64,000 nt of DNA from Paradesertivirga mongoliensis. Its GTDB lineage: Bacteria > Bacteroidota > Bacteroidia > Sphingobacteriales > Sphingobacteriaceae. The notes under the pieces were generated by a model that worked only from the letters and a program-made list of their open reading frames with translations, did no database searches and was not told where the DNA came from. The first letter of the stretch is position 1. Every line of letters starts with the position of its first letter. Shown here one piece after another: positions 1 to 64,000 of the stretch. The stretch lies in contig NZ_JAFMZO010000003.1 in assembly GCF_024436395.1 (NCBI RefSeq), positions 186,001-250,000 on the forward strand, in the 5' to 3' direction. The translations under genes and the position numbers were made by a program.

Positions 1-1078
1 TTTCATCGAAAACTCCCCGCAATGGATAATAGGCTTTCTGGCTTACGATCTGAAAAATGAGACAGAATCTTTAAGCTCGGCCAATCCGGATCACTTAAAT
101 TTCCCCGACCTTTATTTCTTTAAGCCCAAACATCTGATTACCATAAAGGCTGGACAAGTTAAAATTACCTCAGAATCACCAGCCTCAGTTATCACAGAAA
201 TCAACTGCACTTCCTTAACAACCGAGAGGTTTTCATTCCAGGGGACTGTAAAAACGCGATTTACGCCCGACGAATATCAAGCTGCAGTACGGGCCCTCAA
301 AGATCACATCCACCGGGGCGATATTTATGAGGCAAACTTTTGTCAGGAGTTCTATGCTGACAATTGCGTTCTCAATCCGCTGGAAGCCTTTAAATCACTA
401 AACACTATCTCTCCTACACCTTTTGCTACTTTTTTCAAGTATAATCACCGGTATATCATCAGCGCCACACCGGAGCGATTTCTAAGCAAGCGAAGAAATA
501 AAATCATTTCCCAGCCAATAAAGGGCACTATTAAAAGGAGCGCTGACTTCAAAGAAGACCAATACTTAAAAGAAAGCTTAAGGAACAACGAGAAAGAACA
601 ATCTGAAAATGTGATGATTGTGGATCTGGTTCGCAACGACTTAACGAAATGCGCCATACCTGGAACGGTAGAAGTAGAAGAGCTTTTCGGGATCTATACA
701 TTTGAGCAGGTACACCAGATGATATCAACTGTAATCTGTCAGGCAAAGCCTGGGCTTTCCAACGCTGAGATCATAAGAGCGGTCTTCCCAATGGGTTCTA
801 TGACTGGAGCACCGAAGATTTCGGCAATGGAATTAATTGAAAAGTATGAACGCTCTAAACGAGGCGTTTTTTCTGGCGCAATAGGCTATTTTTCTCCAGA
901 TGGCGACTTCGATTTTAATGTAGTAATCAGAACGTTGCTCTATAATGCTGCTGAGGGATATTTGTCTTTCCATGTCGGGAGTGCTATTACCTTCGCCTCA
1001 GACCCACAAAAAGAATACGATGAATGCCTGCTGAAAGCTGAAGCTATCAGACGAGTATTATCAGAGTCCATAAAGTAA
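1..1078 (+). CDS. pabB: Aminodeoxychorismate synthase component I (PabB), 5' end outside window
   Basis: This is the chorismate-binding subunit that makes 4-amino-4-deoxychorismate for folate synthesis. The reading frame is open from base 2 to the stop at 1076-1078, so the true start lies upstream of the window. The visible 358 residues hold the conserved C-terminal half of the family. Bases 515-529 encode PIKGT; in PabB enzymes this lysine is the nucleophile, whereas anthranilate synthase (TrpE) normally has alanine there, which is why PabB is preferred over TrpE. Downstream are ENVMIVDLVRND, the GSMTGAPK loop and the C-terminal HVGSAITFASDPQKEYDE segment, all typical of the family. No glutamine amidotransferase partner is visible in the window. 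Confidence 0.9.
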   Translation, partial: FIENSPQWIIGFLAYDLKNETESLSSANPDHLNFPDLYFFKPKHLITIKAGQVKITSESPASVITEINCTSLTTERFSFQGTVKTRFTPDEYQAAVRALKDHIHRGDIYEANFCQEFYADNCVLNPLEAFKSLNTISPTPFATFFKYNHRYIISATPERFLSKRRNKIISQPIKGTIKRSADFKEDQYLKESLRNNEKEQSENVMIVDLVRNDLTKCAIPGTVEVEELFGIYTFEQVHQMISTVICQAKPGLSNAEIIRAVFPMGSMTGAPKISAMELIEKYERSKRGVFSGAIGYFSPDGDFDFNVVIRTLLYNAAEGYLSFHVGSAITFASDPQKEYDECLLKAEAIRRVLSESIK

Positions 1079-1236
1079 CCGGGAGTGAAGCTCAACGATA
1101 GATTTTTTTAAATATTATCTGTCGCATAATAAAATTTATGACTAGCTTTAATAACTCTGATGGCTCTCGATGAAAACGCATTTCTTTTACTATCAATGCT
1201 TTCCCCCTGAGCTTTTAAGAATATTGGAGTTAATGC

Positions 1237-2619
1237 ATGCAAACGCGCTATCTGTATTTTTTGAAATTTATCTTATTGATCAGTGATCTGGTACTGATTA
1301 ACTTTTTATTTTTTTTCGGTTTTCAATTATCGAATAAAATAGGTGGGCATATGGATCTGGCCCTGTATCGGGAGAACATCTCCACCTGTAACCTCTTGTG
1401 GCTAATATCATCAGGTGTATTTGGCCTTTACCGCGACCATACAATCCCAAAATTGGAATTTATTTACAGAGCTACATGGCGCAGTATTGCCTTGCATACC
1501 TTCCTTTTCTTGGCTTACCTCTTTTTTACGTATCAAATTGATTTTCCCAGACACTTCATTGTTATTTTTTATGGGTTTATGGGCTTTGGATTTATCTTAA
1601 GCCGCTTTACCGGTACAGCCTTGCAAAATTTGCTCATTCGTCATCTGGATATAAGAAAAGCTGTCGCCGTGCTGGGAATGAATTCTGGAGGATTAAAGCT
1701 TGCGGCATTTCTCGAGCAGCAATCAAATATGAAATTCGTTGGTTTTTTAGGAAAAGAGGGCTTTTATGTAGATAAAGAGGGAAAACTCATTCCCGCGGCC
1801 AGACAGCAGCTTAAAAAAGCAGCAACTGCTGGTATAAAAGAAATATTTGTTTCCATCGCTCCCGACCGCCTCGAAGACATCCCCCAGCTCATGCAGGAAG
1901 GAGAAAAACAATGTTTGCGTTTAAAATTCGTGCCTGATTTTTCTACAAATCAGGCGTACTTCCGGATTGATCACATGGGAGGCTTCCCCGTATTATGCCT
2001 CAGAAACGAACCTCTGGAAGACATGGAGAATCGGGTAAAAAAGAGGTTTCTCGACATAGTTATCAGCTCCCTGGTTATCTTATTTATTTTCAGCTGGTTA
2101 TATCTGATTCTCGCTCTAATCATAAAACTTCAAAGTCCCGGACCTATACTCTTCAAGCAACTTAGAAGTGGCAGAGATAATAAGCCTTTTTACTGTTACA
2201 AATTCAGGAGCATGCGGATTAACGACGACAGCGATATAAACCAGGCCACGCGTAACGACGACAGAATAACCCCTATTGGAAAATTTATGCGGAGGACGAG
2301 CCTGGACGAATTTCCTCAGTTTTTCAATGTTCTTTTCGGAGATATGAGCTTGATAGGTCCTAGACCCCACATGTTGAGTCATACCGGTCAATACAGAGCA
2401 ATCATCGATAAATACATGGTTCGGCATTTAGTTAAACCAGGTATAAGCGGATGGGCTCAGGTTAACGGGTTTAGAGGCGAAACCAACGAACAATGGTTAA
2501 TGGAACAGCGCGTTGAGCACGATATATGGTATATGGAGAATTGGTCGGCCATGCTGGATATTCGCATTATATTCCTGACCATTATTAATATCTTCCGGGG
2601 AGAAGATAAAGCATACTAA
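1237..2619 (+). CDS. Undecaprenyl-phosphate sugar phosphotransferase (WcaJ/EpsE-like)
   Basis: A 460-residue membrane enzyme of the polyprenyl glycosylphosphotransferase family, which transfers a sugar-1-phosphate to undecaprenyl phosphate as the first step of exopolysaccharide or O-unit assembly. The N-terminal third is strongly hydrophobic with several membrane spans, followed by a soluble middle part with a Rossmann-like AVAVLGMNSGG stretch. The C-terminal catalytic domain from about residue 268 contains KRFLDIVIS, the SPGPILFKQ motif, KFRSM, RRTSLDEFPQ, GDMSLIGPRP and KPGISGWAQVNG, all hallmarks of the family. GGAG lies 7 nt before the ATG. No other polysaccharide genes adjoin it, which is unusual for this family. 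The specific sugar (glucose or galactose) cannot be told from sequence. Confidence 0.88.
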   Translation: MQTRYLYFLKFILLISDLVLINFLFFFGFQLSNKIGGHMDLALYRENISTCNLLWLISSGVFGLYRDHTIPKLEFIYRATWRSIALHTFLFLAYLFFTYQIDFPRHFIVIFYGFMGFGFILSRFTGTALQNLLIRHLDIRKAVAVLGMNSGGLKLAAFLEQQSNMKFVGFLGKEGFYVDKEGKLIPAARQQLKKAATAGIKEIFVSIAPDRLEDIPQLMQEGEKQCLRLKFVPDFSTNQAYFRIDHMGGFPVLCLRNEPLEDMENRVKKRFLDIVISSLVILFIFSWLYLILALIIKLQSPGPILFKQLRSGRDNKPFYCYKFRSMRINDDSDINQATRNDDRITPIGKFMRRTSLDEFPQFFNVLFGDMSLIGPRPHMLSHTGQYRAIIDKYMVRHLVKPGISGWAQVNGFRGETNEQWLMEQRVEHDIWYMENWSAMLDIRIIFLTIINIFRGEDKAY

Positions 2620-2644
2620 TTACTCTTTGCAGTCGATATAAAGA

Positions 2645-2693
2645 AAAGAGTTTGTCTCATCCGTTTATTAAACGATATTGAGACAAGCTCTTT
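2645..2693. terminator. Long hairpin between convergent genes
   Basis: AAAGAG-T-TTGTCTCA (2645-2659) pairs with TGAGACAA-G-CTCTTT (2679-2693), giving 15 pairs including one T-G. A nested CGTTT-ATT-AAACG hairpin lies at 2662-2674. It sits between the stops of the sugar transferase (2619) and the M48 protease gene (2704). It probably terminates both transcripts, although the T-runs on either side are short and interrupted. Confidence 0.6.
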
Positions 2694-2703
2694 CCGCTTT
2701 AAG

Positions 2704-3498
2704 TTAAGGCTTATAGTATCTTCTCGCCTCTGGCAAATTCTTTTGTATTTGCGAGATCCGGGTTTGATCGCTGGGGTGTGTACTCAAAAACTCGGGAGGC
2801 GTACCATTTCCTTCTTTGGCAGAAGCCATCCGTTGCCAGAATGTTAATGCATTATCAGGGTTATACCCGGCCATAGCCATAAATACAAGGCCTAATCTGT
2901 CTGCTTCAGTCTCCTGAGAGCGACCGTATTTAAGTAATGCTAACTGACCACCCAAACCATATAATTGACCGATAGCTTGTGATCCGCCCGTAGCAGCACC
3001 TACAATACCCCCAATTGCCTGCGCACCCATCATTTGAGAATATCTTTCCTCGGCATGGCGGGCGATAGCGTGAGCAATCTCGTGGCCCATTACAGTGGCC
3101 AGGCCAGCGTCTGTTTGTGCAACAGGAATCAAGCCTGTATATACTGCAACTTTTCCGCCTGGCATTGCCCAGGCATTAATGTCTTTACTTTGAATGAGAT
3201 TAAATTCCCATTGCAAATTATATTTACCGGCGTATCCGTTCTGATTAAGGTATGTCTCTACGGCCCGGGCTATTCGTCCACCCACGTTACGTACACGCTG
3301 CAAATCAGAACCGCTTCGAACTACCGTTACTTTCGGATCATTTAGAAATTGCCTGTAGGCCTGAGCTGCTTCCTGTTGTATAGCATCAGAGTTTGCGAGG
3401 CTTAATTGGCGTCTTCCGGTTAAAGGAACCGTTGAGCATGCAGCCATTATTGTTACCAACAAAATGGTGCTAAGTATTCTTAAACTTCTCATATTCAT
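2704..3498 (-). CDS. M48-family metalloprotease lipoprotein
   Basis: A 264-residue periplasmic zinc protease resembling LoiP/YcaL-type M48B peptidases, expected to degrade misfolded envelope proteins. The N-terminus is a lipoprotein signal ending in MAAC (Cys21). The zinc site is HEIAHAIARH (His139, Glu140, His143) with the third ligand in ETEADRLG (Glu198). The QSKDINAWAMPGGKVAVYTG segment before the active site is typical of the family. The start may be at residue 1 or at Met3 (3492). It is the last gene of a same-strand block with nadC and plsY and ends at the hairpin 2645-2693. Its substrates cannot be inferred. Confidence 0.88.
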   Translation of the reverse strand: MNMRSLRILSTILLVTIMAACSTVPLTGRRQLSLANSDAIQQEAAQAYRQFLNDPKVTVVRSGSDLQRVRNVGGRIARAVETYLNQNGYAGKYNLQWEFNLIQSKDINAWAMPGGKVAVYTGLIPVAQTDAGLATVMGHEIAHAIARHAEERYSQMMGAQAIGGIVGAATGGSQAIGQLYGLGGQLALLKYGRSQETEADRLGLVFMAMAGYNPDNALTFWQRMASAKEGNGTPPEFLSTHPSDQTRISQIQKNLPEARRYYKP

Positions 3499-3526
3499 GT
3501 CTGTGTTTTAACAGATAACGCAAAGA

Positions 3527-4177
3527 TCAGTCCAGCTGTTTTTTTCTAAAGAAATTAACTTTAGCTTCTTTGCCTTTTAGCAGGCGTTCGATGTTCTTTT
3601 GGTGGGTCACAAGTATCAAAACACAGATACACATACCATAAACAACAATCGGACGAATGGGGGAATGAAATAGGAATATTACGCTCAGCGGAAAGGAAAA
3701 TCCCGCAGAGATAGAACTGAGGGAGACATATTTTGAAACAAGGAGTACTATTAAGAAAACAACTACGCAAACCATAGCAGCTTCTATATGAACTGCCAGG
3801 ATCATCCCAAACAGAGTTGCAATACCCTTTCCTCCTCTAAATCCTGCAAAGACCGGAAACAAGTGTCCCATTACAGCAATTATACCCAAGGCCAGTTGAT
3901 AGTTCGCAAACTGAACAGAATGTTGGGGTCCGGTTACTGAAAGCCCGATAAGATAGGCCAGATTGGTAGCGGTCCATCCCTTCAAAATATCAAGGACCAT
4001 TACGGCTATTCCCGCTTTTTTTCCGAGTACCCGAAAAGTATTTGTTGCTCCAGCATTTCCACTGCCGTATTCGCGTACGTCAATACCATAGAAGGCCTGC
4101 CCTATCCAGACAGCTGTGGGAATTGAGCCAAACAAATAAGCTGCAACTAGTGCAGATAGAGAATAAATTGAAATCAT
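3527..4177 (-). CDS. plsY: Glycerol-3-phosphate acyltransferase PlsY
   Basis: An inner-membrane enzyme of 216 residues that acylates sn-glycerol-3-phosphate from acyl-phosphate, the first step of phospholipid synthesis. The family signatures are present: GSIPTAVW near the start, the YGSGNAGATNTFR glycerol-phosphate loop (about residues 37-49), and GHLFPVFAGFRGGKG in the middle loop. At least five hydrophobic spans are visible. Length matches bacterial PlsY (about 200-220). It follows nadC on the same strand with a 56-nt gap and precedes the M48 gene with a 28-nt gap, so a nadC-plsY-M48 transcript is plausible. Confidence 0.95.
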   Translation of the reverse strand: MISIYSLSALVAAYLFGSIPTAVWIGQAFYGIDVREYGSGNAGATNTFRVLGKKAGIAVMVLDILKGWTATNLAYLIGLSVTGPQHSVQFANYQLALGIIAVMGHLFPVFAGFRGGKGIATLFGMILAVHIEAAMVCVVVFLIVLLVSKYVSLSSISAGFSFPLSVIFLFHSPIRPIVVYGMCICVLILVTHQKNIERLLKGKEAKVNFFRKKQLD

Positions 4178-4233
4178 TCAGGTTGCAATATTAAAAAAAA
4201 GCAGAGCCAAATTCGTGCAAAACTGATGCTTAT

Positions 4234-5088
4234 TTAGTTTTTAAATGCTTTCAGACTCATGTCCAGGCTTTTAACAGAATGAGTCAAAGCGCCTAAAGAA
4301 ACGTAATCAACGCCGCACTGGGCATATTGTAATACATTGTCCTGCGTTATACCACCCGAAGCCTCGGTAATAAATCTTCCATCCACCAATTTAACCGCAG
4401 CTGTTAATGTCTCAAAATCAAAATTGTCCAGCAAAATTCTGTCTACCTGGCCGCACTCCATCACTTCCTCAAGTTCGGTTAGGTTGCGTACTTCAATTTC
4501 GACCGGAATCTTTTTATTATTCTCTATTAAATATTGCTTCGCTGCATTTAGTGCCTGACTTATTCCTCCTGCATAATCCACATGATTATCCTTAATCAAG
4601 ATCATATCATATAGGCCGAAGCGATGGTTAACCCCGCCTCCGATCTTGACGGCAAGCTTCTCCAGGAAACGCATATTTGGCGTGGTCTTACGTGTATCAA
4701 GCACTTTAGTGTTCGTATCTTTGAGCAGATTGGCGATACGCCTGGTGGTTGTTGCAATACCGCTCATCCGCTGCATGGTATTTAAAACGAGTCTTTCCGC
4801 TACTAAAATCGAATAAGCACTTCCGGTTACGTGTAAAATTATGTCGCCATATTTGACGTCGGCACCGTCTTTTATGAATACGTCTACTTTAAGCGCCTTA
4901 TCCACCTTTTTGAAGATCTCCAGAGCAACGGCGACACCGGCAATTACCCCATCTTCCTTAATTAACAGTTTGGCACTCCCCTGCTTCCCTTCCGGGATAG
5001 TTGAAAGCGATGTATGATCTCCATCACCAACATCTTCTTGAAGTGCATTGTCAATAAATTTGTGCAGTACCTCTATATCGACTTCCAT
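4234..5088 (-). CDS. nadC: Nicotinate-nucleotide pyrophosphorylase (carboxylating), NadC
   Basis: Quinolinate phosphoribosyltransferase makes nicotinate mononucleotide, CO2 and PPi from quinolinate and PRPP in de novo NAD synthesis. The protein has the usual length (284 residues). It shows NTMQRMSGIAT, the substrate-binding DTRKTTPNMRFLEKLAVKIG stretch, the GGGVNHRFGLYD motif, IEVEVRNL-type strands and the C-terminal EASGGI. It is divergent from gpmI. A Bacteroidota -7 box lies only 7 nt upstream of the start codon, so the mRNA probably has almost no 5' leader. Confidence 0.96.
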   Translation of the reverse strand: MEVDIEVLHKFIDNALQEDVGDGDHTSLSTIPEGKQGSAKLLIKEDGVIAGVAVALEIFKKVDKALKVDVFIKDGADVKYGDIILHVTGSAYSILVAERLVLNTMQRMSGIATTTRRIANLLKDTNTKVLDTRKTTPNMRFLEKLAVKIGGGVNHRFGLYDMILIKDNHVDYAGGISQALNAAKQYLIENNKKIPVEIEVRNLTELEEVMECGQVDRILLDNFDFETLTAAVKLVDGRFITEASGGITQDNVLQYAQCGVDYVSLGALTHSVKSLDMSLKAFKN

Positions 5089-5095
5089 ATAAGCG

Positions 5096-5103
5096 CAAAA
5101 ATA
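5096..5103 (-). promoter_or_regulatory. -7 promoter box of nadC
   Basis: On the minus strand this reads TATTTTTG, matching the Bacteroidota -7 consensus TAnnTTTG. The box ends 7 nt before the nadC ATG, so transcription should begin at or next to the start codon. No clear -33 TTG was found at the usual spacing. Confidence 0.55.
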
Positions 5104-5221
5104 AGAAATACACCGATATATGTGGATTTGTTTACAACGGTATTGCTAAGCCATTCTAAATGGCCAAAACAAATAAATGTTCAGGCATTCGTCATCACGT
5201 AGATCAAAATCAAATTTTATG

Positions 5222-5229
5222 TAAGTTTG
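5222..5229 (+). promoter_or_regulatory. -7 promoter box of gpmI
   Basis: TAAGTTTG matches TAnnTTTG and ends 5 nt before the GTG at 5235. The box lies inside the longer open frame that begins at ATG 5160, which argues that 5235 and not 5160 is the true start. Confidence 0.6.
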
Positions 5230-5234
5230 CACCC

Positions 5235-6755
5235 GTGGAAAATAAAAAATTAGCCTTAATAATACTTGATGGCTGGGGATACGGTAATCCGGATCAATCA
5301 AACGCCATTGTTGCTGCAAACACTCCTTTTTTTGATAGTCTGATTGCAAAATATCCCAATTCGACTCTGGAAGCTTCGGGCATGGCTGTAGGTCTCCCGG
5401 AAGGCCAGATGGGAAACTCGGAAGTTGGCCATATGAATTTAGGCGCGGGCCGGGTGGTATATCAGGAGCTGGGCCGTATTCACAAAGCGGTAGAAGATGG
5501 GGAACTTGCGTCCAATCCGGCATTAAAGGAAGCCTTTGAATATGCCAAAAAAGAAAACAAACAAGTGCATTTTATAGGTCTGGTTTCGGATGGGGGTGTT
5601 CACTCTCATACCCGTCATCTGATCGGCTTATGCGAAGCTGCTAAAAGTTATGATCTCGATAAAGTTTTCATACATGGCTTTTTAGATGGCAGGGATACCG
5701 ATCCTAATTCGGGTATAGAATACATTACTAAGCTCGAATCTTATCTGAATGATTCGCCGGCTAAATTAGCTTCACTGATCGGCAGATATTACGCCATGGA
5801 CCGGGATAACAGATGGGAACGGGTAAAGCAGGCTTACGATGTAATGGTGAACGCCACCGGGACAAAAACCAGCGATGCTATTTCGAGCATTCGCGATTCG
5901 TATAACGAAGGTGTTACCGATGAGTTTATGAAACCGATTGTAAAAGTAGATTCATCTGGCCAGCCGGTTGCTGTAATCGAACCAGGCGACGTAGTTATCT
6001 GCTTTAATTTCAGAACAGATCGCGGGCGCGAAATAAGCCTCGCTCTAACTCAGAAGCCCTTCCCTGAGTATCAGATGACGCCTTTGAGTGTGAAGTATAT
6101 CACCATGACCACCTACGATGATACGTTTAAAGATGTTAAAGTAGTGTTTACCAAAGATGACCTTACTGAAACTATCGGCGAAGTGCTTGAAAAACATGGA
6201 AAAACACAGGTTAGAATAGCTGAAACTGAGAAATACCCTCACGTAACGTTTTTCTTTTCGGGAGGACGGGAGAAAGAATTTAAGGGTGAAAGACGACTTC
6301 TCATTCCTTCGCCTAAAGTGGCGACTTACGATCTGCAGCCCGAAATGAGCGCGAAAGGAATCAGAGATGCCATTTGTGAAGATTTTCGAACTAACAAACC
6401 TGATTTTGTATGTCTTAATTTCGCCAATCCCGACATGGTTGGTCATACCGGAGTGTTCTCTGCTGTTGTAAAGGCAGTTGAAACGGTAGACAGCTGTCTT
6501 CAGACCGTTGTTGAATGCGGATCGGAGCAGGGCTATTCGTTCATTGTTATTGCCGATCATGGCAATGCAGATTTTATGGTGAACGAAGATGGCTCTCCGA
6601 ATACAGCGCACACCACAAATCTGGTTCCCTGTATTTTAATTGATAACGATTACTCTAAAATTGGAAACGGAAAGCTTGGCGATATTGCTCCGACTGTTCT
6701 TAAAATCCTTGGAGTGCCGGTGCCTGAAAGCATGACAGGCGATATCCTGGTTTAG
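5235..6755 (+). CDS. gpmI: 2,3-bisphosphoglycerate-independent phosphoglycerate mutase
   Basis: This glycolytic enzyme interconverts 3- and 2-phosphoglycerate through a phosphoserine intermediate and needs Mn2+. Counting from the GTG at 5235 the protein has 506 residues, the normal family length. LALIILDGWG opens the alkaline-phosphatase-like core and the catalytic serine is in GNSEVGH (Ser62). HSHTRH, DGRDTDP, RYYAMDRDNRWER, NFRTDRGRE and HGNAD near the C-terminus are metal- or substrate-binding motifs. An in-frame ATG at 5160 would add 25 residues not expected in the family and would place the -7 box inside the gene. It is followed after 1 nt by a lipoprotein gene. Confidence 0.96.
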   Translation: MENKKLALIILDGWGYGNPDQSNAIVAANTPFFDSLIAKYPNSTLEASGMAVGLPEGQMGNSEVGHMNLGAGRVVYQELGRIHKAVEDGELASNPALKEAFEYAKKENKQVHFIGLVSDGGVHSHTRHLIGLCEAAKSYDLDKVFIHGFLDGRDTDPNSGIEYITKLESYLNDSPAKLASLIGRYYAMDRDNRWERVKQAYDVMVNATGTKTSDAISSIRDSYNEGVTDEFMKPIVKVDSSGQPVAVIEPGDVVICFNFRTDRGREISLALTQKPFPEYQMTPLSVKYITMTTYDDTFKDVKVVFTKDDLTETIGEVLEKHGKTQVRIAETEKYPHVTFFFSGGREKEFKGERRLLIPSPKVATYDLQPEMSAKGIRDAICEDFRTNKPDFVCLNFANPDMVGHTGVFSAVVKAVETVDSCLQTVVECGSEQGYSFIVIADHGNADFMVNEDGSPNTAHTTNLVPCILIDNDYSKIGNGKLGDIAPTVLKILGVPVPESMTGDILV

Positions 6756-6756
6756 T

Positions 6757-7278
6757 ATGAAATATTATCCGGCATTGATTCTCTTTGTTTTTCTTGCCTC
6801 CTGCGGCAACGAAAACAAAGAGACTTCAAAACAATACTTCGATATTAAAGGGTACTTCTCAAAAGAGGTAAAAAAACTACAAAAGCAAAATCCTGTAATA
6901 AGCAAAACAGTTCTTCAAAACGGGCAATCAGAAGCACGAAGCATAATGCTTGATAATTGGGAAGCAGAGCTTGAGCTTTTCTCTGCATCAGACATTAACA
7001 AACCCGCCTGGAAAAATAGTTACCAAGTTATCAACACAGGAAATATCAAAGAATATATTTCGAAGGACAAGCAACTGAAAACCAGAAAAATATCTATCGA
7101 ATCTTACAGAGGGACGATTAAACACATCACTATTTTGAATGCTTCACAAAATATGCTTTACTCTTCAGAAGAACAGTTGGATTACTACCCTGACTCTCTC
7201 TACAGCATTAAAAAGCGCCAGACCGTTCGCATAATGGGCACTAACAGCTATTCCATTTTCGCAAGATTTAAAAACTAA
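6757..7278 (+). CDS. Hypothetical lipoprotein, 173 residues
   Basis: No family is recognised. The N-terminus is a lipoprotein signal ending in LASCGN (Cys16), so the protein should be anchored in the outer or inner membrane. The mature part is Lys-rich and alternates charged helices with beta-rich stretches; it contains a single domain-sized region and no repeats. The start codon follows the gpmI stop by 1 nt, which indicates co-transcription and probably translational coupling, but nothing links it functionally to glycolysis. Confidence 0.75.
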   Translation: MKYYPALILFVFLASCGNENKETSKQYFDIKGYFSKEVKKLQKQNPVISKTVLQNGQSEARSIMLDNWEAELELFSASDINKPAWKNSYQVINTGNIKEYISKDKQLKTRKISIESYRGTIKHITILNASQNMLYSSEEQLDYYPDSLYSIKKRQTVRIMGTNSYSIFARFKN

Positions 7279-7325
7279 AAACCCAATAAAAGATTTAATT
7301 ATTCGTTCATCTGTGAAAGGGTATT

Positions 7326-7898
7326 ATGAAAAAATTAGTTTGGGGCTCAGTTGCATTTTTAGTATTTGCCTCATGTGCTATTGAAAAACAAAACACTGTT
7401 AAAAAAACAGTGCCTGCCGCTAAACCGGCAGTAGCCAGTTCATTTATGGAAGTGGTAGATTTTCAAAAAGAATTTTTAAAACGCATTAATAAAGCCAGAG
7501 AGGAAGGCTGCAAATGCGGAGACGTATATATGCCGCCTGCTGAACCTTTAAGTTGGAACGACAGACTGCAATTAGCGGCACTGGGCCACGCGCAAGACAT
7601 GTCAAGAAACAGGTACTTCAGCCATGTGAGTAAAAACGGCGACCGGATAAAAGATCGTATTACAGCCGCAGGATATACGCCTGCCGGATTTCAAACCTTC
7701 ACCATCGGTGAAAATATAGCTTACAATCAGCGCACTATTAGAGAAGTGATGGAAGCATGGTTGAAAAGTCCAAGCCACTGTAAAAACATTATGAATCCTG
7801 CCTTTAGGGAAATCGGGATTGCAATGCAAAACTACTATTGGGTGCAGGCCTTTGGGGCAAGAATCCCATTTTCAAAGCGATATAATAGCAGCAGGTAA
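7326..7898 (+). CDS. CAP/SCP-domain lipoprotein
   Basis: A 190-residue secreted protein of the CAP superfamily (cysteine-rich secretory/antigen 5/PR-1), whose bacterial members have unsettled functions. The signal peptide ends in FASCAI (Cys17, lipobox). The CAP domain spans about residues 48-180 and shows FLKRINKAR, HAQDMSRNRYFSH (first putative metal-site His), GENIAYNQ, VMEAWLKSPSHCKNIMNP (second His) and IGIAMQNYYWVQAFGA. Two Cys in GCKCGD and one in SHCKN could form disulfides. It follows the hypothetical lipoprotein gene by 47 nt and is closed by the terminator at 7914-7943. Confidence 0.9.
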   Translation: MKKLVWGSVAFLVFASCAIEKQNTVKKTVPAAKPAVASSFMEVVDFQKEFLKRINKAREEGCKCGDVYMPPAEPLSWNDRLQLAALGHAQDMSRNRYFSHVSKNGDRIKDRITAAGYTPAGFQTFTIGENIAYNQRTIREVMEAWLKSPSHCKNIMNPAFREIGIAMQNYYWVQAFGARIPFSKRYNSSR

Positions 7899-7913
7899 CT
7901 GACTTTCGTGCAT

Positions 7914-7943
7914 AAAAAAAGCGACCAAAAGTCGCTTTTTTTT
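7914..7943. terminator. Bidirectional intrinsic terminator
   Basis: A7 (7914-7920), stem GCGAC, loop CAAAA, stem GTCGC (7931-7935), then T8. With A- and T-runs on both sides it can terminate the CAP gene on the plus strand and the TPR gene on the minus strand. Confidence 0.9.
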
Positions 7944-7961
7944 GTTGAGTACTTCGCAATC

Positions 7962-8597
7962 TTATTCGAGGTTTGCCATATAAACTTTAGCTTTCTTCAT
8001 CTCATCCATAATATCCTTTCTTCCCGGATTGGAATCAAGCACCCGCTGAAGGTCGTTGATACACGATTTGTACGAACTGACAGCAGCGGCTTTATCATAG
8101 GTTTTCGGATTCTTCTGGCCCTTAAGAATGGCATAATCACGGTAAGCGATTGCTCTGTTTTGATAAAGCTTCTTATCCTCGCTATTTAACTCGATAGCTT
8201 TTGTGTAATCTTTGATACTCGCAAGTAAGATCTTTTCCCGTTCTGCAGGAGTAAGTGAAGTGTTCATTTGTGCTCCCAGAAAGTTACGGGCTTTGCCACG
8301 ATAATAATAAGAGGAAACATTATTGGGCTGCAGGGAAATAACTTTCCCAAAAGTACTTATCGCCTTTTGATAGTCGCCCGAGTGATAATATGAATACCCC
8401 AGCATATAAAGTACGTCCGCATTGCTGGCTTCGGCGGGAAGTGATTTTTCGAGATGAACAACCGCGTTTTTGAAATCGCCGTCTAAAAGCGCTTTATTAC
8501 CTAAGCGCACATAGGCATTATTGGATTCTGACTGTTGCGCCCAAGAAAAGCCTGTGAATAATAGTAGGAAAGAGAAAAGTGATGTGATTACTTTCAT
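7962..8597 (-). CDS. Secreted tetratricopeptide-repeat protein
   Basis: An exported TPR protein likely to act as a protein-interaction scaffold in the periplasm. From Met at 8597 the protein has 211 residues and begins with a clear signal peptide (MKVITSLFSFLLLFTGFSWA). An upstream in-frame ATG (8633) would add 12 polar residues ahead of the signal, so it is rejected. At least three TPR units are visible: NKALLDGDFKNAVVHLEKSL, YMLGYSYYHSGDYQKAISTF and a more divergent third containing the segment IKDYTKAIELNSEDKKLYQN. The binding partner is unknown. Confidence 0.82.
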   Translation of the reverse strand: MKVITSLFSFLLLFTGFSWAQQSESNNAYVRLGNKALLDGDFKNAVVHLEKSLPAEASNADVLYMLGYSYYHSGDYQKAISTFGKVISLQPNNVSSYYYRGKARNFLGAQMNTSLTPAEREKILLASIKDYTKAIELNSEDKKLYQNRAIAYRDYAILKGQKNPKTYDKAAAVSSYKSCINDLQRVLDSNPGRKDIMDEMKKAKVYMANLE

Positions 8598-8802
8598 TTG
8601 AACTTTGTGAGTTAACCTGTTGCTGAAACGCATAAATTATATTATTATTCTTTATCCGCAAACCTTGTACAATAATATAATGTATAACGATTTAAAGAAT
8701 GTAATAATACACAAGGTTAATTATTTTGTTTCTTTGTTTAAAAAAGAATCGATTGAATTGCTGACTTTTTAACAGCATTATTGGCCTTCAAAAACTATCC
8801 TG

Positions 8803-8820
8803 AATGGCAATGAAGCCATT
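8803..8820. repeat. Dyad AATGGC-N6-GCCATT upstream of lon
   Basis: AATGGC (8803-8808) and GCCATT (8815-8820) are perfect inverted arms. The centre lies about 75 bp upstream of the start predicted from the sigma-54-like element, a normal position for an enhancer-binding-protein site. It could equally be a weak terminator hairpin, since TTTT follows. Confidence 0.4.
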
Positions 8821-8861
8821 TTAGGCAAGATTATGAGATGTGGACAAAATAAATCTTGACT

Positions 8862-8876
8862 TGGCATAGGCATTGC
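8862..8876 (+). promoter_or_regulatory. Candidate sigma-54 promoter of lon
   Basis: TGGCATAGGCATTGC carries GG and GC separated by exactly 10 bp, with TGGCA and TTGCA flanks as in the sigma-54 consensus TGGCAC-N5-TTGCW. The GC lies 75 bp before the lon start. rpoN is present in this same window (56185-57660). Confidence 0.5.
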
Positions 8877-8951
8877 AATCATATGCATTCATAAATAAAC
8901 ACACAGCAAAAAAAAATTCAACTGTCAATTTGACGTTGAGAAAGGAAATGC

Positions 8952-11417
8952 ATGAGCGAATTTGATTTTCATCAAACACTACCCATAATTAACGAAGATA
9001 CCGAGTTTTTTCCCCTGATGTCTCAGGAAGACGAAGAGGAAATGAACAATGAACAAACTCCGGAAGTACTTTCTATATTGCCATTGCGCAATACGGTGCT
9101 GTTTCCCGGGGTGGTCATCCCTATTACTGTTGGCAGAGACAAATCCATCAAACTTATAAAAGATGCTTATAAAGGCGACCGTACCATTGGGGTTGTTTCT
9201 CAGCGGGATGTTGGCATTGAAGATCCAACATTTGAGCAGCTAAACGATGTAGGAACGGTAGCACTTATTATCAAAATGCTGCAAATGCCTGATGGCAGCA
9301 CAACAGTCATTATCCAGGGGAAGCAACGTTTCCGTTTAGGAGAGGCCGTACAAAGCGAACCGTACATAAAAGCAAGCATCAACAAGTTCGAAGAGATAAA
9401 ACCAAAGGCCGATAAGGAATTTAAAGCCATTGTTGCTTCGGTTAAAGAGCTGGCTATGCAGATTATTCAGCTTTCGCCGAATATTCCGAGCGAGGCTGGT
9501 ATCGCTATTAAAAACATTGAAAGCACCTCTTTCCTGATAAACTTTATTTCATCTAACATGAATGCCGACGTTGCGGCAAAACAGCAGATGTTAGAGGTAG
9601 CTAACCTGTACGAACGAGCAAAAATGGTCCTCGAGCATCTTACTATGGAGCTTCAAATGCTTGAGCTACGGAATCAAATTCAATCTAAAGTACGTACTGA
9701 TTTAGACAAACAACAACGTGATTATTTTCTAAATCAGCAGTTAAAAACTATTCAGGAAGAGCTAGGCGGCAACTCTCCGGACCTTGAGCTGGATAATTTA
9801 CGTCAAAGGGCATTGAAGAAAAAATGGTCTGCAGAGATTGCCAGTCATTTTTCAAAAGAACTCGACAAGCTTGCGCGGATGAATCCGGCTGCAGCCGATT
9901 ATTCTGTTCAAGTGAATTACCTTGAACTTCTTTTAGACCTGCCATGGAACGAATTCACTAAAGATAACTTCGACCTGAAACGGGCCGAACGCATCCTTGA
10001 TAAAGACCACTTTGGCCTTGATAAAGTAAAACGCCGTATTATTGAGTACCTGGCTGTTTTGAAGCTAAAAAACAATATGAAGGCACCTATTCTATGCCTT
10101 GCAGGCCCTCCGGGGGTTGGAAAAACGTCTCTGGGAAAATCGATTGCCAAAGCACTGGGACGTAAATACGTGAGAATGGCCCTTGGTGGTATCCGCGACG
10201 AGGCCGAAATTCGCGGCCACCGGAAAACTTATATCGGCGCAATGCCAGGAAGAATCATTCAGTCACTAAAAAAAGCGGGCGCGGCCAATGCGGTTTTTGT
10301 ACTGGATGAAATAGATAAAGTTGGAAATGATTTTAGAGGCGATCCCTCTTCGGCCTTGTTAGAGGTGCTCGACCCCGAACAAAATAACGCGTTTTACGAT
10401 CATTATGTAGAGCTTGACTTCGATTTATCAAACGTGATGTTTATAGCCACGGCGAATTCCTTAAGCAATATCCAGCCTGCCTTGCTAGACAGAATGGAAA
10501 TAATTGAGGTCAACGGCTACACCATTGAGGAGAAGATAGAAATTGCCAAACAGCACCTCTTACCTAAGCAACTTGAACAGCACGGCTTAAAGAAAAAAGA
10601 TGTGGCCTTAAAAGCTTCAGTTCTCGAAAAGATCATTGAGGATTATACCCGCGAATCAGGAGTACGTGGCCTGGAAAAAAGGATCGGATCGGTAGTACGT
10701 GGAGTTGCCACTAAGATTGCAATGGAAGAGGAATATACCTCTGCACTTAATAAAGTCGACATAGAAAGAATCCTTGGCGCACCGATGTTCGATAAAGATC
10801 TATATGAAGGCAACGAAGTAGCTGGTGTGGTTACCGGCCTGGCCTGGACACAGGTTGGCGGCGATATTTTATTTATTGAAGCGAGCTTAAGTCCCGGAAA
10901 AGGAAAACTATCCATTACCGGAAATCTCGGCGATGTAATGAAAGAGTCAGCAGAAATAGCGATGGCATACCTTCGGGCACATGCCGCCAAATTTAATATT
11001 GACCATCGTTTGTTCGAATCATGGGATGTACATGTCCATGTGCCTGCCGGCGCTACACCTAAAGATGGGCCCTCTGCCGGTATAACGATGCTGACAGCAC
11101 TGACTTCGGCGTTCACTCAGCGCAGGGTAAAGCAGCACCTTGCAATGACTGGCGAGATCACGCTTCGTGGTAAAGTTTTGCCTGTCGGCGGAATCAAGGA
11201 AAAAATACTTGCTGCAAAAAGAGCTAATATTAAAGAGATCATCTTATCCAAATCGAACGAGAAGGATATCCTTGAAATAAAAGAAGATTATATCAAAGAT
11301 CTTACCTTTTACTATGTTAAGGAAATGAAAGAAGTAATCGATCTCGCCCTTACCAACGAAAAGGTAAAAGATCCAATTGATTTAACGGTTAAAGGGCCAG
11401 CAAGCATTTTAAACTAA
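8952..11417 (+). CDS. lon: ATP-dependent protease Lon
   Basis: A cytoplasmic AAA+ serine protease that degrades misfolded and regulatory proteins. Domain order in 821 residues: an acidic N-terminal leader (1-38), substrate-binding LAN domain (about 42-240), coiled helical region, AAA+ module with Walker [10 protein letters not shown] (385-393) and Walker B FVLDEIDK, and the C-terminal protease domain. The catalytic dyad is Ser708 in [10 protein letters not shown] and Lys751 in GGIKEK, with the 43-residue spacing known from E. coli Lon. The acidic leader is longer than in enterobacterial Lon. It is a single-gene unit ending at a strong terminator and may be under sigma-54 control. Confidence 0.98.
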
Positions 11418-11431
11418 AATATAAGCCGCAA

Positions 11432-11474
11432 AAAAAGAGACAGGATTTGATTCGATTCTGTCTCTTTTTTTTAA
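11432..11474. terminator. Intrinsic terminator after lon
   Basis: A7, stem GAGACAG (11439-11445), a 14-nt loop, stem CTGTCTC (11460-11466), then T8. The symmetrical A- and T-runs make it strong in the lon direction. Confidence 0.9.
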
Positions 11475-11496
11475 CTTCAAGGTTTATAATAAACGT

Positions 11497-12006
11497 ATGA
11501 AAAAATTCATCTATTTACTTTGCCTCCTCGCATCCATAGGTACAGCAACGCGGGCGCAACAAATCACTAAAACGGATTCTTTAAATAAACGACCACAGGC
11601 CGTCTTTTTTGAAATTCTAGGATCAGGAGGACTTTATTCGGTCAATTACGACACACGATTTTCTACAAAGCCGGATGGCTTAGGAATGAAGGTGGGAATC
11701 AGCTATACTCAGGTCTCAGAAGCATCTTTATTTACCCTGCCGCTGCAATTAAATTATCTGTTGGGCAAAAGCGAAAAATATTTTGAAGTCGGCCTAGGGG
11801 CTACATATGCCAGCGCTGCTCTCGACGCATTTGGAGATGACGATGAAAGTGAGTCGGGCTCAACCGTTTTTGGCACAATGACATTTGGTTACAGAAAACA
11901 GCCGCTGGATGGTGGTTTTATGTTTAGAGGCGGCGTCTCCCCTGTCTTTGGAAAAGGATATTTTATACCGTACTATCCTTATATATCATTCGGATATTCT
12001 TTCTGA
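11497..12006 (+). CDS. Probable small outer-membrane beta-barrel protein
   Basis: No named family is recognised. The 169-residue protein has a signal peptide (MKKFIYLLCLLASIGTATRA) and then alternating hydrophobic/polar beta strands: FFEILGSGGLYSVNYDTRF, GMKVGISYTQV, LPLQLNYLLG, YFEVGLGATYASAAL and the terminal strand YPYISFGYSF ending in an aromatic residue, as BAM substrates do. An acidic loop (GDDDESESG) interrupts it. It may be an eight-stranded barrel of the general outer-membrane protein class. It is followed by an LpxR-like gene after 22 nt, so the two may be co-expressed outer-membrane proteins. Confidence 0.7.
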   Translation: MKKFIYLLCLLASIGTATRAQQITKTDSLNKRPQAVFFEILGSGGLYSVNYDTRFSTKPDGLGMKVGISYTQVSEASLFTLPLQLNYLLGKSEKYFEVGLGATYASAALDAFGDDDESESGSTVFGTMTFGYRKQPLDGGFMFRGGVSPVFGKGYFIPYYPYISFGYSF

Positions 12007-12028
12007 CAATAAACGCCGGTACTCAAAA

Positions 12029-12970
12029 ATGAAATGCAGGACCTCCGCATTGGCGTGCCTTCTTCTTTTTCCTTTTCTGGTACTTTCCCAGAACTTTAGA
12101 AACGAATTTGGATTTCGGGCAGATAATGATTCTTTTCTAGCCTACGGACAAGACCAATATTATACGAACGGCCTCTTCATCACTTTCAGGCATGCTGTCA
12201 ATCAGGAGCGGATATCCACCCGTTTTGCGAAACTGATCTGGGAAGCAGAAGCCGGACAGTATATGTTTAATCCTTACACGGGCAAAATAGATGACATCAG
12301 CAAGGTAGACAGACCTTTTGCTGCTTACTTATATGCAGGAGGAAAATTAAATCTGTTCCTGCCGAACGAACATGTTTTTGAACTCTCACTAAATGCCGGA
12401 ACGATCGGTCCCGACGCTTTAGGCGAAGAGGTTCAGAAAGGTCTGCACCAAGCTATTGGGTTTTATCCTATTAAAGGTTGGGAATATCAGGTAAACAATG
12501 ATTTGGGCATAAATGCAGCTCTAAAACACTCCGCCCTGCTTGTGCGAAACGGAAATAACGATCTCAGCTTAAACTCCTACGTAAATATCGGCAGCACTTT
12601 TACAGGTGTGGGAGCGGGAATTCTCTACCGCACAGGACGCATTAATAAATTCTTTAACTCGGTAAGCGCCAATAGCCGGATTTCGAATTCGGCTGGTGAT
12701 TCCATCCCTGAAAAGGAATTCTTCTTTTTTACGCGGCCGATGCTGAATTTTATCGGATATGACGCAACGGTTCAGGGAGGCCTATTCGCCGATGATAAGG
12801 GGCCCGTTACTTTCGATCCCAAAAGGTTTCAATACTCACATGAATTCGGGATAAATTACGCTGCCAATCGCTGGACGCTAAATTTTTCGGTAATTTTTAA
12901 ATCAAGGGACGTGAAAATGCAGAAAACTTCGCACCAATATGGATCTGCAGCAATTTATTATCGTTTTTGA
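12029..12970 (+). CDS. LpxR-like lipid A deacylase family outer-membrane protein
   Basis: The protein resembles the DUF2219/LpxR family, whose characterised members remove the 3'-acyloxyacyl chain of lipid A in the outer membrane. From ATG 12029 it has 313 residues with a signal peptide ending before QNFRNEFGF. An in-frame ATG at 11885 overlaps the preceding gene and lacks a signal, so it was not used. Family features are the N-terminal DNDSF strand and YYTNGLFITFRHAV, a central TFTGVGAGILYRTGRI strand and the terminal YGSAAIYYRF strand. The catalytic residues were not individually mapped, so enzymatic activity remains inference. The next gene converges with a 4-nt gap. Confidence 0.75.
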   Translation: MKCRTSALACLLLFPFLVLSQNFRNEFGFRADNDSFLAYGQDQYYTNGLFITFRHAVNQERISTRFAKLIWEAEAGQYMFNPYTGKIDDISKVDRPFAAYLYAGGKLNLFLPNEHVFELSLNAGTIGPDALGEEVQKGLHQAIGFYPIKGWEYQVNNDLGINAALKHSALLVRNGNNDLSLNSYVNIGSTFTGVGAGILYRTGRINKFFNSVSANSRISNSAGDSIPEKEFFFFTRPMLNFIGYDATVQGGLFADDKGPVTFDPKRFQYSHEFGINYAANRWTLNFSVIFKSRDVKMQKTSHQYGSAAIYYRF

Positions 12971-12974
12971 TCTG

Positions 12975-13388
12975 CTAGAACTCAAAGCCTTTCTTACTTC
13001 GGTTAAGCTTCTTTAAAGCCTGCTGCTGCTTGTTTTTTAAACGCTGTGCTACCGCCGATTTCTTCGGCTTAGTTGCCTTCCGTGGCATTTGAACGTGCAG
13101 TGCATTTTTCAGCAGCAACAAAAGCTTTTGAAGAGTTCGTTCCTTATTCAGGTACTGACTCCTTTCTTCCTCAGAAATCACCTGAATTAATCCTTCCGAT
13201 GTCATCTTACCAGCAAGCTTCTGTCTTAGAAGTGTTTTTTGCTCAGTAGTAAATAGTTCTGAAGCCTCAAAATCAAAATTAAGCTCTGCTTTGCTTGAAA
13301 CTTTATTTACATTTTGTCCGCCTTTTCCACCGCTTCTCGATGTCTTAAAAGTAATATTTGGAAGCAGATTATGAATTGAGATCTCCAT
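12975..13388 (-). CDS. arfB: Alternative ribosome-rescue peptidyl-tRNA hydrolase ArfB
   Basis: ArfB (YaeJ) releases peptides from ribosomes stalled without a stop codon. The 137-residue protein, counted from ATG 13388, starts MEISIHNLL and carries the class-I release-factor motif GGQ at residues 23-25 in SGGKGGQNVNK. A Lys/Arg-rich C-terminal tail (KATKPKKSAVAQRLKNKQQ) is the part that enters the empty mRNA channel in characterised ArfB. A longer frame from 13478 would overlap the divergent cmk promoter and add 30 unrelated residues, so the short form is preferred. Confidence 0.93.
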   Translation of the reverse strand: MEISIHNLLPNITFKTSRSGGKGGQNVNKVSSKAELNFDFEASELFTTEQKTLLRQKLAGKMTSEGLIQVISEEERSQYLNKERTLQKLLLLLKNALHVQMPRKATKPKKSAVAQRLKNKQQQALKKLNRSKKGFEF

Positions 13389-13414
13389 ATCCCAAATAAA
13401 CAAAATATACTTGC

Positions 13415-13447
13415 TTTGTTTAAAATTCGGCGCAAATAATATCTTTG
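13415..13447 (+). promoter_or_regulatory. Promoter of cmk
   Basis: TTTG (13415-13418), a 21-bp spacer and TATCTTTG (13440-13447) fit the Bacteroidota TTTG/TAnnTTTG promoter. The -7 box ends 5 nt before the cmk ATG, so the mRNA is probably leaderless. Confidence 0.65.
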
Positions 13448-13452
13448 TTCCA

Positions 13453-14133
13453 ATGAATAACAATATAGTAGTGGCCATTGATGGCTATTCGTCGTGCGGA
13501 AAAAGCACATTGGCGAAGGCGCTGGCAAAAAAACTACACTTCATATATATTGACAGTGGGTCTATGTATCGCGCGGTTACCTTATATCTGCAGCGTAACA
13601 AGATCGACATCAGTAAGGAAGAGCTGGTGAGCGAGGCCCTCAAAGACATTCATTTAAACTTCCATTCTAAAGATTACAAAACGCATATCACCTTAAACGA
13701 CGAAGAAGTTTCTGATGAAATAAGAAACATGGCTGTTTCAGAAATGGTGAGCGAAGTAAGTGCAATCAAAGCGGTACGAAAAGAAATGGTGAAGCAGCAG
13801 CAGCGTATGGGACGATCGAAAAATATAGTTATGGATGGAAGAGACATTGGAACAACGGTATTTCCCGACGCGCAGGTAAAGATTTTCATGACTGCAGACC
13901 CTAAAATAAGAGCCGAGCGTAGATTTAAAGAACTTGTTGATAAGGGCGAAAACATTACCCTTGAAGAAGTATTCGACAATTTGGCGCATCGCGATTATCA
14001 GGACACTACCCGAAAGGAAAGTCCGCTGACACGCGCTGAAGACGCTATCATCCTGGATAACACCGATCTCACCGAAGAACAACAGCTCGCTCTGGCGCTC
14101 GAAAACATTACTCCCCTTTTGAGGAACAGGTAA
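13453..14133 (+). CDS. cmk: (d)CMP kinase
   Basis: Cytidylate kinase phosphorylates CMP and dCMP with ATP. From ATG 13453 the protein has 226 residues, the usual length. The P-loop is IDGYSSCGKSTLAKAL near the N-terminus, followed by IDSGSMYRAVT (nucleotide-monophosphate site), VMDGRDIGTTVFPDAQVKIF and the LID region RRFKELVDKG. An ATG at 13411 would put the promoter inside the coding region and add 14 residues before the usual start, so it was rejected. It is divergent from arfB. Confidence 0.95.
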   Translation: MNNNIVVAIDGYSSCGKSTLAKALAKKLHFIYIDSGSMYRAVTLYLQRNKIDISKEELVSEALKDIHLNFHSKDYKTHITLNDEEVSDEIRNMAVSEMVSEVSAIKAVRKEMVKQQQRMGRSKNIVMDGRDIGTTVFPDAQVKIFMTADPKIRAERRFKELVDKGENITLEEVFDNLAHRDYQDTTRKESPLTRAEDAIILDNTDLTEEQQLALALENITPLLRNR

Positions 14134-14281
14134 CCATAATGTAAAGTTTATCTGCTCTTAACACGCTGCGGGTAGTTTGCACAAACTTTATCAGGAGTCG
14201 ACAGTTATTGTACTTAATGCAGGAAAAGATATCCTTAACGGTATTCTTTTTGCTTCAAAGTTCAAGCACTGCATTCCAGTT

Positions 14282-15508
14282 ATGAAAATTGCAATCTCTA
14301 CCATAGGAACAAGAGGCGATGTACAGCCATACGCCATACTCGGAAAAGCCCTTGCTGCCCGCGGTCATGACGTTACTCTTTCCACTGCCCGAAACTTCAA
14401 AGCCCTGGTAGAAAGTTATGGGATCGATTTTCACCCTATTAACGTTGACTACGAAGAGATTTTAAATTCGGAAGAGGGTAAGAAGATCCTTAAAGCCAAC
14501 CTGTTTGCTATACAGCGAAACCTTGATAAGTTGATCTACCCCCTTATTGAAAACTCATTAAATGAATGTTATCAGTTAGCTCAAAACAGCGACCTTTTTA
14601 TATACAGGCCAAAAACCCTGGCTGATGTTTTTACCGGACAGCTGAATACCAAAGCCGTACGCGTTGCCGTTGTACCGGCGATGGAGGAAACGGCCGCCTT
14701 TTTAAATCCCATATTAAGCGGCTTCTGGCTTCCCGGATTTATGAACAGATGGAGCTATAAGTGGGTAAATTTGAGATACCGCGTTTTGAGAAAACCCATC
14801 AATCACTTTTGCCAGCAAAACGGCCTACAGGAACATAAGCCCAAAATCAAATACAACATACCTTCTATTTACGGAATTAGCGAGCACTTTCTTGAACGGC
14901 CAAAAGATTGGTCAAAGGCACATCAGCTTACCGGTTTCTGGTTTCCTGAAGGGGGCGCGGTTCTGCCAGCCGAAATTTCAGAATACCTTGACGCCGGCGA
15001 GCCTCCGATTTTGATCACTTTCGGCAGTATGCCACTTAAGAGAGAAATTGCCGGCATGATTATGCAAACAGCCTCTGAAATTAAGGAGCGATTCTTAATA
15101 GCGGCGTGCTGGAGCGACTGGGATGTCCCGCATATGGAGCCTTCACCTAATGTTAAGATAATTTCCTCTGTGCCGTTTGAGGCACTTTTTCCGAGGGTGA
15201 AAGCCGTTGTTCATCACGGCGGAATTGGCACTACTGCGGAGTGCTTGAAAGCCGGGAAACCCATGTTTGTCTGCCCGGTTCTTTATCCGGTAGGCGACCA
15301 ATACTTTTGGGGCGACCTTGCTTACAAAAAAGGGCTCGGAGTAAAACCGGTGCCGGTGTCGAGACTGACTCCAAATATCTTTAAAGAAAAAATCTCCCAA
15401 TTAATAAATAATCAGGGCTTAAAAGAAAATTGCCGTGTAATGGCAGAGAAACTGGCCTCTGAGAACGGAATAGAAAATGCTGTTAAGCTGATTGAAGAAG
15501 GTATCTAA
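14282..15508 (+). CDS. UGT/MGT-type glycosyltransferase
   Basis: A GT-B fold glycosyltransferase of the family that includes sterol and macrolide glucosyltransferases (GT1/GT28-like). From ATG 14282 it has 408 residues and starts MKIAISTIGTRGDVQPY, the acceptor-side signature of this family. The C-terminal nucleotide-sugar site appears as ITFGSMP, then VPFEALFPRVKAVVHHGGIG and KAGKPMFVCPVLYPVGDQYF. The ATG at 14177 would add 35 residues in front of the conserved start and was not used. Acceptor and sugar are unknown. Its last 4 nt overlap the end of the convergent small gene. Confidence 0.85.
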   Translation: MKIAISTIGTRGDVQPYAILGKALAARGHDVTLSTARNFKALVESYGIDFHPINVDYEEILNSEEGKKILKANLFAIQRNLDKLIYPLIENSLNECYQLAQNSDLFIYRPKTLADVFTGQLNTKAVRVAVVPAMEETAAFLNPILSGFWLPGFMNRWSYKWVNLRYRVLRKPINHFCQQNGLQEHKPKIKYNIPSIYGISEHFLERPKDWSKAHQLTGFWFPEGGAVLPAEISEYLDAGEPPILITFGSMPLKREIAGMIMQTASEIKERFLIAACWSDWDVPHMEPSPNVKIISSVPFEALFPRVKAVVHHGGIGTTAECLKAGKPMFVCPVLYPVGDQYFWGDLAYKKGLGVKPVPVSRLTPNIFKEKISQLINNQGLKENCRVMAEKLASENGIENAVKLIEEGI

Positions 15509-15720
15509 TCAGCTTCTTCGTCTGCCGGATTCCTGCTCAAACCACCTTCGTCAAATGCCTGTTCATCCATTGGTGCTTCCCAGGTTAGTCCGTGTGTTTT
15601 CTTTCCGGTTTTAAATCCGTCATCAGCAGGTTTTCTTCTTTCCTGAGCATCGGCATTTTTTTCTCTGAGCTCATCCTCTGCACTTTTAATTTTGCGGTTA
15701 TTACTATCTGGTGTTTCCAT
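15505..15720 (-). CDS. Small hydrophilic protein of unknown function
   Basis: No family is recognised. From ATG 15720 it would encode 71 residues, very rich in Asp, Glu, Lys and Asn, without Cys, signal peptide or membrane span, and probably disordered; the C-terminus is markedly acidic (NPADEEAD). A longer frame begins at 15807 but lacks support. It overlaps the glycosyltransferase stop by 4 nt. Coding status is inferred from the uninterrupted frame and biased but protein-like composition. Confidence 0.55.
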   Translation of the reverse strand: METPDSNNRKIKSAEDELREKNADAQERRKPADDGFKTGKKTHGLTWEAPMDEQAFDEGGLSRNPADEEAD

Positions 15721-15856
15721 GTTCAATAGGTTGATTTCTATCTCTCCATAACATTTAGAACGCTGTCGGGTTTCGAGAAAAACTATCAGACTGCAATACA
15801 GCGACATAGAAATGAATTAATCGAAAAAAAATTTTTAGGATAAAAATGTATTTACC

Positions 15857-15864
15857 TACCTTTG
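15857..15864 (+). promoter_or_regulatory. -7 promoter box of rpsA
   Basis: TACCTTTG matches TAnnTTTG. It predicts a start near 15869, so the mRNA would begin directly with the hairpin at 15868-15886 and have a leader of about 37 nt. Confidence 0.6.
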
Positions 15865-15867
15865 CTG

Positions 15868-15886
15868 TCCTGATTCAAAATCAGGA
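15868..15886 (+). promoter_or_regulatory. 5'-terminal hairpin of the rpsA leader
   Basis: TCCTGATT (15868-15875), loop CAA, AATCAGGA (15879-15886): a perfect 8-bp stem starting at the predicted transcription start. AAGGAG follows at 15887-15892, 13 nt before the ATG. The position suggests a role in mRNA stability or in autogenous control by S1, but this is inference. Confidence 0.5.
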
Positions 15887-15905
15887 AAAGGAGACAAATT
15901 AATTA

Positions 15906-17873
15906 ATGGCCAAAAAACAAGAAGCAGAAAAAGAGCTGATTGCTAAATCAGCAGAACTTGAAGAAACCACAAGGGTTACTGAGAAAGAAAACATTGAGTC
16001 AGAAGCTGATTCATTGTCAATTGAAGAAATTAAGTCTAAAACGTTAGTTACACCAACCGGAGATTTCGATTGGGATGCTGACGACAAAGGATTTGGCAAT
16101 TACAGCCAGGAAGAGCGTGCAAAGCTTGAACAAATGTATGCAGGTACTTTCAACCAGATCAACAAAGGTGAAATTATCAGCGGTACTGTTGTTAACATTA
16201 ACAGCAAAGATGTGGTATTAAACGTCGGATTTAAGTCTGATGGTATGGTATCATTATCTGAGTTCCGTGATACTCCGGATCTTAAAGTTGGTGATAAAGT
16301 GGACGTATTTGTTGAATCTCAGGAAGATCTTAACGGACAATTGGTTCTTTCACGTAAACGTGCAAAAACTCAGAAGTCTTGGGAGCTTATCAATGAGGCT
16401 CTTGAAAACGATATCATCATTAACGGTTATGTAAAAAGCCGTACAAAAGGTGGTCTTATCGTTGACATTATGGGTGTTGAGGCTTTCTTGCCCGGCTCTC
16501 AGATTGATATCAAGCCTATCCGCGACTACGATATCTACGTAGGCAAAACCATGGAATTTAAGGTGGTGAAAATCAATCACGAGTTTAAAAACGTGGTTGT
16601 ATCTCACAAAGTTCTTATCGAGGATGATCTTGAGAACCAAAAAACAGAAATTGTTGCCAAACTTGAAAAAGGTCAGGTTCTTGAAGGTACCGTTAAAAAC
16701 ATCACGGATTTCGGTGTGTTTATCGACCTTGGCGGCGTAGACGGATTACTGCATATTACAGATATTTCATGGGGTCGTATCGAGCATCCAAAAGAAGTAT
16801 TAACTCTTGATCAAAAGATCAATGTGGTTGTACTTGATTTTGATGATGAGAAAAAACGTATCGCCCTTGGTTTAAAACAACTTACTTCTCATCCTTGGGA
16901 GTCTTTAGATACCAACATTGCTGTGGGTTCTAAAGTTAAAGGTAAGATTGTAACGGTTGCTGATTACGGTGCATTCCTTGAAATCACCCCTGGTGTTGAA
17001 GGATTAATTCACGTATCAGAAATGTCATGGTCTCAAAACTTGCGTAATCCTCAGGAATTCCTGAAAGTTGGTGATGAAGTTGAAGCGCAGGTTTTAACTT
17101 TAGATCGCGACGAGCGCAAAATGAGCCTTGGTATTAAACAATTAACGCCAGATCCTTGGAAAGATATCGCTGCTAAATACACTGTTGGAAGCCAGCATAA
17201 AGCTGTTGTTAAAAACATGACCAATTTTGGTGTATTTGTAGAAATCGAAGAAGGAATTGACGGATTGATTCACATTTCTGACCTTTCATGGTCTAAAAAA
17301 GTAAATCACCCTAACGAGTTCACTAAAATTGGTGAAGAATTAGACGTGGTAGTTCTTGAATTAGACGAAGAGAACCGCAAATTGAGTTTAGGACATAAGC
17401 AACTTGAGGAAAACCCTTGGGAAACTTTTGAAACTATCTTCACTTTAGATTCAATTCACGAAGGAACAGTTTTAAAAGTTACCGAGAAAGGTGCTATTGT
17501 AGCTTTACCGTATGGTGTTGAAGGATTCGCTCCAAGCAAACATACTGTTAAAGAAGACGGCAAAGTTCTTAAAGCTGAAGAAACTGCGGATTTCAAAATC
17601 ATCGAGTTTAACAAAGAATCAAAACGCATTGTAGTATCTCACTCTCGTATCTGGGAAGAAGCTAAAAACGAAGCCCGTAACGAAGAAAGAGCGCAGAAAC
17701 AAAAAGATGTTAAAGCAACTACAAGCGCGGTGAAGAAAGTTAAAGATTCAGTTGAAAAATCTACTTTAGGCGATCTGGACGTATTAGCTCAACTAAAAGA
17801 GCAGATGGAAGGCGCTGAAAACAAAGCGGCTAAAAAATCTGCTGCGAAGAAAACTGAAGAAGGAGCTGAATAA
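15906..17873 (+). CDS. rpsA: 30S ribosomal protein S1
   Basis: S1 unfolds and docks mRNA on the 30S subunit. The 655-residue protein has six S1 RNA-binding repeats between about residues 89 and 590. Repeats 3-5 are the most canonical, with VKNITDFGVFIDLGGVDGLL, VADYGAFLEITPGVEGLIHV and MTNFGVFVEIEEGIDGLIHI. Repeat 6 is weaker. It is longer than E. coli S1 (557) because of an acidic N-terminal extension of about 85 residues and a Lys/Ala-rich C-terminal tail. Codon use is visibly biased, as expected for a highly expressed gene. It has its own promoter, leader hairpin and strong terminator. Confidence 0.97.
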   Translation: MAKKQEAEKELIAKSAELEETTRVTEKENIESEADSLSIEEIKSKTLVTPTGDFDWDADDKGFGNYSQEERAKLEQMYAGTFNQINKGEIISGTVVNINSKDVVLNVGFKSDGMVSLSEFRDTPDLKVGDKVDVFVESQEDLNGQLVLSRKRAKTQKSWELINEALENDIIINGYVKSRTKGGLIVDIMGVEAFLPGSQIDIKPIRDYDIYVGKTMEFKVVKINHEFKNVVVSHKVLIEDDLENQKTEIVAKLEKGQVLEGTVKNITDFGVFIDLGGVDGLLHITDISWGRIEHPKEVLTLDQKINVVVLDFDDEKKRIALGLKQLTSHPWESLDTNIAVGSKVKGKIVTVADYGAFLEITPGVEGLIHVSEMSWSQNLRNPQEFLKVGDEVEAQVLTLDRDERKMSLGIKQLTPDPWKDIAAKYTVGSQHKAVVKNMTNFGVFVEIEEGIDGLIHISDLSWSKKVNHPNEFTKIGEELDVVVLELDEENRKLSLGHKQLEENPWETFETIFTLDSIHEGTVLKVTEKGAIVALPYGVEGFAPSKHTVKEDGKVLKAEETADFKIIEFNKESKRIVVSHSRIWEEAKNEARNEERAQKQKDVKATTSAVKKVKDSVEKSTLGDLDVLAQLKEQMEGAENKAAKKSAAKKTEEGAE

Positions 17874-17894
17874 TAATTCATACCTCGTAATATG

Positions 17895-17925
17895 AGCCCT
17901 GCTAAAAATTTAGCAGGGCTTTTTT
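17895..17925 (+). terminator. Intrinsic terminator after rpsA
   Basis: AGCCCTGCTAAA (17895-17906) pairs with TTTAGCAGGGCT (17909-17920), followed by TTTTT. It is a strong GC-rich stem. Confidence 0.93.
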
Positions 17926-17962
17926 GTTGCTTGTTAGTTTAGAATGAATCAGCCAACCAAAC

Positions 17963-18039
17963 TATATTCATCCCTAACTATACGAAAGTTCACATTATTA
18001 GTCGTAGGATGAAAAATGCCTGATGTATTATATTCATCC
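17963..18039 (+). repeat. Direct repeat upstream of pyrR
   Basis: TATATTCATCC occurs at 17963-17973 and again at 18029-18039, 66 bp apart; an inverted copy of its core (GGATGAA) lies at 18007-18013. All lie upstream of the pyrR -7 box, so they could be operator half-sites. No regulator is known. Confidence 0.35.
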
Positions 18040-18093
18040 GATGACGCCCCTCACCTAAATCACATTTTTATCTGCTCGATATAATTTATTTTT

Positions 18094-18101
18094 TAACTTT
18101 G
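18094..18101 (+). promoter_or_regulatory. -7 promoter box of pyrR-pyrB
   Basis: TAACTTTG matches TAnnTTTG and ends 15 nt before the pyrR ATG. The leader would be only about 10 nt, too short for a PyrR-responsive attenuator. Confidence 0.6.
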
Positions 18102-18116
18102 CCCAAATCATAACTG

Positions 18117-18665
18117 ATGCAAAACTTAACCCTGCTTGACGGACAGAAGTTTCAGATAACCATTCAACGCCTCTGCCATCAGTTAATTGAAAATCACAAC
18201 GACTTTTCTAACTCTGTAATTCTGGGTATTCAGCCCCGGGGTATTTTCCTTTCGAACAGAATTGCATCAGAACTCAGAAATATTCTTCCACAGGCTGATA
18301 TACTGAACGGAGACCTGGATATCACTTTCTTCAGGGATGATTTCCGTCGCCGGGAAGGCCCGCTAGTACCTAACAGCACTAAGATCGACTTCATTATTGA
18401 AGGCAAAAAAGTCATTCTGATCGATGATGTTTTATGGACCGGCAGAACCATCCGTTCGGCAATGGACGCCATGCTTGCTTTTGGGCGCCCGGAAAAAGTT
18501 GAGCTTCTGGTGTTAGTAGACAGACGATTTTCAAGGCACTTACCTATAGAGCCTGATTATATAGGAATACAGGTAGACTCTATCAATTCGCAAAAGGTAC
18601 TGGTTACATGGAAGGAAGCAGATCAGGAAGATAAAGTTATTTTATTATCAGAAGCAGCAGAATAA
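18117..18665 (+). CDS. pyrR: PyrR-type uracil phosphoribosyltransferase
   Basis: PyrR proteins have type I phosphoribosyltransferase activity (uracil + PRPP to UMP); in Firmicutes they also bind pyr mRNA. The 182-residue protein has the PRPP loop VILIDDVLWTGRTIRSAMDA (about residues 98-117), an N-terminal VILGIQPRGIFLS and DITFFRDD, all typical of PyrR rather than of Upp. It is followed by pyrB after 4 nt, a classical pyrimidine pairing. The short predicted leader argues against RNA-based self-regulation of this transcript, so its regulatory role here is uncertain. Confidence 0.92.
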   Translation: MQNLTLLDGQKFQITIQRLCHQLIENHNDFSNSVILGIQPRGIFLSNRIASELRNILPQADILNGDLDITFFRDDFRRREGPLVPNSTKIDFIIEGKKVILIDDVLWTGRTIRSAMDAMLAFGRPEKVELLVLVDRRFSRHLPIEPDYIGIQVDSINSQKVLVTWKEADQEDKVILLSEAAE

Positions 18666-18669
18666 GACG

Positions 18670-19608
18670 ATGGCAGAAAACAATCAGAAATTGAGTACCA
18701 GGCATCTTTTAGGAATAAAAGATTTAAGTGAGAATGATATTCAACTGATTTTTGAAACCGCTGATACTTTTAAAGACGTATTAAACAGACCCATAAAAAA
18801 GGTGCCTTCCTTACGGGATATCACCATAGCGAATATCTTCTTTGAGAACTCTACCAGAACCAGGCTTTCGTTTGAACTGGCTCAAAAGCGCCTATCGGCC
18901 GACACTGTGAACTTTGCTGCGTCGTCATCTTCTGTAAGCAAGGGTGAAACTCTGATTGACACAGTGAACAACATTCTGGCAATGAAAGTGGACATGGTAG
19001 TGATGAGACACCCCTATCCTGGAGCCGGAGTTTTCCTGAGCAAGAAAGTTAATGCTCAAATTGTTAATGCTGGCGATGGAGCTCATGAGCATCCAACTCA
19101 GGCTTTGTTAGATGCATTCTCGATCAGAGAGAAATATGGCGATGTAAGCGGCAAAAAAGTGGCCATAATTGGCGATATTCTCCACTCAAGGGTGGCCTTG
19201 TCTAACATTCTCTGCCTCCAAAAGTTAGGTGCAGAAGTTATGGTTTGCGGTCCTACAACCCTAATTCCGAAATATATAAAGTCGCTTGGCGTGAGAGTAG
19301 AATTTGACCTTCTTAAAGCGTTGAACTGGTGCGATGTGGCCAATATGCTTCGCATACAACTGGAACGTCAGGACATCAAATATTTCCCTTCATTAAGAGA
19401 ATATTCTATGCTCTATGGCTTAAATAAGCAGATCCTTGACTCTCTTGACAAAGAAATCACTGTTATGCATCCAGGGCCTATAAACCGGGGGGTTGAAATT
19501 ACGAGTGATGTGGCCGATAGTAAACAATCTATCATTCTCGACCAGGTAGAAAATGGGGTTGCAATTAGAATGGCTGTGCTATATCTTTTAGCTGGCCAGC
19601 GTGACTAA
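18670..19608 (+). CDS. pyrB: Aspartate carbamoyltransferase catalytic subunit
   Basis: It condenses carbamoyl phosphate with aspartate in de novo pyrimidine synthesis. The 312-residue protein carries the carbamoyl-phosphate motif FFENSTRTRLSFELA, then GDGAHEHPTQALLDAFSI, the aspartate-side KVAIIGDILHSRVA and VMHPGPINRGVEI. All catalytic signatures are intact. No pyrI regulatory subunit adjoins it. The stop codon abuts that of yqgE on the other strand with no base between. Confidence 0.96.
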   Translation: MAENNQKLSTRHLLGIKDLSENDIQLIFETADTFKDVLNRPIKKVPSLRDITIANIFFENSTRTRLSFELAQKRLSADTVNFAASSSSVSKGETLIDTVNNILAMKVDMVVMRHPYPGAGVFLSKKVNAQIVNAGDGAHEHPTQALLDAFSIREKYGDVSGKKVAIIGDILHSRVALSNILCLQKLGAEVMVCGPTTLIPKYIKSLGVRVEFDLLKALNWCDVANMLRIQLERQDIKYFPSLREYSMLYGLNKQILDSLDKEITVMHPGPINRGVEITSDVADSKQSIILDQVENGVAIRMAVLYLLAGQRD

Positions 19609-20172
19609 TTAATTCCACAAAGGATTTTCAGGAAAGTTCACTATATGGGCATATTTAGGCCCCAGCCCTATCACGATATCTTTCCAGAGATTTTCCTCTT
19701 CGTCTGCAAATAATAAATCGGGGTTGTAGGTATTAGTCACCAGCCACGAATTTTGTTCCAGTTCTTTATCCAGCTGCCCTACGTCCCAGCCGGAATAACC
19801 CACAAAAAACATTATTTCATTTTCCTGGATCTGATTTCCGTTAACGAGGAGCTTTAACGTTTCAAAGTTTCCTCCCCAATAAATACCATTCGCTATTTCA
19901 GCTCCACTGTTCATCCTGTCGTAACAGCGATGGATAAAATGCAGCGTATCGTTACCCACCGGGCCCCCAATATATACCGGATTATACGAATCTTCAAAGT
20001 CAGGAATCAAGTCCTTCAATACAAAATCACTTTTTTGATTTAATACATACCCCACAGTTCCCTCATCATTATGCTCGGACAATAGCACAACCGATCTTTT
20101 GAAATTAGGGTCTAACATAAACGGTTCGGAGATCAACAGGCTCCCGGTTCTGGCTGGTATTTCATTTAGCAT
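19609..20172 (-). CDS. YqgE/AlgH family protein
   Basis: A conserved cytoplasmic protein of 187 residues (DUF179), whose biochemical function is not established. It begins with GSLLISEPFMLDPNFKRSVV and has HNDEGTVGYVLNQ, VYIGGPVGNDTLHFIH and FVGYSGWDVGQLDKELEQNSW, which are the family's conserved blocks. It ends base-to-base with pyrB and is divergent from pdxH. Family assignment is firm; the biological role is not. Confidence 0.92.
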   Translation of the reverse strand: MLNEIPARTGSLLISEPFMLDPNFKRSVVLLSEHNDEGTVGYVLNQKSDFVLKDLIPDFEDSYNPVYIGGPVGNDTLHFIHRCYDRMNSGAEIANGIYWGGNFETLKLLVNGNQIQENEIMFFVGYSGWDVGQLDKELEQNSWLVTNTYNPDLLFADEEENLWKDIVIGLGPKYAHIVNFPENPLWN

Positions 20173-20301
20173 AATATATCAACATGGTTAAACTAATATA
20201 TGTTTTTTCAAGAAATATTGTTTTAAAAAGATAGCTAATTGCCAATAATTCAAACATCTTGTTTTACTGATTGATATCCCGAATATTCTGTTACGAATTA
20301 G

Positions 20302-20309
20302 TAAGTTTG
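20302..20309 (+). promoter_or_regulatory. -7 promoter box of pdxH
   Basis: TAAGTTTG matches TAnnTTTG and ends 9 nt before the ATG at 20319. It lies inside the longer frame that starts at 20271, supporting the shorter start. Confidence 0.6.
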
Positions 20310-20318
20310 CAATTCATT

Positions 20319-20972
20319 ATGGCAATTAAAAAAGAAACAATAGAAAACCTGAGACAGGAATATCGCTCGGCGTCTTTGTCGGAAAAAGATGTAGCCGCAG
20401 ATCCTATCAGTCAATTTGCAAAATGGTTTTCAGAAGCTCTTGACGGAGGGATTTACGAACCAAACGCCATGACACTGGCAACATCAACACATGATGGCAA
20501 ACCTTCGGCGAGAATAATGTTACTGAAAGGATTCGATAAAACAGGATTCACATTTTATACCAATTACTTAAGCAGAAAAGGAAAAGAGATCTCCAAGAAC
20601 CCGGCCGCCTGTGTTGTTTTTTTCTGGGCCGAGTTAGAGAGGCAGGTTCGAATTGAAGGAACCCTTGAAAAAGTAAGCAAAGAGGAGTCGGAAAAATATT
20701 TCCACTCTAGACCTAAAGAAAGTCAGCTAGGCGCTATTGCATCACAACAAAGTCAGGAGATCGCAAGCAGAGATACTGTGGAAAAAGCCTGGCAGGATCT
20801 GACCGAGAAATTTCAAGACAAAGAAGTGCCCAAACCAGCCTATTGGGGGGGATATATTCTAAAGCCACAAATTGTTGAATTTTGGCAGGGTCGGCCCGGA
20901 CGGCTTCATGATCGTATTGTTTATAAACGTTCTGATAAAAAGAACTGGAAAATTGTGCGCTTAGCTCCCTAA
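20319..20972 (+). CDS. pdxH: Pyridoxamine 5'-phosphate oxidase
   Basis: This FMN enzyme oxidises PNP or PMP to pyridoxal 5'-phosphate. From ATG 20319 the protein has 217 residues, as in E. coli PdxH. Conserved blocks are EPNAMTLATSTHDGKPSARI with MLLKGFD, FTFYTNYLSRKGKEI, the FMN-phosphate region, HSRPKESQLGA, and the C-terminal EFWQGRPGRLHDRI with WKIVRLAP at the end. It is the first gene of a tight unit: nuoC begins 1 nt after its stop. Confidence 0.96.
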   Translation: MAIKKETIENLRQEYRSASLSEKDVAADPISQFAKWFSEALDGGIYEPNAMTLATSTHDGKPSARIMLLKGFDKTGFTFYTNYLSRKGKEISKNPAACVVFFWAELERQVRIEGTLEKVSKEESEKYFHSRPKESQLGAIASQQSQEIASRDTVEKAWQDLTEKFQDKEVPKPAYWGGYILKPQIVEFWQGRPGRLHDRIVYKRSDKKNWKIVRLAP

Positions 20973-20973
20973 C

Positions 20974-21468
20974 ATGAGTTTCGACGAAATAAAACAATTG
21001 CTGATTGCAAAGTTTGGTCCGGATACTATAATAAACGAAGAGACGTCGGGCATGCAGGCGGCTTTAATTATTCAGCCAGACAAAATTTCTAAAGTTTGCC
21101 TTGAACTCAGAGACAACCCCGAAACGTATTTCGATTTGTTAGAATGTCTCTCGGGTGTTGATTACGGTATTGAGGAGAACATGTTCGGTGTAGTGTATCA
21201 CCTTGCTTCCATTCCTTACAAAAAGCAGCTTACGTTAAAAGTTATTAAATATCACGATAGAACCAGAGAATCACTTCCCTCCGTCCCTACTGTTAGCCAG
21301 GTTTGGCGAACTGCGGAATGGCATGAACGCGAAGCATATGATCTGATTGGTATTCATTTCGAAGGCCATCCCGATTTACGACGGATTCTGCTACCCGACG
21401 ACTGGGAAGGCTATCCGCTTAGAAAAGACTATAAAGCACAGGAGTATTACAGAGGAATCAAAGTGTAA
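20974..21468 (+). CDS. nuoC: NADH-quinone oxidoreductase subunit C
   Basis: NuoC is a peripheral-arm subunit of respiratory complex I with the 30-kDa subunit fold. The 164-residue protein has [14 protein letters not shown] near the N-terminal third and the signature [43 protein letters not shown] at the C-terminus (written here with a break). It starts 1 nt after pdxH and is followed by nuoD after 25 nt. The other complex I genes are not in this window, so this pair appears separated from them. Confidence 0.95.
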
Positions 21469-21493
21469 CCCCCCAAGCTATAAGGGGAATTAT

Positions 21494-22678
21494 ATGGAGC
21501 AAAAATACGCAACTCGTTATGAAAAGCTGATCGCTGAGGCTGAAGCCCATGAGATGATTATCAACATTGGTCCTCAGCATCCCTCCACACATGGGGTGTT
21601 GCGACTTGAGGTTATTACCGATGGGGAAATTGTGAGGGAAGTAATCCCTCATATGGGCTATTTGCATCGATGCTTCGAAAAGCACGCAGAGAATCTTACC
21701 TATCAGCAAACTATACCGTTTGCAGACCGGATGGATTATCTGGCTTCTATGAATAATTCGCATGCCTGGGTAATGGGGGTTGAGAAAATGCTCGGCATTG
21801 ATCAGGATATCCCACAGCGCATTGAATATATACGGGTGCTGGTATGTGAATTGAACCGAATTGGCTCGCATCTGGTTGCCCTGGGAACATACGGCATTGA
21901 TATTGGCGCCTTCACCCCCTTCTTATGGTGCTTCCGGGACAGGGAACACATCATGAATATGTTAGAGTGGGCGTCGGGTTCAAGGCTGTTATATAATTAT
22001 ATTTGGGTTGGCGGCTTGTTTTTTGACCTGCCTGTTGGCTTTGAAGAACGGTGCAAGGAATTTGTAGACTATTTTAAACCTAAGATGGTGGAATTGAATG
22101 GCCTGCTAACCGAAAACCAAATTTTTATCTCACGGACGGCGAACGTTGGAATTTTACCCTTAGACGTTGCCATAAATTACGGCTGTTCGGGGCCAATGCT
22201 ACGAGGATCGGGCCTGAAATGGGATCTAAGGCGGGTGGACGGATATTCCGCTTATCCCGAGTTAGAATTCGAAGTTCCGGTGGGAAAAGGAGAGATGGGG
22301 ACTACAGGAGATTGCTGGGACCGTTTTAAAGTACGGATCGATGAGATAGAGCAGTCTGTGCTTATCATCGAGCAATGCCTGGAAAGATTACAAAAGGATC
22401 TTAAAAGAACTACTGACTTCGATCCGAGAGCTAAACTTCCAAAGAAAATCATCCCTAAAGCGCAAGACTTTTACTTTCGGGCCGAGAGCCCGCGTGGCGA
22501 ACTAGGATATTATTTTATTACTGATGGCAAGAGTGAGATACCAAAACGTGTTAAAGCCAGAGCACCAAGCTTCCATAATCTTTCAGTTATTTCAGAAATC
22601 TCGAAAGGGGTACTGATTGCGGATCTGATAGCCATCATTGGCTCTGTGGATATTGTTTTGGGTGAATTAGACCGATAG
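21494..22678 (+). CDS. nuoD: NADH-quinone oxidoreductase subunit D
   Basis: NuoD (49-kDa subunit) lines the quinone-binding cavity of complex I. From ATG 21494 the protein has 394 residues, with [27 protein letters not shown], the [15 protein letters not shown] region, [14 protein letters not shown], and the C-terminal DIVLGELDR that ends the family. An earlier in-frame ATG at 21347 overlaps nuoC and would add 49 unrelated residues. AAGGGGAA lies 5-12 nt upstream of the start and resembles a Shine-Dalgarno site, uncommon in this genome. The next gene converges with a 3-nt gap. Confidence 0.97.
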
Positions 22679-22681
22679 CTT

Positions 22682-23848
22682 TTACTCTGGCTCATAATCC
22701 TGAGGAAGTAACTCGACAATTCCCTGATTCCAGGCGCCCTCATATATCACACTCCTAGGATTGGCAACAACACCGTTTAAGTCAAACAATACCGGCCTCT
22801 TTTGAAATGCTATAATTGTAGTCGGATGTTCACGTATCCTGCTGTAAGGATTATACACTTTCTTGGGTTCATAAATTAAGTGTAAGTCTGTTTGATAATC
22901 AAGGGCATGCAAGTTTGGCAGGTTTGTTGGCTTTGCAATATCTCCCGATTCAAGTTTTTCGCGGCCTATCAGGCTAATAGCTTTTGGGCTCCGGTACAAC
23001 TTTCTCCAATAGGCAAGAGAGTCGTTTGGGTTTGATGCGTTACGATGAAACGTTCTGATCTTCTCAAGGATATAAGCATCACTGGGTCTGTCCGCGACCT
23101 TAATTCTTTGAAGACTCCGAACCAGATAGCCATTTTCGTGCAAATTACCGGACCGTAGCAGGCGAAAGAAATGCAGGTTAGATCCAAAATACGCCTGTCT
23201 TCTATTTTCTTTCCATCGTTTCAGTTGTCTGGCCGTTCCGTTAAGATTCTCAAACAACACCTGTCCGGCATAATAAGTCAATCCGCTTTGCTGAAGCCAT
23301 TCGAACTCTTTTAACAAATATTTCAGACGATAGCCCAGGTATTCATTCTCGATAATTAAAAACTCGTCGCTTGAGGCTTCAAGCCGCTTAAGCCGGGAGT
23401 CGAAAAACAGGGATAATATTTTAGGATTTGAAACTATACATTTGCCGGAGTTCTCACCAGAGCCTATAAAAATCCGTTTAAAATTAGCATAATTCCGGGC
23501 CCAGTTTGGATCGTGGCCTATGACCACTTCTCTTAGCTTTATGTTGTTCGGATGAAGTTTAATTTCAAAACGTTGTGTATCCTGGTTGATTGTAATCCGT
23601 TTTACCCAGGTATCATAACCAACATGACTCACCACCAGATCATACTGCCCTGGCTTAATCTTGCGAAGCAAAAAATGCCCCTGACTGTTGGTTTGTGTTC
23701 CATTTGTTGCGTTACTTAAAAACACGTTAGCTGAAGAAAGGCCCCTATTCTCCTCGCCATCTCGTACCATCCCGCTAAGGGCTCCGGTCTGGGCCGATAT
23801 ATCAGTGCACAAGAAATAAAAAAGAAAAATGGCTACACAACCTTTCAT
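22682..23848 (-). CDS. Exported protein with carboxypeptidase-regulatory-like domain
   Basis: A 388-residue protein with a signal peptide ending near DISAQ. Residues about 22-105 form a CarboxypepD_reg-like beta-sandwich: GALSGMVRDGEENRGLSSAN, GTQTNSQGHFLLRKIKPGQY and DLVVSHVGYDTWVKRI, as found at the N-terminus of SusC-like receptors. The remainder (about 110-388) is not a TonB-dependent barrel; it is a mixed region with many aromatics and Arg that matches a common but uncharacterised Bacteroidota architecture. Its function is unknown; it is most likely periplasmic or surface-associated. Confidence 0.75.
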   Translation of the reverse strand: MKGCVAIFLFYFLCTDISAQTGALSGMVRDGEENRGLSSANVFLSNATNGTQTNSQGHFLLRKIKPGQYDLVVSHVGYDTWVKRITINQDTQRFEIKLHPNNIKLREVVIGHDPNWARNYANFKRIFIGSGENSGKCIVSNPKILSLFFDSRLKRLEASSDEFLIIENEYLGYRLKYLLKEFEWLQQSGLTYYAGQVLFENLNGTARQLKRWKENRRQAYFGSNLHFFRLLRSGNLHENGYLVRSLQRIKVADRPSDAYILEKIRTFHRNASNPNDSLAYWRKLYRSPKAISLIGREKLESGDIAKPTNLPNLHALDYQTDLHLIYEPKKVYNPYSRIREHPTTIIAFQKRPVLFDLNGVVANPRSVIYEGAWNQGIVELLPQDYEPE

Positions 23849-23871
23849 GTTAAGAACCGGTTATTTTAAGC

Positions 23872-23905
23872 AAAAAAAAACCTTCGAGCAAGAGCTAAAA
23901 GGTTT
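23872..23905 (-). terminator. Intrinsic terminator of the sigma/protease unit
   Basis: On the minus strand AAACCTT pairs with AAGGTTT around an AGC-AAGA-GCT inner hairpin, followed by a run of T (A-run 23872-23880 on the plus strand). It lies 24 nt after the protease stop. Confidence 0.75.
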
Positions 23906-23929
23906 CTGAAATTATGAAATAAATATTAA

Positions 23930-25006
23930 TCAATATACTTTAACCATAAAAACATAGTTCTTCAACTTCTTATACTGATCAGCTGAACTTAGGCCAGCTA
24001 ATTGGTTCTTCTTATTGAGAACGATCTGTGCATCTGAAGTATTTTGAAGAGAATCAACGGCTGCCAGAATGTATTTTGATTTTACAGCAAATCCGGTACC
24101 GTCGGCAAGAGATTGCTTCCCTTTTATAACACCGATAACATTACCTCTGTTATCAAGTAAAGGACCGCCGCTATTTCCGTTATTTACCGTTATATCCACC
24201 TGATACTCGGTTGTATCACCTTTATAACCGCTTGCCGAACTCAAATAGCCTTTACCCAAAACATGGTCATCTTTGGGAAATCCAACGGTAAATACGTTCT
24301 CTGAAACATCTGACTGCGCCTTTCTGATTGAATAGGGTATTGAGCCGAAAGTTTCAAAATCGGCGTCATTTATTTTTAAGATCGCAAGATCAAAAGCAGG
24401 ATCGTCATACACAACATTTACTTTATATGAGTCGCCTTTACCGTTCTGGATGTAAATGGAATCGGCCCCTTTGATCACGTGGCTATTAGTAACCACGTAC
24501 CCGTTGGCAGTTAATGCAAAACCTGTCCCGCCAAATATTCCCGGATTAACTGGAGCTTCCATGTTACGCAGAATCTCTTTTTGGTCCTTCTTTACTTCCC
24601 CAAGCTCGCGGCTCACTTGACGGCGTAACAGGTTCATATCAGATTTGGTAGCGTTGTGCGAGAAATATCCTGTTAACAGTAATGAAGTGAACACTGCTAA
24701 TATAGCTACAGACGCTGCAACAGCAGCATTGACACGGTATTTATTCCACAACATTCGTACGAGTGTGGAGGCAGGAATAACATCGGCTTTAATTGACTGA
24801 ACATCCAAAGTTTCATGAATTGCGTTCATGTCAGACATCAGTTTTTTCTTTTTACCGTAGTTGGTTAAAGTAGTAATAAAGGCCTGATGAGCTACTATTT
24901 GTTGGTCTAAAGCTGGATTTGTAGCACGTAACGATTCAAAAGCCTCAAGCTCTGCTCCAGACATCTCTCCATTTAAATAAGCTTCAATGCGTTCGGTCAA
25001 TTCCAT
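23930..25006 (-). CDS. Membrane protein joining an anti-sigma-like N-terminus to a trypsin-like (S1C) protease
   Basis: The 358 residues divide into a cytoplasmic N-terminal part (1-93) that starts ERIEAYLNGEMSGAELEAFE, a pattern common in Bacteroidota anti-sigma proteins though without a zinc motif; one membrane span (about 94-114, AAVAASVAILAVFTSLLLTG); and a periplasmic HtrA-like protease domain. The catalytic triad is visible: His176 in TNSHVI, Asp206 in DPAFDLAIL and Ser279 in NNGNSGGPLL. No PDZ domain follows. The gene begins 12 nt after the stop of an ECF sigma factor gene, so regulation of that sigma factor is the natural inference. Protease assignment is firm; the anti-sigma role is inferred from position and N-terminal pattern. 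Confidence 0.82.
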   Translation of the reverse strand: MELTERIEAYLNGEMSGAELEAFESLRATNPALDQQIVAHQAFITTLTNYGKKKKLMSDMNAIHETLDVQSIKADVIPASTLVRMLWNKYRVNAAVAASVAILAVFTSLLLTGYFSHNATKSDMNLLRRQVSRELGEVKKDQKEILRNMEAPVNPGIFGGTGFALTANGYVVTNSHVIKGADSIYIQNGKGDSYKVNVVYDDPAFDLAILKINDADFETFGSIPYSIRKAQSDVSENVFTVGFPKDDHVLGKGYLSSASGYKGDTTEYQVDITVNNGNSGGPLLDNRGNVIGVIKGKQSLADGTGFAVKSKYILAAVDSLQNTSDAQIVLNKKNQLAGLSSADQYKKLKNYVFMVKVY

Positions 25007-25018
25007 TTCTTTTTTTTA

Positions 25019-25585
25019 TTAAACCTGAAAAAACAACTTTTTGAGGCGCTGCAGGCATTTATACTTTTGATTCTTTGCATTGTCAGCATTGGTATACCCA
25101 AATGCTTCACAAATCTCCTGCATAGATTTGTTGTTTATGTAAAACTCTTCGATTATCGTCCGGCAGGGCTCCCCTAAATGACCCAGAGCCTCGTCCATTT
25201 GTTTAAATTGCCTGTCTTTTTCTTCGTGATATTCCAGATCCTGTTCAACAGCCTCAATACCTTCGAAATCAGCAATATTCCCCGAGCTTCGACTTTTTAT
25301 ATTTAAACGCTTCAACCATAGCCTCCTGCATACAGAATACAAAAATGTTTTCAGTTTGCTGTTGAGCTCAAAGTTGCCCGCTTTTACTTTATCATAAAGA
25401 ACTATTACCGATTCCTGAAAGATGTCTTTAGCATCATCTTCAGAACCGTTATTTGTAACCACCAACTGCAACACCATCGGAAAATAAGCTTTATAGATCC
25501 CTTCAAGCGTTTTTTTCGAATCGTTAAGAATACCTAATATAACTTCGCTATCTTCTGGTACTGAACTTTTTATCTCTCTGCTCAC
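25019..25585 (-). CDS. ECF-type RNA polymerase sigma factor
   Basis: A 188-residue sigma-70-family factor with only regions 2 and 4. Region 2 includes IYKAYFPMVLQLVV, DDAKDIFQESVIVLYDKV and LKTFLYSVCRRLWLKRL. Region 4 includes EALGHLGEPCRTIIEEFY and the helix-turn-helix KSMQEICEAFGYTNADNAKNQ, followed by KYKCLQRLKKLFF. It should direct RNA polymerase to a small set of envelope or stress genes. It lies directly upstream of the anti-sigma-like protease gene on the same strand and is divergent from a small lipoprotein gene. Confidence 0.92.
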   Translation of the reverse strand: MSREIKSSVPEDSEVILGILNDSKKTLEGIYKAYFPMVLQLVVTNNGSEDDAKDIFQESVIVLYDKVKAGNFELNSKLKTFLYSVCRRLWLKRLNIKSRSSGNIADFEGIEAVEQDLEYHEEKDRQFKQMDEALGHLGEPCRTIIEEFYINNKSMQEICEAFGYTNADNAKNQKYKCLQRLKKLFFQV

Positions 25586-25610
25586 TAGTTAATACCCCAA
25601 TATTAATTTG

Positions 25611-25665
25611 GTAACCCAATGATAACTAAAAAAAAAATTAAAAATTCGCGAGATTGGCGGGTTAC
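25611..25665. promoter_or_regulatory. Inverted GTAACCC elements between the sigma factor and lipoprotein genes
   Basis: GTAACCC at 25611-25617 on the plus strand and the same heptamer on the minus strand (GGGTTAC at 25659-25665) face each other across 41 bp. Each points toward one of the two divergent genes at a distance suitable for a -35 element. GTAAC-like -35 boxes are common for ECF sigma factors, so autoregulation is possible. Confidence 0.4.
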
Positions 25666-25728
25666 TTTTCTCCGTTGCCTGTATTAATGAATGAAATATT
25701 TGTTTAATCATAAACTTTAACCTCAAAA

Positions 25729-25926
25729 ATGAAAAATTCATTCAAATTCGGTTTTTTAGCTCTAGCTATCTCTTTATCAGTAGCTGCTTGTAACTCAAAC
25801 AAATCAGAAGAAAATGCTGGTGATTCAGCTCTTGCTGATACTGCTGCAGTTCTTGATACTGCTGTTACTACAACTGTTGATAGCTTAGCTACTGACACTG
25901 TTGCTACTGATAGCGTTGCTCAGTAA
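25729..25926 (+). CDS. Small low-complexity lipoprotein
   Basis: A 65-residue protein with a lipoprotein signal (lipobox VAAC, Cys21). The mature 45 residues are almost only Ala, Asp, Ser, Thr and Val, arranged as imperfect repeats such as SALADTAAVLDTAV and SLATDTVATDSVAQ. This acidic, Thr-rich tail has no recognised fold and is probably a flexible surface or periplasmic spacer. It is divergent from the ECF sigma gene and followed by a strong terminator, so it forms its own transcript. Confidence 0.75.
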   Translation: MKNSFKFGFLALAISLSVAACNSNKSEENAGDSALADTAAVLDTAVTTTVDSLATDTVATDSVAQ

Positions 25927-25942
25927 TTTCGATTTTAGAAAT

Positions 25943-25978
25943 AAAAAAATCCCGAAGCATGCTTCGGGATTTTTTTTT
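25943..25978. terminator. Bidirectional intrinsic terminator
   Basis: A7, TCCCGAAGC, loop AT, GCTTCGGGA and T9 form a near-perfect hairpin between the small lipoprotein gene and the convergent GH3 gene. It terminates both and closes the glycoside hydrolase unit. Confidence 0.95.
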
Positions 25979-25987
25979 GCCAGCTTG

Positions 25988-28150
25988 TTAAAGCTTTATT
26001 CTCTTTTTCGTTCGGATATCTGAAGACGAGCTTCCGGCAAAAATCTGAAATTGTCCGGGTTCCTGCACCCATTTCATCTCTTTATCATCAAAGAAGCTAA
26101 AGGCTTCGGCGTTTAGGGTAAATTTCAGCGTCTTAGTTTCACCTGGATTTAAAACCACCTTTTCAAATGCCTTCAACTCTTTCTCGGGGCGAACCAAGGA
26201 CGATTTGCTATCTTTTACATACAACTGAACAACTTCCGCCCCCGCTCTGGACCCAGAATTTGTAACGGTAAAACTAGCGGTTACCAGTCCGTTTGCCGAA
26301 GAAGCCGACAATTTCCCATATTTAAAGTCGGTATAGGATAAGCCGTGTCCAAAGCTGAATTGTGGCTTTACTTTATATTTATCGAAGTAACGGTAGCCAA
26401 CAAAAATATCATCTTTGTATCTCACCGTAGTTCCATCGCCGGGATATTCGCCTATTTTATGTGCAGGCGCATCGGCAAGTGTTTTTGGCCACGAAAACGT
26501 CAACTTCCCGGAAGGGTTTATATCACCGAAGAGGATTTCAGCGATTGCATTACCACCTTCCATCCCGGGGTAACCGACCTGTAAAATCGCTTTCGCTTTT
26601 CCCTCCCATTTGGTGATATCCAGGGCACCACCGCCGAACAAGACCACTATTGTATTTGGATTTGCATCCAGAACTGCAGTTATCAACTCATCCTGACCGA
26701 ACGGCATAGTCATATTGGGCTTATCAGCGCCCTCGGCATCATATGCATTATCGCTCCATTTATTGTAGTCGTATCCGTGAGTCCAGCCACCAAAAACAAT
26801 TGCATATTCAGCTGTTTTGGCATTTTCTACAGCTTCTGCTATCATTTTTGGATCGGCCTTAGCGTCTCGTGCAATGGCATACCCCTGCGAAAAACGAATT
26901 GCAGTATTGTTTACAACGCAAGACTGAAGGCCCTCCAAGGGAGTGATCTCATATCGAGGTCGCACCTGAGAGCTTCCCCCGCCCATTGCATTATCACGGT
27001 TGGCGTTTGCACCTATTACTGCAATCGACCTTACTGTATTTTTTTGCATCGGCAGGATATTTCCTCTGTTTTTTAGCAATATGATTCCCTCCTGAGCAAC
27101 TTTTTTAGCCACCAAAGCGTGTTCGGATGTAGCATGCGCCCCTGCAGTACGATTTGCATTGATCATGTTTGTTTTAAACATTACTCTAAGAATTCTGCGA
27201 ACTTTATCGTCTATTACAGATTCTGCAACTTCTCCGCTTTTCACCATTTTTAAAGCAGGCTGGGCGAAGTAGAAATCGTTGAACTTAAGAGGAGGCGTCC
27301 CGATGTCAGAGCCCATTTCTAAATCGGCTCCACCAAGAAGAGCGGCTTTGGTAGTATGAATAGCCCCCCAGTCACTCATCATCAATCCCGTAAAACCCCA
27401 CTCTCCCTTTAATATCTTGTTAACTAAATAGTCGTTATATGTACAATACTCACCTCTGAACTTATTATACGCACCCATCACCGTATTGGCACCGCCCTCT
27501 ACAATAGCTGCTTTGAAACCCGGCAGATAAATTTCGCGCAAAGCACGCTCGCTCATTTCGACGTTTATACCATCTCTTTTGACTTCCTGGTTATTTGCAA
27601 TAAAGTGCTTCACGCAAGCAGATATCCCCTGATCCTGAACACCTTTAATATATCCCACCACCATTTTTGAGACCAGGTAAGGATCTTCGCTCATATACTC
27701 AAAGTTTCGGCCGTTTAAAGGAGTGCGAAGGATATTAATGCCAGGCCCAAGGATGATATCTTTTCCCCTAAATTTAGCTTCGCTACCCAATACCGAACCG
27801 AATGCATAACCTAGTTGCGGATTCCATGTAGAAGCCAGCGTTATGCCTACCGGTAGATAGGTGGAGGAATCGTTCCCTTTATTGTCCAGCGACCAATCCC
27901 GGCCATGTTCCGGCCGAACTCCATGCGGACCATCAGACATTGTAAGTTCAGGGATACCAAGTCTGGAAACACCCGCTGACGTAAACGATGAATTTCCGTG
28001 GATCATTGCTATTTTTTCATCGAGGGTCATCTGCTTCAGAAGACCGGCAATTTTTGATTCCGTTGCAGGATCGGTCTGCTGCTGGGCTATTGCGGGCTTC
28101 CCAACTAAAAAAACTCCTGCTATTAAACCGGTAATAAGTGATTTTTTCAT
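25988..28150 (-). CDS. Glycoside hydrolase family 3 beta-glucosidase
   Basis: A periplasmic exo-acting enzyme of 720 residues (from ATG 28150) with a signal peptide ending near AIAQQ. The GH3 N-terminal TIM domain includes MSDGPHGVR, LGPGINILRTPLNGRNFEYMSEDP, KHFIANNQE and the nucleophile Asp260 in GFTGLMMSDWGA. The second alpha/beta domain shows GIILLKNRGNILPM and YPGMEGGNAIAEILFGD. A fibronectin-III-like C-terminal domain spans about 625-720. It is the last gene of the same-strand locus, and would release glucose from the backbone of unsubstituted oligosaccharides. An ATG at 28195 lies before the signal peptide and was not used. Confidence 0.93.
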   Translation of the reverse strand: MKKSLITGLIAGVFLVGKPAIAQQQTDPATESKIAGLLKQMTLDEKIAMIHGNSSFTSAGVSRLGIPELTMSDGPHGVRPEHGRDWSLDNKGNDSSTYLPVGITLASTWNPQLGYAFGSVLGSEAKFRGKDIILGPGINILRTPLNGRNFEYMSEDPYLVSKMVVGYIKGVQDQGISACVKHFIANNQEVKRDGINVEMSERALREIYLPGFKAAIVEGGANTVMGAYNKFRGEYCTYNDYLVNKILKGEWGFTGLMMSDWGAIHTTKAALLGGADLEMGSDIGTPPLKFNDFYFAQPALKMVKSGEVAESVIDDKVRRILRVMFKTNMINANRTAGAHATSEHALVAKKVAQEGIILLKNRGNILPMQKNTVRSIAVIGANANRDNAMGGGSSQVRPRYEITPLEGLQSCVVNNTAIRFSQGYAIARDAKADPKMIAEAVENAKTAEYAIVFGGWTHGYDYNKWSDNAYDAEGADKPNMTMPFGQDELITAVLDANPNTIVVLFGGGALDITKWEGKAKAILQVGYPGMEGGNAIAEILFGDINPSGKLTFSWPKTLADAPAHKIGEYPGDGTTVRYKDDIFVGYRYFDKYKVKPQFSFGHGLSYTDFKYGKLSASSANGLVTASFTVTNSGSRAGAEVVQLYVKDSKSSLVRPEKELKAFEKVVLNPGETKTLKFTLNAEAFSFFDDKEMKWVQEPGQFQIFAGSSSSDIRTKKRIKL

Positions 28151-28222
28151 TTTATAATTGATATTGTTGGTTGAGTGTCTGAATGATGAAAACAAATTGC
28201 CACCTGTTTGTTCTTTTCAATA

Positions 28223-30604
28223 TTATTTATAAGACTTGATCTGCCATTTCACTCTTCCTTGATACGGATCAGCCTGCAATGTATTGCCATCCACCGAAAT
28301 TTTCTGAAGAACATTATCAGAGGGCAGACATATAAGCCCCAGAGCGGTTTCGCCGTTCGCTGCATAAGACACTAAATCGATATTCGACCAATCCATTTTC
28401 ATAGTAGACTGAGCGAGTTTAATATGCGGAATCACCGCACCGCTTCTAACGAGAACAACTGCCTTCACCGGTCCAGCTTTGATTTTCTGCCAGCCGCCAG
28501 TATACGTCTCACCGCTTTGATAATTTATCCACTTACCCGGCGGCAAATAAACATCACGCTCCTGAACATTCTCTAACAATGGCGCTACCAGCATGTCCGA
28601 CCCAAACAAATATTGATCGTCTATGAGCCAGGAACCCGGATCGTTCGGGTATTCAACAAAGAGCGCACGAACCATCGGCAGTCCTCTTTCAGAACAATCT
28701 TTTGCCTGAGCGTAAATGTAAGGCATTAATTTATATCGCATTTCGTCCGCCGTTCTAAATGTCTTTAAAAAAGCTGGGCTATACAACCAAGGTTCCTTTG
28801 GAGGGGCGCCATGGCTTCGGGTATGTGAGGAAAGAAAGCCAAATGCGGCCCATCGGCCATACAGGTCTTCCGGGGTGCTCTGAACAAACCCTCCGATATC
28901 ATGGCTCCAGAAAGCGAATCCCGAAAGGCCGAAAGATAATCCGGCCCGCAATTCTGCAGCCATGGCTGTATTGGTGTTTGCTGCATCGCCTCCCCAATGT
29001 AAGGGGTAACGCTGGCTGCCCGCCCAAGTACTTCTGGCCCAAATAATATTTTCACCGTTAACCTGCTTTGTGATATCGGCAACCGCTTTATTATATCTTA
29101 AGGGATACAAATTATGCTCATAAAAACCCGTGCGGCCAGAGTGGTAGATACCGTTTGCAGGGGCAGCTTCGCCGAAATCCACCTTAATTGCCCCAACGCC
29201 CAGCTTCAAGAGGCCGGCAATTTTATCCTGATACCATTTGATGGTAGCCGGGTTCGAAAAATCCAGAACCGCGTCCTCATAGGGCAGATTACCTTTCGCA
29301 TCTTTAACTACCAGATTATGTTGAACCAGTTCCGTAAAGAGAGTATTCTTGGGTGTAAAGTAAGGAAGCTGCCATAAAGAAACATGGAAACCTTCTTTCT
29401 TTAGATCGCTAAGCAGCTTTGCCGGATTCTTAAAGCGGTCTGGAGCAAACTGGTAATCTGTTCTCCAGTCGGTTGTAAACCAGCCAGTATCGTAGTGAAT
29501 CACATCTGCAGGAATGTTGTTTTCACGAAGCTTGGCAGCTACATCACGCCCGTCCTTCTCGGAGAAGTACGTAATCCTGCTCATCCAGAAGCCAAACGAC
29601 CAGAGAGGCGGCATGGGCGATTTACCGGTAAGATTAGTGTACTCATTTAATACCTCTTTAGGTTCGCCAAGGAAAACAAAGAGATCCAGTTCATCGTCGC
29701 CGATCATCATAGAATTGACGCCGCTGAAGTACTTTCCAAAATCGCAGGTGATCGGCGTAGATGTATGCATAAACATACCGTATCCCCTGCTGCTCATAAA
29801 AAAGGGAATGGGTTTATACATCGTTTCGTTCTGAACGCCGTTTGCATCATCAGCCCACAAAACAACTTTTTGGCCGCGTTTATCAAATCCCGTAAAAGAT
29901 TCTCCGCAGCCAAATATCTTCTCGTTAGGCGACAAGGAAAAGGCGGCCGACATGCTCCGGGAATAATCAGAGGCCCGTCTGACATACGAAAAAGGAACTA
30001 TCGGGGTAAAAGTTGAATCAGCATTGTCACGACTGTGAACGGTTTGTGTTAATAGCTTGCCGTTCGCATCACGTATTGCCACGCGCCAGGGATGTTCGGA
30101 CACGGTTACGGAGCCAAATGCGCTCGTATAGCGGTGGCCGCCTTTAATCCGGGAATATTTCCAGGACTTATCAACAGGGGCTTTGCCGTTTACCAGCATC
30201 AACGATTCCTGATCGGGCTTAACTTGAAATCCTGAGGTCGCTTTGATCCGTACAGTACGAGGTGATACAAATTCGATGGAAAACGGCAGAGAAGGAGATG
30301 CAGCATATTCTGTTGTCGGAAATTCGTTGGCAGCTGCTGGCCGCAGAACTCCGAGCATATTATCGAACGCCTGACGGGTGATGTAGTTGTGGCGCTTATA
30401 TAAAACCTCGCCACTCGCGGTTGCAGGATTAAATTTGGATAGGCTATCGGCGAGATAATAGGTATTGGTAAAGTCTCTAAAATCGCGGCTTATGTCTACC
30501 GGCGAATTTAATAGGTTCATATCCTGTAACTGCGCGGAACCGACCGAAGAGATTAAAGACAGCGCAAAAACTATCGGAATACATAGTTTATAGTTTGGTT
30601 TCAT
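28223..30604 (-). CDS. GH31 alpha-xylosidase-like enzyme, YicI type
   Basis: A 793-residue exported GH31 enzyme with a signal peptide ending near GSAQ. After an N-terminal beta-sandwich it has LWSFGFWMSRITYFSEKD and the catalytic barrel. The nucleophile lies in GAIKVDFGE (Asp476), a K-x-DFGE signature like that of E. coli alpha-xylosidase YicI, and the acid/base is in HWGGDAANT (Asp540). This signature differs from the other GH31 enzyme in the locus. Removal of alpha-xylose from xyloglucan-type oligosaccharides is the likely activity, though alpha-glucosidase activity cannot be excluded from sequence alone. It is 56 nt from the GH2 gene and 72 nt from GH3. Confidence 0.9.
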   Translation of the reverse strand: MKPNYKLCIPIVFALSLISSVGSAQLQDMNLLNSPVDISRDFRDFTNTYYLADSLSKFNPATASGEVLYKRHNYITRQAFDNMLGVLRPAAANEFPTTEYAASPSLPFSIEFVSPRTVRIKATSGFQVKPDQESLMLVNGKAPVDKSWKYSRIKGGHRYTSAFGSVTVSEHPWRVAIRDANGKLLTQTVHSRDNADSTFTPIVPFSYVRRASDYSRSMSAAFSLSPNEKIFGCGESFTGFDKRGQKVVLWADDANGVQNETMYKPIPFFMSSRGYGMFMHTSTPITCDFGKYFSGVNSMMIGDDELDLFVFLGEPKEVLNEYTNLTGKSPMPPLWSFGFWMSRITYFSEKDGRDVAAKLRENNIPADVIHYDTGWFTTDWRTDYQFAPDRFKNPAKLLSDLKKEGFHVSLWQLPYFTPKNTLFTELVQHNLVVKDAKGNLPYEDAVLDFSNPATIKWYQDKIAGLLKLGVGAIKVDFGEAAPANGIYHSGRTGFYEHNLYPLRYNKAVADITKQVNGENIIWARSTWAGSQRYPLHWGGDAANTNTAMAAELRAGLSFGLSGFAFWSHDIGGFVQSTPEDLYGRWAAFGFLSSHTRSHGAPPKEPWLYSPAFLKTFRTADEMRYKLMPYIYAQAKDCSERGLPMVRALFVEYPNDPGSWLIDDQYLFGSDMLVAPLLENVQERDVYLPPGKWINYQSGETYTGGWQKIKAGPVKAVVLVRSGAVIPHIKLAQSTMKMDWSNIDLVSYAANGETALGLICLPSDNVLQKISVDGNTLQADPYQGRVKWQIKSYK

Positions 30605-30660
30605 ATAGTGGGGTTTATATTATCAGATCAGTCGAACGAAAAAATCTCTTTGGAGCGTTG

Positions 30661-33570
30661 CTAGTTTATTACAGGCCTGTGTTTTGCCGGTTGTGCATAA
30701 ATCTTTACCTCACCTGATTTTAATCCAGCCGAACTACCTTTTAACGTAATTTCACCAGGCTCGCCGGTAGACTGCACTATCACCTGAGCTAAACCGCTGA
30801 ATAATTTACGTTTCCATTGCCCGGCAGGTTTAAGTAATTGAATTAGTCCCGGATTCATATTAATGGATTCCCAACTTTGTTTCTTGAACAAGGGAACTGC
30901 GACAATAGCAAGCGTATTCTTCCCAACCTTAAGTATAGCCGGATCAAGTTTGAAAGTGTCGCCTTTTTTGTTTTCAGGTAGGTTGGCGGCGATTTCCTTT
31001 CCGTTTATAAATAAAGATTGTTGCTTACCCAGACTGTTGTAAAAGAAAGAAATAGCACTTTTCAGATCTTCTTCTGTTAAATTAAAGCTTCCGCGATAAA
31101 CAAGTGCTTTGGCTGATTGAGCAAACTGTTCTGTTCGGTCATCCCTGAAAGCTTGTTGCCAGTTTGAGTCGTCAAAACTGTCAGATACTTCCGGACGATC
31201 ATCCATATTTTCAACAATCTTTTCTTTAAGATCAGAAATCTCCAAAGTAGAAATGGTCTCCAGGTATTTGTCGGGTTCCAATGATGTTGGGTCCCCATTG
31301 CCCACCCCGATGATTTTCCCGGGACCAGTAATGCTAAACCTTATTTCGTTCGTAGACGTCGGGATATGCAAACCATTTTTATCTCTCAAATCAACAGTGA
31401 TCATGGCAAGATCTTCCCTGTTTGCTTTTATGTTTTTTACGTCAGACGATAATTGAACTTGCGACGGATTACCGGTTGTCTTTACCTGGTCGCTGATTGC
31501 AGGTTTTCCATTTTTATATCCCTGAGCCCTCAATGTTCCAGCGCTATACTTCACTTTCCACTCCAGGTGCCCGTTCTTTTCCATCGGCTTTCTGCCCTGA
31601 CTTTTGTCGTTCAGGAAAAGTTCAACTTCATCAGCATTGCTGTACACCCATACATCTATCAACTGCCCCTCTTTTCCTGGCCAATTCCAATGCGGCATGA
31701 TATGAATAGTGGGTTTGTCTGTCCACCACGACCGCAAATAATAGACATAATCTTTAGCAAAACCGCACTGATCTATCATACCAAAGTAAGAGCCGGTTGA
31801 CGGCCATCCAAAGGGCGTTGGTTCGCCCCTGTAATCGAATCCCGTCCAGATAAACATGCCCGCCAGATAATCGCGTGTTGCATAGTGTTTCCATCCGTTT
31901 TCCAGGCTATAGAAATACTGATTCTGCGGCTTATCGTATGAGGCTAATTGATTGTTCTTCCGATCATCCACATAAATCCCTCTGGAGGTGACTGTTGAGC
32001 CCTCTTCTGTCCCCCAGCTCATCTGCCAGGGAAAAGCTTTGTGGTGCTCGTCGGTATTTTTCGTGGCAATGTAATTATATCCCATCACGTCAATCACGGT
32101 TGAGATCCCCCTTCCAACCCCGCCGCTAACAGCTTTGGTGATAAAACGTGTGGTATCAATACTTTTTGTAAACGCCTGCATAGTTTCGGCTATTCGCGCT
32201 CCTGTAATATTCCCCTCAATACCCCATTCTTCATTTCCAATAGACCAACTGATAATACTTGGATGATTTCTGTCTCTCAGAATAAGACGTCTCATATCGT
32301 CAAGATGAGTTTGTGTGATACCCATCAATCGGTTCTCGTCTATTACAAGCATTCCCAGGCGATCGCAGGCATCGAGCAATTCCGGAGTGGGGGGATTATG
32401 AGCACAGCGGTACGCATTATTACCCATCTGTTTTAAAGTGTTGATCCGGAAGTCCTGAAGACCATCAGGCATTGCAGAACCCACACCAGCATGATCCTGG
32501 TGATTGTTGCTACCCTTAATTTTTACCCGTTTCCCGTTAAGAAAGAAGCCCTTATCGGGATCAAAACGAATACTGCGAATTCCAAAAGTGGTTTCGTACC
32601 GGTCAACAATTTTGTCGTCTTGCTTTACCGTGGTGAGAAGCTTATGAAGATAAGGATCTTCCAACGACCACAACCTTGCATTGGCAACCTGCATCGCACT
32701 GGAGATGTCTTTGGTTTCGTAGGCGTTTAGTTTAAGGTCGGCAAGGTGAGCTGAAGCAAGTTTTTTTCCAGCCGCGTTGAATACTTCCTGCAGGATCGAA
32801 AACGATTTCGGTGTCTTCGCTTCGTTGATCAAAGTTGCCTGCACATTAACAGTAGCATCATTGCCTTTGACTTGTGAATTCACAAAGGTACCATCGGACT
32901 TAACATGCAACTCATCAAGTTTATTAAGCCAAACATGACGGTAAATACCGGCACCTTCATAGAACCAGCCTTCTTCCATCGTAGCATCCGCCCTCACAGC
33001 TACTACATTATCACCTCCATAGTTCAGATAATCGGTAATATCGTATTCAAACCCAAGATAGCCGCTCGGATGAGTTCCCAGGTAATGGCCGTTAACCCAT
33101 ACTATTGAATTTCGAAATACACCGTCAAAAGCAATATGAATACGTCGGCCCAAATCCTGGGCCGGGATCTTAAATGTTTTACGGTACCAACCAATGCTCG
33201 CCTCTGGAAAGTTCCTCCCGATCGCTTTAAATCCGTGGCTGTAACTCCCTTTTTCACTAAAGCCTTGCTCAACTGCCCAATCGTGGGGCAAATCCAGTTT
33301 TCTCCAGCTGCGATCATCAAATCCGGCTGCAGCGGGCCCATCACCATACCCTGCTTTCGCCAGATACGAAAAGTAACCTGTTCCGTTATTGAAATCCTTT
33401 TTTGTATCAGAGGGATGTCCGAATGCAAACTTCCAGCCAAAATCCATTAAAAGTCGCTCCCTTGGGATTTGTGTAGTTTCCTGAGCAAACAGAAAATGCG
33501 AATAGATAATCTGACCAATTATGGTGACGAGAACTTTTATTGAGATATCTTTTAGTATGTATGTGTTCAT
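30661..33570 (-). CDS. GH2 beta-galactosidase with DUF4982-type C-terminal domains
   Basis: The 969-residue exported enzyme has the GH2 order: sugar-binding sandwich (FDGVFRNSIVWVNGHYLG), immunoglobulin-like domain, TIM barrel with GNNAYRCAHNPPTPELLD, acid/base Glu447 in SIGNEEWG, and nucleophile probably Glu522 in WGTEEGSTV. A DUF4982-like domain follows (IHIMPHWNWPGKEGQLIDVW, SNADEVELFLN), then an Ig-like domain with FSITGPGKIIGVGNGDPTS. A region inserted near residues 770-880 resembles a galactose-binding jelly roll. In this locus it would remove terminal beta-galactose from xyloglucan side chains. The signal peptide is MNTYILKDISIKVLVTIIGQ onward. Confidence 0.9.
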   Translation of the reverse strand: MNTYILKDISIKVLVTIIGQIIYSHFLFAQETTQIPRERLLMDFGWKFAFGHPSDTKKDFNNGTGYFSYLAKAGYGDGPAAAGFDDRSWRKLDLPHDWAVEQGFSEKGSYSHGFKAIGRNFPEASIGWYRKTFKIPAQDLGRRIHIAFDGVFRNSIVWVNGHYLGTHPSGYLGFEYDITDYLNYGGDNVVAVRADATMEEGWFYEGAGIYRHVWLNKLDELHVKSDGTFVNSQVKGNDATVNVQATLINEAKTPKSFSILQEVFNAAGKKLASAHLADLKLNAYETKDISSAMQVANARLWSLEDPYLHKLLTTVKQDDKIVDRYETTFGIRSIRFDPDKGFFLNGKRVKIKGSNNHQDHAGVGSAMPDGLQDFRINTLKQMGNNAYRCAHNPPTPELLDACDRLGMLVIDENRLMGITQTHLDDMRRLILRDRNHPSIISWSIGNEEWGIEGNITGARIAETMQAFTKSIDTTRFITKAVSGGVGRGISTVIDVMGYNYIATKNTDEHHKAFPWQMSWGTEEGSTVTSRGIYVDDRKNNQLASYDKPQNQYFYSLENGWKHYATRDYLAGMFIWTGFDYRGEPTPFGWPSTGSYFGMIDQCGFAKDYVYYLRSWWTDKPTIHIMPHWNWPGKEGQLIDVWVYSNADEVELFLNDKSQGRKPMEKNGHLEWKVKYSAGTLRAQGYKNGKPAISDQVKTTGNPSQVQLSSDVKNIKANREDLAMITVDLRDKNGLHIPTSTNEIRFSITGPGKIIGVGNGDPTSLEPDKYLETISTLEISDLKEKIVENMDDRPEVSDSFDDSNWQQAFRDDRTEQFAQSAKALVYRGSFNLTEEDLKSAISFFYNSLGKQQSLFINGKEIAANLPENKKGDTFKLDPAILKVGKNTLAIVAVPLFKKQSWESINMNPGLIQLLKPAGQWKRKLFSGLAQVIVQSTGEPGEITLKGSSAGLKSGEVKIYAQPAKHRPVIN

Positions 33571-33599
33571 TTATATTTCATATAACTACCCAACAAATA

Positions 33600-33626
33600 G
33601 CAGAGAGGCCTGGGAGGCCACTCTGC
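33600..33626. repeat. Hairpin between GH31 and GH2
   Basis: GCAGAG-A-GGCC, loop TGGGA, GGCC-A-CTCTGC: ten pairs with one A-A mismatch in the 187-bp spacer between GH31-PA14 and GH2. It has no T-run, so it is more likely an mRNA processing or stability element than a terminator. Confidence 0.5.
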
Positions 33627-33757
33627 CAGCATATAACCAATTGAAGGTGGGATTTTATGTATTCATTTTTCTTTCGATTCAACTACAATATAACATCTAC
33701 CCATCTTTCATGAGTTGTATGGATCTGATATTTCGGCTTTACCATTACCCGCACGGC

Positions 33758-36595
33758 TTACATCCTGATTTTTATTTCGTCCCCTTTGTACGTAGAAATC
33801 ACATCTGGCTTCACTGTAAAATCAAGAGCTTTATCTGATTCCGGACTCACCCACACTATTTTAAACGTCCGCTCATTGAGCATTCCCGGAAAAGTTCCCA
33901 TACGTTTTCCGATAGATAAGGTTTTGAGCTTTTCATTATAACCGAACGTGATTTTTGAATGTAGTCCTTTTTCATAATTATAGTTGGTGTCCTCGTCTTC
34001 GTATAAGTCGAACTTAGCATCCTTACCAGTATATACATACAGAATTATCGTGTCTGCTTTCTTTTGTGATGTGTATTGAAGTTCTGGTCCGTAAGGAATG
34101 ATTGAGCCTTCTTTAACATATACCGGCATCCTTTCATATGGAGCATCAACGGTTATTTTCCTTCCCCCGTTAAGGTATTTTCCTGTGTACAGATCGTACC
34201 AGTTTGCGCCAGCGGGCAGATATAATTCTCTATTTTTTGCTCCATACGTATATACCGGATTGATAAGAAACGAAGGGCCGAACATATACTGATCCGCAAT
34301 ATTCTTTACCTTCTCATCTTTACCAAAATCCATGATCAATCCGCGCATCAAAGTATAATCGTCGTGATAGGTTTTTCCAACCAACGAATAGATATAAGGC
34401 ATAAGGCGATATCTCAGCTTGTTGTAATACATCATACTCCGATAGGCCGGATGTTCTTCAGGAGCAATGTTATAAATTTCGCGATACGGAAACTGGCCAT
34501 GCACTCTGAACAGAGGCGAAAACGCGCCAAATTGGTACCAGCGTGTTTGCAATTCGCGCCACTCGTCTAAATCGGCTCCTTTAGCATTTTCGTACCGTTT
34601 TTCTACAGCGAATCCGCCGATATCGGTTGTCCAGTATGGAATTCCAGAGAGTGAAAAGTTGATCCCGGCAGGGATTTGAGCTTTAAAGTCTTCCCAACGG
34701 GCGCCGATATCGCCGCTCCATGTTGCGGCTGCATATCTTTGCAATCCGGCATAGGCCGAACGCGTAAGAATAAATACCCTTTCGTTAGGATTGGTTGCCC
34801 GTTGCCCCTCGTATATCCCCTTTGCATTTTGTAAAGGGAAGGCGTTGAAATACTTGGTTGATGAGCCAAGATATGTAGGGTTCATTATTTCCTTTCGGCT
34901 GGCGATATCCAAATTAGAATGGATATCGGGTTCGGATGCATCCATCCACCATGCGTCCACTCCTTTACTGTAAAGGTGCTTATTGAGCAAATTCCAGAAA
35001 CCGTCCCGCGCTTTTGGGTTATAGGCGTCGTAGAATGTATTTCTATATCCCTTGCCTATCCAATCACGCCGGCCGTCAATAATATTTCGCTTATAAAGCC
35101 AGCCGTTCTTGTCAAACTCTTTATAGGTGTCAATTCCTTCATAAAACTTCGCCCATACCGAAATCATGAAACGTGTATTGTACTTTTCGTGAAGGTCTTT
35201 GATCATCCCCTCTGCGTCGGGAAACCGCAATTCATCAAACTGCTGGCTTCCCCATTGATCTTCCTTCCAGTATGACCAATCAAGTACAATGTTATCCAGA
35301 GGAATTTTGCGATCTCTGAATTCTTTCACAGTGTTCAGTATTTCGTTCTGGGTTTTATAGCGTTCGCGACTTTGCCACAGGCCCATCGCCCATTTCGGCA
35401 TCATAGAGGCTTTTCCTGTCAGGGTTCTATACCCGCTGATTACTTCGTCGGCATTTTTACCATAAACAAAATAATAGTTAATCGCATCTCCTGCTTCAGA
35501 TTGGAAGGTCAACTGATTCTTGTCCTTTTCGGGTACCGGCCCCAACCAGTTCATGGAGATATAAGATTCTTTTCCGTCGGGGTTCCATTCAATTTTTAGA
35601 GAACAAGGCTTATCCTTGATTAAACTAATACTGGTCAACTCCGTTCCCGGATTCCAGGCCTGGCGCCATTTGTCGGCAACCAGCTTTCCGTCGAGCCAGA
35701 TTTTAAGATAACCGCCATATTTCGTCAAAAAGCTGTGCAGGCCCGAATATGGTGATATAAATGAGCCTTCCCAGGTGATGATACCGCTCCCCAGTATGTA
35801 ACCTTCCGGAAATTTGGTTTGATCTTTCAGGTATGAATAGTCGATAACGGATTCTGGTCTGACAACCGGATTAGATTCAGTATTTTTTGAATTGTATGTA
35901 GCTGTAAGCCAACCGCCGGCACCATCCTTAGAAATTAATTTTAAAGATGACAGAGGCAAATAATCTCTAACGTCCCCTACCTTTGTTATGGAATAATTAT
36001 CCCATAAAATCCCATAGTTATTACTGGAAACTAAAAACGGAACCGCCACCTCTGTGTTATTTTGCAGCAGTTCTACTTGCGTCCCATTATAATTCATTAT
36101 CCCATTCTGGTGCTGACCTAATCCGTAAAAAGCTTCGTCGGGTGCTATCTGAAAAACCTGCTTAATTGCATAAGATGATTCGCCGTCAAACAACACCGGC
36201 TTAAGTGATTTCTTACCATTTAAAAGAATGACTTTCCCCGAGGCATCCTTAAATACCAGCGCACCAGTCTTTAAAGAGACGTCCACAACTAAAGCTGCAG
36301 TGTGTAGAAACAGCCGGTCTCCCATTTGTTTCACATCCCATTTCACCGCAGGCATTTTTTCGTTACTAATCATTAAGCTCGCAGGAGACGCCGCATTATC
36401 TGTGGCAGCAGCTACTATATGTATTATATTATCTGATATTACCTCCAGCCTCATAGACTCACATTCTGCTTCTGCTGGCAGATCAATCGACACTCCAGTA
36501 GCCAGCCTTTTATAGGTCCCCATCTGAGCATAAGACGAACTATTACCAATAAGCACGTAAAAAGAGCAGGCAATAAAGATTATTTTTTTAAACAT
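33758..36595 (-). CDS. GH31 alpha-xylosidase with inserted PA14 domain
   Basis: A 945-residue exported enzyme. The N-terminal GH31 sandwich is interrupted by a PA14 domain at about residues 245-355 (GIITWEGSFISPYSGLHSFL, YLKIWLDGKLV), an arrangement known from xyloglucan-active alpha-xylosidases CjXyl31A and BoGH31A. The barrel carries NIVLDWSYWKEDQWG, the nucleophile Asp552 in WWMDASEPD, and the acid/base Asp629 in WSGDIGARW. It is the first enzyme gene after the hybrid two-component regulator and has a consensus promoter upstream. Xyloglucan oligosaccharides are the likely substrate, with PA14 helping to hold longer chains. Confidence 0.93.
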   Translation of the reverse strand: MFKKIIFIACSFYVLIGNSSSYAQMGTYKRLATGVSIDLPAEAECESMRLEVISDNIIHIVAAATDNAASPASLMISNEKMPAVKWDVKQMGDRLFLHTAALVVDVSLKTGALVFKDASGKVILLNGKKSLKPVLFDGESSYAIKQVFQIAPDEAFYGLGQHQNGIMNYNGTQVELLQNNTEVAVPFLVSSNNYGILWDNYSITKVGDVRDYLPLSSLKLISKDGAGGWLTATYNSKNTESNPVVRPESVIDYSYLKDQTKFPEGYILGSGIITWEGSFISPYSGLHSFLTKYGGYLKIWLDGKLVADKWRQAWNPGTELTSISLIKDKPCSLKIEWNPDGKESYISMNWLGPVPEKDKNQLTFQSEAGDAINYYFVYGKNADEVISGYRTLTGKASMMPKWAMGLWQSRERYKTQNEILNTVKEFRDRKIPLDNIVLDWSYWKEDQWGSQQFDELRFPDAEGMIKDLHEKYNTRFMISVWAKFYEGIDTYKEFDKNGWLYKRNIIDGRRDWIGKGYRNTFYDAYNPKARDGFWNLLNKHLYSKGVDAWWMDASEPDIHSNLDIASRKEIMNPTYLGSSTKYFNAFPLQNAKGIYEGQRATNPNERVFILTRSAYAGLQRYAAATWSGDIGARWEDFKAQIPAGINFSLSGIPYWTTDIGGFAVEKRYENAKGADLDEWRELQTRWYQFGAFSPLFRVHGQFPYREIYNIAPEEHPAYRSMMYYNKLRYRLMPYIYSLVGKTYHDDYTLMRGLIMDFGKDEKVKNIADQYMFGPSFLINPVYTYGAKNRELYLPAGANWYDLYTGKYLNGGRKITVDAPYERMPVYVKEGSIIPYGPELQYTSQKKADTIILYVYTGKDAKFDLYEDEDTNYNYEKGLHSKITFGYNEKLKTLSIGKRMGTFPGMLNERTFKIVWVSPESDKALDFTVKPDVISTYKGDEIKIRM

Positions 36596-36719
36596 ACGCT
36601 AATAATTTGCAGTGTTAACTGCATAAAAACTGGTTCTTTTTATGGCTTATAATTCCTAAAACTTTGATTCAGCCCTGGTCAGCATGTTGTGCAAGTCCGG
36701 GTTTGTTCATCGAATAAAA

Positions 36720-36774
36720 TTAACCACAGACCCCAAATGTATTGTTCACAAAGAGGGGCACAAATGTTAACCAC
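36720..36774 (-). repeat. GTGGTTAA direct repeat flanking the GH operon promoter
   Basis: TTAACCAC occurs at 36720-36727 and 36767-36774 (plus-strand reading), 47 bp apart. One copy lies just upstream of the -33 element and the other near the predicted start. These are candidate binding sites for the hybrid two-component regulator, by position only. Confidence 0.4.
36734..36764 (-). promoter_or_regulatory. Promoter of the glycoside hydrolase operon
   Basis: On the minus strand: TTTG (36764-36761), exactly 19 bp, TACATTTG (36741-36734), a full match to the Bacteroidota TTTG-N19-TAnnTTTG promoter. The predicted leader to the GH31 start is about 130 nt. Confidence 0.75.
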
Positions 36775-37068
36775 GCATAGCACTATGATTATCAAATACT
36801 TAAACTGAGCCAAGTTGAATATTTGAGAACATGTCATCTCCTTGTTAAGCGGGCTTATCAATAGAAACCCAGGGATGGTTAAGTCCGACCGATAACAGGT
36901 AGAAAACCGACTGATACAGCGCCGGCTGATAATAAGGAGCGAAAGACTTTAATGTAGGCTATGTATTCCGATCACAGGCGATTTTTTTTCTTCGTCCAAT
37001 AGTCACACACCAAAAATCAACACGGGTTGTCTGAAGAGGTGATTGCTTTTGGCGACCTGCGAATGACG

Positions 37069-40000
37069 TCAGTCGTTAACGCTTTGCGCCCTGCTTTGTT
37101 CAATATAGGCAGATGGAAGCATATTATACTCCGCTTTAAATGAGCGCACAAAATATTTCTGACTTTTGAACCCAACTTTGTACCCGATTTGAGAAATGGT
37201 TAGATGGCCCTTTTCTAACAGTTGGGCGGCACGTTTTATTCGCACCGAGCGGATGAACTCAACAGGAGTCTGACCGGTTAGCGCCAGTACTTTCTTATAA
37301 AGAGTTACCCGGCTCATATACATTTCGCTGCTTAACTCCTCGACAGAGAAATCCGCGTTTGAAATGTTCTTCTCTACCACCAAGAGAGCCTTTTGGATAA
37401 AGGTTTCATCTGGCGATTCAACTACGATATCGGACGGTTTTACTTCTACTTGTTTTTGGTATGTTTTCCGCATGGACTCTTGTTGAAGTAGAATATTCCT
37501 GATTTTCGAAAGTAAGATCTCAAAATTAAATGGCTTGGTCATATAGTCGGTAGCTCCCGTTTCCAGGCCTTTTAAATGCTGTTCCTCGCCCGTTAATGCA
37601 GTTAAAAGCACTACTGGAATATGTAAAGTTCTTGCATCCGACTTGATTTTTCTGCATAATGCTATCCCGTCCATTTCCGGCATACTGATATCACTAACAA
37701 TTAAATTAGGGTGCAGCGCAAGTGCTTTTTGCCAGCCTTCTTTCCCGTTGCAAGCTTCGATAATATGAAAGGCTTCCCGGAGATTATCTTTCAGATAAAA
37801 TCTAAAATCATCATTATCCTCCACTAATAAAACCGTTTGCTTCTTACCGCTTCTATTCTCGACAACAGCCTGCTTCTCTCCAACCGGCATTTCTACAGGC
37901 GCATTATCCTGGCTTTTAGTTTTGATCGGCAGTGTTACAGTAAAGCAGCTTCCCTCGCCAATGACACTTTCTACAGTAATTTCCCCTCCGTGAAGTTTTA
38001 CAAATTCTTTGGTTATAGAAAGCCCAATTCCACTCCCCTGGTTCACCATGGTTCCGGGAACATCGTTTTGAAAGAAACGTTCAAATATCTTATCCTTTTT
38101 TTCGGGGGGAATGCCGATTCCGGTGTCGATTACCTTGATTTCAAGGTGAGAGTGATTTCCTCTGGCGCTTTCGATCTGGTTCAGCAATACGCTGATATGG
38201 CCTCCTTCGGGAGTAAACTTAAAGGAGTTTGAAAGGAGATTAAATAAGATCCGCTCAATTTTATCATGATCAAAGCGGGTTTCAAGCGTTTCGCATTCAG
38301 AATCAAATACAAAACCGATGTTCTTTTTTTCGGCAACATCAGAGAAGGAATAAGAAATTTCTTTGATAAATTTTATCAAATCACCCGGCTTCGGATGAAG
38401 TTTCAACTCCTGAACCTCCATTTTACGAAAGTCAAGCAATTGATTAACAAGATTTAACAACCTACGCGCGTTACGATTTATCATCTGTAACTGACGCATT
38501 TGCTCGGGTTCTTCAGTTTGCTTGATAATCTTTTCAACCGGAGCCAAAATCAGCGAAAGCGGGGTTCTGAATTCATGGCTCACATTTGTGAAAAACTTAA
38601 TTTTCATCATATCGAGTTCGTGCATCCGTTTGGCTTCCTGGCGTTCCTGCTCCAACTCAAATTTGGCCTTGATCTTCTGTATTCCACGCCGGCGCAAGCT
38701 ATAGAGGGTGAAAGCAAACAGGAGAAAATAGGTAACGTATGCAAAAGAAGTTTTCCAAAACGGCGGCAGCACTTCTATTTTAAAATTCAAAACTCTGCCG
38801 CTATAAATACCCTCCTCATTAGTTGCCCTAACTTTAAACGTATACGAACCCGGGTCGAGATTGGTATAAGTAGCTTTACGCACTTTGCTGTTGGCATTGA
38901 GCCAGTCTTTGTCAAAACCTTCGAGCATATATTGCAGGCTCACTTTCTCCGCATTGAAAAAATAAAGCGCTGCAAACTCTATTGAAAACACGTTTTCGCT
39001 ATGTTTTAGAGTAACAGACCCTGTTTCGGTGATAGACCGGGTAAGAATTTGGTGTCCGTCGACCTCATCCCCCGGTTTTAAACTAGTGTTAAAAATCTGA
39101 AAATCGGTAAGGGCTAAAATCGGTTGCCGGCGGCTTGAGCGGATGGTTTGGGGATCGAAAATATTAAAGCCGTTGGCTCCGCCAAATATCATTTCGCCGC
39201 GTCTGGTCTTTAATGAAGCGCTTTCGTTAAATTCAAGGCCCTGAAGTCCGTCAGCCTCGCCATAATTTTTAAATTTAAAAATCAGAGCGCCGTCCTCAGA
39301 TTTTGAAAGGATAAGGTTGGAAAGACCATTGGCCGTGCTAAACCATAAATTTCGGTTGTTATCCTCCAGTATATCGATAATAATATCGTCAGGAAGACCA
39401 TCACTTTTGTGGAAGTTAGTAAACTTATGCGTACCCGGGTTCAACATACTTAATCCCTCGCGGGTACATATCCATACCAGCCCCCTGCTATCGATCAGCA
39501 TATTGCTTACATTATCGTGGATCAGGCTTTGCGGATCATCATCACTATGGTTGTAATGGATAAACCTGTTGGTCTGTTTCAAGAGCACATCTATTCCCTG
39601 CGATGTACCGAACCAAATATTACCAGCTCTATCCTCCAAAATGGAAGAAGTATAAACGGATGGTCCTGTTCTTATACGACGGAAAGTTTTTGTAGCGCGG
39701 TCAAATTTGTTTACTCCTCCTGTTAATGTTCCTACCCACAGGTTTCGTTGCGAATCCTCAAAAATCTCCCAAACCCGATCATCCGACAAGCTTTTGGGAT
39801 TGTTATCATCATGTCGGTAATGAGTGAAATTCTCTCCGTCAAAACAATCAAGTCCGCCGAAATATGTACCAATCCAGAGCTTTTGTTCATGATCTATACA
39901 TAAGCTGACAATCACATCATTGCTCAGGGTGTTTTTGTTGTTGGGATTATGCTTATACTGGGTAAAGCGATTGGTCTTCCGGTTAAAATAGATCAGTCCC

Positions 40001-41172
40001 CCGCCATTTGTTCCTATCCATAAGTTACCTTGAGCATCTTCAACAAAGCGGTTAACATCGTCGTATTTAAGGCTGGTAGGGTCCGATGCATGATGTCTGA
40101 TCAAAGGAAACTTGATAATATTTTCATGATAGTAACTCAGCCCCCGCTTGTAAGTACCAATCCAGATTATTCCTGAATTATCCTTATACATTGACGTTGT
40201 GCTGTTTTGAGCAAGACTTTTTGGATCGTCTTCGCGATGAACGAGATATCGCACAGTAAAATCCCGCTTGTTTATTAAGTTCACGCCTCCATGATCGGTG
40301 GCGATCCAGATCAAACCTTTTTCATCCTGCAGGATTTGGTAAATAATATCCGAATTAAGCTTATTTTTTGAGTTACTTCCGAAATGCTTTAATGCCTTCT
40401 TAGCAGGACTGTAATAATATGCGCCTATTGAGCTTCCTGTTGCAAAAGTCCAGATATCGCCCTGTCTGTCAATGCTAATCCGGTAAGTTGCCGTTAAACG
40501 GCGGCCTTGTTTACTGATGATATCGGTTCTTACACTGACTTTTCTGCTGCGACCGTCGATTTTCTCCAGAATTCCATCCCGATAGATCACCCACATATTA
40601 CCCTGGCTGTCCTCTGCCATGTCGGAAACTGCATTAGAATACAAGGGATTTTTACTATTGCCACCCCTGTAGAAATGTTGCACTGCTTTATTTTTAGAAT
40701 CATAGCGACAAATGCCCAGACTGGCATTAATAAACCAGTAATTCCCCTTTCTATCTTTTTTTACCGAAGCTATTTCTGGCCATGGAATCGATAAAGAACG
40801 GAGATTTCGCTCCACGTTCTGATCGAATCTTTCGGTATGCGGGTTATAGACGGTAAAGCCAACTCTGGTCTGTATCCATAATAAGCCGCCGGGACCTTCC
40901 TGAATGTTTTGTATAAAATCATCCCGCAGCGCAGTAGTATCGCGTAATTTATGTTTGAAAACCTTAAAATTAAAACCGTCGTAACGGTTTAAACCGGTCA
41001 TGGTACCAAACCACATAAAGCCCTTGCTGTCTTTAAAAATGGCAGTAACCTGGTTGTGCGACAGACCATTATTGATGTTAAGATGAGAAAACTGATATTG
41101 AACCTCCTGGGCACGCACTCTACCATAAAGGAAGCTTATGGCACACCACAACAGAACTAGACTTCGATACAT
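37069..41172 (-). CDS. Hybrid two-component system regulator (HTCS)
   Basis: A one-protein sensor/regulator of 1367 residues typical of Bacteroidota glycan loci. After a signal peptide, 14 or so beta-propeller repeats (about 30-690; e.g. GLSHNQVTAIFKDSKGFMWF, GTNGGGLIYFNRKT) form the periplasmic sensor, followed by a Y_Y_Y domain (about 735-800) and one membrane span (about 807-826). The cytoplasmic part has HisKA (His866 in NVSHEFRTPL), HATPase (IDTGIGIPPEKK), a receiver (Asp1161 in IVSDISMPEMDG) and an AraC-type DNA-binding domain (about 1265-1360, ending FRSF-type KSQKYFVRSFKAEYN). It is expected to sense an oligosaccharide and activate the adjacent GH31-GH2-GH31-GH3 genes. Confidence 0.95.
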   Translation of the reverse strand: MYRSLVLLWCAISFLYGRVRAQEVQYQFSHLNINNGLSHNQVTAIFKDSKGFMWFGTMTGLNRYDGFNFKVFKHKLRDTTALRDDFIQNIQEGPGGLLWIQTRVGFTVYNPHTERFDQNVERNLRSLSIPWPEIASVKKDRKGNYWFINASLGICRYDSKNKAVQHFYRGGNSKNPLYSNAVSDMAEDSQGNMWVIYRDGILEKIDGRSRKVSVRTDIISKQGRRLTATYRISIDRQGDIWTFATGSSIGAYYYSPAKKALKHFGSNSKNKLNSDIIYQILQDEKGLIWIATDHGGVNLINKRDFTVRYLVHREDDPKSLAQNSTTSMYKDNSGIIWIGTYKRGLSYYHENIIKFPLIRHHASDPTSLKYDDVNRFVEDAQGNLWIGTNGGGLIYFNRKTNRFTQYKHNPNNKNTLSNDVIVSLCIDHEQKLWIGTYFGGLDCFDGENFTHYRHDDNNPKSLSDDRVWEIFEDSQRNLWVGTLTGGVNKFDRATKTFRRIRTGPSVYTSSILEDRAGNIWFGTSQGIDVLLKQTNRFIHYNHSDDDPQSLIHDNVSNMLIDSRGLVWICTREGLSMLNPGTHKFTNFHKSDGLPDDIIIDILEDNNRNLWFSTANGLSNLILSKSEDGALIFKFKNYGEADGLQGLEFNESASLKTRRGEMIFGGANGFNIFDPQTIRSSRRQPILALTDFQIFNTSLKPGDEVDGHQILTRSITETGSVTLKHSENVFSIEFAALYFFNAEKVSLQYMLEGFDKDWLNANSKVRKATYTNLDPGSYTFKVRATNEEGIYSGRVLNFKIEVLPPFWKTSFAYVTYFLLFAFTLYSLRRRGIQKIKAKFELEQERQEAKRMHELDMMKIKFFTNVSHEFRTPLSLILAPVEKIIKQTEEPEQMRQLQMINRNARRLLNLVNQLLDFRKMEVQELKLHPKPGDLIKFIKEISYSFSDVAEKKNIGFVFDSECETLETRFDHDKIERILFNLLSNSFKFTPEGGHISVLLNQIESARGNHSHLEIKVIDTGIGIPPEKKDKIFERFFQNDVPGTMVNQGSGIGLSITKEFVKLHGGEITVESVIGEGSCFTVTLPIKTKSQDNAPVEMPVGEKQAVVENRSGKKQTVLLVEDNDDFRFYLKDNLREAFHIIEACNGKEGWQKALALHPNLIVSDISMPEMDGIALCRKIKSDARTLHIPVVLLTALTGEEQHLKGLETGATDYMTKPFNFEILLSKIRNILLQQESMRKTYQKQVEVKPSDIVVESPDETFIQKALLVVEKNISNADFSVEELSSEMYMSRVTLYKKVLALTGQTPVEFIRSVRIKRAAQLLEKGHLTISQIGYKVGFKSQKYFVRSFKAEYNMLPSAYIEQSRAQSVND

Positions 41173-41263
41173 GGGTTTACTATTGGCATCACAAAGAATG
41201 TGATTTAGAATTAAATATAGGTGAAAACTTCCAGATTTAATTCTCCATATGCAAATCCGGGCA

Positions 41264-42469
41264 TTAAAGCGCCTTGCGTCTCTCCCTTTCTTTGATAATC
41301 AGGCTAAGCTCGCGGCTCATCTGTCCGCTGATTGCAGTATTCTCATCAGCCCGCCTGAAAAGGTAAGGCAGCACCGCCTTTACTGGCCCATAAGGAACGT
41401 ACTTAGCCGTATTATAACCCGCCGCAGCCAGGTTGAAACTTAAATTATCGCTCATTCCCAACAACTGAGAAAAGTACACATGAGGATGGTTTATTGGAAT
41501 AGATGCATCTTTCAAAAGTTCTGTCAAAATCCGGCAACTCTCTTCGTTATGCGTACCGGCCACCAACCCAATATACTTGATATGCTGTACACAAAATTTA
41601 AGGGCAATATTGTAATCCTGATCTGTAGCTTCTTTCGAACTATGAACCGGCGAAGTGTACTCCAGTGCCAGTGCGCGATTTTGTTCCTTTTCGAGATAGG
41701 CTCCACGCACCAGCTTAGCTCCAAGCAGGAAACCATACGTTTCTGCCTGAAGGTAGTGATCCTTTAATGTAACGAGGCCATTGGTTAGATACAATTGATA
41801 AGTATTGTACACAATCACTTGCTCGAGATTATACAATTGCATCATCTCTAATGCCAGAGTATCGATAGCATTCTGGACCCACGACTCTTCAGCATCTATC
41901 ATCACCGGCACTTCCAGATCATATGCGGTTTTGCAGATGTTGTTTACGCGGCCTTTTACTTTAAAGTATTCGGCTTGCTCAGAAGCGTCAAGATTTTGAC
42001 CGGCACTTACTTTTGCCAGCAATTCTACTCTTGCTATGCCGCTTATTTTAAAAACACTTAGCGAAACGCGGTCGTCCGAGCCAGCTTTTTGGATGGTTCT
42101 GATTATTTCAGCGGTGGTACTGCTGTAATTTGCTTCTTCCTGCACTCCCTCAACAGAGTAGTCGAGAATAGTGCCAACCCTTCCATCTGAAAGGCTGCTG
42201 ATAACGGACTCACAGTCATCAATCGATTCGCCACCGCAAAACTGTTTAAATAAAGTATTTTTAATTAATCCCGTTACGGGTAAACCCAGCCTCAAAGCAA
42301 AAGCTGTTAAGGCGGGTCCTATAGTAGCTAGCAGCTTATTATTGATCAGTTTAAAAAGCTTGTAGGCATCATCAAGTTCCTTGTCGCTTTTTCTGCGGAA
42401 GGCGATTTCTGTGTTGTCGAAATTTAATGGGATAGATTCGGAGTTGGGGTCGCCCACTTTTTCAATCAT
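41264..42469 (-). CDS. Proline dehydrogenase
   Basis: An FAD enzyme of 401 residues that oxidises proline to pyrroline-5-carboxylate. Conserved blocks of the PutA-type barrel are present: LLAKVSAGQ, VPVMIDAEESWVQNAID, IVYNTYQLYL, LGAKLVRGAYLEKEQNRA, VAGTHNEES, QLLGMSDN and the C-terminal substrate motif YVPYGPVKAVLPYLFRRADEN. It is a stand-alone enzyme, not fused to P5C dehydrogenase. It lies upstream of the HTCS gene on the same strand (91 nt) but functionally is unlikely to belong to that locus. Confidence 0.95.
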   Translation of the reverse strand: MIEKVGDPNSESIPLNFDNTEIAFRRKSDKELDDAYKLFKLINNKLLATIGPALTAFALRLGLPVTGLIKNTLFKQFCGGESIDDCESVISSLSDGRVGTILDYSVEGVQEEANYSSTTAEIIRTIQKAGSDDRVSLSVFKISGIARVELLAKVSAGQNLDASEQAEYFKVKGRVNNICKTAYDLEVPVMIDAEESWVQNAIDTLALEMMQLYNLEQVIVYNTYQLYLTNGLVTLKDHYLQAETYGFLLGAKLVRGAYLEKEQNRALALEYTSPVHSSKEATDQDYNIALKFCVQHIKYIGLVAGTHNEESCRILTELLKDASIPINHPHVYFSQLLGMSDNLSFNLAAAGYNTAKYVPYGPVKAVLPYLFRRADENTAISGQMSRELSLIIKERERRKAL

Positions 42470-42513
42470 TCACAAAATAACAGATTATCGATTTAATTGT
42501 TCCAGAAGGATTG

Positions 42514-42521
42514 TAAGTTTG
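42514..42521 (+). promoter_or_regulatory. -7 promoter box of the S4-aroB unit
   Basis: TAAGTTTG matches TAnnTTTG and ends 4 nt before the ATG at 42526, the shortest such distance in the window; the transcript is probably leaderless. Confidence 0.6.
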
Positions 42522-42525
42522 CAGC

Positions 42526-42732
42526 ATGATAGAGTTTAAACTGGAGGGAGAATATATTCCGCTGATTCAACTTTTAAAAGCGACCAATCTGGTTCAAACT
42601 GGCGGAGAGGCTCAAATCGTTGTAACTGAAGGCCTTGTAAAGTACAACGGCGAAGTAGACTACCGCAAACGCCTGAAAGTAAAACAGGGAGATATTGTAG
42701 AATTCGACAACAAAAAAATCATCATTAAATAA
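42526..42732 (+). CDS. Small S4-domain RNA-binding protein (YbcJ/YaaA-like)
   Basis: A 68-residue protein made of a single S4 RNA-binding domain: IPLIQLLKATNLVQTGGEAQ, VVTEGLVKYNGEVDYRKRLK and VKQGDIVEFDNKKI. Proteins of this group are thought to bind structured RNA, possibly ribosomal; the exact target is not established. Its stop TAA overlaps the aroB ATG by one base, so the two are translated from one mRNA. Confidence 0.88.
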   Translation: MIEFKLEGEYIPLIQLLKATNLVQTGGEAQIVVTEGLVKYNGEVDYRKRLKVKQGDIVEFDNKKIIIK

Positions 42733-43799
42733 TGCAACCAATACAAAGCAACGGTTATTCCGTCTTTTTTGATCATACACTTTCATCACTTAAAGATTTT
42801 TTGGATCAATCCTCGTACTCCAAGATCTTTTTTCTGACAGATTTAAACACTTCCGAGCATTGCATGCCACTTATTGGCAAATACCTTCCGCATCTCGACA
42901 ATTATGACATTATCGAAGTAGACCCGGGTGAGGAGAATAAGAATATCGATTACTGCATTGGTGTATGGCATATGTTACTGGATTTTGGAGCTGACAGGAA
43001 TAGCTTACTGATCAATTTGGGTGGTGGCGTTGTAACCGACATGGGTGGCTTTGCTGCATCAACGTATAAACGCGGAATTGATTTTGTTCAAATCCCAACC
43101 ACATTACTCTCGCAGGTAGATGCTTCGGTGGGGGGTAAAACCGGGATAGATTTAGGCAGTGTTAAGAACATTATTGGTACGTTCACTCAACCAAAAGCAG
43201 TTTTTATCAGTACAGAGTTTTTAAACACTCTCGGCGAAAGACAACTGGTATCTGGCTTTGCCGAAGTGGTGAAACATGGATTGATTGCCGACCGGGCTTA
43301 TTTCGACCGGATAAAAACTGCAAATGCTACCAAACTTGAACCTGAAATAATCTACCATTCGGTAGAGATTAAAAACCATGTGGTTGTTACCGATCCGTAT
43401 GAAAAAGGGTTGCGCAAAACCCTCAACTTCGGTCATACTATCGGGCACGCAATCGAAACTTATTCGCTTAAAACAGATAAAAGCCCATTACTGCATGGTG
43501 AGGCTATTGCAGTGGGTATGATTTGCGAAGCATATCTTTCACATAAATACAATAAGTTAAGCGGCGGTGAATTAGACGAACTAATAGCCTTCATCCGGTC
43601 TGTTTTTCCTGATTATGCTTTTTCAAAGGAAATCTACCAAGAAGTGCTTGACTATATGAAAAACGATAAAAAGAACTTGCAGGGCAATATCGGCTTTGCC
43701 TTGCTAAGTGAGATTGGGAAGTGTGATTTCAACATTTACCTCGAAGAGGAAAAGATTATCGAGAGCCTCGATTTTTACAACGAACTTCTGATTAATTAA
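42732..43799 (+). CDS. aroB: 3-dehydroquinate synthase
   Basis: AroB converts DAHP to 3-dehydroquinate, the second step of the shikimate pathway, with NAD+ and a divalent metal. The 355-residue protein has LINLGGGVVTDMGGFAASTYKRGI, FVQIPTTLLSQVDASVGGKTG and NLG-type NAD-binding loops, and the metal ligands in GFAEVVKHGLI, LNFGHTIGHAIE and LLHGEAIAVGM (motifs given in parts). It is separate from the pheA-aroG-aroA-aroC operon. Its stop overlaps the end of a convergent 54-codon gene by 4 nt. Confidence 0.96.
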   Translation: MQPIQSNGYSVFFDHTLSSLKDFLDQSSYSKIFFLTDLNTSEHCMPLIGKYLPHLDNYDIIEVDPGEENKNIDYCIGVWHMLLDFGADRNSLLINLGGGVVTDMGGFAASTYKRGIDFVQIPTTLLSQVDASVGGKTGIDLGSVKNIIGTFTQPKAVFISTEFLNTLGERQLVSGFAEVVKHGLIADRAYFDRIKTANATKLEPEIIYHSVEIKNHVVVTDPYEKGLRKTLNFGHTIGHAIETYSLKTDKSPLLHGEAIAVGMICEAYLSHKYNKLSGGELDELIAFIRSVFPDYAFSKEIYQEVLDYMKNDKKNLQGNIGFALLSEIGKCDFNIYLEEEKIIESLDFYNELLIN

Positions 43800-43960
43800 G
43801 GCCGGCGGAAAGACCTGAATAAGAGAAAAAGAACCAGTAGTAACAACGGAAGAAACAAGATACTAAAACTGGTTTTTCCGCCCCAGTTTCCTCCGATGAC
43901 GATACAACCCTGAAGCTGAACAGCAAGCAGAAAAATTATCAGATAAAACACTTTCTTCAT
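43796..43960 (-). CDS. Small membrane lipoprotein, 54 residues
   Basis: A short frame that starts with a typical lipoprotein signal (MKKVFYLIIFLLAVQLQGC, lipobox LQGC, Cys19), continues through IVIGGNWGGKTS and has a second hydrophobic segment (ILFLPLLLLVLFLLF) followed by RSFRRP. This Cys-anchored, one-span design resembles many small envelope proteins in Bacteroidota. No family is recognised. It converges on aroB with a 4-nt overlap of stop codons. Coding is inferred from the convincing signal peptide and positive C-terminus. Confidence 0.55.
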   Translation of the reverse strand: MKKVFYLIIFLLAVQLQGCIVIGGNWGGKTSFSILFLPLLLLVLFLLFRSFRRP

Positions 43961-44025
43961 ATCGCTTTATCTTAGCGACAAGTTGGCTAAAGACTTTGTT
44001 TTAAAATATCGGCTCCCTCCCCTTA

Positions 44026-44604
44026 CTAGACGGATCTCCTGATAAATTTGGTAAGAATAACAATGGTATCGCCGTTTATTTTCCCTTCTACCTGCTCCGC
44101 ATTATCACTAACCAATCTAATCTTACGAACCACAGTACCTTTTGGTGCGATATAATTAGTCCCTTTTACATTCAAATTCTCTGTAAGGATCACAGTATCT
44201 CCGGCTTGAAGAACCACACCGTAACTATCTTTATGAATTACTTTTTCAGCTTCAATAACGTCCTCAGCATTAGCCCATTCGATAAGAGCTTCGTCGAGAT
44301 ATGCCGATTCCATCGCATTCTGTGCCCAACCTTCGGCAGGCAATTTGCTTAATATTTTATACGAAAGTACCTGAACCGAAGGCACTTCACTCCAGATGCT
44401 TCCTTCCAGGCAGCGCCAGTGATGTGCATTGGAAAAATCCTTTGAACTTATTTGTCCGTAACAAACGTCACAAAGTACCACCTGGTTATCCGCAACATCA
44501 TCTGTTTTTGGAGGAACTGTGTAAGCCTGTAAGTTATCGTCCGGTAAGCTGCAAAGCTCACAAACCTGATTGCTTCTGTTTTGAAGCTGGAGAGTAATTG
44601 TCAT
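44026..44604 (-). CDS. PhnA/YjdM-like zinc-ribbon protein
   Basis: From ATG 44604 the protein has 192 residues. Two Cys pairs (CELC near residue 17 and CDVC near 50) form a zinc ribbon of the PhnA type, and the C-terminal third contains the PhnA-like domain: LQAGDTVILTENLNVKGTNY, VVRKIRLVSDNAEQVEGKIN and GDTIVILTKFIRR. Despite the name, PhnA proteins are not part of phosphonate degradation and their function is unclear. A longer frame from 44763 overlaps the pirin gene and includes the promoter, so it was rejected. Confidence 0.88.
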   Translation of the reverse strand: MTITLQLQNRSNQVCELCSLPDDNLQAYTVPPKTDDVADNQVVLCDVCYGQISSKDFSNAHHWRCLEGSIWSEVPSVQVLSYKILSKLPAEGWAQNAMESAYLDEALIEWANAEDVIEAEKVIHKDSYGVVLQAGDTVILTENLNVKGTNYIAPKGTVVRKIRLVSDNAEQVEGKINGDTIVILTKFIRRSV

Positions 44605-44609
44605 CGGCG

Positions 44610-44617
44610 CAAATTTA
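44610..44617 (-). promoter_or_regulatory. -7 promoter box of the PhnA-like gene
   Basis: On the minus strand TAAATTTG matches TAnnTTTG and ends 5 nt before the ATG at 44604, predicting a leaderless mRNA and supporting that start. Confidence 0.55.
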
Positions 44618-44692
44618 GCGTTAAATCTGATTAAACGACGATCTACCGAAAAAGCGGAGCGGTTAAATGCCAACTGAGCGATTGCCCCCTTT

Positions 44693-45607
44693 TCAGGAAA
44701 GAACCTCGGGAGCAGGTCCGCTTGCGGGCCTCGACTTATCTTCCGGAAGCGGAATGAACTCACTGTTATCTGTCGGTGGCAGCAAGATTCTTCCTTCCTT
44801 CCAATCGGCCTTTGCCTGCTCTATCCGCTCTTTGCGGGAAGACACAAAGTTCCACCAAATATGCCGTTCGCCCAGTGGTTCTCCACCAAGCAACATCAGT
44901 ATCGACGATTCCCGTGCAAATATTACCGGATCCGCACCTTTAATAAACACCAACATCATACCAGCTGTATAGGTTACTCCTGAAAGCTCAATGCTCCCTT
45001 TTGCGATATAAATACCTCTCTCGGCGTGTTCCTGAGGAAGGGCAAAGCGAGTGCCCTTATCCAAGACTAAATGTAAATAAAACAGGGAGGAATGTGTCTT
45101 CACCGTATTTTTCAGACCATACGCCTCACCAGCTATTAAACGCATCCATACGCCCGTATCTGTAAACACTGGCAATTGCCCGGTCTTATAGTTCTCAAAA
45201 GAAGGCTGGGTTTCTTCATCCTTTTCGGGAAGGGCAACCCATGTCTGAAGCATTTCGAGTGTTCCCCCTGCCAGGGCAGCAGGGTCTTCGAATCGCTCTG
45301 AATGGGCAATTCCGCTTCCGGCGGTCATCCAGTTCACCTCTCCAGGCCGAATTATCTGCTCTACTCCGAGGCTATCTCTATGGGTAACCTGCCCTCCAAA
45401 CAAATAACTAACTGTCGAAAGTCCAATATGAGGATGTGGTAAAACATCTATTGACGACGAAATCTGCGGCTGGAAATTGACCGGGCCGGCGTGATCCATA
45501 AAGATAAAAGGACCGACCATTCTCCTTAACCGGAAAGGTAAAATTCTTTTTACATCCATTCCGGGCGCCAATGAGGCTCTTCGGGCTTCTATTACAATGT
45601 CTAGCAT
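44693..45607 (-). CDS. Pirin family protein
   Basis: A bicupin protein of 304 residues. The N-terminal cupin has the metal-ligand block GPFIFMDHAGPVNF, then LPHPHIGLSTVSYLFGG, HRDSLGVEQIIRPGEVNWMTAG and GIAHSER. The C-terminal cupin (about 180-290) is less conserved. Some bacterial pirins oxidise quercetin or bind metabolic enzymes; the role here is unknown. It lies 88 nt upstream of the PhnA-like gene on the same strand, but that gene has its own promoter. Confidence 0.9.
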   Translation of the reverse strand: MLDIVIEARRASLAPGMDVKRILPFRLRRMVGPFIFMDHAGPVNFQPQISSSIDVLPHPHIGLSTVSYLFGGQVTHRDSLGVEQIIRPGEVNWMTAGSGIAHSERFEDPAALAGGTLEMLQTWVALPEKDEETQPSFENYKTGQLPVFTDTGVWMRLIAGEAYGLKNTVKTHSSLFYLHLVLDKGTRFALPQEHAERGIYIAKGSIELSGVTYTAGMMLVFIKGADPVIFARESSILMLLGGEPLGERHIWWNFVSSRKERIEQAKADWKEGRILLPPTDNSEFIPLPEDKSRPASGPAPEVLS

Positions 45608-45967
45608 AGAAATCTGATTTTTGATGAGGGCCTTACCCTCTTACATGCAAAATGATGAATTTATCTGATAAAATTATATCCTTAGACTTGAATCTCCTAT
45701 AAAAAAGCAAACCCCAATCAATATGATCGGGCGCTTACCAAACTAACCTGGTTTAATTGTGATTGAGATCGCCTGATTTAATTAAGTTCTATAGAAGCCG
45801 GTAGCTCAGTTTAGCTCGCCCAGGCCCCTCTTCGCTATGTTGATTCAAAAAATTTACTCCGGCTAATGCAACGGATAATAAGAATTACTCATATTGTCAG
45901 TGTTACGGCGGGCTGCATCAATACCGAAAAACAGGTATTTAGCAGAAGTCACAACTATGCATAGGAA

Positions 45968-46001
45968 ACTTGTACTTATTACTATACAAAAACCTACTTG
46001 T
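45968..46001. repeat. ACTTGT direct repeat
   Basis: ACTTGT at 45968-45973 and 45996-46001, 28 bp apart with TACTATAC between. The arrangement resembles operators of HxlR-type regulators, which often sit next to pirin or oxidoreductase genes, but no such regulator is in the window. Confidence 0.25.
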
Positions 46002-46128
46002 CAAAAATCCAGTCACGACTTTTTTAAAATAAACGCACTATTTTATCAATTAATGCGGGTGGTCTGGAGTATTTCGGGCAAGTATTTTTATCTAGACGAA
46101 AATCAGGCGCGATATTTGCCTCCTTAAG

Positions 46129-46150
46129 CTGAACAATATTTATCGTTCAG
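46129..46150. repeat. Dyad CTGAAC-N10-GTTCAG
   Basis: Perfect 6-bp inverted arms centred about 20 bp upstream of the glycine-zipper lipoprotein start. It could be an operator or a small leader hairpin. Confidence 0.35.
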
Positions 46151-46158
46151 TTATTAAT

Positions 46159-46623
46159 ATGATCATGAAAAGAATTGCACTTATTTTTGCTGTGGTAGCC
46201 ACCTTTGCCGCATGTAACAACTCTTCAAAAACAGATTCAGTGCTTAAAGAGCAGGCGTTGAAACAAGTAAGAGACAGTATAAGATTAGATAGCTTTAACA
46301 GGGCCGAAGCTCAGGAGCTTAAAATCGCAGAGGAGAAAAAACAAATGGAATTGCAAAATGCTTCTGCCAGCTCGCAAAAATCGAGCACCGAACGCAGCTA
46401 TGTAAAAGGTGTTTCCGAGACTTACACCAACACACAGCCCGCAAAAAAAGGATGGAGCAAGGCTGCAAAAGGAGCTGCTATCGGAGCTGGCGTTGGAGCC
46501 GTTACCGGGGTAATAGTTGATAAGAAAGATGGGCGTGGTGCGGTGATTGGCGGACTTGCCGGCGCTGGCGCTGGCTATGTTATCGGTCGCTCTAAAGACA
46601 AAAAGGACGGAAGAGTACAGTAA
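46159..46623 (+). CDS. Glycine-zipper lipoprotein
   Basis: A 154-residue protein with a lipoprotein signal ending FAACNN (Cys19 counting from 46159). A charged coiled-coil-like segment (about 28-75, KEQALKQVRDSIRLDSFNRA) leads to a glycine-zipper region: KAAKGAAIGAGVGAVTGVIV and RGAVIGGLAGAGAGYVIG, as in YMGG-type domains that insert into or span membranes. The second Met (46165) is an equally good start. The gene ends at a strong terminator and is probably monocistronic. A role in envelope stress is possible but not shown. Confidence 0.8.
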   Translation: MIMKRIALIFAVVATFAACNNSSKTDSVLKEQALKQVRDSIRLDSFNRAEAQELKIAEEKKQMELQNASASSQKSSTERSYVKGVSETYTNTQPAKKGWSKAAKGAAIGAGVGAVTGVIVDKKDGRGAVIGGLAGAGAGYVIGRSKDKKDGRVQ

Positions 46624-46644
46624 AACATTTCATTTATCAGATAT

Positions 46645-46674
46645 AAAGGTGCGGATAATATCCGCACCTTTTTT
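46645..46674 (+). terminator. Intrinsic terminator
   Basis: AAAGGTGCGGATA (46645-46657) pairs perfectly with TATCCGCACCTTT (46659-46671), followed by TTT. It closes the glycine-zipper lipoprotein gene. Confidence 0.92.
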
Positions 46675-46847
46675 CGCTTTGGATCCAAAAGAACAGCACC
46701 CTGCACGATACTCCGCAACAGTTTGTACGTCAAGTGGAAAGACATGAACAGGACCCCGGAAGTTTAGTATCACCGACGACAAAATATTGCATGATTTTCA
46801 AGACCACTCGCATTTCGTTAAACTATTATTATTTTTTTTGAATTTTC

Positions 46848-46878
46848 TTTGCAAAGATCGCAAACATTCGTATATTTG
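46848..46878 (+). promoter_or_regulatory. Orphan consensus promoter
   Basis: TTTG (46848-46851), exactly 19 bp, TATATTTG (46871-46878): a full match to the Bacteroidota consensus. No gene follows on this strand; a terminator begins 27 nt later. Confidence 0.7.
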
Positions 46879-46882
46879 TGTC

Positions 46883-46945
46883 AGGTTTATAATTGGTTAG
46901 TTTTAAAAGTCTTCATTCTCCCCGTTTGAAGACTTTTATTTTTTT
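46883..46945 (+). ncRNA. Candidate small RNA of about 63 nt
   Basis: Transcription from the promoter at 46848-46878 should start near 46883 and end at an intrinsic terminator: AAAAGTCTTCA (46905-46915), 11-nt loop TTCTCCCCGTT, TGAAGACTTTT (46927-46937), then A and T7. The T-run is only on the plus-strand side, and the next gene on the plus strand is more than 1.3 kb away, so this is not an mRNA leader. No start codon lies in the transcript. The C-rich terminator loop could pair with G-rich ribosome-binding sites, as in some trans-acting small RNAs. The exact 5' end is estimated. Confidence 0.6.
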
Positions 46946-47007
46946 AGCCAGTCTCAGCGTTCGAATAACACTTATCATCCATACTGGATTTATAACCCTA
47001 TTGCGCT

Positions 47008-48036
47008 TCAGCTGCCGAGATTACGATGAACGTACGGAATTACCTCCTGCCCTATCAATTCAATCGATCGCAATAATTTTGACTGCGGTAAAGCGGCATT
47101 ATCCATTTGAAAGGTAAGCCTCGAAATTCCACCTAAGGCCTCACTGTGCCGAAGTATCTTTTCAGCAACCTCCTCTGGCCCGCCAACCAACAGCGCACCA
47201 GTTTCTCCTGCCTGAGCTTCGAAATGCGCGCGTGTCACAGGAGGCCAGCCACGCTCCTTACCAATCCGGGTAAAGGTCTCTGCGTAGCCTGGATAGAAGT
47301 CATTCACCGCAGCCTCCCTGGTCTCGGCAATATATCCCAGCGAATGCAGGCCAACTTTCAAACGCTCTGGCGCATGCCCTGCCTTGTCACCAGCTTGCCT
47401 GTATAAATCGATTAAAGGTCTGAAACGATGCGTTTCATCACCAATAACAGCTACCATCAGCGGCAGGCCCAATGTTCCCGCACGAACAAAAGAAGCAGGC
47501 GTTCCGCCTACTCCTAACCAAATCGAAATATGCTCCTGAACTGGTCTGGGGTATATAGCCTGCTCCTTAAGAGGCGGACGAAACCTGCCTGACCACGATA
47601 AAGTTTCATTTTCCCTGATCTGAAGAAGCAGGTCCAGCTTCTCAGAAAAGAGGGCGTCATAATCATTAAGGTTCAGGCCAAAAAGGGGATATGCTTCAAT
47701 AAATGATCCCCGACCCACAACCATTTCTGCACGCCCGCCGGATATCAGATCGAGTGTCGCAAAATTCTGAAACACGCGCACCGGATCGGCAGCACTTAAC
47801 ACAGTTACAGCACTGCTTAAACGAATTGTCTTGGTTCGGGAAGCAGCAGCCGCAAGTATGAGCGCGGGCGCCGAGTCAAGAAATTCTTTGCGGTGATGCT
47901 CACCTATACCAAAAACATTTAGTCCCGCCTGGTCAGCATGTTCAATTCTCTCCAGCAATTGCGACATAGCATTTACATTATCTGCGCTATTATTGTTTAA
48001 GCCAGCTGCGGCAAAACTGTCAATTCCGATTTCCAT
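47008..48036 (-). CDS. LLM-class flavin-dependent oxidoreductase
   Basis: A bacterial-luciferase-like monooxygenase of 342 residues with the typical TIM-barrel strands: QLLERIEHADQAGLNVFGIG followed by EHHRKEF, ALILAAAASRTKTIRLSSAV, DPVRVFQNFATLDLISGGRAE with GRGSF, and IWLGVGGTPAS. The EHH motif is usual in alkanal-monooxygenase-like members. The cofactor is FMNH2 or F420, more likely FMN in this phylum. The substrate is unknown. No partner flavin reductase adjoins it. Confidence 0.9.
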   Translation of the reverse strand: MEIGIDSFAAAGLNNNSADNVNAMSQLLERIEHADQAGLNVFGIGEHHRKEFLDSAPALILAAAASRTKTIRLSSAVTVLSAADPVRVFQNFATLDLISGGRAEMVVGRGSFIEAYPLFGLNLNDYDALFSEKLDLLLQIRENETLSWSGRFRPPLKEQAIYPRPVQEHISIWLGVGGTPASFVRAGTLGLPLMVAVIGDETHRFRPLIDLYRQAGDKAGHAPERLKVGLHSLGYIAETREAAVNDFYPGYAETFTRIGKERGWPPVTRAHFEAQAGETGALLVGGPEEVAEKILRHSEALGGISRLTFQMDNAALPQSKLLRSIELIGQEVIPYVHRNLGS

Positions 48037-48214
48037 AGAAACGAAGGTATTATATAAACCTGTTGCTGATACAGAGGGGATCGAAACATTACAATTTCTT
48101 TACCATCTCTAAGATGCCTTGCGTAGTCATCAGATGACTTTAACACTACTCTTGAAACACTCTGGGTTTGCATGCCGGTATACACGAAGCCAAAACAATA
48201 TATCTCTTTATTAA

Positions 48215-48252
48215 GGTAATGATTTGGAATGCAAACTCAATTCCTCATTACC
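48215..48252. repeat. 13-bp imperfect palindrome
   Basis: GGTAATGA (48215-48222) pairs with TCATTACC (48245-48252), and inner GGAAT (48226-48230) with ATTCC (48240-48244), with a TTT bulge and a 9-nt loop. It lies between the divergent monooxygenase and VOC genes, 60 bp upstream of the latter, so it may be an operator or a hairpin. Confidence 0.45.
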
Positions 48253-48312
48253 AGATAATTGGGCAAAATTTTTAAATTGTGCCAATAATCTTTAACATTA
48301 TACCTAAAATAC

Positions 48313-48675
48313 ATGGAACCTAAATTCGAAGGCGGCATCAACATCGCTATTAAAATCCCTAAAAGTAAGTACGACGAAACCGTCCGCTTTTATAAAGATA
48401 TTTTGAAACTTGAAGTCACTGAAAAGCCAATTGAGAACCCCACGGTATCAAGAACCCACGAGGTTAAATTCGGATCAAATGTAGTGTGGTTGGATTGCGT
48501 AGATAATTACAGCCATTCTGAAACCTGGCTGGAACTTAAAACGTCAAATATCGACGACGCTACCCGACATCTTCGTTCCAATGGAATTGAACCATGTGAC
48601 GAACTGGAAAAAATCCCTGAGAACATGCACTGGATTCAAGATCCTTCCGGAACGGTGTTTATACTTGGACAATAA
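48313..48675 (+). CDS. VOC-family (glyoxalase/bleomycin resistance fold) protein
   Basis: A 120-residue protein with the beta-alpha-beta-beta-beta repeats of the vicinal oxygen chelate family: INIAIKIPKSKYDETVRFYKD starts the first module and LELKTSNIDDATRHLRSNGI the second, ending in WIQDPSGTVFILGQ. The usual first metal ligand is replaced by Asn/Ala-type residues, so enzymatic activity is uncertain; it may be a ligand-binding member. It is divergent from the monooxygenase gene. Confidence 0.8.
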   Translation: MEPKFEGGINIAIKIPKSKYDETVRFYKDILKLEVTEKPIENPTVSRTHEVKFGSNVVWLDCVDNYSHSETWLELKTSNIDDATRHLRSNGIEPCDELEKIPENMHWIQDPSGTVFILGQ

Positions 48676-48912
48676 GCTGAGAAAAAAGCCACGGCCTAAC
48701 CCCAACAAAAAGAGATCCCGCAAGTGTCTCTTTGGGACCAGCTCATGACTATGCCGCACAACAGATCCTGATTTCGGGAACAGAGTATAAAGGCGGGTAG
48801 GGCCACAGCACCACGAAGGAGTTCCTGCGCACCTTCAATCCTCTCATTTCAAACACTTCTAAAGTATCGGGACCAAGTTTTTATAAATTGTTTTAATTTT
48901 TAACTTTTTAAT
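48676..48912. other. Region between the VOC gene and the pheA promoter
   Basis: No intact gene. A short hairpin-capable stretch AAAGAGA/TCTCTTT lies at 48709-48733 without a T-run. Open fragments of about 20-30 codons occur on both strands (plus strand GPAHDYAAQQILISGTEYKG around 48733-48795, then a stop), which may be remnants of a decayed gene, but no family is recognised. Confidence 0.35.
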
Positions 48913-48943
48913 TTTGACTTTACCGTGAAGTATCTTACATTTG
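48913..48943 (+). promoter_or_regulatory. Promoter of the pheA operon
   Basis: TTTG (48913-48916), exactly 19 bp, TACATTTG (48936-48943). Transcription should start near 48949, about 10 nt before the leader-peptide ATG. Confidence 0.75.
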
Positions 48944-48959
48944 CCACATCAAACAGAAA

Positions 48960-49010
48960 ATGCAACAAATCAACACATATTATTTCGGTTACTTTTACTA
49001 CTACCAGTAA
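48960..49010 (+). CDS. Aromatic leader peptide of the pheA attenuator
   Basis: The 17-codon frame encodes MQQINTYYFGYFYYYQ. Residues 7-15 are Tyr or Phe except one Gly (six Tyr, two Phe), a density that chance does not readily explain. It lies between a consensus promoter and a pair of alternative hairpins in front of an aromatic amino acid operon. The stop codon (49008-49010) ends 2 nt before the first hairpin arm, so a ribosome finishing the peptide would cover that arm. This is the arrangement of a classical ribosome-mediated attenuator that senses Tyr- and Phe-tRNA. Confidence 0.85.
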   Translation: MQQINTYYFGYFYYYQ

Positions 49011-49012
49011 GA

Positions 49013-49087
49013 GCCGGGACTGATATGTTTTGAAACCAAACGAAATTATATACAGAGTCCCGGCCAAACAGCCGGGACTTTTTTTTT
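49013..49087 (+). promoter_or_regulatory. pheA transcription attenuator (antiterminator and terminator)
   Basis: Three arms are present. Arm A GCCGGGACT (49013-49021), arm B AGTCCCGGC (49056-49064), arm C GCCGGGACT (49071-49079) followed by T8 (49080-49087). A and C are identical and both complement B perfectly over 9 bp. B:C with a 6-nt loop and the T-run is the terminator; A:B with a 34-nt loop is the antiterminator and excludes it. The A:B loop can fold further through GTTT/AAAC. The T-run ends 4 nt before the pheA ATG. Confidence 0.88.
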
Positions 49088-49091
49088 AACA

Positions 49092-49922
49092 ATGAGCAAG
49101 AAAAGAGTAGCAATTCAGGGCATCAAAGCATCGTTTCACGAAGAGGCTGCGCTTAAGTTTTTTGGTAAAGATATCGACACCATAGAGTGTAATAGCTTTA
49201 AACAAACCTGCGAGGAACTAAAAAACAAAAATGCCGACTTTGTGGTGATGGCCATCGAAAATTCCATTGCCGGAAGCCTGCTGCCGAATTACACACTGCT
49301 CCGCGATTATCATTTTTCGATCATCGGCGAAGTTTATTTGCACATTCAGTTAAATCTGCTGGCACTGCCAGGTGTAAAGTTCGAGGATATTAAACGTGTG
49401 GAATCGCATCCGATAGCTATTCGCCAGTGCGATGATTTCTTTAATGAGTACCCGCATTTAAAAGTAGCCGAGAGTGTTGACACTGCCGCCTGCGCAAAAC
49501 GCATTCAGGATGAACAGCTGAGGGATACAGCCGCTATCGCCAACAAATTGGCAGCAGAGACTTATGGCCTCGATATTATGGAGCGCCGAATTGAAACTAA
49601 TAAAAAGAACTATACCCGTTTTTTGATACTGACGGATAACAAAGACATAGTTGTTGAGGATGCAAACAAAGCATCTATATCTTTCCAGGTTGCCGATGAG
49701 CCGGGATCACTGGTAAAAGTGCTGAACGTTTTTGCTGACCATAATATCAATATGAGTAAGGTGCAAAGCATGCCCGTTTTAGGCAAGCGCAATCAGTATA
49801 ACTTCTATATCGATCTGGAGTTTCCGTCGAAGGAGGATTATGATGAAGCGGTACGGAAAATATTAAGATATACGTTAAATTTTGCCATAATGGGCGAGTA
49901 TAGGAAAAATGACTCGGTGTAA
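49092..49922 (+). CDS. pheA: Prephenate dehydratase with ACT domain
   Basis: It converts prephenate to phenylpyruvate, the committed step to phenylalanine. The catalytic domain spans about residues 1-185 with AIENSIAGSLLPNY, VESHPIAIRQC, DTAACAKRI and the catalytic TRF motif at 175-177 (KKNYTRFLIL). A regulatory ACT domain follows (about 190-265; DEPGSLVKVLNVFADHNINM), suggesting allosteric control by Phe. No chorismate mutase domain is fused here; that activity is carried by the next gene. It is the first gene of the operon and is preceded by the attenuator, with its start 4 nt after the terminator T-run. Confidence 0.95.
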   Translation: MSKKRVAIQGIKASFHEEAALKFFGKDIDTIECNSFKQTCEELKNKNADFVVMAIENSIAGSLLPNYTLLRDYHFSIIGEVYLHIQLNLLALPGVKFEDIKRVESHPIAIRQCDDFFNEYPHLKVAESVDTAACAKRIQDEQLRDTAAIANKLAAETYGLDIMERRIETNKKNYTRFLILTDNKDIVVEDANKASISFQVADEPGSLVKVLNVFADHNINMSKVQSMPVLGKRNQYNFYIDLEFPSKEDYDEAVRKILRYTLNFAIMGEYRKNDSV

Positions 49923-50080
49923 TAAGAGGCAAGAAACAAGAAAAAAGAGACAAGATATAAACGTAAAAGAAACAAATAATTAACCGAAGAGAGACAAAGA
50001 GAAAGATAAGAGAGAAACGGAAGTATAACCCGCCAGATCTTGATTCTTGATTCCAACATCTTGATTCTAAATAAAAAAGT
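49923..50080 (+). repeat. Repeat-rich spacer between pheA and the DAHP synthase gene
   Basis: The 158-bp spacer begins purine-rich (repeated CAAGA, AGAGA units) and ends pyrimidine-rich, with three copies of TCTTGATTC at 50038-50046, 50045-50053 and 50059-50067. CAAGAT units of the first half can pair with ATCTTG of the second. It resembles the degenerate intergenic repeats seen in many Bacteroidota genomes and encodes no protein. Confidence 0.5.
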
Positions 50081-51190
50081 ATGAAACTGAATCTCAACAT
50101 AGAGCCATTAAGCAACTGGCTAACTCCAAAAAACCAGCCCCTTATAATCGGCGGCCCATGCAGTGCTGAAACTGAAGAACAACTTCTGGCAACTGCTCAC
50201 CTTCTTGCTAAAACCGGAAAAATCTCCGTTCTAAGAGCAGGTATCTGGAAACCACGTACCCGTCCGGGAGAATTTGAAGGTATTGGAAGCATCGGCTTAG
50301 AATGGTTAAACCGTGCAAAAGCAGAAACCGGCTTGCCTATTACGGTAGAGGTTGCTAATGCAAAACATGTTGAGGAGGCTTTAAAGGCTAAAGTTGACAT
50401 TCTTTGGGTTGGTGCCCGTAGCACCGTGAATCCTTTTACTGTACAGGAAATTGCTGATGCACTTAGAGGAGTTGACATCCCGGTAATGGTAAAAAACCCG
50501 GTTAACCCCGATCTACAGTTATGGATTGGTGCCCTGGAGCGTTTCAACCAGGCTGGCATCACTAAATTGGCTGCTATCTCACGTGGGTTTTCTTCTTTCG
50601 AAAAGTCTGCTTTCCGTAACGAACCAATGTGGGAACTAACTATCCAGTTAATGACTATGTGCCCTGAGTTACCGGTAATTTGCGATCCAAGTCATATTTG
50701 CGGTAACCGCGACTTAATTCCTTACATTTCTCAAAAAGCATTAGACTTAGAGATGGACGGATTAATGATCGAATCTCATATCGACCCCTCTGTTGCCTGG
50801 ACTGATGCAAAACAACAGGTTACTCCGGCTGCTTTGTCTGATCTGATCGATAATTTAACTATCCGTACTCCGGAGCCGAAAAGCGCAGAAGTTTCTGACA
50901 AACTAACTGAACTTCGTAAACAAATCGATAAAATTGACGACCAGATCATCCAAAAAATGTCTGAGCGTATGGCAATAGTTGATAAGATTGGAGAGTATAA
51001 ACGCGATAACAACATCACCATTTTACAGCTTAACCGTTGGGAAGAAGTGATTGAAAGACGTGCAAACTTTGCTAAAGCGTTAAAGCTTGACGAAGCTTTC
51101 ACAACGAAAATGCTCGAGCTGATACATAACGAATCTATTCGCAAGCAAACTGAAATCATGAATGCTACTGAGACCTTAGAGCAAAAATAA
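50081..51190 (+). CDS. DAHP synthase fused to chorismate mutase
   Basis: A bifunctional enzyme of 369 residues. The N-terminal part (about 1-262) is a type I, KDO8P-synthase-like 3-deoxy-7-phosphoheptulonate synthase with IIGGPCSAETEEQLL, RAGIWKPRTRPGEFEG, WVGARSTVNPF, MVKNPVNPD and CDPSHICG. The C-terminal part (about 272-358) is an AroQ-type chorismate mutase (KLTELRKQIDKIDDQIIQKM, then ERMAIVDKIGEYK). This order is known from Bacteroidota enzymes such as that of Prevotella nigrescens, where the mutase domain confers feedback control by prephenate. Its stop overlaps the aroA ATG by one base. Confidence 0.95.
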   Translation: MKLNLNIEPLSNWLTPKNQPLIIGGPCSAETEEQLLATAHLLAKTGKISVLRAGIWKPRTRPGEFEGIGSIGLEWLNRAKAETGLPITVEVANAKHVEEALKAKVDILWVGARSTVNPFTVQEIADALRGVDIPVMVKNPVNPDLQLWIGALERFNQAGITKLAAISRGFSSFEKSAFRNEPMWELTIQLMTMCPELPVICDPSHICGNRDLIPYISQKALDLEMDGLMIESHIDPSVAWTDAKQQVTPAALSDLIDNLTIRTPEPKSAEVSDKLTELRKQIDKIDDQIIQKMSERMAIVDKIGEYKRDNNITILQLNRWEEVIERRANFAKALKLDEAFTTKMLELIHNESIRKQTEIMNATETLEQK

Positions 51191-52461
51191 TGGATCATTT
51201 GATTCTTTCTAAACCCGGCAAAAACACTAATTGCACCATTCAGCTGACTGGTTCGAAAAGTGAAAGTAACCGGGCTCTGATATTAAATGCACTTAGCGGC
51301 GGCCGGGTGAAGGTGAAGAACCTTTCGAGCGCTGATGATACAGTAACCCTTGCGGGAATTGTGGAAGAGGTGAAAGGTGAAAGATTGAAGGTGAAAGATG
51401 GCGACCAGGCCATTCTTGAACTACCGGTAATAAATATAGGTCCTGCTGGAACTGCCATGCGTTTTTTAACGGCGTATTTTGCCGTTACCGGTACTGAGGT
51501 TATTCTTACAGGCACAGAGCGGATGAAGCAACGCCCTATCGGGATACTGGTAGATGCATTACGTAGCTTAGGTGCAGAGATTGATTATGTAGAAAAAGAC
51601 GGATTTCCACCCCTGCAATTTAAAAGTTCATTTGAGCAAAAAAAGGATAAGATAAGCATCCGGGGAAACATAAGCTCACAGTTTATTACAGCATTGCTTT
51701 TGGTTGCTCCGTCTCTGCCTAAGGGCCTTGAACTTACCATTGAAGGCGAACTTACTTCCCGGCCATATGTGGAAATGACTTTGAGGATGCTGCAGGAAGC
51801 TGGGATTGAACACCACTGGAAGGATGATGTAATAAAGATCGCTTCGCAAGAATTCAAAGATTCTGAGATTACGGTTGAACCGGATTGGAGCGCGGCTTCG
51901 TACTGGTACTCCATCGCGGCTTTGAGTGAAAAAGGATCGGTTATACTCCCCTATTTGAAAAAGGATAGCCTTCAGGGCGATAGCAGGATTGTGTCCATTA
52001 TGGAGAGCTTCGGGATCAGCACAGAGTTTACTGCAGTGGGTTTACAGCTGAGCCGTAACGGCAACAGTCCTAAAGGTACTTTCTTTGATTTAAAAGATTG
52101 TCCGGATTTAGCGCAAACCGTTATTGTTTGTAGTGCGGCTTTAGGTCATAACGCTACCTTTACAGGATTGGAGACTTTAAAGATCAAGGAAACTGACCGG
52201 ATTGCCGCTTTACAGAATGAATTGGCAAAGATTGGTGTAAGCCTGAATGAAGATCATGAGAACTACCATCTGGACTGTTCCGGACTACATTTCCCAGATA
52301 AGATTGCGATCAGCACGTACGAAGATCACAGAATGGCAATGGCATTCGCGCCCCTGGCACTCAAAATAAACAAACTCGAAATTGAAGAACCGCAGGTAGT
52401 TGGAAAATCTTACCCAAGCTTTTGGGAAGATTTGAAAAAAGCCGGGTTTGAAATAGAATAG
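51190..52461 (+). CDS. aroA: 3-phosphoshikimate 1-carboxyvinyltransferase (EPSP synthase)
   Basis: It transfers enolpyruvyl from PEP to shikimate-3-phosphate. The 423-residue protein has LTGSKSESNRALILNALSGG, the PEP-site GPAGTAMRFLTAYFAVTG and TGTERMKQRPIGILVDALR, SSQFITALLL, KIKETDRIAALQNELAKIG and YEDHRMAMAFAPL. Inserted around residues 60-70 is VEEVKGERLKVKDGD, encoded by four 7-bp units (51369-51396) and apparently absent from typical family members; it lies in a surface loop and need not affect activity. The gene overlaps the preceding stop by one base, so translation is coupled. Confidence 0.95.
   Translation: MDHLILSKPGKNTNCTIQLTGSKSESNRALILNALSGGRVKVKNLSSADDTVTLAGIVEEVKGERLKVKDGDQAILELPVINIGPAGTAMRFLTAYFAVTGTEVILTGTERMKQRPIGILVDALRSLGAEIDYVEKDGFPPLQFKSSFEQKKDKISIRGNISSQFITALLLVAPSLPKGLELTIEGELTSRPYVEMTLRMLQEAGIEHHWKDDVIKIASQEFKDSEITVEPDWSAASYWYSIAALSEKGSVILPYLKKDSLQGDSRIVSIMESFGISTEFTAVGLQLSRNGNSPKGTFFDLKDCPDLAQTVIVCSAALGHNATFTGLETLKIKETDRIAALQNELAKIGVSLNEDHENYHLDCSGLHFPDKIAISTYEDHRMAMAFAPLALKINKLEIEEPQVVGKSYPSFWEDLKKAGFEIE
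51369..51396 (+). repeat. Four 7-bp units inside aroA
   Basis: GGTGAAA, GGTGAAA, GATTGAA, GGTGAAA in tandem. The period of 7 is not a multiple of 3, yet the frame stays open and reads VKGERLKVK. It looks like an intergenic-type repeat that entered the coding region. Confidence 0.6.
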
Positions 52462-52575
52462 ACATGAGATTGGAGATGTGAGATCTTACAGTATTTCCCG
52501 CATCAATCTCAAACAATTAAGAGATAATAGCTTGAGTTCTCAAATCTATTATCTCAAAACTCACATCTTATAAAA
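52462..52575. repeat. Nested palindrome in the aroA-aroC spacer
   Basis: AGATGTGAG (52474-52482) pairs with CTCACATCT (52560-52568); inside, GAGATAATAG (52521-52530) pairs with CTATTATCTC (52546-52555), and within that TTGAG (52532-52536) with CTCAA (52539-52543). This gives a branched hairpin filling most of the 114-bp spacer. No T-run, so not a normal terminator. Confidence 0.65.
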
Positions 52576-53667
52576 ATGGCAGGTAACTCCTTCGGACAAT
52601 TATTCCGCATCACAACTTTCGGTGAATCACACGGTGAAGCAATTGGTGTAATCATCGATGGCTGCCCTTCGAATATTAAAGTAGATATAGAGTTTATCCA
52701 AAGCGAGTTGGATAAACGGAAACCCGGGCAGTCAAAAATTACCACTCAACGGAAAGAAAGCGATACCGCTCAAATACTTTCGGGAGTTTTTGAAGGAAAA
52801 ACAACCGGCACTCCTATCGCCTTGTTGATTCCTAACGAAGACCACCGTTCCAAAGATTACGATCACAATAAAGATATCTTCCGCCCCTCACATGCCGACT
52901 TCACGTATCAGTCTAAATACGGGATTAGAGATTATCGTGGCGGCGGCAGATCTTCGGCCCGCGAAACTGCAGCAAGAGTAGCCGCCGGAGCAATTGCAAA
53001 GTTATTCCTGGAACAGAAAGGTATCGAGATATTTGCTCATGTTTCTTCGGCAGGTACGATCGATGCGCCTAATATTAAGATTGACAGCGTCAAAGAACTT
53101 GTCGAAATCAGGGAAAGCAATATCGTTCGCTGCGCCGATCCGGCAACAGCCAATGAAATGATAGAATTTATTGATCAGGTGCGCAAGGATGGCGATACGG
53201 TGGGCGGAAAGGTTTCCTGTATCATTAAAAACTGTCCGGTTGGTTTAGGCGAGCCGGTTTTTGATAAACTTCATGCGGATTTAGGAAAAGCAATGCTCAG
53301 CATCAACGCCGTTCACGGTTTTGATTACGGTTCCGGTTTTGCCGGCTCTGAAATGAGAGGTTCTGAACATAACGATCTGTTTGTGCCTCCAAACGGAGAT
53401 AAATCTGTAACTACATTAACGAATTACTCTGGAGGAATACAGGGTGGTATTTCGAATGGAATGGATATCACCTTCCGTGTGGCATTTAAACCTGTAGCAA
53501 CCATCATGAGCAATCAGCAAACAGTGGATAAGGAAGGCAATGCTGCCGAAATAAAAGGTAAAGGCCGGCATGATCCATGTGTGGTGCCTAGGGCGGTTGC
53601 GATTGTAGAAGCCATGGCTGCACTTGTGATAGCGGATCACTGGCTGCGGAACGAAGCTTATAAGTAG
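52576..53667 (+). CDS. aroC: Chorismate synthase
   Basis: It makes chorismate from EPSP with reduced FMN. The 363-residue protein carries the three signatures: [19 protein letters not shown] near the N-terminus, [20 protein letters not shown] in the middle and [20 protein letters not shown] at the end. Length and motifs are complete. It is the last gene of the pheA-aroG/CM-aroA-aroC unit, which contains no tyrA or aromatic aminotransferase gene. Confidence 0.97.
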
Positions 53668-53744
53668 ATTGATCGAATAAGGGCTCCTAATCCGACGGGA
53701 CGGGAGCTCTATAATTTCCTATCAAGAGGATATCGGGATTTAAA

Positions 53745-54329
53745 CTACTTCTGCATCAACCTTGCCACATATTTGCCAATAATATCAAACTCAAGATTGA
53801 CCAGGTGGCCGGGCCTTACTTGCTGAAGGTTAGTATTTTCAAACGTATAAGGAATTATTGCAACAGAAAATTGATTTTCCAACGAATTTACAACCGTTAA
53901 ACTGATTCCATTTACGCAAACCGAGCCCTTTTCAACGGTAATATTTCCCATCGATCCGTCATATTTAAACGTATACTCCCAACTGCCGCCTCTCTCCTTC
54001 AGGTCAACACACTCTGCAGTCTGGTCAACGTGCCCCTGAACGATATGTCCGTCTAATCTGCCATTCATCTGCATACAACGCTCAAGATTCACCAGATCGC
54101 CCTCCTTTAATGCTCTGAGATTAGTTTTAGAGAGCGTTTCTTCGATAGCAGTTACAGTGTGGGTATTTTGTTCAAAGCTTACTACAGTAAGGCATACTCC
54201 GTTGTGAGCTACCGATTGATCGATTTTTAGCTCTGTTGAAATCGCCGATTCAATAGTGATGTGAAGATTTTGATCCTCCTTCCGCAACGTTTTAACCAGT
54301 CCGAGCGTTTCTATAATTCCTGTAAACAT
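53745..54329 (-). CDS. ribE: Riboflavin synthase, alpha subunit
   Basis: It dismutates two 6,7-dimethyl-8-ribityllumazine to riboflavin. The 194-residue protein begins MFTGIIETLG and has two similar lumazine-binding barrels: VAHNGVCLTVVSFEQN with LVNLERCMQMNGRLDGHIVQ in the first, and VCVNGISLTVVNSLENQFSV with LVNLEFDIIGKYVARLM in the second. Duplication is clear. It follows accC on the same strand after 36 nt, so co-transcription is likely. No FMN riboswitch precedes it. Confidence 0.96.
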   Translation of the reverse strand: MFTGIIETLGLVKTLRKEDQNLHITIESAISTELKIDQSVAHNGVCLTVVSFEQNTHTVTAIEETLSKTNLRALKEGDLVNLERCMQMNGRLDGHIVQGHVDQTAECVDLKERGGSWEYTFKYDGSMGNITVEKGSVCVNGISLTVVNSLENQFSVAIIPYTFENTNLQQVRPGHLVNLEFDIIGKYVARLMQK

Positions 54330-54365
54330 GTTTCGAAGATATAAAGAGCAGGCGCGATAATCAAA

Positions 54366-55856
54366 TTAATACTCAGTACGACTTCGTTTCCAGTTTGACG
54401 AATTTCCGGTGGTGTTGACAATTTTTGCGTTTGAACTGCTTTGTTCCTGAAGCTTAACGGCAAGCACAGCTGCTATAAAAGCATCCTCTTCAAGATCTTC
54501 GCCGCTAAATTCCGGATCATAATATTTGCTTACAAAATGAGTATCGAACCTCCCGCTCGTGAAAGCCTGATGCTCCATCACAAACCTTCCGAAATTCAGC
54601 GTATTTCTGACGCCCGTTATCTGATATTCGTCTATTGCCCGTTTCATTCGCTCAATCGCCTCGCTCCTGCTTGCCCCCCATACAATTAGCTTTGCGATCA
54701 TTGGGTCGTAGTAAATGGGAATATCCATTCCCTGGGCAAAACCATCATCCACCCTAACGCCGGGCCCCTGGGGTACTTTATACCGTTGGAGCGTCCCGAT
54801 ATCTGGCAAAAAGTCGTTTGTCGGGTCTTCTGCATATACCCTTAGCTCAATAGCATGTCCGTTGATCTTCAAATCATCTTGCTTAAACGAGAGCTTTTCT
54901 CCGTTCGCTATCCTGATCTGTTCTTTCACCAGGTCCAGACCCGTGATTGCCTCTGTAACCGGATGCTCCACCTGCAACCTCGTATTCATTTCCAGAAAGT
55001 AGAAATTCAGGTTTTCATCAAGTATAAATTCGACCGTTCCCGCGCTGGTATAGTTGCATGAACGGGCAGCATCAACGGCGCATTTGCCCATCCTCTGCCG
55101 TATTTCAGCATTTAGAACCGACGAAGGTGCTTCTTCTATTACTTTCTGATGTCGTCGCTGAACCGAACATTCGCGCTCGAAGAGATGAACAATATTCCCA
55201 TGAGAGTCGCCCAAAACCTGAATTTCTATATGACGCGGGGATGTAACATACCGTTCAATAAATACGGCGCCATCCCCAAAGGCCGAAATTGCTTCAGAAA
55301 CTGCACGTTGCATCTGTTCTTCGAAATCTTCTTCCCGCTCCACTATCCTCATTCCCTTTCCTCCCCCACCGGCGGCAGCTTTGATTAATATCGGAAATCC
55401 AACTTCTGCAGCACGTATTTTCGCTTCTCCGACGTCCGTTATAGCGGTATCTGTGCCTGGTACGAGCGGAATGTTGTAAGATAGCGCTGCTGCTTTCGCA
55501 GACAACTTATTTCCCATAATCTCCATAGCCTCCGCTGTCGGCCCAATAAATATTAATCCGGCTTCAACAACGGCTTTCGAGAAAACAGGATTTTCCGATA
55601 AGAAACCGTATCCGGGATGAATTGCATCTGCACCGGTTTCTTTACAAGCCGCCAGAATATTTTCAATCAACAGATACGACTGATTAGAAGGAGCCGGACC
55701 AATACAAACAGCCTCATCAGCATATTGAACATGTAAGGCACTTCTGTCCGCCTCAGAAAAAACAGCTACCGTGTAGATGCCCATTTCACGAGCCGAGCGC
55801 ATTATTCGTAAAGCAATTTCGCCACGATTTGCGACGAGTATTTTTTTTATCGGCAT
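54366..55856 (-). CDS. Biotin carboxylase subunit (AccC type)
   Basis: An ATP-grasp enzyme of 496 residues that carboxylates biotin on a carrier protein. It begins MPIKKILVANRGEIALRIMR and has HPGYGFLSENPVFSK, GGGGKGMRIVEREEDFEEQM, ERECSVQRRHQKVIEEAPS and EMNTRLQVEHPVTEAITG, followed by the B-domain and C-terminal regions. It is longer than E. coli AccC (449) by a tail of about 45 residues after the core (ending SSNWKRSRTEY), a form usual in Bacteroidota propionyl/methylmalonyl or acyl-CoA carboxylase systems. Which acyl-CoA it serves cannot be read; no carboxyltransferase gene adjoins it. Confidence 0.92.
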   Translation of the reverse strand: MPIKKILVANRGEIALRIMRSAREMGIYTVAVFSEADRSALHVQYADEAVCIGPAPSNQSYLLIENILAACKETGADAIHPGYGFLSENPVFSKAVVEAGLIFIGPTAEAMEIMGNKLSAKAAALSYNIPLVPGTDTAITDVGEAKIRAAEVGFPILIKAAAGGGGKGMRIVEREEDFEEQMQRAVSEAISAFGDGAVFIERYVTSPRHIEIQVLGDSHGNIVHLFERECSVQRRHQKVIEEAPSSVLNAEIRQRMGKCAVDAARSCNYTSAGTVEFILDENLNFYFLEMNTRLQVEHPVTEAITGLDLVKEQIRIANGEKLSFKQDDLKINGHAIELRVYAEDPTNDFLPDIGTLQRYKVPQGPGVRVDDGFAQGMDIPIYYDPMIAKLIVWGASRSEAIERMKRAIDEYQITGVRNTLNFGRFVMEHQAFTSGRFDTHFVSKYYDPEFSGEDLEEDAFIAAVLAVKLQEQSSSNAKIVNTTGNSSNWKRSRTEY

Positions 55857-56162
55857 ATATCTATTTCTATTTCCAGGTGAGGGAGCGGAGAATAAGTCAC
55901 AATATCTGCGATTGGCGCAAAAGATGCGGGATAAATCTGCTTATTACTCCTCATGTGTTTAAAATTTACGAAAGTTAAAATTGTTTTATATGCAGCACAT
56001 ACCTTTCCATCAAATCACATAAGTAACTGTAAATTAAACCAATAACTAAACCAGAAAGGCTTTAATAAAAATTTAAAATCTTTTATTGAATATTTGCGTT
56101 ACCAAATTAGCCAAATTAAGCCGAAAGGCTATGGTTGCCGCCCTACTTAATAATCATTTTAG
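55857..56162. other. Gene-free region between accC and rpoN
   Basis: 306 bp, AT-rich, with the divergent starts of accC and rpoN at its ends. No TAnnTTTG box was found for accC. A short AGCC-GAAA-GGCT tetraloop hairpin lies at 56119-56130. Nothing else was recognised. Confidence 0.5.
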
Positions 56163-56170
56163 TAATTTTG
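56163..56170 (+). promoter_or_regulatory. -7 promoter box of rpoN
   Basis: TAATTTTG matches TAnnTTTG and ends 14 nt before the ATG at 56185. It lies inside the longer frame from 56086, supporting 56185 as the start. A TTG at 56135-56137 is a poorly spaced -33 candidate. Confidence 0.5.
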
Positions 56171-56184
56171 GGGCTCTTGAAAAT

Positions 56185-57660
56185 ATGCTAAGACAAAACT
56201 TACAACAGAAATTACTTCAAAAGTTATCTCCGCAACAGATACAATTTATAAAATTGCTACAAATACCCACTGTAGGCCTCGATGCGAGAATAAAAGAAGA
56301 ACTTGAAGAAAACCCTGCTCTTGAAGATCTTAGCCTTGTAAATTTAAATGACCCGGTAGAGGAATATCCCGACAAGGACCCTGACACCCAAGAATTTAAT
56401 GCAGAAGAAACCGGAAACGACGAGTTTGATGAGTTTAATGTAGACGACTATCTACAGGAGGACAGCATTAACGACTACGGATCTAAATACGAGCAGAACG
56501 GAGACGACGAGGAAGAACGGAAAGAAATGCCTATCGCTATTCAGTCATCGTTTTATGAAACCCTTCAGCAACAACTTGATTTAGCTCCGATATCAGACAA
56601 AGATTTCGCCGTTGGCCGTCAAATTATCGGCAGCCTGGACGATGACGGGTACCTTCGGCGGTCGATCACGTCATTATTAGATGACCTGGCGTTCTCCCAG
56701 AATGTTATAGCTGAGGAAGAAGAAGTTGAGGATATGCTGAAGCTAATCCAGTCTTTTGAACCCGCAGGTGTAGGTGCCCGCGACTTGCAGGAATGCCTTT
56801 TAATTCAACTTAGAAAAAAAGAGCAGACGCCCGTTATACAAAAAGCAATTAAGGTGGTTGAAAACTACCTTGATGAATTCACAAGGAAGCATTACGACAA
56901 ACTTGAACGGTCTCTTAATATGGATTCGGTTGAATTAAGAGAAGTGATAGCTGAAATTCTTAAACTCAATCCGAAGCCGGGAGATGCCGGAGAAACGAAC
57001 ACAAAGCAGCTGCAGGTAATTCCGGACTTTCACATCAGCAATAATGAAGGCACTTTGATATTAACGTTGAATTCTCAAAATGCTCCGGAGCTACGAGTTA
57101 GCCGCTCGTACAAAGAAATGTTTGAGCATTACGATAAAGCTTCGCAAAAAGATAAAAAATTGAAGGAAGCTGTTCAATTTGTAAAACAGAAGCTTGACTC
57201 GGCCAGGTGGTTTATAGACGCTATTAAACAGCGCCAACAAACCTTGCTCAAAACGATGAACGCCATCATGCAATATCAATACGAATACTTTTTGACGGGC
57301 GATGAGCGAAATCTGAGACCCATGATCTTAAAAGATATTGCCGACAAGATTGGGATGGATATTTCAACCGTGTCGAGGGTAGCTAACTCCAAATACGTTC
57401 AAACCGAATTTGGAACCTTTCTTTTAAAGTCTTTTTTCTCTGAAGCCATTCAGATGGAGAGCGGTGAAGAGGTATCAAACAAAGAGGTAAAGAAAATCCT
57501 GGAAGAATGCATCAGTAACGAGGACAAACAACACCCTCTTGCCGACGAGCGATTAACCGAAATCCTTAAAGAAAAAGGCTACAATATTGCCCGCCGTACC
57601 GTTGCCAAATACAGGGAAGCAATGAATATCCCGGTGGCGAGGCTTCGGCGCGAGCTCTGA
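56185..57660 (+). CDS. rpoN: RNA polymerase sigma-54 factor
   Basis: From ATG 56185 the protein has 491 residues and begins MLRQNLQQKLLQKLSPQQIQ, the Gln/Leu-rich activator-interacting region I of sigma-54. An acidic region II follows (about 50-120), then the core-binding domain and the DNA-binding domain with the helix-turn-helix MDISTVSRVANSKYVQTEFG. The RpoN box ARRTVAKYRE lies near the C-terminus. The upstream in-frame ATG at 56086 would add 33 residues ahead of region I and was rejected. No enhancer-binding protein is in the window. One possible target promoter is in front of lon. Confidence 0.96.
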   Translation: MLRQNLQQKLLQKLSPQQIQFIKLLQIPTVGLDARIKEELEENPALEDLSLVNLNDPVEEYPDKDPDTQEFNAEETGNDEFDEFNVDDYLQEDSINDYGSKYEQNGDDEEERKEMPIAIQSSFYETLQQQLDLAPISDKDFAVGRQIIGSLDDDGYLRRSITSLLDDLAFSQNVIAEEEEVEDMLKLIQSFEPAGVGARDLQECLLIQLRKKEQTPVIQKAIKVVENYLDEFTRKHYDKLERSLNMDSVELREVIAEILKLNPKPGDAGETNTKQLQVIPDFHISNNEGTLILTLNSQNAPELRVSRSYKEMFEHYDKASQKDKKLKEAVQFVKQKLDSARWFIDAIKQRQQTLLKTMNAIMQYQYEYFLTGDERNLRPMILKDIADKIGMDISTVSRVANSKYVQTEFGTFLLKSFFSEAIQMESGEEVSNKEVKKILEECISNEDKQHPLADERLTEILKEKGYNIARRTVAKYREAMNIPVARLRREL

Positions 57661-57706
57661 TTTTGCTTCCCGGTCGCCAATACGCCAATACAGTATCAGG
57701 TTTATC

Positions 57707-58678
57707 TTAAAAATTAATACCTAGCACTAATTCATGGCTACCAGAGGAAACATTTCTGATTGGAGACGTAGAATTGTCGAACGAATAACCCAGACTCACC
57801 GTCTTTGCAACATTGAAGCCGAACATGGCCGCCAGCGCATCATTCTTTCTATATGAGCCCCCAACCCACAGATTATTTCTGTAGCCGATTTTCAGATTCA
57901 GATCGTATGCTAGAGGAGCAGGAGACAAATATTTTAGCATCACGGAAGGGCTTATCGAATAATCCTCTTTAAACCAGATGCGAAAACCTGAAGTAAGGAA
58001 ATAGTGAGGCACCTCTTTGCCTGATTTAAAATCGTATGCAAAAACCGTTTTACTGCTAAGTGCCTGTTGTACGGAACCTCCTAAAAAGAAATTTGCCGAA
58101 TAAAAGTAGAACCCCGCGTTTAAATCTGGCAACCATTGAATAATATTACCACCGTCGGCTATAAGCGGCTCTTCAGGATTTTCAAAACGCAGCTTCGAAG
58201 TATTAAGAGCCAGCCGGTTAACACCGCCGCCAACACCGACCGCAAGATTCGCAACATCACTTATGTTGATATGATAAGCATATGTAAAATTGACCGTCGT
58301 TCTGTTTATAGGCCCCGTTTCGTCATTCAGAGCGACTAGTCCGATACTATGATGAGATGACGAGGATAAATATCCCAGTTTATCCGAATTTGTGGCTGGT
58401 TCTTCGACGCCGTAATCCACAAAGCCGCTCCTTGAAGTTCCGATATTTATCGGTTTACTCACCGTTAAGTAGCTCGTTTTGGGGGCGCTTTCGAGTCCAA
58501 GCCATTGGGTTCGATAAGCTGTTCTGACCGTGATATCATGATACATACCGGTTACCGCCGGGTTTATCACAGACATATTTTGAAAATACTGTGTATAATG
58601 TGGTTTTTGCTGTGCGATTGCTGGCGTCGCAATTGCCATCACGGTCAAAAAAGCAACAAGTTCTCTAAACTTTCTCAT
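57707..58678 (-). CDS. PorP/SprF-family type IX secretion membrane protein
   Basis: An outer-membrane beta-barrel of 323 residues with a signal peptide ending near AIAQQ. It opens with PHYTQYFQNMSVINPAVTGM, the family signature, then alternating barrel strands ending in HELVLGINF. PorP/SprF proteins are needed for secretion of partner proteins with type-B C-terminal domains. Its ATG overlaps the TGA of the upstream adhesin gene (ATGA), so the two are translationally coupled and probably act together. The core T9SS genes are not in this window. Confidence 0.92.
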   Translation of the reverse strand: MRKFRELVAFLTVMAIATPAIAQQKPHYTQYFQNMSVINPAVTGMYHDITVRTAYRTQWLGLESAPKTSYLTVSKPINIGTSRSGFVDYGVEEPATNSDKLGYLSSSSHHSIGLVALNDETGPINRTTVNFTYAYHINISDVANLAVGVGGGVNRLALNTSKLRFENPEEPLIADGGNIIQWLPDLNAGFYFYSANFFLGGSVQQALSSKTVFAYDFKSGKEVPHYFLTSGFRIWFKEDYSISPSVMLKYLSPAPLAYDLNLKIGYRNNLWVGGSYRKNDALAAMFGFNVAKTVSLGYSFDNSTSPIRNVSSGSHELVLGINF

Positions 58679-61506
58679 CGCAACAGAGTTATAGAGCCCA
58701 CCATTCGCTTTCTACCGTTATTCGGTTCGATGATATAATAATAAACACCTATCGGGATTTCCTTTCCATTGTAGGTCCCATCCCAGGGATCGCTGCCGGA
58801 CGTAAATACTTTCTGTCCGTACCGATTAAATATTTGAACGCTTGCATTTACATAAGTTTCCAAATACTTAATTGCCCATCGGTCATTAATTCCATCGCCA
58901 TTAGGCGAAAAGGCATTTGGCACTTCAGGTTCGACTACTTTAACCCGCACCTTATCAACAACGGCGCAAGTTCCCTCGGCACTAACAGTGAGAGTATATT
59001 CTGTATCCTCCTGCGGCGAAGCCACAGGATCAGGAATCGAATCACTACTTAATCCGGCAGAAGGTGTCCACTTATATTTTAAGCCCTTCCCTACAATAAC
59101 CGGACTTAACAGCTTTTCTCCGCCGCGTAGAATAGTAATATCTTCAAGAGACTCGATGACCGGCATGGCGTAAACTATTGACGAAACCGAATTCACGCAG
59201 CCTTTATCTGTTTCGACGGTTAGCTGCACGATAAACTGATCACTTTTGGAAAAGACATGCGTCGGGTTTTGCTGATCGGAGGTATTGTTCAGGCCCGACT
59301 CTTCGTCGCCAAAGTTCCAGGTCCATTTTATGATATTCCCTTCAACCGGAGCAGATTCGTCAGTAAATTTTGCTTCCTGGCATACTACCTGAGAAAATTT
59401 GGCTCCCGGCAATTCGATAATATGAATAATCTGGGGTAACGTCGGAACCGATTGACATCCGGAGATTCCCTCGACCGTCAGAGTAACCGTATAGTCACCT
59501 GCCTTAGTATAAACATGGGTAAAAGGTTCTCCGTTTCGTCGAATTTCAATTGGACTTCCATCGCCAAAGTCCCAGTACCATTTATCAATTTCAAGCCCAT
59601 TGCCAACACTCACATCCGTAAACGCCACCGAGCTACCTTCGCAGGCCTCTGGTATAGTTGAAAATTTAGCCGTTGGGGGACTCGAAATAGTGAGGCTAAG
59701 TGTTACGGTTTCGTTAGCATCGCACCCAATCGGCGCCGGATTAACAGCCATTACATTTACAGTATAAATACCGGCCGATTTGAAAGTAACGACATCGTCG
59801 AAATATCTGTATTTATAAGATAAAACCCCATTTATGGTTTCTGTAGTATAATGGGCATCCGGATTTGGATCTGCTTTCAAACCGGTTCCGTCGCCAAGAT
59901 CCCATTTCAGGCTATTGGTTTTATAGGGCAGCACAACGTAAAGCTTCAGGGGTTCTGCATCACAACCACTGGTTACGGGCGCATTTGTGAGCGCATTTTC
60001 GGGCTGTATAAATTGATTTAAGTTCCGGAGGTCTGAGCCGGCTAAATATCCGTACGATTCGACGCTCCCATATCCGTAAGCAATTGCAACAAAGCCTCCG
60101 TCTGCGCGAATGCGGTGACTCGGGTTGCCTGTTTGTGAAGACGCAGTTACATCCGCAATGAGATAACTGTATTGGTCGTTGATCTTTACAAACTTGTTCA
60201 GCGCGAAGGTTGTGTTAGGCGTGTTAGAGCTAAAACTCATCCCATCGATGGAAAACGAAGGGATATCTGCTGTTTTAATGATAACGTTAATATAATGGCT
60301 GCGAATGTTTGTAGGTGCCTCATTGGTCGAGATTGCAGAATAAACCGTAATATCCTTCAGCGTTTGTTCAATAGGATTTAATATGATCATCTCCGGGTCG
60401 CCGGGTACAGCCGGAGATTGCGGGGGACTCTGAGAATTCAGGCTGTTGCAGGACTGGGAAGTTTGGAATTGCGTTACATTGATTGGATTGTTGGCATTTA
60501 TCATCTGGGGGCTCTGGCTGACAAATGTGATCACACTTCCTTTTGCATAAGGATTAGACAACGAAGTGCTGCCTGCCAGCGTTGTGGAACCATTTACACT
60601 TACCGTAGTATTGTCGTTAGCTACCTGGATACGATAAATGTCGACGTTACCGTTTAGGCTGTTGTAAAAAGGAGCAGTAACAAAATTTCTGCCCCAGGCA
60701 GATACGGGGAGAAGTTGCTGATATAAATTATCCTGACCGGATGGAGATGATGGAGTAACCACATTTCCCGCCTCGCAATAGCCTGTCTTTGAACTTCCTG
60801 AAAATACGGCAAATGGCTTGCAGCCGTTTACGGTACGCAAACTAGACCCGGTAATATCGGTTCGTGATTGAAACTGATAAATATCACCCTTGTCTAATGT
60901 AATTATAAATGCTTCTCCGGCCTTTCGCAATGGCAACCACCTGCTATCCTGGGAAGGGATGATTTCAATCTCCGTATCATCCTCAATACCGACAACGGTA
61001 AACTGAGAAGCCCTGATCTCATTAAAATCGGCAAGCTGATCGTAAGAGATAGCGAAATACTCATGCCCGAGGGCTTTGGTGGGGTAAACCAGGCAGGCAG
61101 CAGAGCGTGCCCCTCGCGAGATATGTGAATACACCACAATCGGTTTATCAGATGTTACATGGATGCCCTTTCCGGGATGCATCTCAAGTCCATCATATGT
61201 ATCAACGTAGACGTTGAGGTAATCATTAGGATTGATGTAGATCGCCTTGGGCTGGTTCGCGGTAAGAGAAACCGACGACGAACCGTTAGATGTATATAAC
61301 GTCCCGCCCACATTTATACTTACGGTGGCATTAACTTTCGATGTTAGGAACAAGGTTAACCTGGACCCATGGTCGTCTACGTGACCGGCGTAAGCCACCC
61401 AAAAATCTGTTCCCTCATTAGAAGTTCCCTGAGCGAAAGACGTGGTCTTAAGCAAGAAACATAATGCGATCGGTAAGAAAATATTCAGGTAAGACTTTTG
61501 CATCAT
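58675..61506 (-). CDS. Secreted adhesin-like protein with PKD domains and gliding-type C-terminal domain
   Basis: A 943-residue exported protein. After the signal peptide, an IgGFc-binding-type N-terminal region spans about 30-480 (NEGTDFWVAYAGHVDDHG, GKGIHVTSDKPIVVYSHIS). Two or three PKD domains follow (about 505-790), recognised by KWYWDFGDGSP and KWTWNFGDEESG. The C-terminal domain (about 865-943; NAFSPNGDGINDRW, QIFNRYGQKVF, GVYYYII) is the type-B (gliding-motility) signal for type IX secretion. It is probably displayed on the surface. The PorP/SprF gene overlaps its stop by 4 nt. The ligand is unknown. Confidence 0.9.
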   Translation of the reverse strand: MMQKSYLNIFLPIALCFLLKTTSFAQGTSNEGTDFWVAYAGHVDDHGSRLTLFLTSKVNATVSINVGGTLYTSNGSSSVSLTANQPKAIYINPNDYLNVYVDTYDGLEMHPGKGIHVTSDKPIVVYSHISRGARSAACLVYPTKALGHEYFAISYDQLADFNEIRASQFTVVGIEDDTEIEIIPSQDSRWLPLRKAGEAFIITLDKGDIYQFQSRTDITGSSLRTVNGCKPFAVFSGSSKTGYCEAGNVVTPSSPSGQDNLYQQLLPVSAWGRNFVTAPFYNSLNGNVDIYRIQVANDNTTVSVNGSTTLAGSTSLSNPYAKGSVITFVSQSPQMINANNPINVTQFQTSQSCNSLNSQSPPQSPAVPGDPEMIILNPIEQTLKDITVYSAISTNEAPTNIRSHYINVIIKTADIPSFSIDGMSFSSNTPNTTFALNKFVKINDQYSYLIADVTASSQTGNPSHRIRADGGFVAIAYGYGSVESYGYLAGSDLRNLNQFIQPENALTNAPVTSGCDAEPLKLYVVLPYKTNSLKWDLGDGTGLKADPNPDAHYTTETINGVLSYKYRYFDDVVTFKSAGIYTVNVMAVNPAPIGCDANETVTLSLTISSPPTAKFSTIPEACEGSSVAFTDVSVGNGLEIDKWYWDFGDGSPIEIRRNGEPFTHVYTKAGDYTVTLTVEGISGCQSVPTLPQIIHIIELPGAKFSQVVCQEAKFTDESAPVEGNIIKWTWNFGDEESGLNNTSDQQNPTHVFSKSDQFIVQLTVETDKGCVNSVSSIVYAMPVIESLEDITILRGGEKLLSPVIVGKGLKYKWTPSAGLSSDSIPDPVASPQEDTEYTLTVSAEGTCAVVDKVRVKVVEPEVPNAFSPNGDGINDRWAIKYLETYVNASVQIFNRYGQKVFTSGSDPWDGTYNGKEIPIGVYYYIIEPNNGRKRMVGSITLLR

Positions 61507-61650
61507 ACCACGTTAACGCTTGCGATAAATAATGCCGGTTCTGAATTCACATCTTTTGAAAAAAGGAATTAAATATACCAAATTTTAGGTTAAAGATGCA
61601 AAGGACGAAAGCGCGATATTCGAATAGATTAAACTGCAAGACATTAAGGC

Positions 61651-63303
61651 TCAAGGATTCAGGACCGGCAGCCTGAAGTAAAAAGTTGACCCTTCATTAA
61701 ATTTGCTGTTCACGCCAATAGTACCGTTATGGGCCTTAATAATTTCAGAAGATATATATAAACCCATGCCTAAGCCGCTGGCAGAGAAATTTTTATCATC
61801 AACCCTATAGAAGCGTTCAAAAATCCGCTTCATCTGACTGTCTGTCAAGCCTATGCCATCATCAGAAACAGAGATTTGAACAAAGTCACTATGTCTTTCG
61901 GCTTTCACAACAATGTCCTTGTTAACAGGCGAGTATTTAACAGAATTACTAATAAAGTTCATTAAAACTTGTTCCAGACGCTCGAAGTTGCCTTTCACAA
62001 ACAGTCCGTCCTCTACCTGGCCAGAAATGTTGTATGTAGGATAGATATGCGTAGCACTCTCCACGCAGGAATTAATAACATTAGTGATATTGAGTGTAGA
62101 TTTACTGAATTGCAGCTTTCCCTTTTGAATTTTGCTGACATCTAACAAATCATTCACCAAATTCTGTAATTTACCAATGGCTTCGTCTGCTTTTCCGACA
62201 AACTGTTTAACTCTCGGGGGTACAGGCTCATTCTTGTACGATCCAATCAATTGCAGATATCCCTTAAGGCTGGTAAGAGGAGTTTTAAGTTCATGGCTCG
62301 CAATTCCAATAAACTCGTCCTTTTTTTCCATTGCACGTTTCTGATCTTCTATATCAGTTGCCGTGCCCACCCAAAATAGGATCTCTCCGGTTTCACTTCT
62401 TAAGGGGTTGGCGCGGTTTAAATGCCAGCGATAGTTACCATCATATCGTTTGTACCTGTTTTCTATTTCAAAGGTCCCACCAGTTTTGAGTGCAGTAGAA
62501 AACCTGGACAGGGTCCTTTCTAAATCGTCGGGATGAACCACCGCAGCCCAGTCGTTACTTTGCTCAAGCGTTAAGCCAGTGTATTCATACCATCGTTCGT
62601 TAAAAAAATTGACCTCCCCGTTCGGCAGGTTTGTCCAGGTCATTTGCGATATGTTGTTCGAAAGCATTTTAAAATGCTCTCTGCTCAAAAACAACTCGTT
62701 GGTTCTCTTTTTAACGGTGTCTTCCAACTGGTTATTCAAAGCGACACTGATTTGTTGTGCCTCTTCGAGCTCCTCATTTTTTATTTTTAGTAATTTTTGC
62801 GATTTCTTCTGAGAGGTAAGATCTGTTAAAATCACACTCATGGATGTGCCCTCATCAAGCTCGAGTGTATTGAGTGATAACAGAAATGGAATCGGTTCGC
62901 CTGATGAATTTAACAGGTAAAGCTCAGCTTTACAATCGTTCTCCCAGGAACATTCAAGTAAAGATTTGAAGCCTTCGCGCGATTCTGGCGCCATAAAGTC
63001 AATAAAGGACAAACCAATTACTTTTTCCAGAGGTATTTCAAGTGCATTTGCAAAACTCGAATTACTATAAACAATAATGCCCTCCCGGTTCAAAGTTACA
63101 GCGCCCTCGTTCATTTTTTCGATGAAGACTCTGTAGGTTTGATCAGCGTTTTTGAGTGTATAAAGCTGATGTCCATCTTCATTTTGCACGATAAGGGCAT
63201 CTACCTGGCCAGTACGGATAGCTTCGATAGTCTCGTTGGCTTCATCAAGTTTTAGTCGAAGCTCGTATAACTCACGCTCCAATTGCTCAACCGATTTTGT
63301 CAT
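61651..63303 (-). CDS. Soluble PAS-domain sensor histidine kinase
   Basis: A 550-residue kinase with no membrane span. An N-terminal coiled coil (about 4-32) leads to two PAS domains (about 52-165 and 208-320; the second has HPDDLERTLSRF and RWHLNRANPL), separated by a second coiled coil (168-205). The HisKA domain has His337 in GIASHELKTPLTSLKG, and the ATPase domain shows FISNSVKYSP, DDGIGLTDSQMKRIFERFYR and GLGMGLYIS. No receiver domain is attached. Its ATG overlaps the stop of the second kaiB gene (ATGA), so it is part of a coupled kai-type operon and may take its input from Kai proteins, as SasA does in cyanobacteria. Confidence 0.9.
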   Translation of the reverse strand: MTKSVEQLERELYELRLKLDEANETIEAIRTGQVDALIVQNEDGHQLYTLKNADQTYRVFIEKMNEGAVTLNREGIIVYSNSSFANALEIPLEKVIGLSFIDFMAPESREGFKSLLECSWENDCKAELYLLNSSGEPIPFLLSLNTLELDEGTSMSVILTDLTSQKKSQKLLKIKNEELEEAQQISVALNNQLEDTVKKRTNELFLSREHFKMLSNNISQMTWTNLPNGEVNFFNERWYEYTGLTLEQSNDWAAVVHPDDLERTLSRFSTALKTGGTFEIENRYKRYDGNYRWHLNRANPLRSETGEILFWVGTATDIEDQKRAMEKKDEFIGIASHELKTPLTSLKGYLQLIGSYKNEPVPPRVKQFVGKADEAIGKLQNLVNDLLDVSKIQKGKLQFSKSTLNITNVINSCVESATHIYPTYNISGQVEDGLFVKGNFERLEQVLMNFISNSVKYSPVNKDIVVKAERHSDFVQISVSDDGIGLTDSQMKRIFERFYRVDDKNFSASGLGMGLYISSEIIKAHNGTIGVNSKFNEGSTFYFRLPVLNP

Positions 63304-63626
63304 TTCTCAGAATCTATTATTCCAAGCCCTTTCAATACTTTTTCCGTGTCGGATAAATCGCCTATCAACCTTCTCTCTGGCAGAGGGTGTTTTTTTACCA
63401 GTAAGGGCAGAGCAATAATCTGCTCACGCTCTGCCATAAGAGGTTGCTGATATACATCTATGATCTCCAACTCATAACTATCCCTAAGATTCGAGTCGCA
63501 AATATTTTTAATATTTGAAATAGCTCTTATTGAATTAGGCGATGCCCCTGTTACAAACAGCTTCAGAAAATATATTTCCCGCCCCTCAGCGGGTTTAGTA
63601 TCTTCTTTCTTGGAGTGGTTATGCAC
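63300..63626 (-). CDS. KaiB-like protein, second copy
   Basis: A 108-residue KaiB-family protein with a thioredoxin-like start: FLKLFVTGASPNSIRAISNI, YELEIIDVYQQPLMAEREQI and IALPLLVKKHPLPERRLIGD. The conserved LPxL proline-rich turn and the GDLSD segment are present. The start is probably the GTG at 63626, 1 nt after the previous stop; no ATG is available. It differs from the first copy at many positions and has an additional Lys-rich N-terminus of about 15 residues. It overlaps the histidine kinase start. Confidence 0.9.
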   Translation of the reverse strand: MHNHSKKEDTKPAEGREIYFLKLFVTGASPNSIRAISNIKNICDSNLRDSYELEIIDVYQQPLMAEREQIIALPLLVKKHPLPERRLIGDLSDTEKVLKGLGIIDSEK

Positions 63627-63627
63627 G

Positions 63628-63930
63628 TCAAATTTTGTTTAAAGGCACTATATTTAAACCAACCAGTACCTTTTCCTCATTGGATAAATCGCCGATAATC
63701 TTTCGTATTGGCACGGGCACCTTTCTTACTAAAGTCGGGACCGCAAATATCTGATCTCCTTCGGCCAATTGCGGCTGTACCAGTAAATCAATCACTTCTA
63801 TTTGATATTTTCCCTGCAAATGTTCTTCACAGTATTTCTTTAAATTATTCAAAGCGGTGACCGATTTTGGCGTTTTGCCCGCAATATACAAACGAAGTTC
63901 CCAGGTTTGATCTATACTTTCCATTATCAT
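63628..63930 (-). CDS. KaiB-like protein, first copy
   Basis: A 100-residue KaiB-family protein: [60 protein letters not shown] and [12 protein letters not shown] follow the family pattern without gaps. In cyanobacteria KaiB switches fold and binds KaiC; here that role is inferred. The start ATG shares its A with the TAA of the gene upstream, and Met3 is an alternative start. It is followed by the second copy after 1 nt. Confidence 0.92.
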
Positions 63931-64000
63931 TACTGTTTTGAGTTATCAGAGGCCTCATTCGCTCCATCCGCACCTCTTCTGATTTTGGTCATTTCCTGTC
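63930..64000 (-). CDS. C-terminal end of an upstream gene, probably kaiC
   Basis: An open frame runs from the window edge to a TAA at 63932-63930 and reads [21 protein letters not shown] at its end. Only the last 23 residues are visible and the segment is hydrophilic, which gives no family by itself. Its stop overlaps the kaiB start by one base, the coupling expected for the KaiC-type ATPase that usually precedes kaiB. The identity is inference from context. Confidence 0.5.

Follow-up and report, generated by a model that had tools for sequence, protein, structure and literature searches.

By our estimate, with a probability of roughly 0.93, the pheA-DAHPS/CM-aroA-aroC operon of this bacterium is controlled by a three-hairpin, ribosome-mediated attenuator of the trp/phe type, a reading that we base on the sequence and on its comparison across relatives. 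Operon and attenuator lie in the 64,000-nucleotide stretch of DNA analysed here (the window), and all features given below are on its + strand. A Bacteroidota-type promoter (48913-48943), made up of TTTG at 48913-48916 and, after 19 nt, TACATTTG at 48936-48943, is followed by a leader peptide ORF (48960-49010; ATG at 48960, TAA at 49008-49010) that encodes MQQINTYYFGYFYYYQ and contains six Tyr and two Phe as its regulatory codons. Arm A of the antiterminator (segment 2; GCCGGGACT, 49013-49021) is identical in sequence to arm C (segment 4; 49071-49079). Arm B (segment 3; AGTCCCGGC, 49056-49064) is common to antiterminator and terminator, and arm C together with the T8 run at 49080-49087 would constitute, with arm B, an intrinsic terminator (49071-49087). 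The first controlled gene is pheA (49092-49922), coding for a prephenate dehydratase (PF00800, E=1.1e-56) with an ACT domain (PF01842). Behind it follow the genes for a DAHP synthase fused to chorismate mutase (50081-51190; PF00793, PF01817), for EPSP synthase (aroA, 51190-52461; PF00275) and for chorismate synthase (aroC, 52576-53667; PF01264).

On re-reading, the letters and coordinates that the first-pass annotation had given for promoter, leader frame, arms and T run were all exact, and its naming of the first gene as pheA agrees with the matched prephenate dehydratase and ACT domains. Its scheme of two hairpins, A:B and B:C, had missed a third: the protector hairpin (1:2, 48970-49033), in which the regulatory codons at 48970-48999 pair with 49006-49033, a segment that includes arm A. 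With this addition, the region has the full three-hairpin design.

All three hairpins are more stable than shuffled sequences, with none of 200 shuffles as good in any of the cases. The B:C terminator reaches -19.5 kcal/mol (z -6.8), the A:B antiterminator -21.1 kcal/mol (z -5.4) and the protector, formed by the leader codons and the arm A region, -22.4 kcal/mol (z -5.7). The protector comprises 26 pairs, with arm A paired to the Tyr/Phe codons, and it is close to equal in energy to the A:B hairpin. In folds of the transcript that end with arm B, 72 of 90 relatives had arm A paired to more than 70%.

The aromatic leader frame of the window is not a product of chance. Among about 1,650 short frames of 10 to 25 codons on both strands of the window, it is the only one with eight aromatic residues and the sole one on the + strand in which aromatics make up at least 40%. 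Tyr and Phe occupy 8 of the 16 residues, that is, the leader ORF is enriched in codons for the product of the operon.

For comparison, we used a PheA-based collection of loci from named genomes and from 201 genomes of Sphingobacteriaceae, in which 111 loci of this family yielded 92 distinct leader sequences. An aromatic-rich leader peptide followed by a terminator was present in all 92, a typical peptide being M..NTYYFGYFYYFSKSRD. The N-terminal codons of these leaders drift and the aromatic core stays, with Tyr, Phe and Trp accounting for 25%, 17% and 1.6%, respectively, of the codons after the start. Of the 92 relatives, 84 have a promoter pattern, TTG-N17..22-TANNTTTG, in the 110 nt ahead of the leader start, compared to 7 of 460 shuffled sequences; the pattern usually sits 15 to 19 nt ahead of that start.

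Base pairing was examined in 46 non-redundant leaders (alignment A2), using 500 shuffles and slid versions of the helices as controls. The covariation score of each of the three helices exceeded that of all 500 shuffles, which ignore the relatedness of the leaders, and that of every slid version. For the B:C terminator, 98.5% of the cells were paired, and five pairs had changed on both sides (1.1 in shuffles). The A:B antiterminator was paired in 94.3% of the cells, with a covariation score of 0.120 compared to 0.080 in shuffled and at most 0.053 in slid versions; its count of doubly changed pairs is weaker evidence taken alone, as 57 of the 500 shuffles were as high. As for the protector core, 90.2% of the cells were paired over the 22 pairs tested, eight pairs had changed on both sides (4.3 in shuffles), and the score was 0.159 as opposed to 0.128 in shuffled and at most 0.092 in slid versions. 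This signal belongs to the full helix only: the outer 7 bp of the protector, taken by themselves, did not covary above shuffles.

An illustrative example is given by L069 and L075, in one clade, where CGG among the final codons of the leader has become CAG, giving a peptide with SQD rather than SRD, and where the change is matched by CTGG in arm B and CCAGG in arm C. In most genera, the arm A bases GTAAGAGCCGGGACT are read as ..SKSRD-stop. The present genome and near relatives of it have the same GTAAGAGCCGGGACT in another frame, the leader ends in ..YQ-stop or ..FR-stop, and arm A follows the stop. The position of arm A behind the leader stop, as first described, thus applies to this genome; in most relatives the arm overlaps the last codons and the stop. 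As arm A keeps its nucleotides across two reading frames, we conclude that it is the RNA bases, and not the end of the peptide, that are conserved. These leaders offer a natural alignment that cleanly shows the pairing of the RNA taking precedence over the sequence of the peptide. The first-pass annotation had expected arms A, B and C to co-vary among relatives and the Tyr/Phe run to persist as other leader codons drift, which is what the alignment revealed, and its proposal of an attenuator is well supported by this comparative evidence.

According to the proposed mechanism, RNA polymerase would start at about position 48950 and a ribosome would begin the 16-codon leader. With an ample supply of charged Tyr- and Phe-tRNA, this ribosome would reach the stop codon with its footprint over arm A, B:C would form, and transcription would stop at the T run before pheA. 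A ribosome stalled in the Tyr/Phe run would break the protector and set arm A free, such that A:B could form as arm B emerges, no terminator would arise, and the operon would be transcribed. If there is no translation, the leader codons would sequester arm A by pairing with it, and the terminator would form. We infer here that the leader is translated, that tRNA charging is sensed and in which direction the system responds.

In folding calculations with a mask in place of the ribosome (footprints of 10, 12, and 15 nt), A:B had a probability of 0.89-0.92 with the mask at Tyr7-Tyr13 and of 0.00-0.18 with the mask at the stop. The terminator always wins at full length and equilibrium in the folding model, which suggests that antitermination would depend on the order of folding during transcription, as in other attenuators. 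In 81 of the 92 leaders, the core of arm A starts at -6/-5 or +7/+8 nt relative to the stop. Under a model of ribosome masking, this spacing argues that a ribosome at the stop codon would cover arm A. Arm A matches less well in a few of the relatives (L094, L101, L093).

The hairpins might act on translation of pheA or on the stability of its mRNA, rather than on transcription termination, and it is true that in the present genome only a few bases separate the end of the T run behind arm C from the pheA ATG. We consider this very unlikely, as the relatives have anything from about 11 to 94 nt between terminator and pheA and the U run directly following arm C is nearly invariant, a combination that fits termination. 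The longest of these gaps, 94 nt in L090 (G040), is unusually far and contains extra sequence.

Could the strong structure of the region reflect the binding of a protein or metabolite, as in a riboswitch, a T-box or the target of an RNA-binding protein, with the peptide being incidental? What is conserved are aromatic codons and arms with a geometry that fits a ribosome, and the peptides of different families are alike in composition, not in sequence. Between positions 47500 and 50500, no curated Rfam leader, T-box or riboswitch reached its gathering score, the best match being an unconvincing one to Thr_leader (20.8 bits compared to a gathering score of 55, E=0.94). Taken together, these observations make a binding leader highly improbable. 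Equally hard to sustain is the idea that B:C is the terminator of the upstream gene, a glyoxalase-like ORF at 48313-48675 on the same strand, or a constitutive partial terminator, next to a chance aromatic ORF: a terminator can well sit between two genes, but the conserved promoter lies between upstream gene and terminator, Sphingobacteriaceae and other families retain the aromatic leader jointly with arm A and the terminator, and arm A, for which a mere terminator would have no need, covaries with arm B, such that the comparative data have largely refuted this idea already.

Attenuation by a leader peptide with both Tyr and Phe codons raises the question why Tyr is so prominent ahead of a gene for prephenate dehydratase. 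Leaders from Sphingobacteriaceae contain on average 4.75 Tyr and 3.2 Phe, compared to 3.4 Tyr and 5.0 Phe in those from other Bacteroidia families (n=45). A possible answer lies in the operon's supply of both amino acids, Tyr as well as Phe. Among its genes is that for the DAHP synthase-chorismate mutase, a step common to all aromatic amino acids. Elsewhere in the genome, a 589-codon ORF (L296 735-2504; G000 C1:664634-666403) matches the aromatic amino acid hydroxylase family PF00351, and this putative enzyme may make Tyr from Phe. The match lies in the N-terminal half of the ORF, in two pieces, and a long C-terminal part is without assignment.

No prephenate dehydrogenase was found above the cut-off in the present genome, which is 93.9% complete, a level at which absence is not proven. 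A weak match to this enzyme (L287) turned out to be pyrroline-5-carboxylate reductase and has no aromatic leader. A second match to the DAHP synthase family (L288), likewise without an aromatic leader, is probably KDO-8-phosphate synthase, judging from the reading of its start. The same-genus genome G011 gave no hydroxylase match. In Echinicola, a member of the same phylum, fitness data have led to the proposal that phenylalanine hydroxylase provides one of two ways to Tyr (PMC7311316). If Tyr is made from Phe here too, both amino acids would have pheA as their gate, and the connection of Tyr-rich leaders with the making of Tyr from Phe can be put to the test.

The same architecture precedes pheA in many families of Bacteroidia, with different peptides such as MSKQYFYNGFYFFFFFKRETGLL, MKRFNTYFWFYYYFFKALPGFERVAVCC, and MTNNKAYGYFYFSFYFTGSRECFC. 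A strict detector, which requires leader, terminator and antiterminator arm to be present together, recognized 49 of 90 Bacteroidia pheA loci (16 of the 90 being from Sphingobacteriaceae), missing several that are clear by eye; it recognized none of 450 shuffles and none of 90 reverse complements. In addition, a covariance model built on Sphingobacteriaceae reaches loci of other families at E <1e-3. Some Bacteroidia pheA genes are without an attenuator, mostly in family f12 and also in part of f15 and in others. No comparable leader was found in 29 pheA loci from other classes of the phylum, a limited sampling of the best-scoring loci.

The present window has a single attenuator unit. In family f61, two successive units of leader and terminator lie ahead of one pheA in 6 of 21 loci (L195, L264, L266, L268, L273, L280), within about 400 bases upstream of the gene; in three of these cases, one unit is without a detected antiterminator arm of at least 5 bp. 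Tandem units also occur, within the same distance of pheA, in L197 (f36) and, by eye, in L198 (f47). A limited literature search found no description of tandem attenuators for amino acid biosynthesis. We tentatively propose, as a scenario that we hold to be somewhat less probable than its opposite, that the attenuator arose early in Bacteroidia, that its joint sensing of Tyr and Phe reflects the role of pheA as the entry to both, Tyr being made from Phe by the hydroxylase, and that it was duplicated in tandem in some families.

Tandem attenuators as such are known from the Salmonella mgtCBR operon (PMC3641672), which resembles the tandem units of Bacteroidia in having two short leader ORFs in one operon and differs from the pheA operon in gene function. 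The pheA and trp attenuators of E. coli share with the present one a leader rich in the regulated amino acid, a set of protector, antiterminator and terminator, and a terminator before the first biosynthetic gene. Unlike them, the present family mixes Tyr and Phe codons, sometimes with Trp, Tyr being the most frequent; its sequence is different and without an Rfam match, it has a Bacteroidota promoter, and arm A is often found inside the last leader codons and the stop.

The first-pass annotation had called Bacteroidota cases little known. This needs qualifying, as a 2021 transcriptome of Flavobacterium psychrophilum provided strong indications of leader-peptide attenuators ahead of operons for amino acids (PMC9723704), and a Bacteroidetes cis-regulatory candidate, the Bacteroid-trp motif (RF01692), was listed in an RNA motif search in 2010 (Weinberg; PMC2864571). 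The pheA switch itself has barely been described in Bacteroidia. The F. psychrophilum study reports a conserved structured 5' element upstream of pheA in this species and other Flavobacteriaceae, referred to as original and unassigned (PMC9723704). It precedes the same gene as the present attenuator, in the same bacterial class, and the main text of that report presents it without peptide, arms or covariation. The Bacteroid-trp motif, although likewise a Bacteroidetes candidate for control of an amino acid operon, belongs to the trp operon, not to pheA, and gave no match to the present region. A survey of attenuation by Lopatovskaya et al. (2010; cited in PMC4833913) may overlap with the present work; our literature search for leaders with tyrosine codons found none. 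Since leader-peptide attenuation and a 5' element of pheA have both been reported earlier for flavobacteria, the present attenuator is not categorically new. What is added is its explicit anatomy, covariation for all three hairpins, a class-wide distribution and the tandem arrangement. Classical leader-peptide attenuation would thus be a widespread control of aromatic amino acid synthesis in Bacteroidia, a class of importance in soil, water, and the gut, with a pheA leader that is covered by no Rfam family.

Leader peptides also precede other biosynthetic genes. We located his, ilv, and trp genes by family search and checked their upstream regions. A Trp-rich leader, MNFKHIRNWWWQDATRVW, followed by a strong terminator precedes trpE (L251, G000 C1; also L253). 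This leader had no Rfam match at E 0.1, the Bacteroid-trp family included; that motif reportedly carries Trp codons ahead of trp genes. A His-rich leader, MVISFTHHMHHTHRHHGDR, precedes hisG in the present genome (L224, G000 C2), as do His-rich leaders in most of the relatives checked (L215-L225); a matching terminator was not obvious at the hisG leader. With Trp-rich and His-rich leaders in the same genome, the organism appears to use the leader strategy repeatedly. Directly ahead of ilvD, no clear leader was seen in the present genome. Short frames rich in Leu, Ile, and Val, for example MLLWVINNVIIVLVGLIPHP and MLLLLSILFLNFV, are present upstream of ilvD in L228, L229, and L232, and these may be branched-chain leader peptides.
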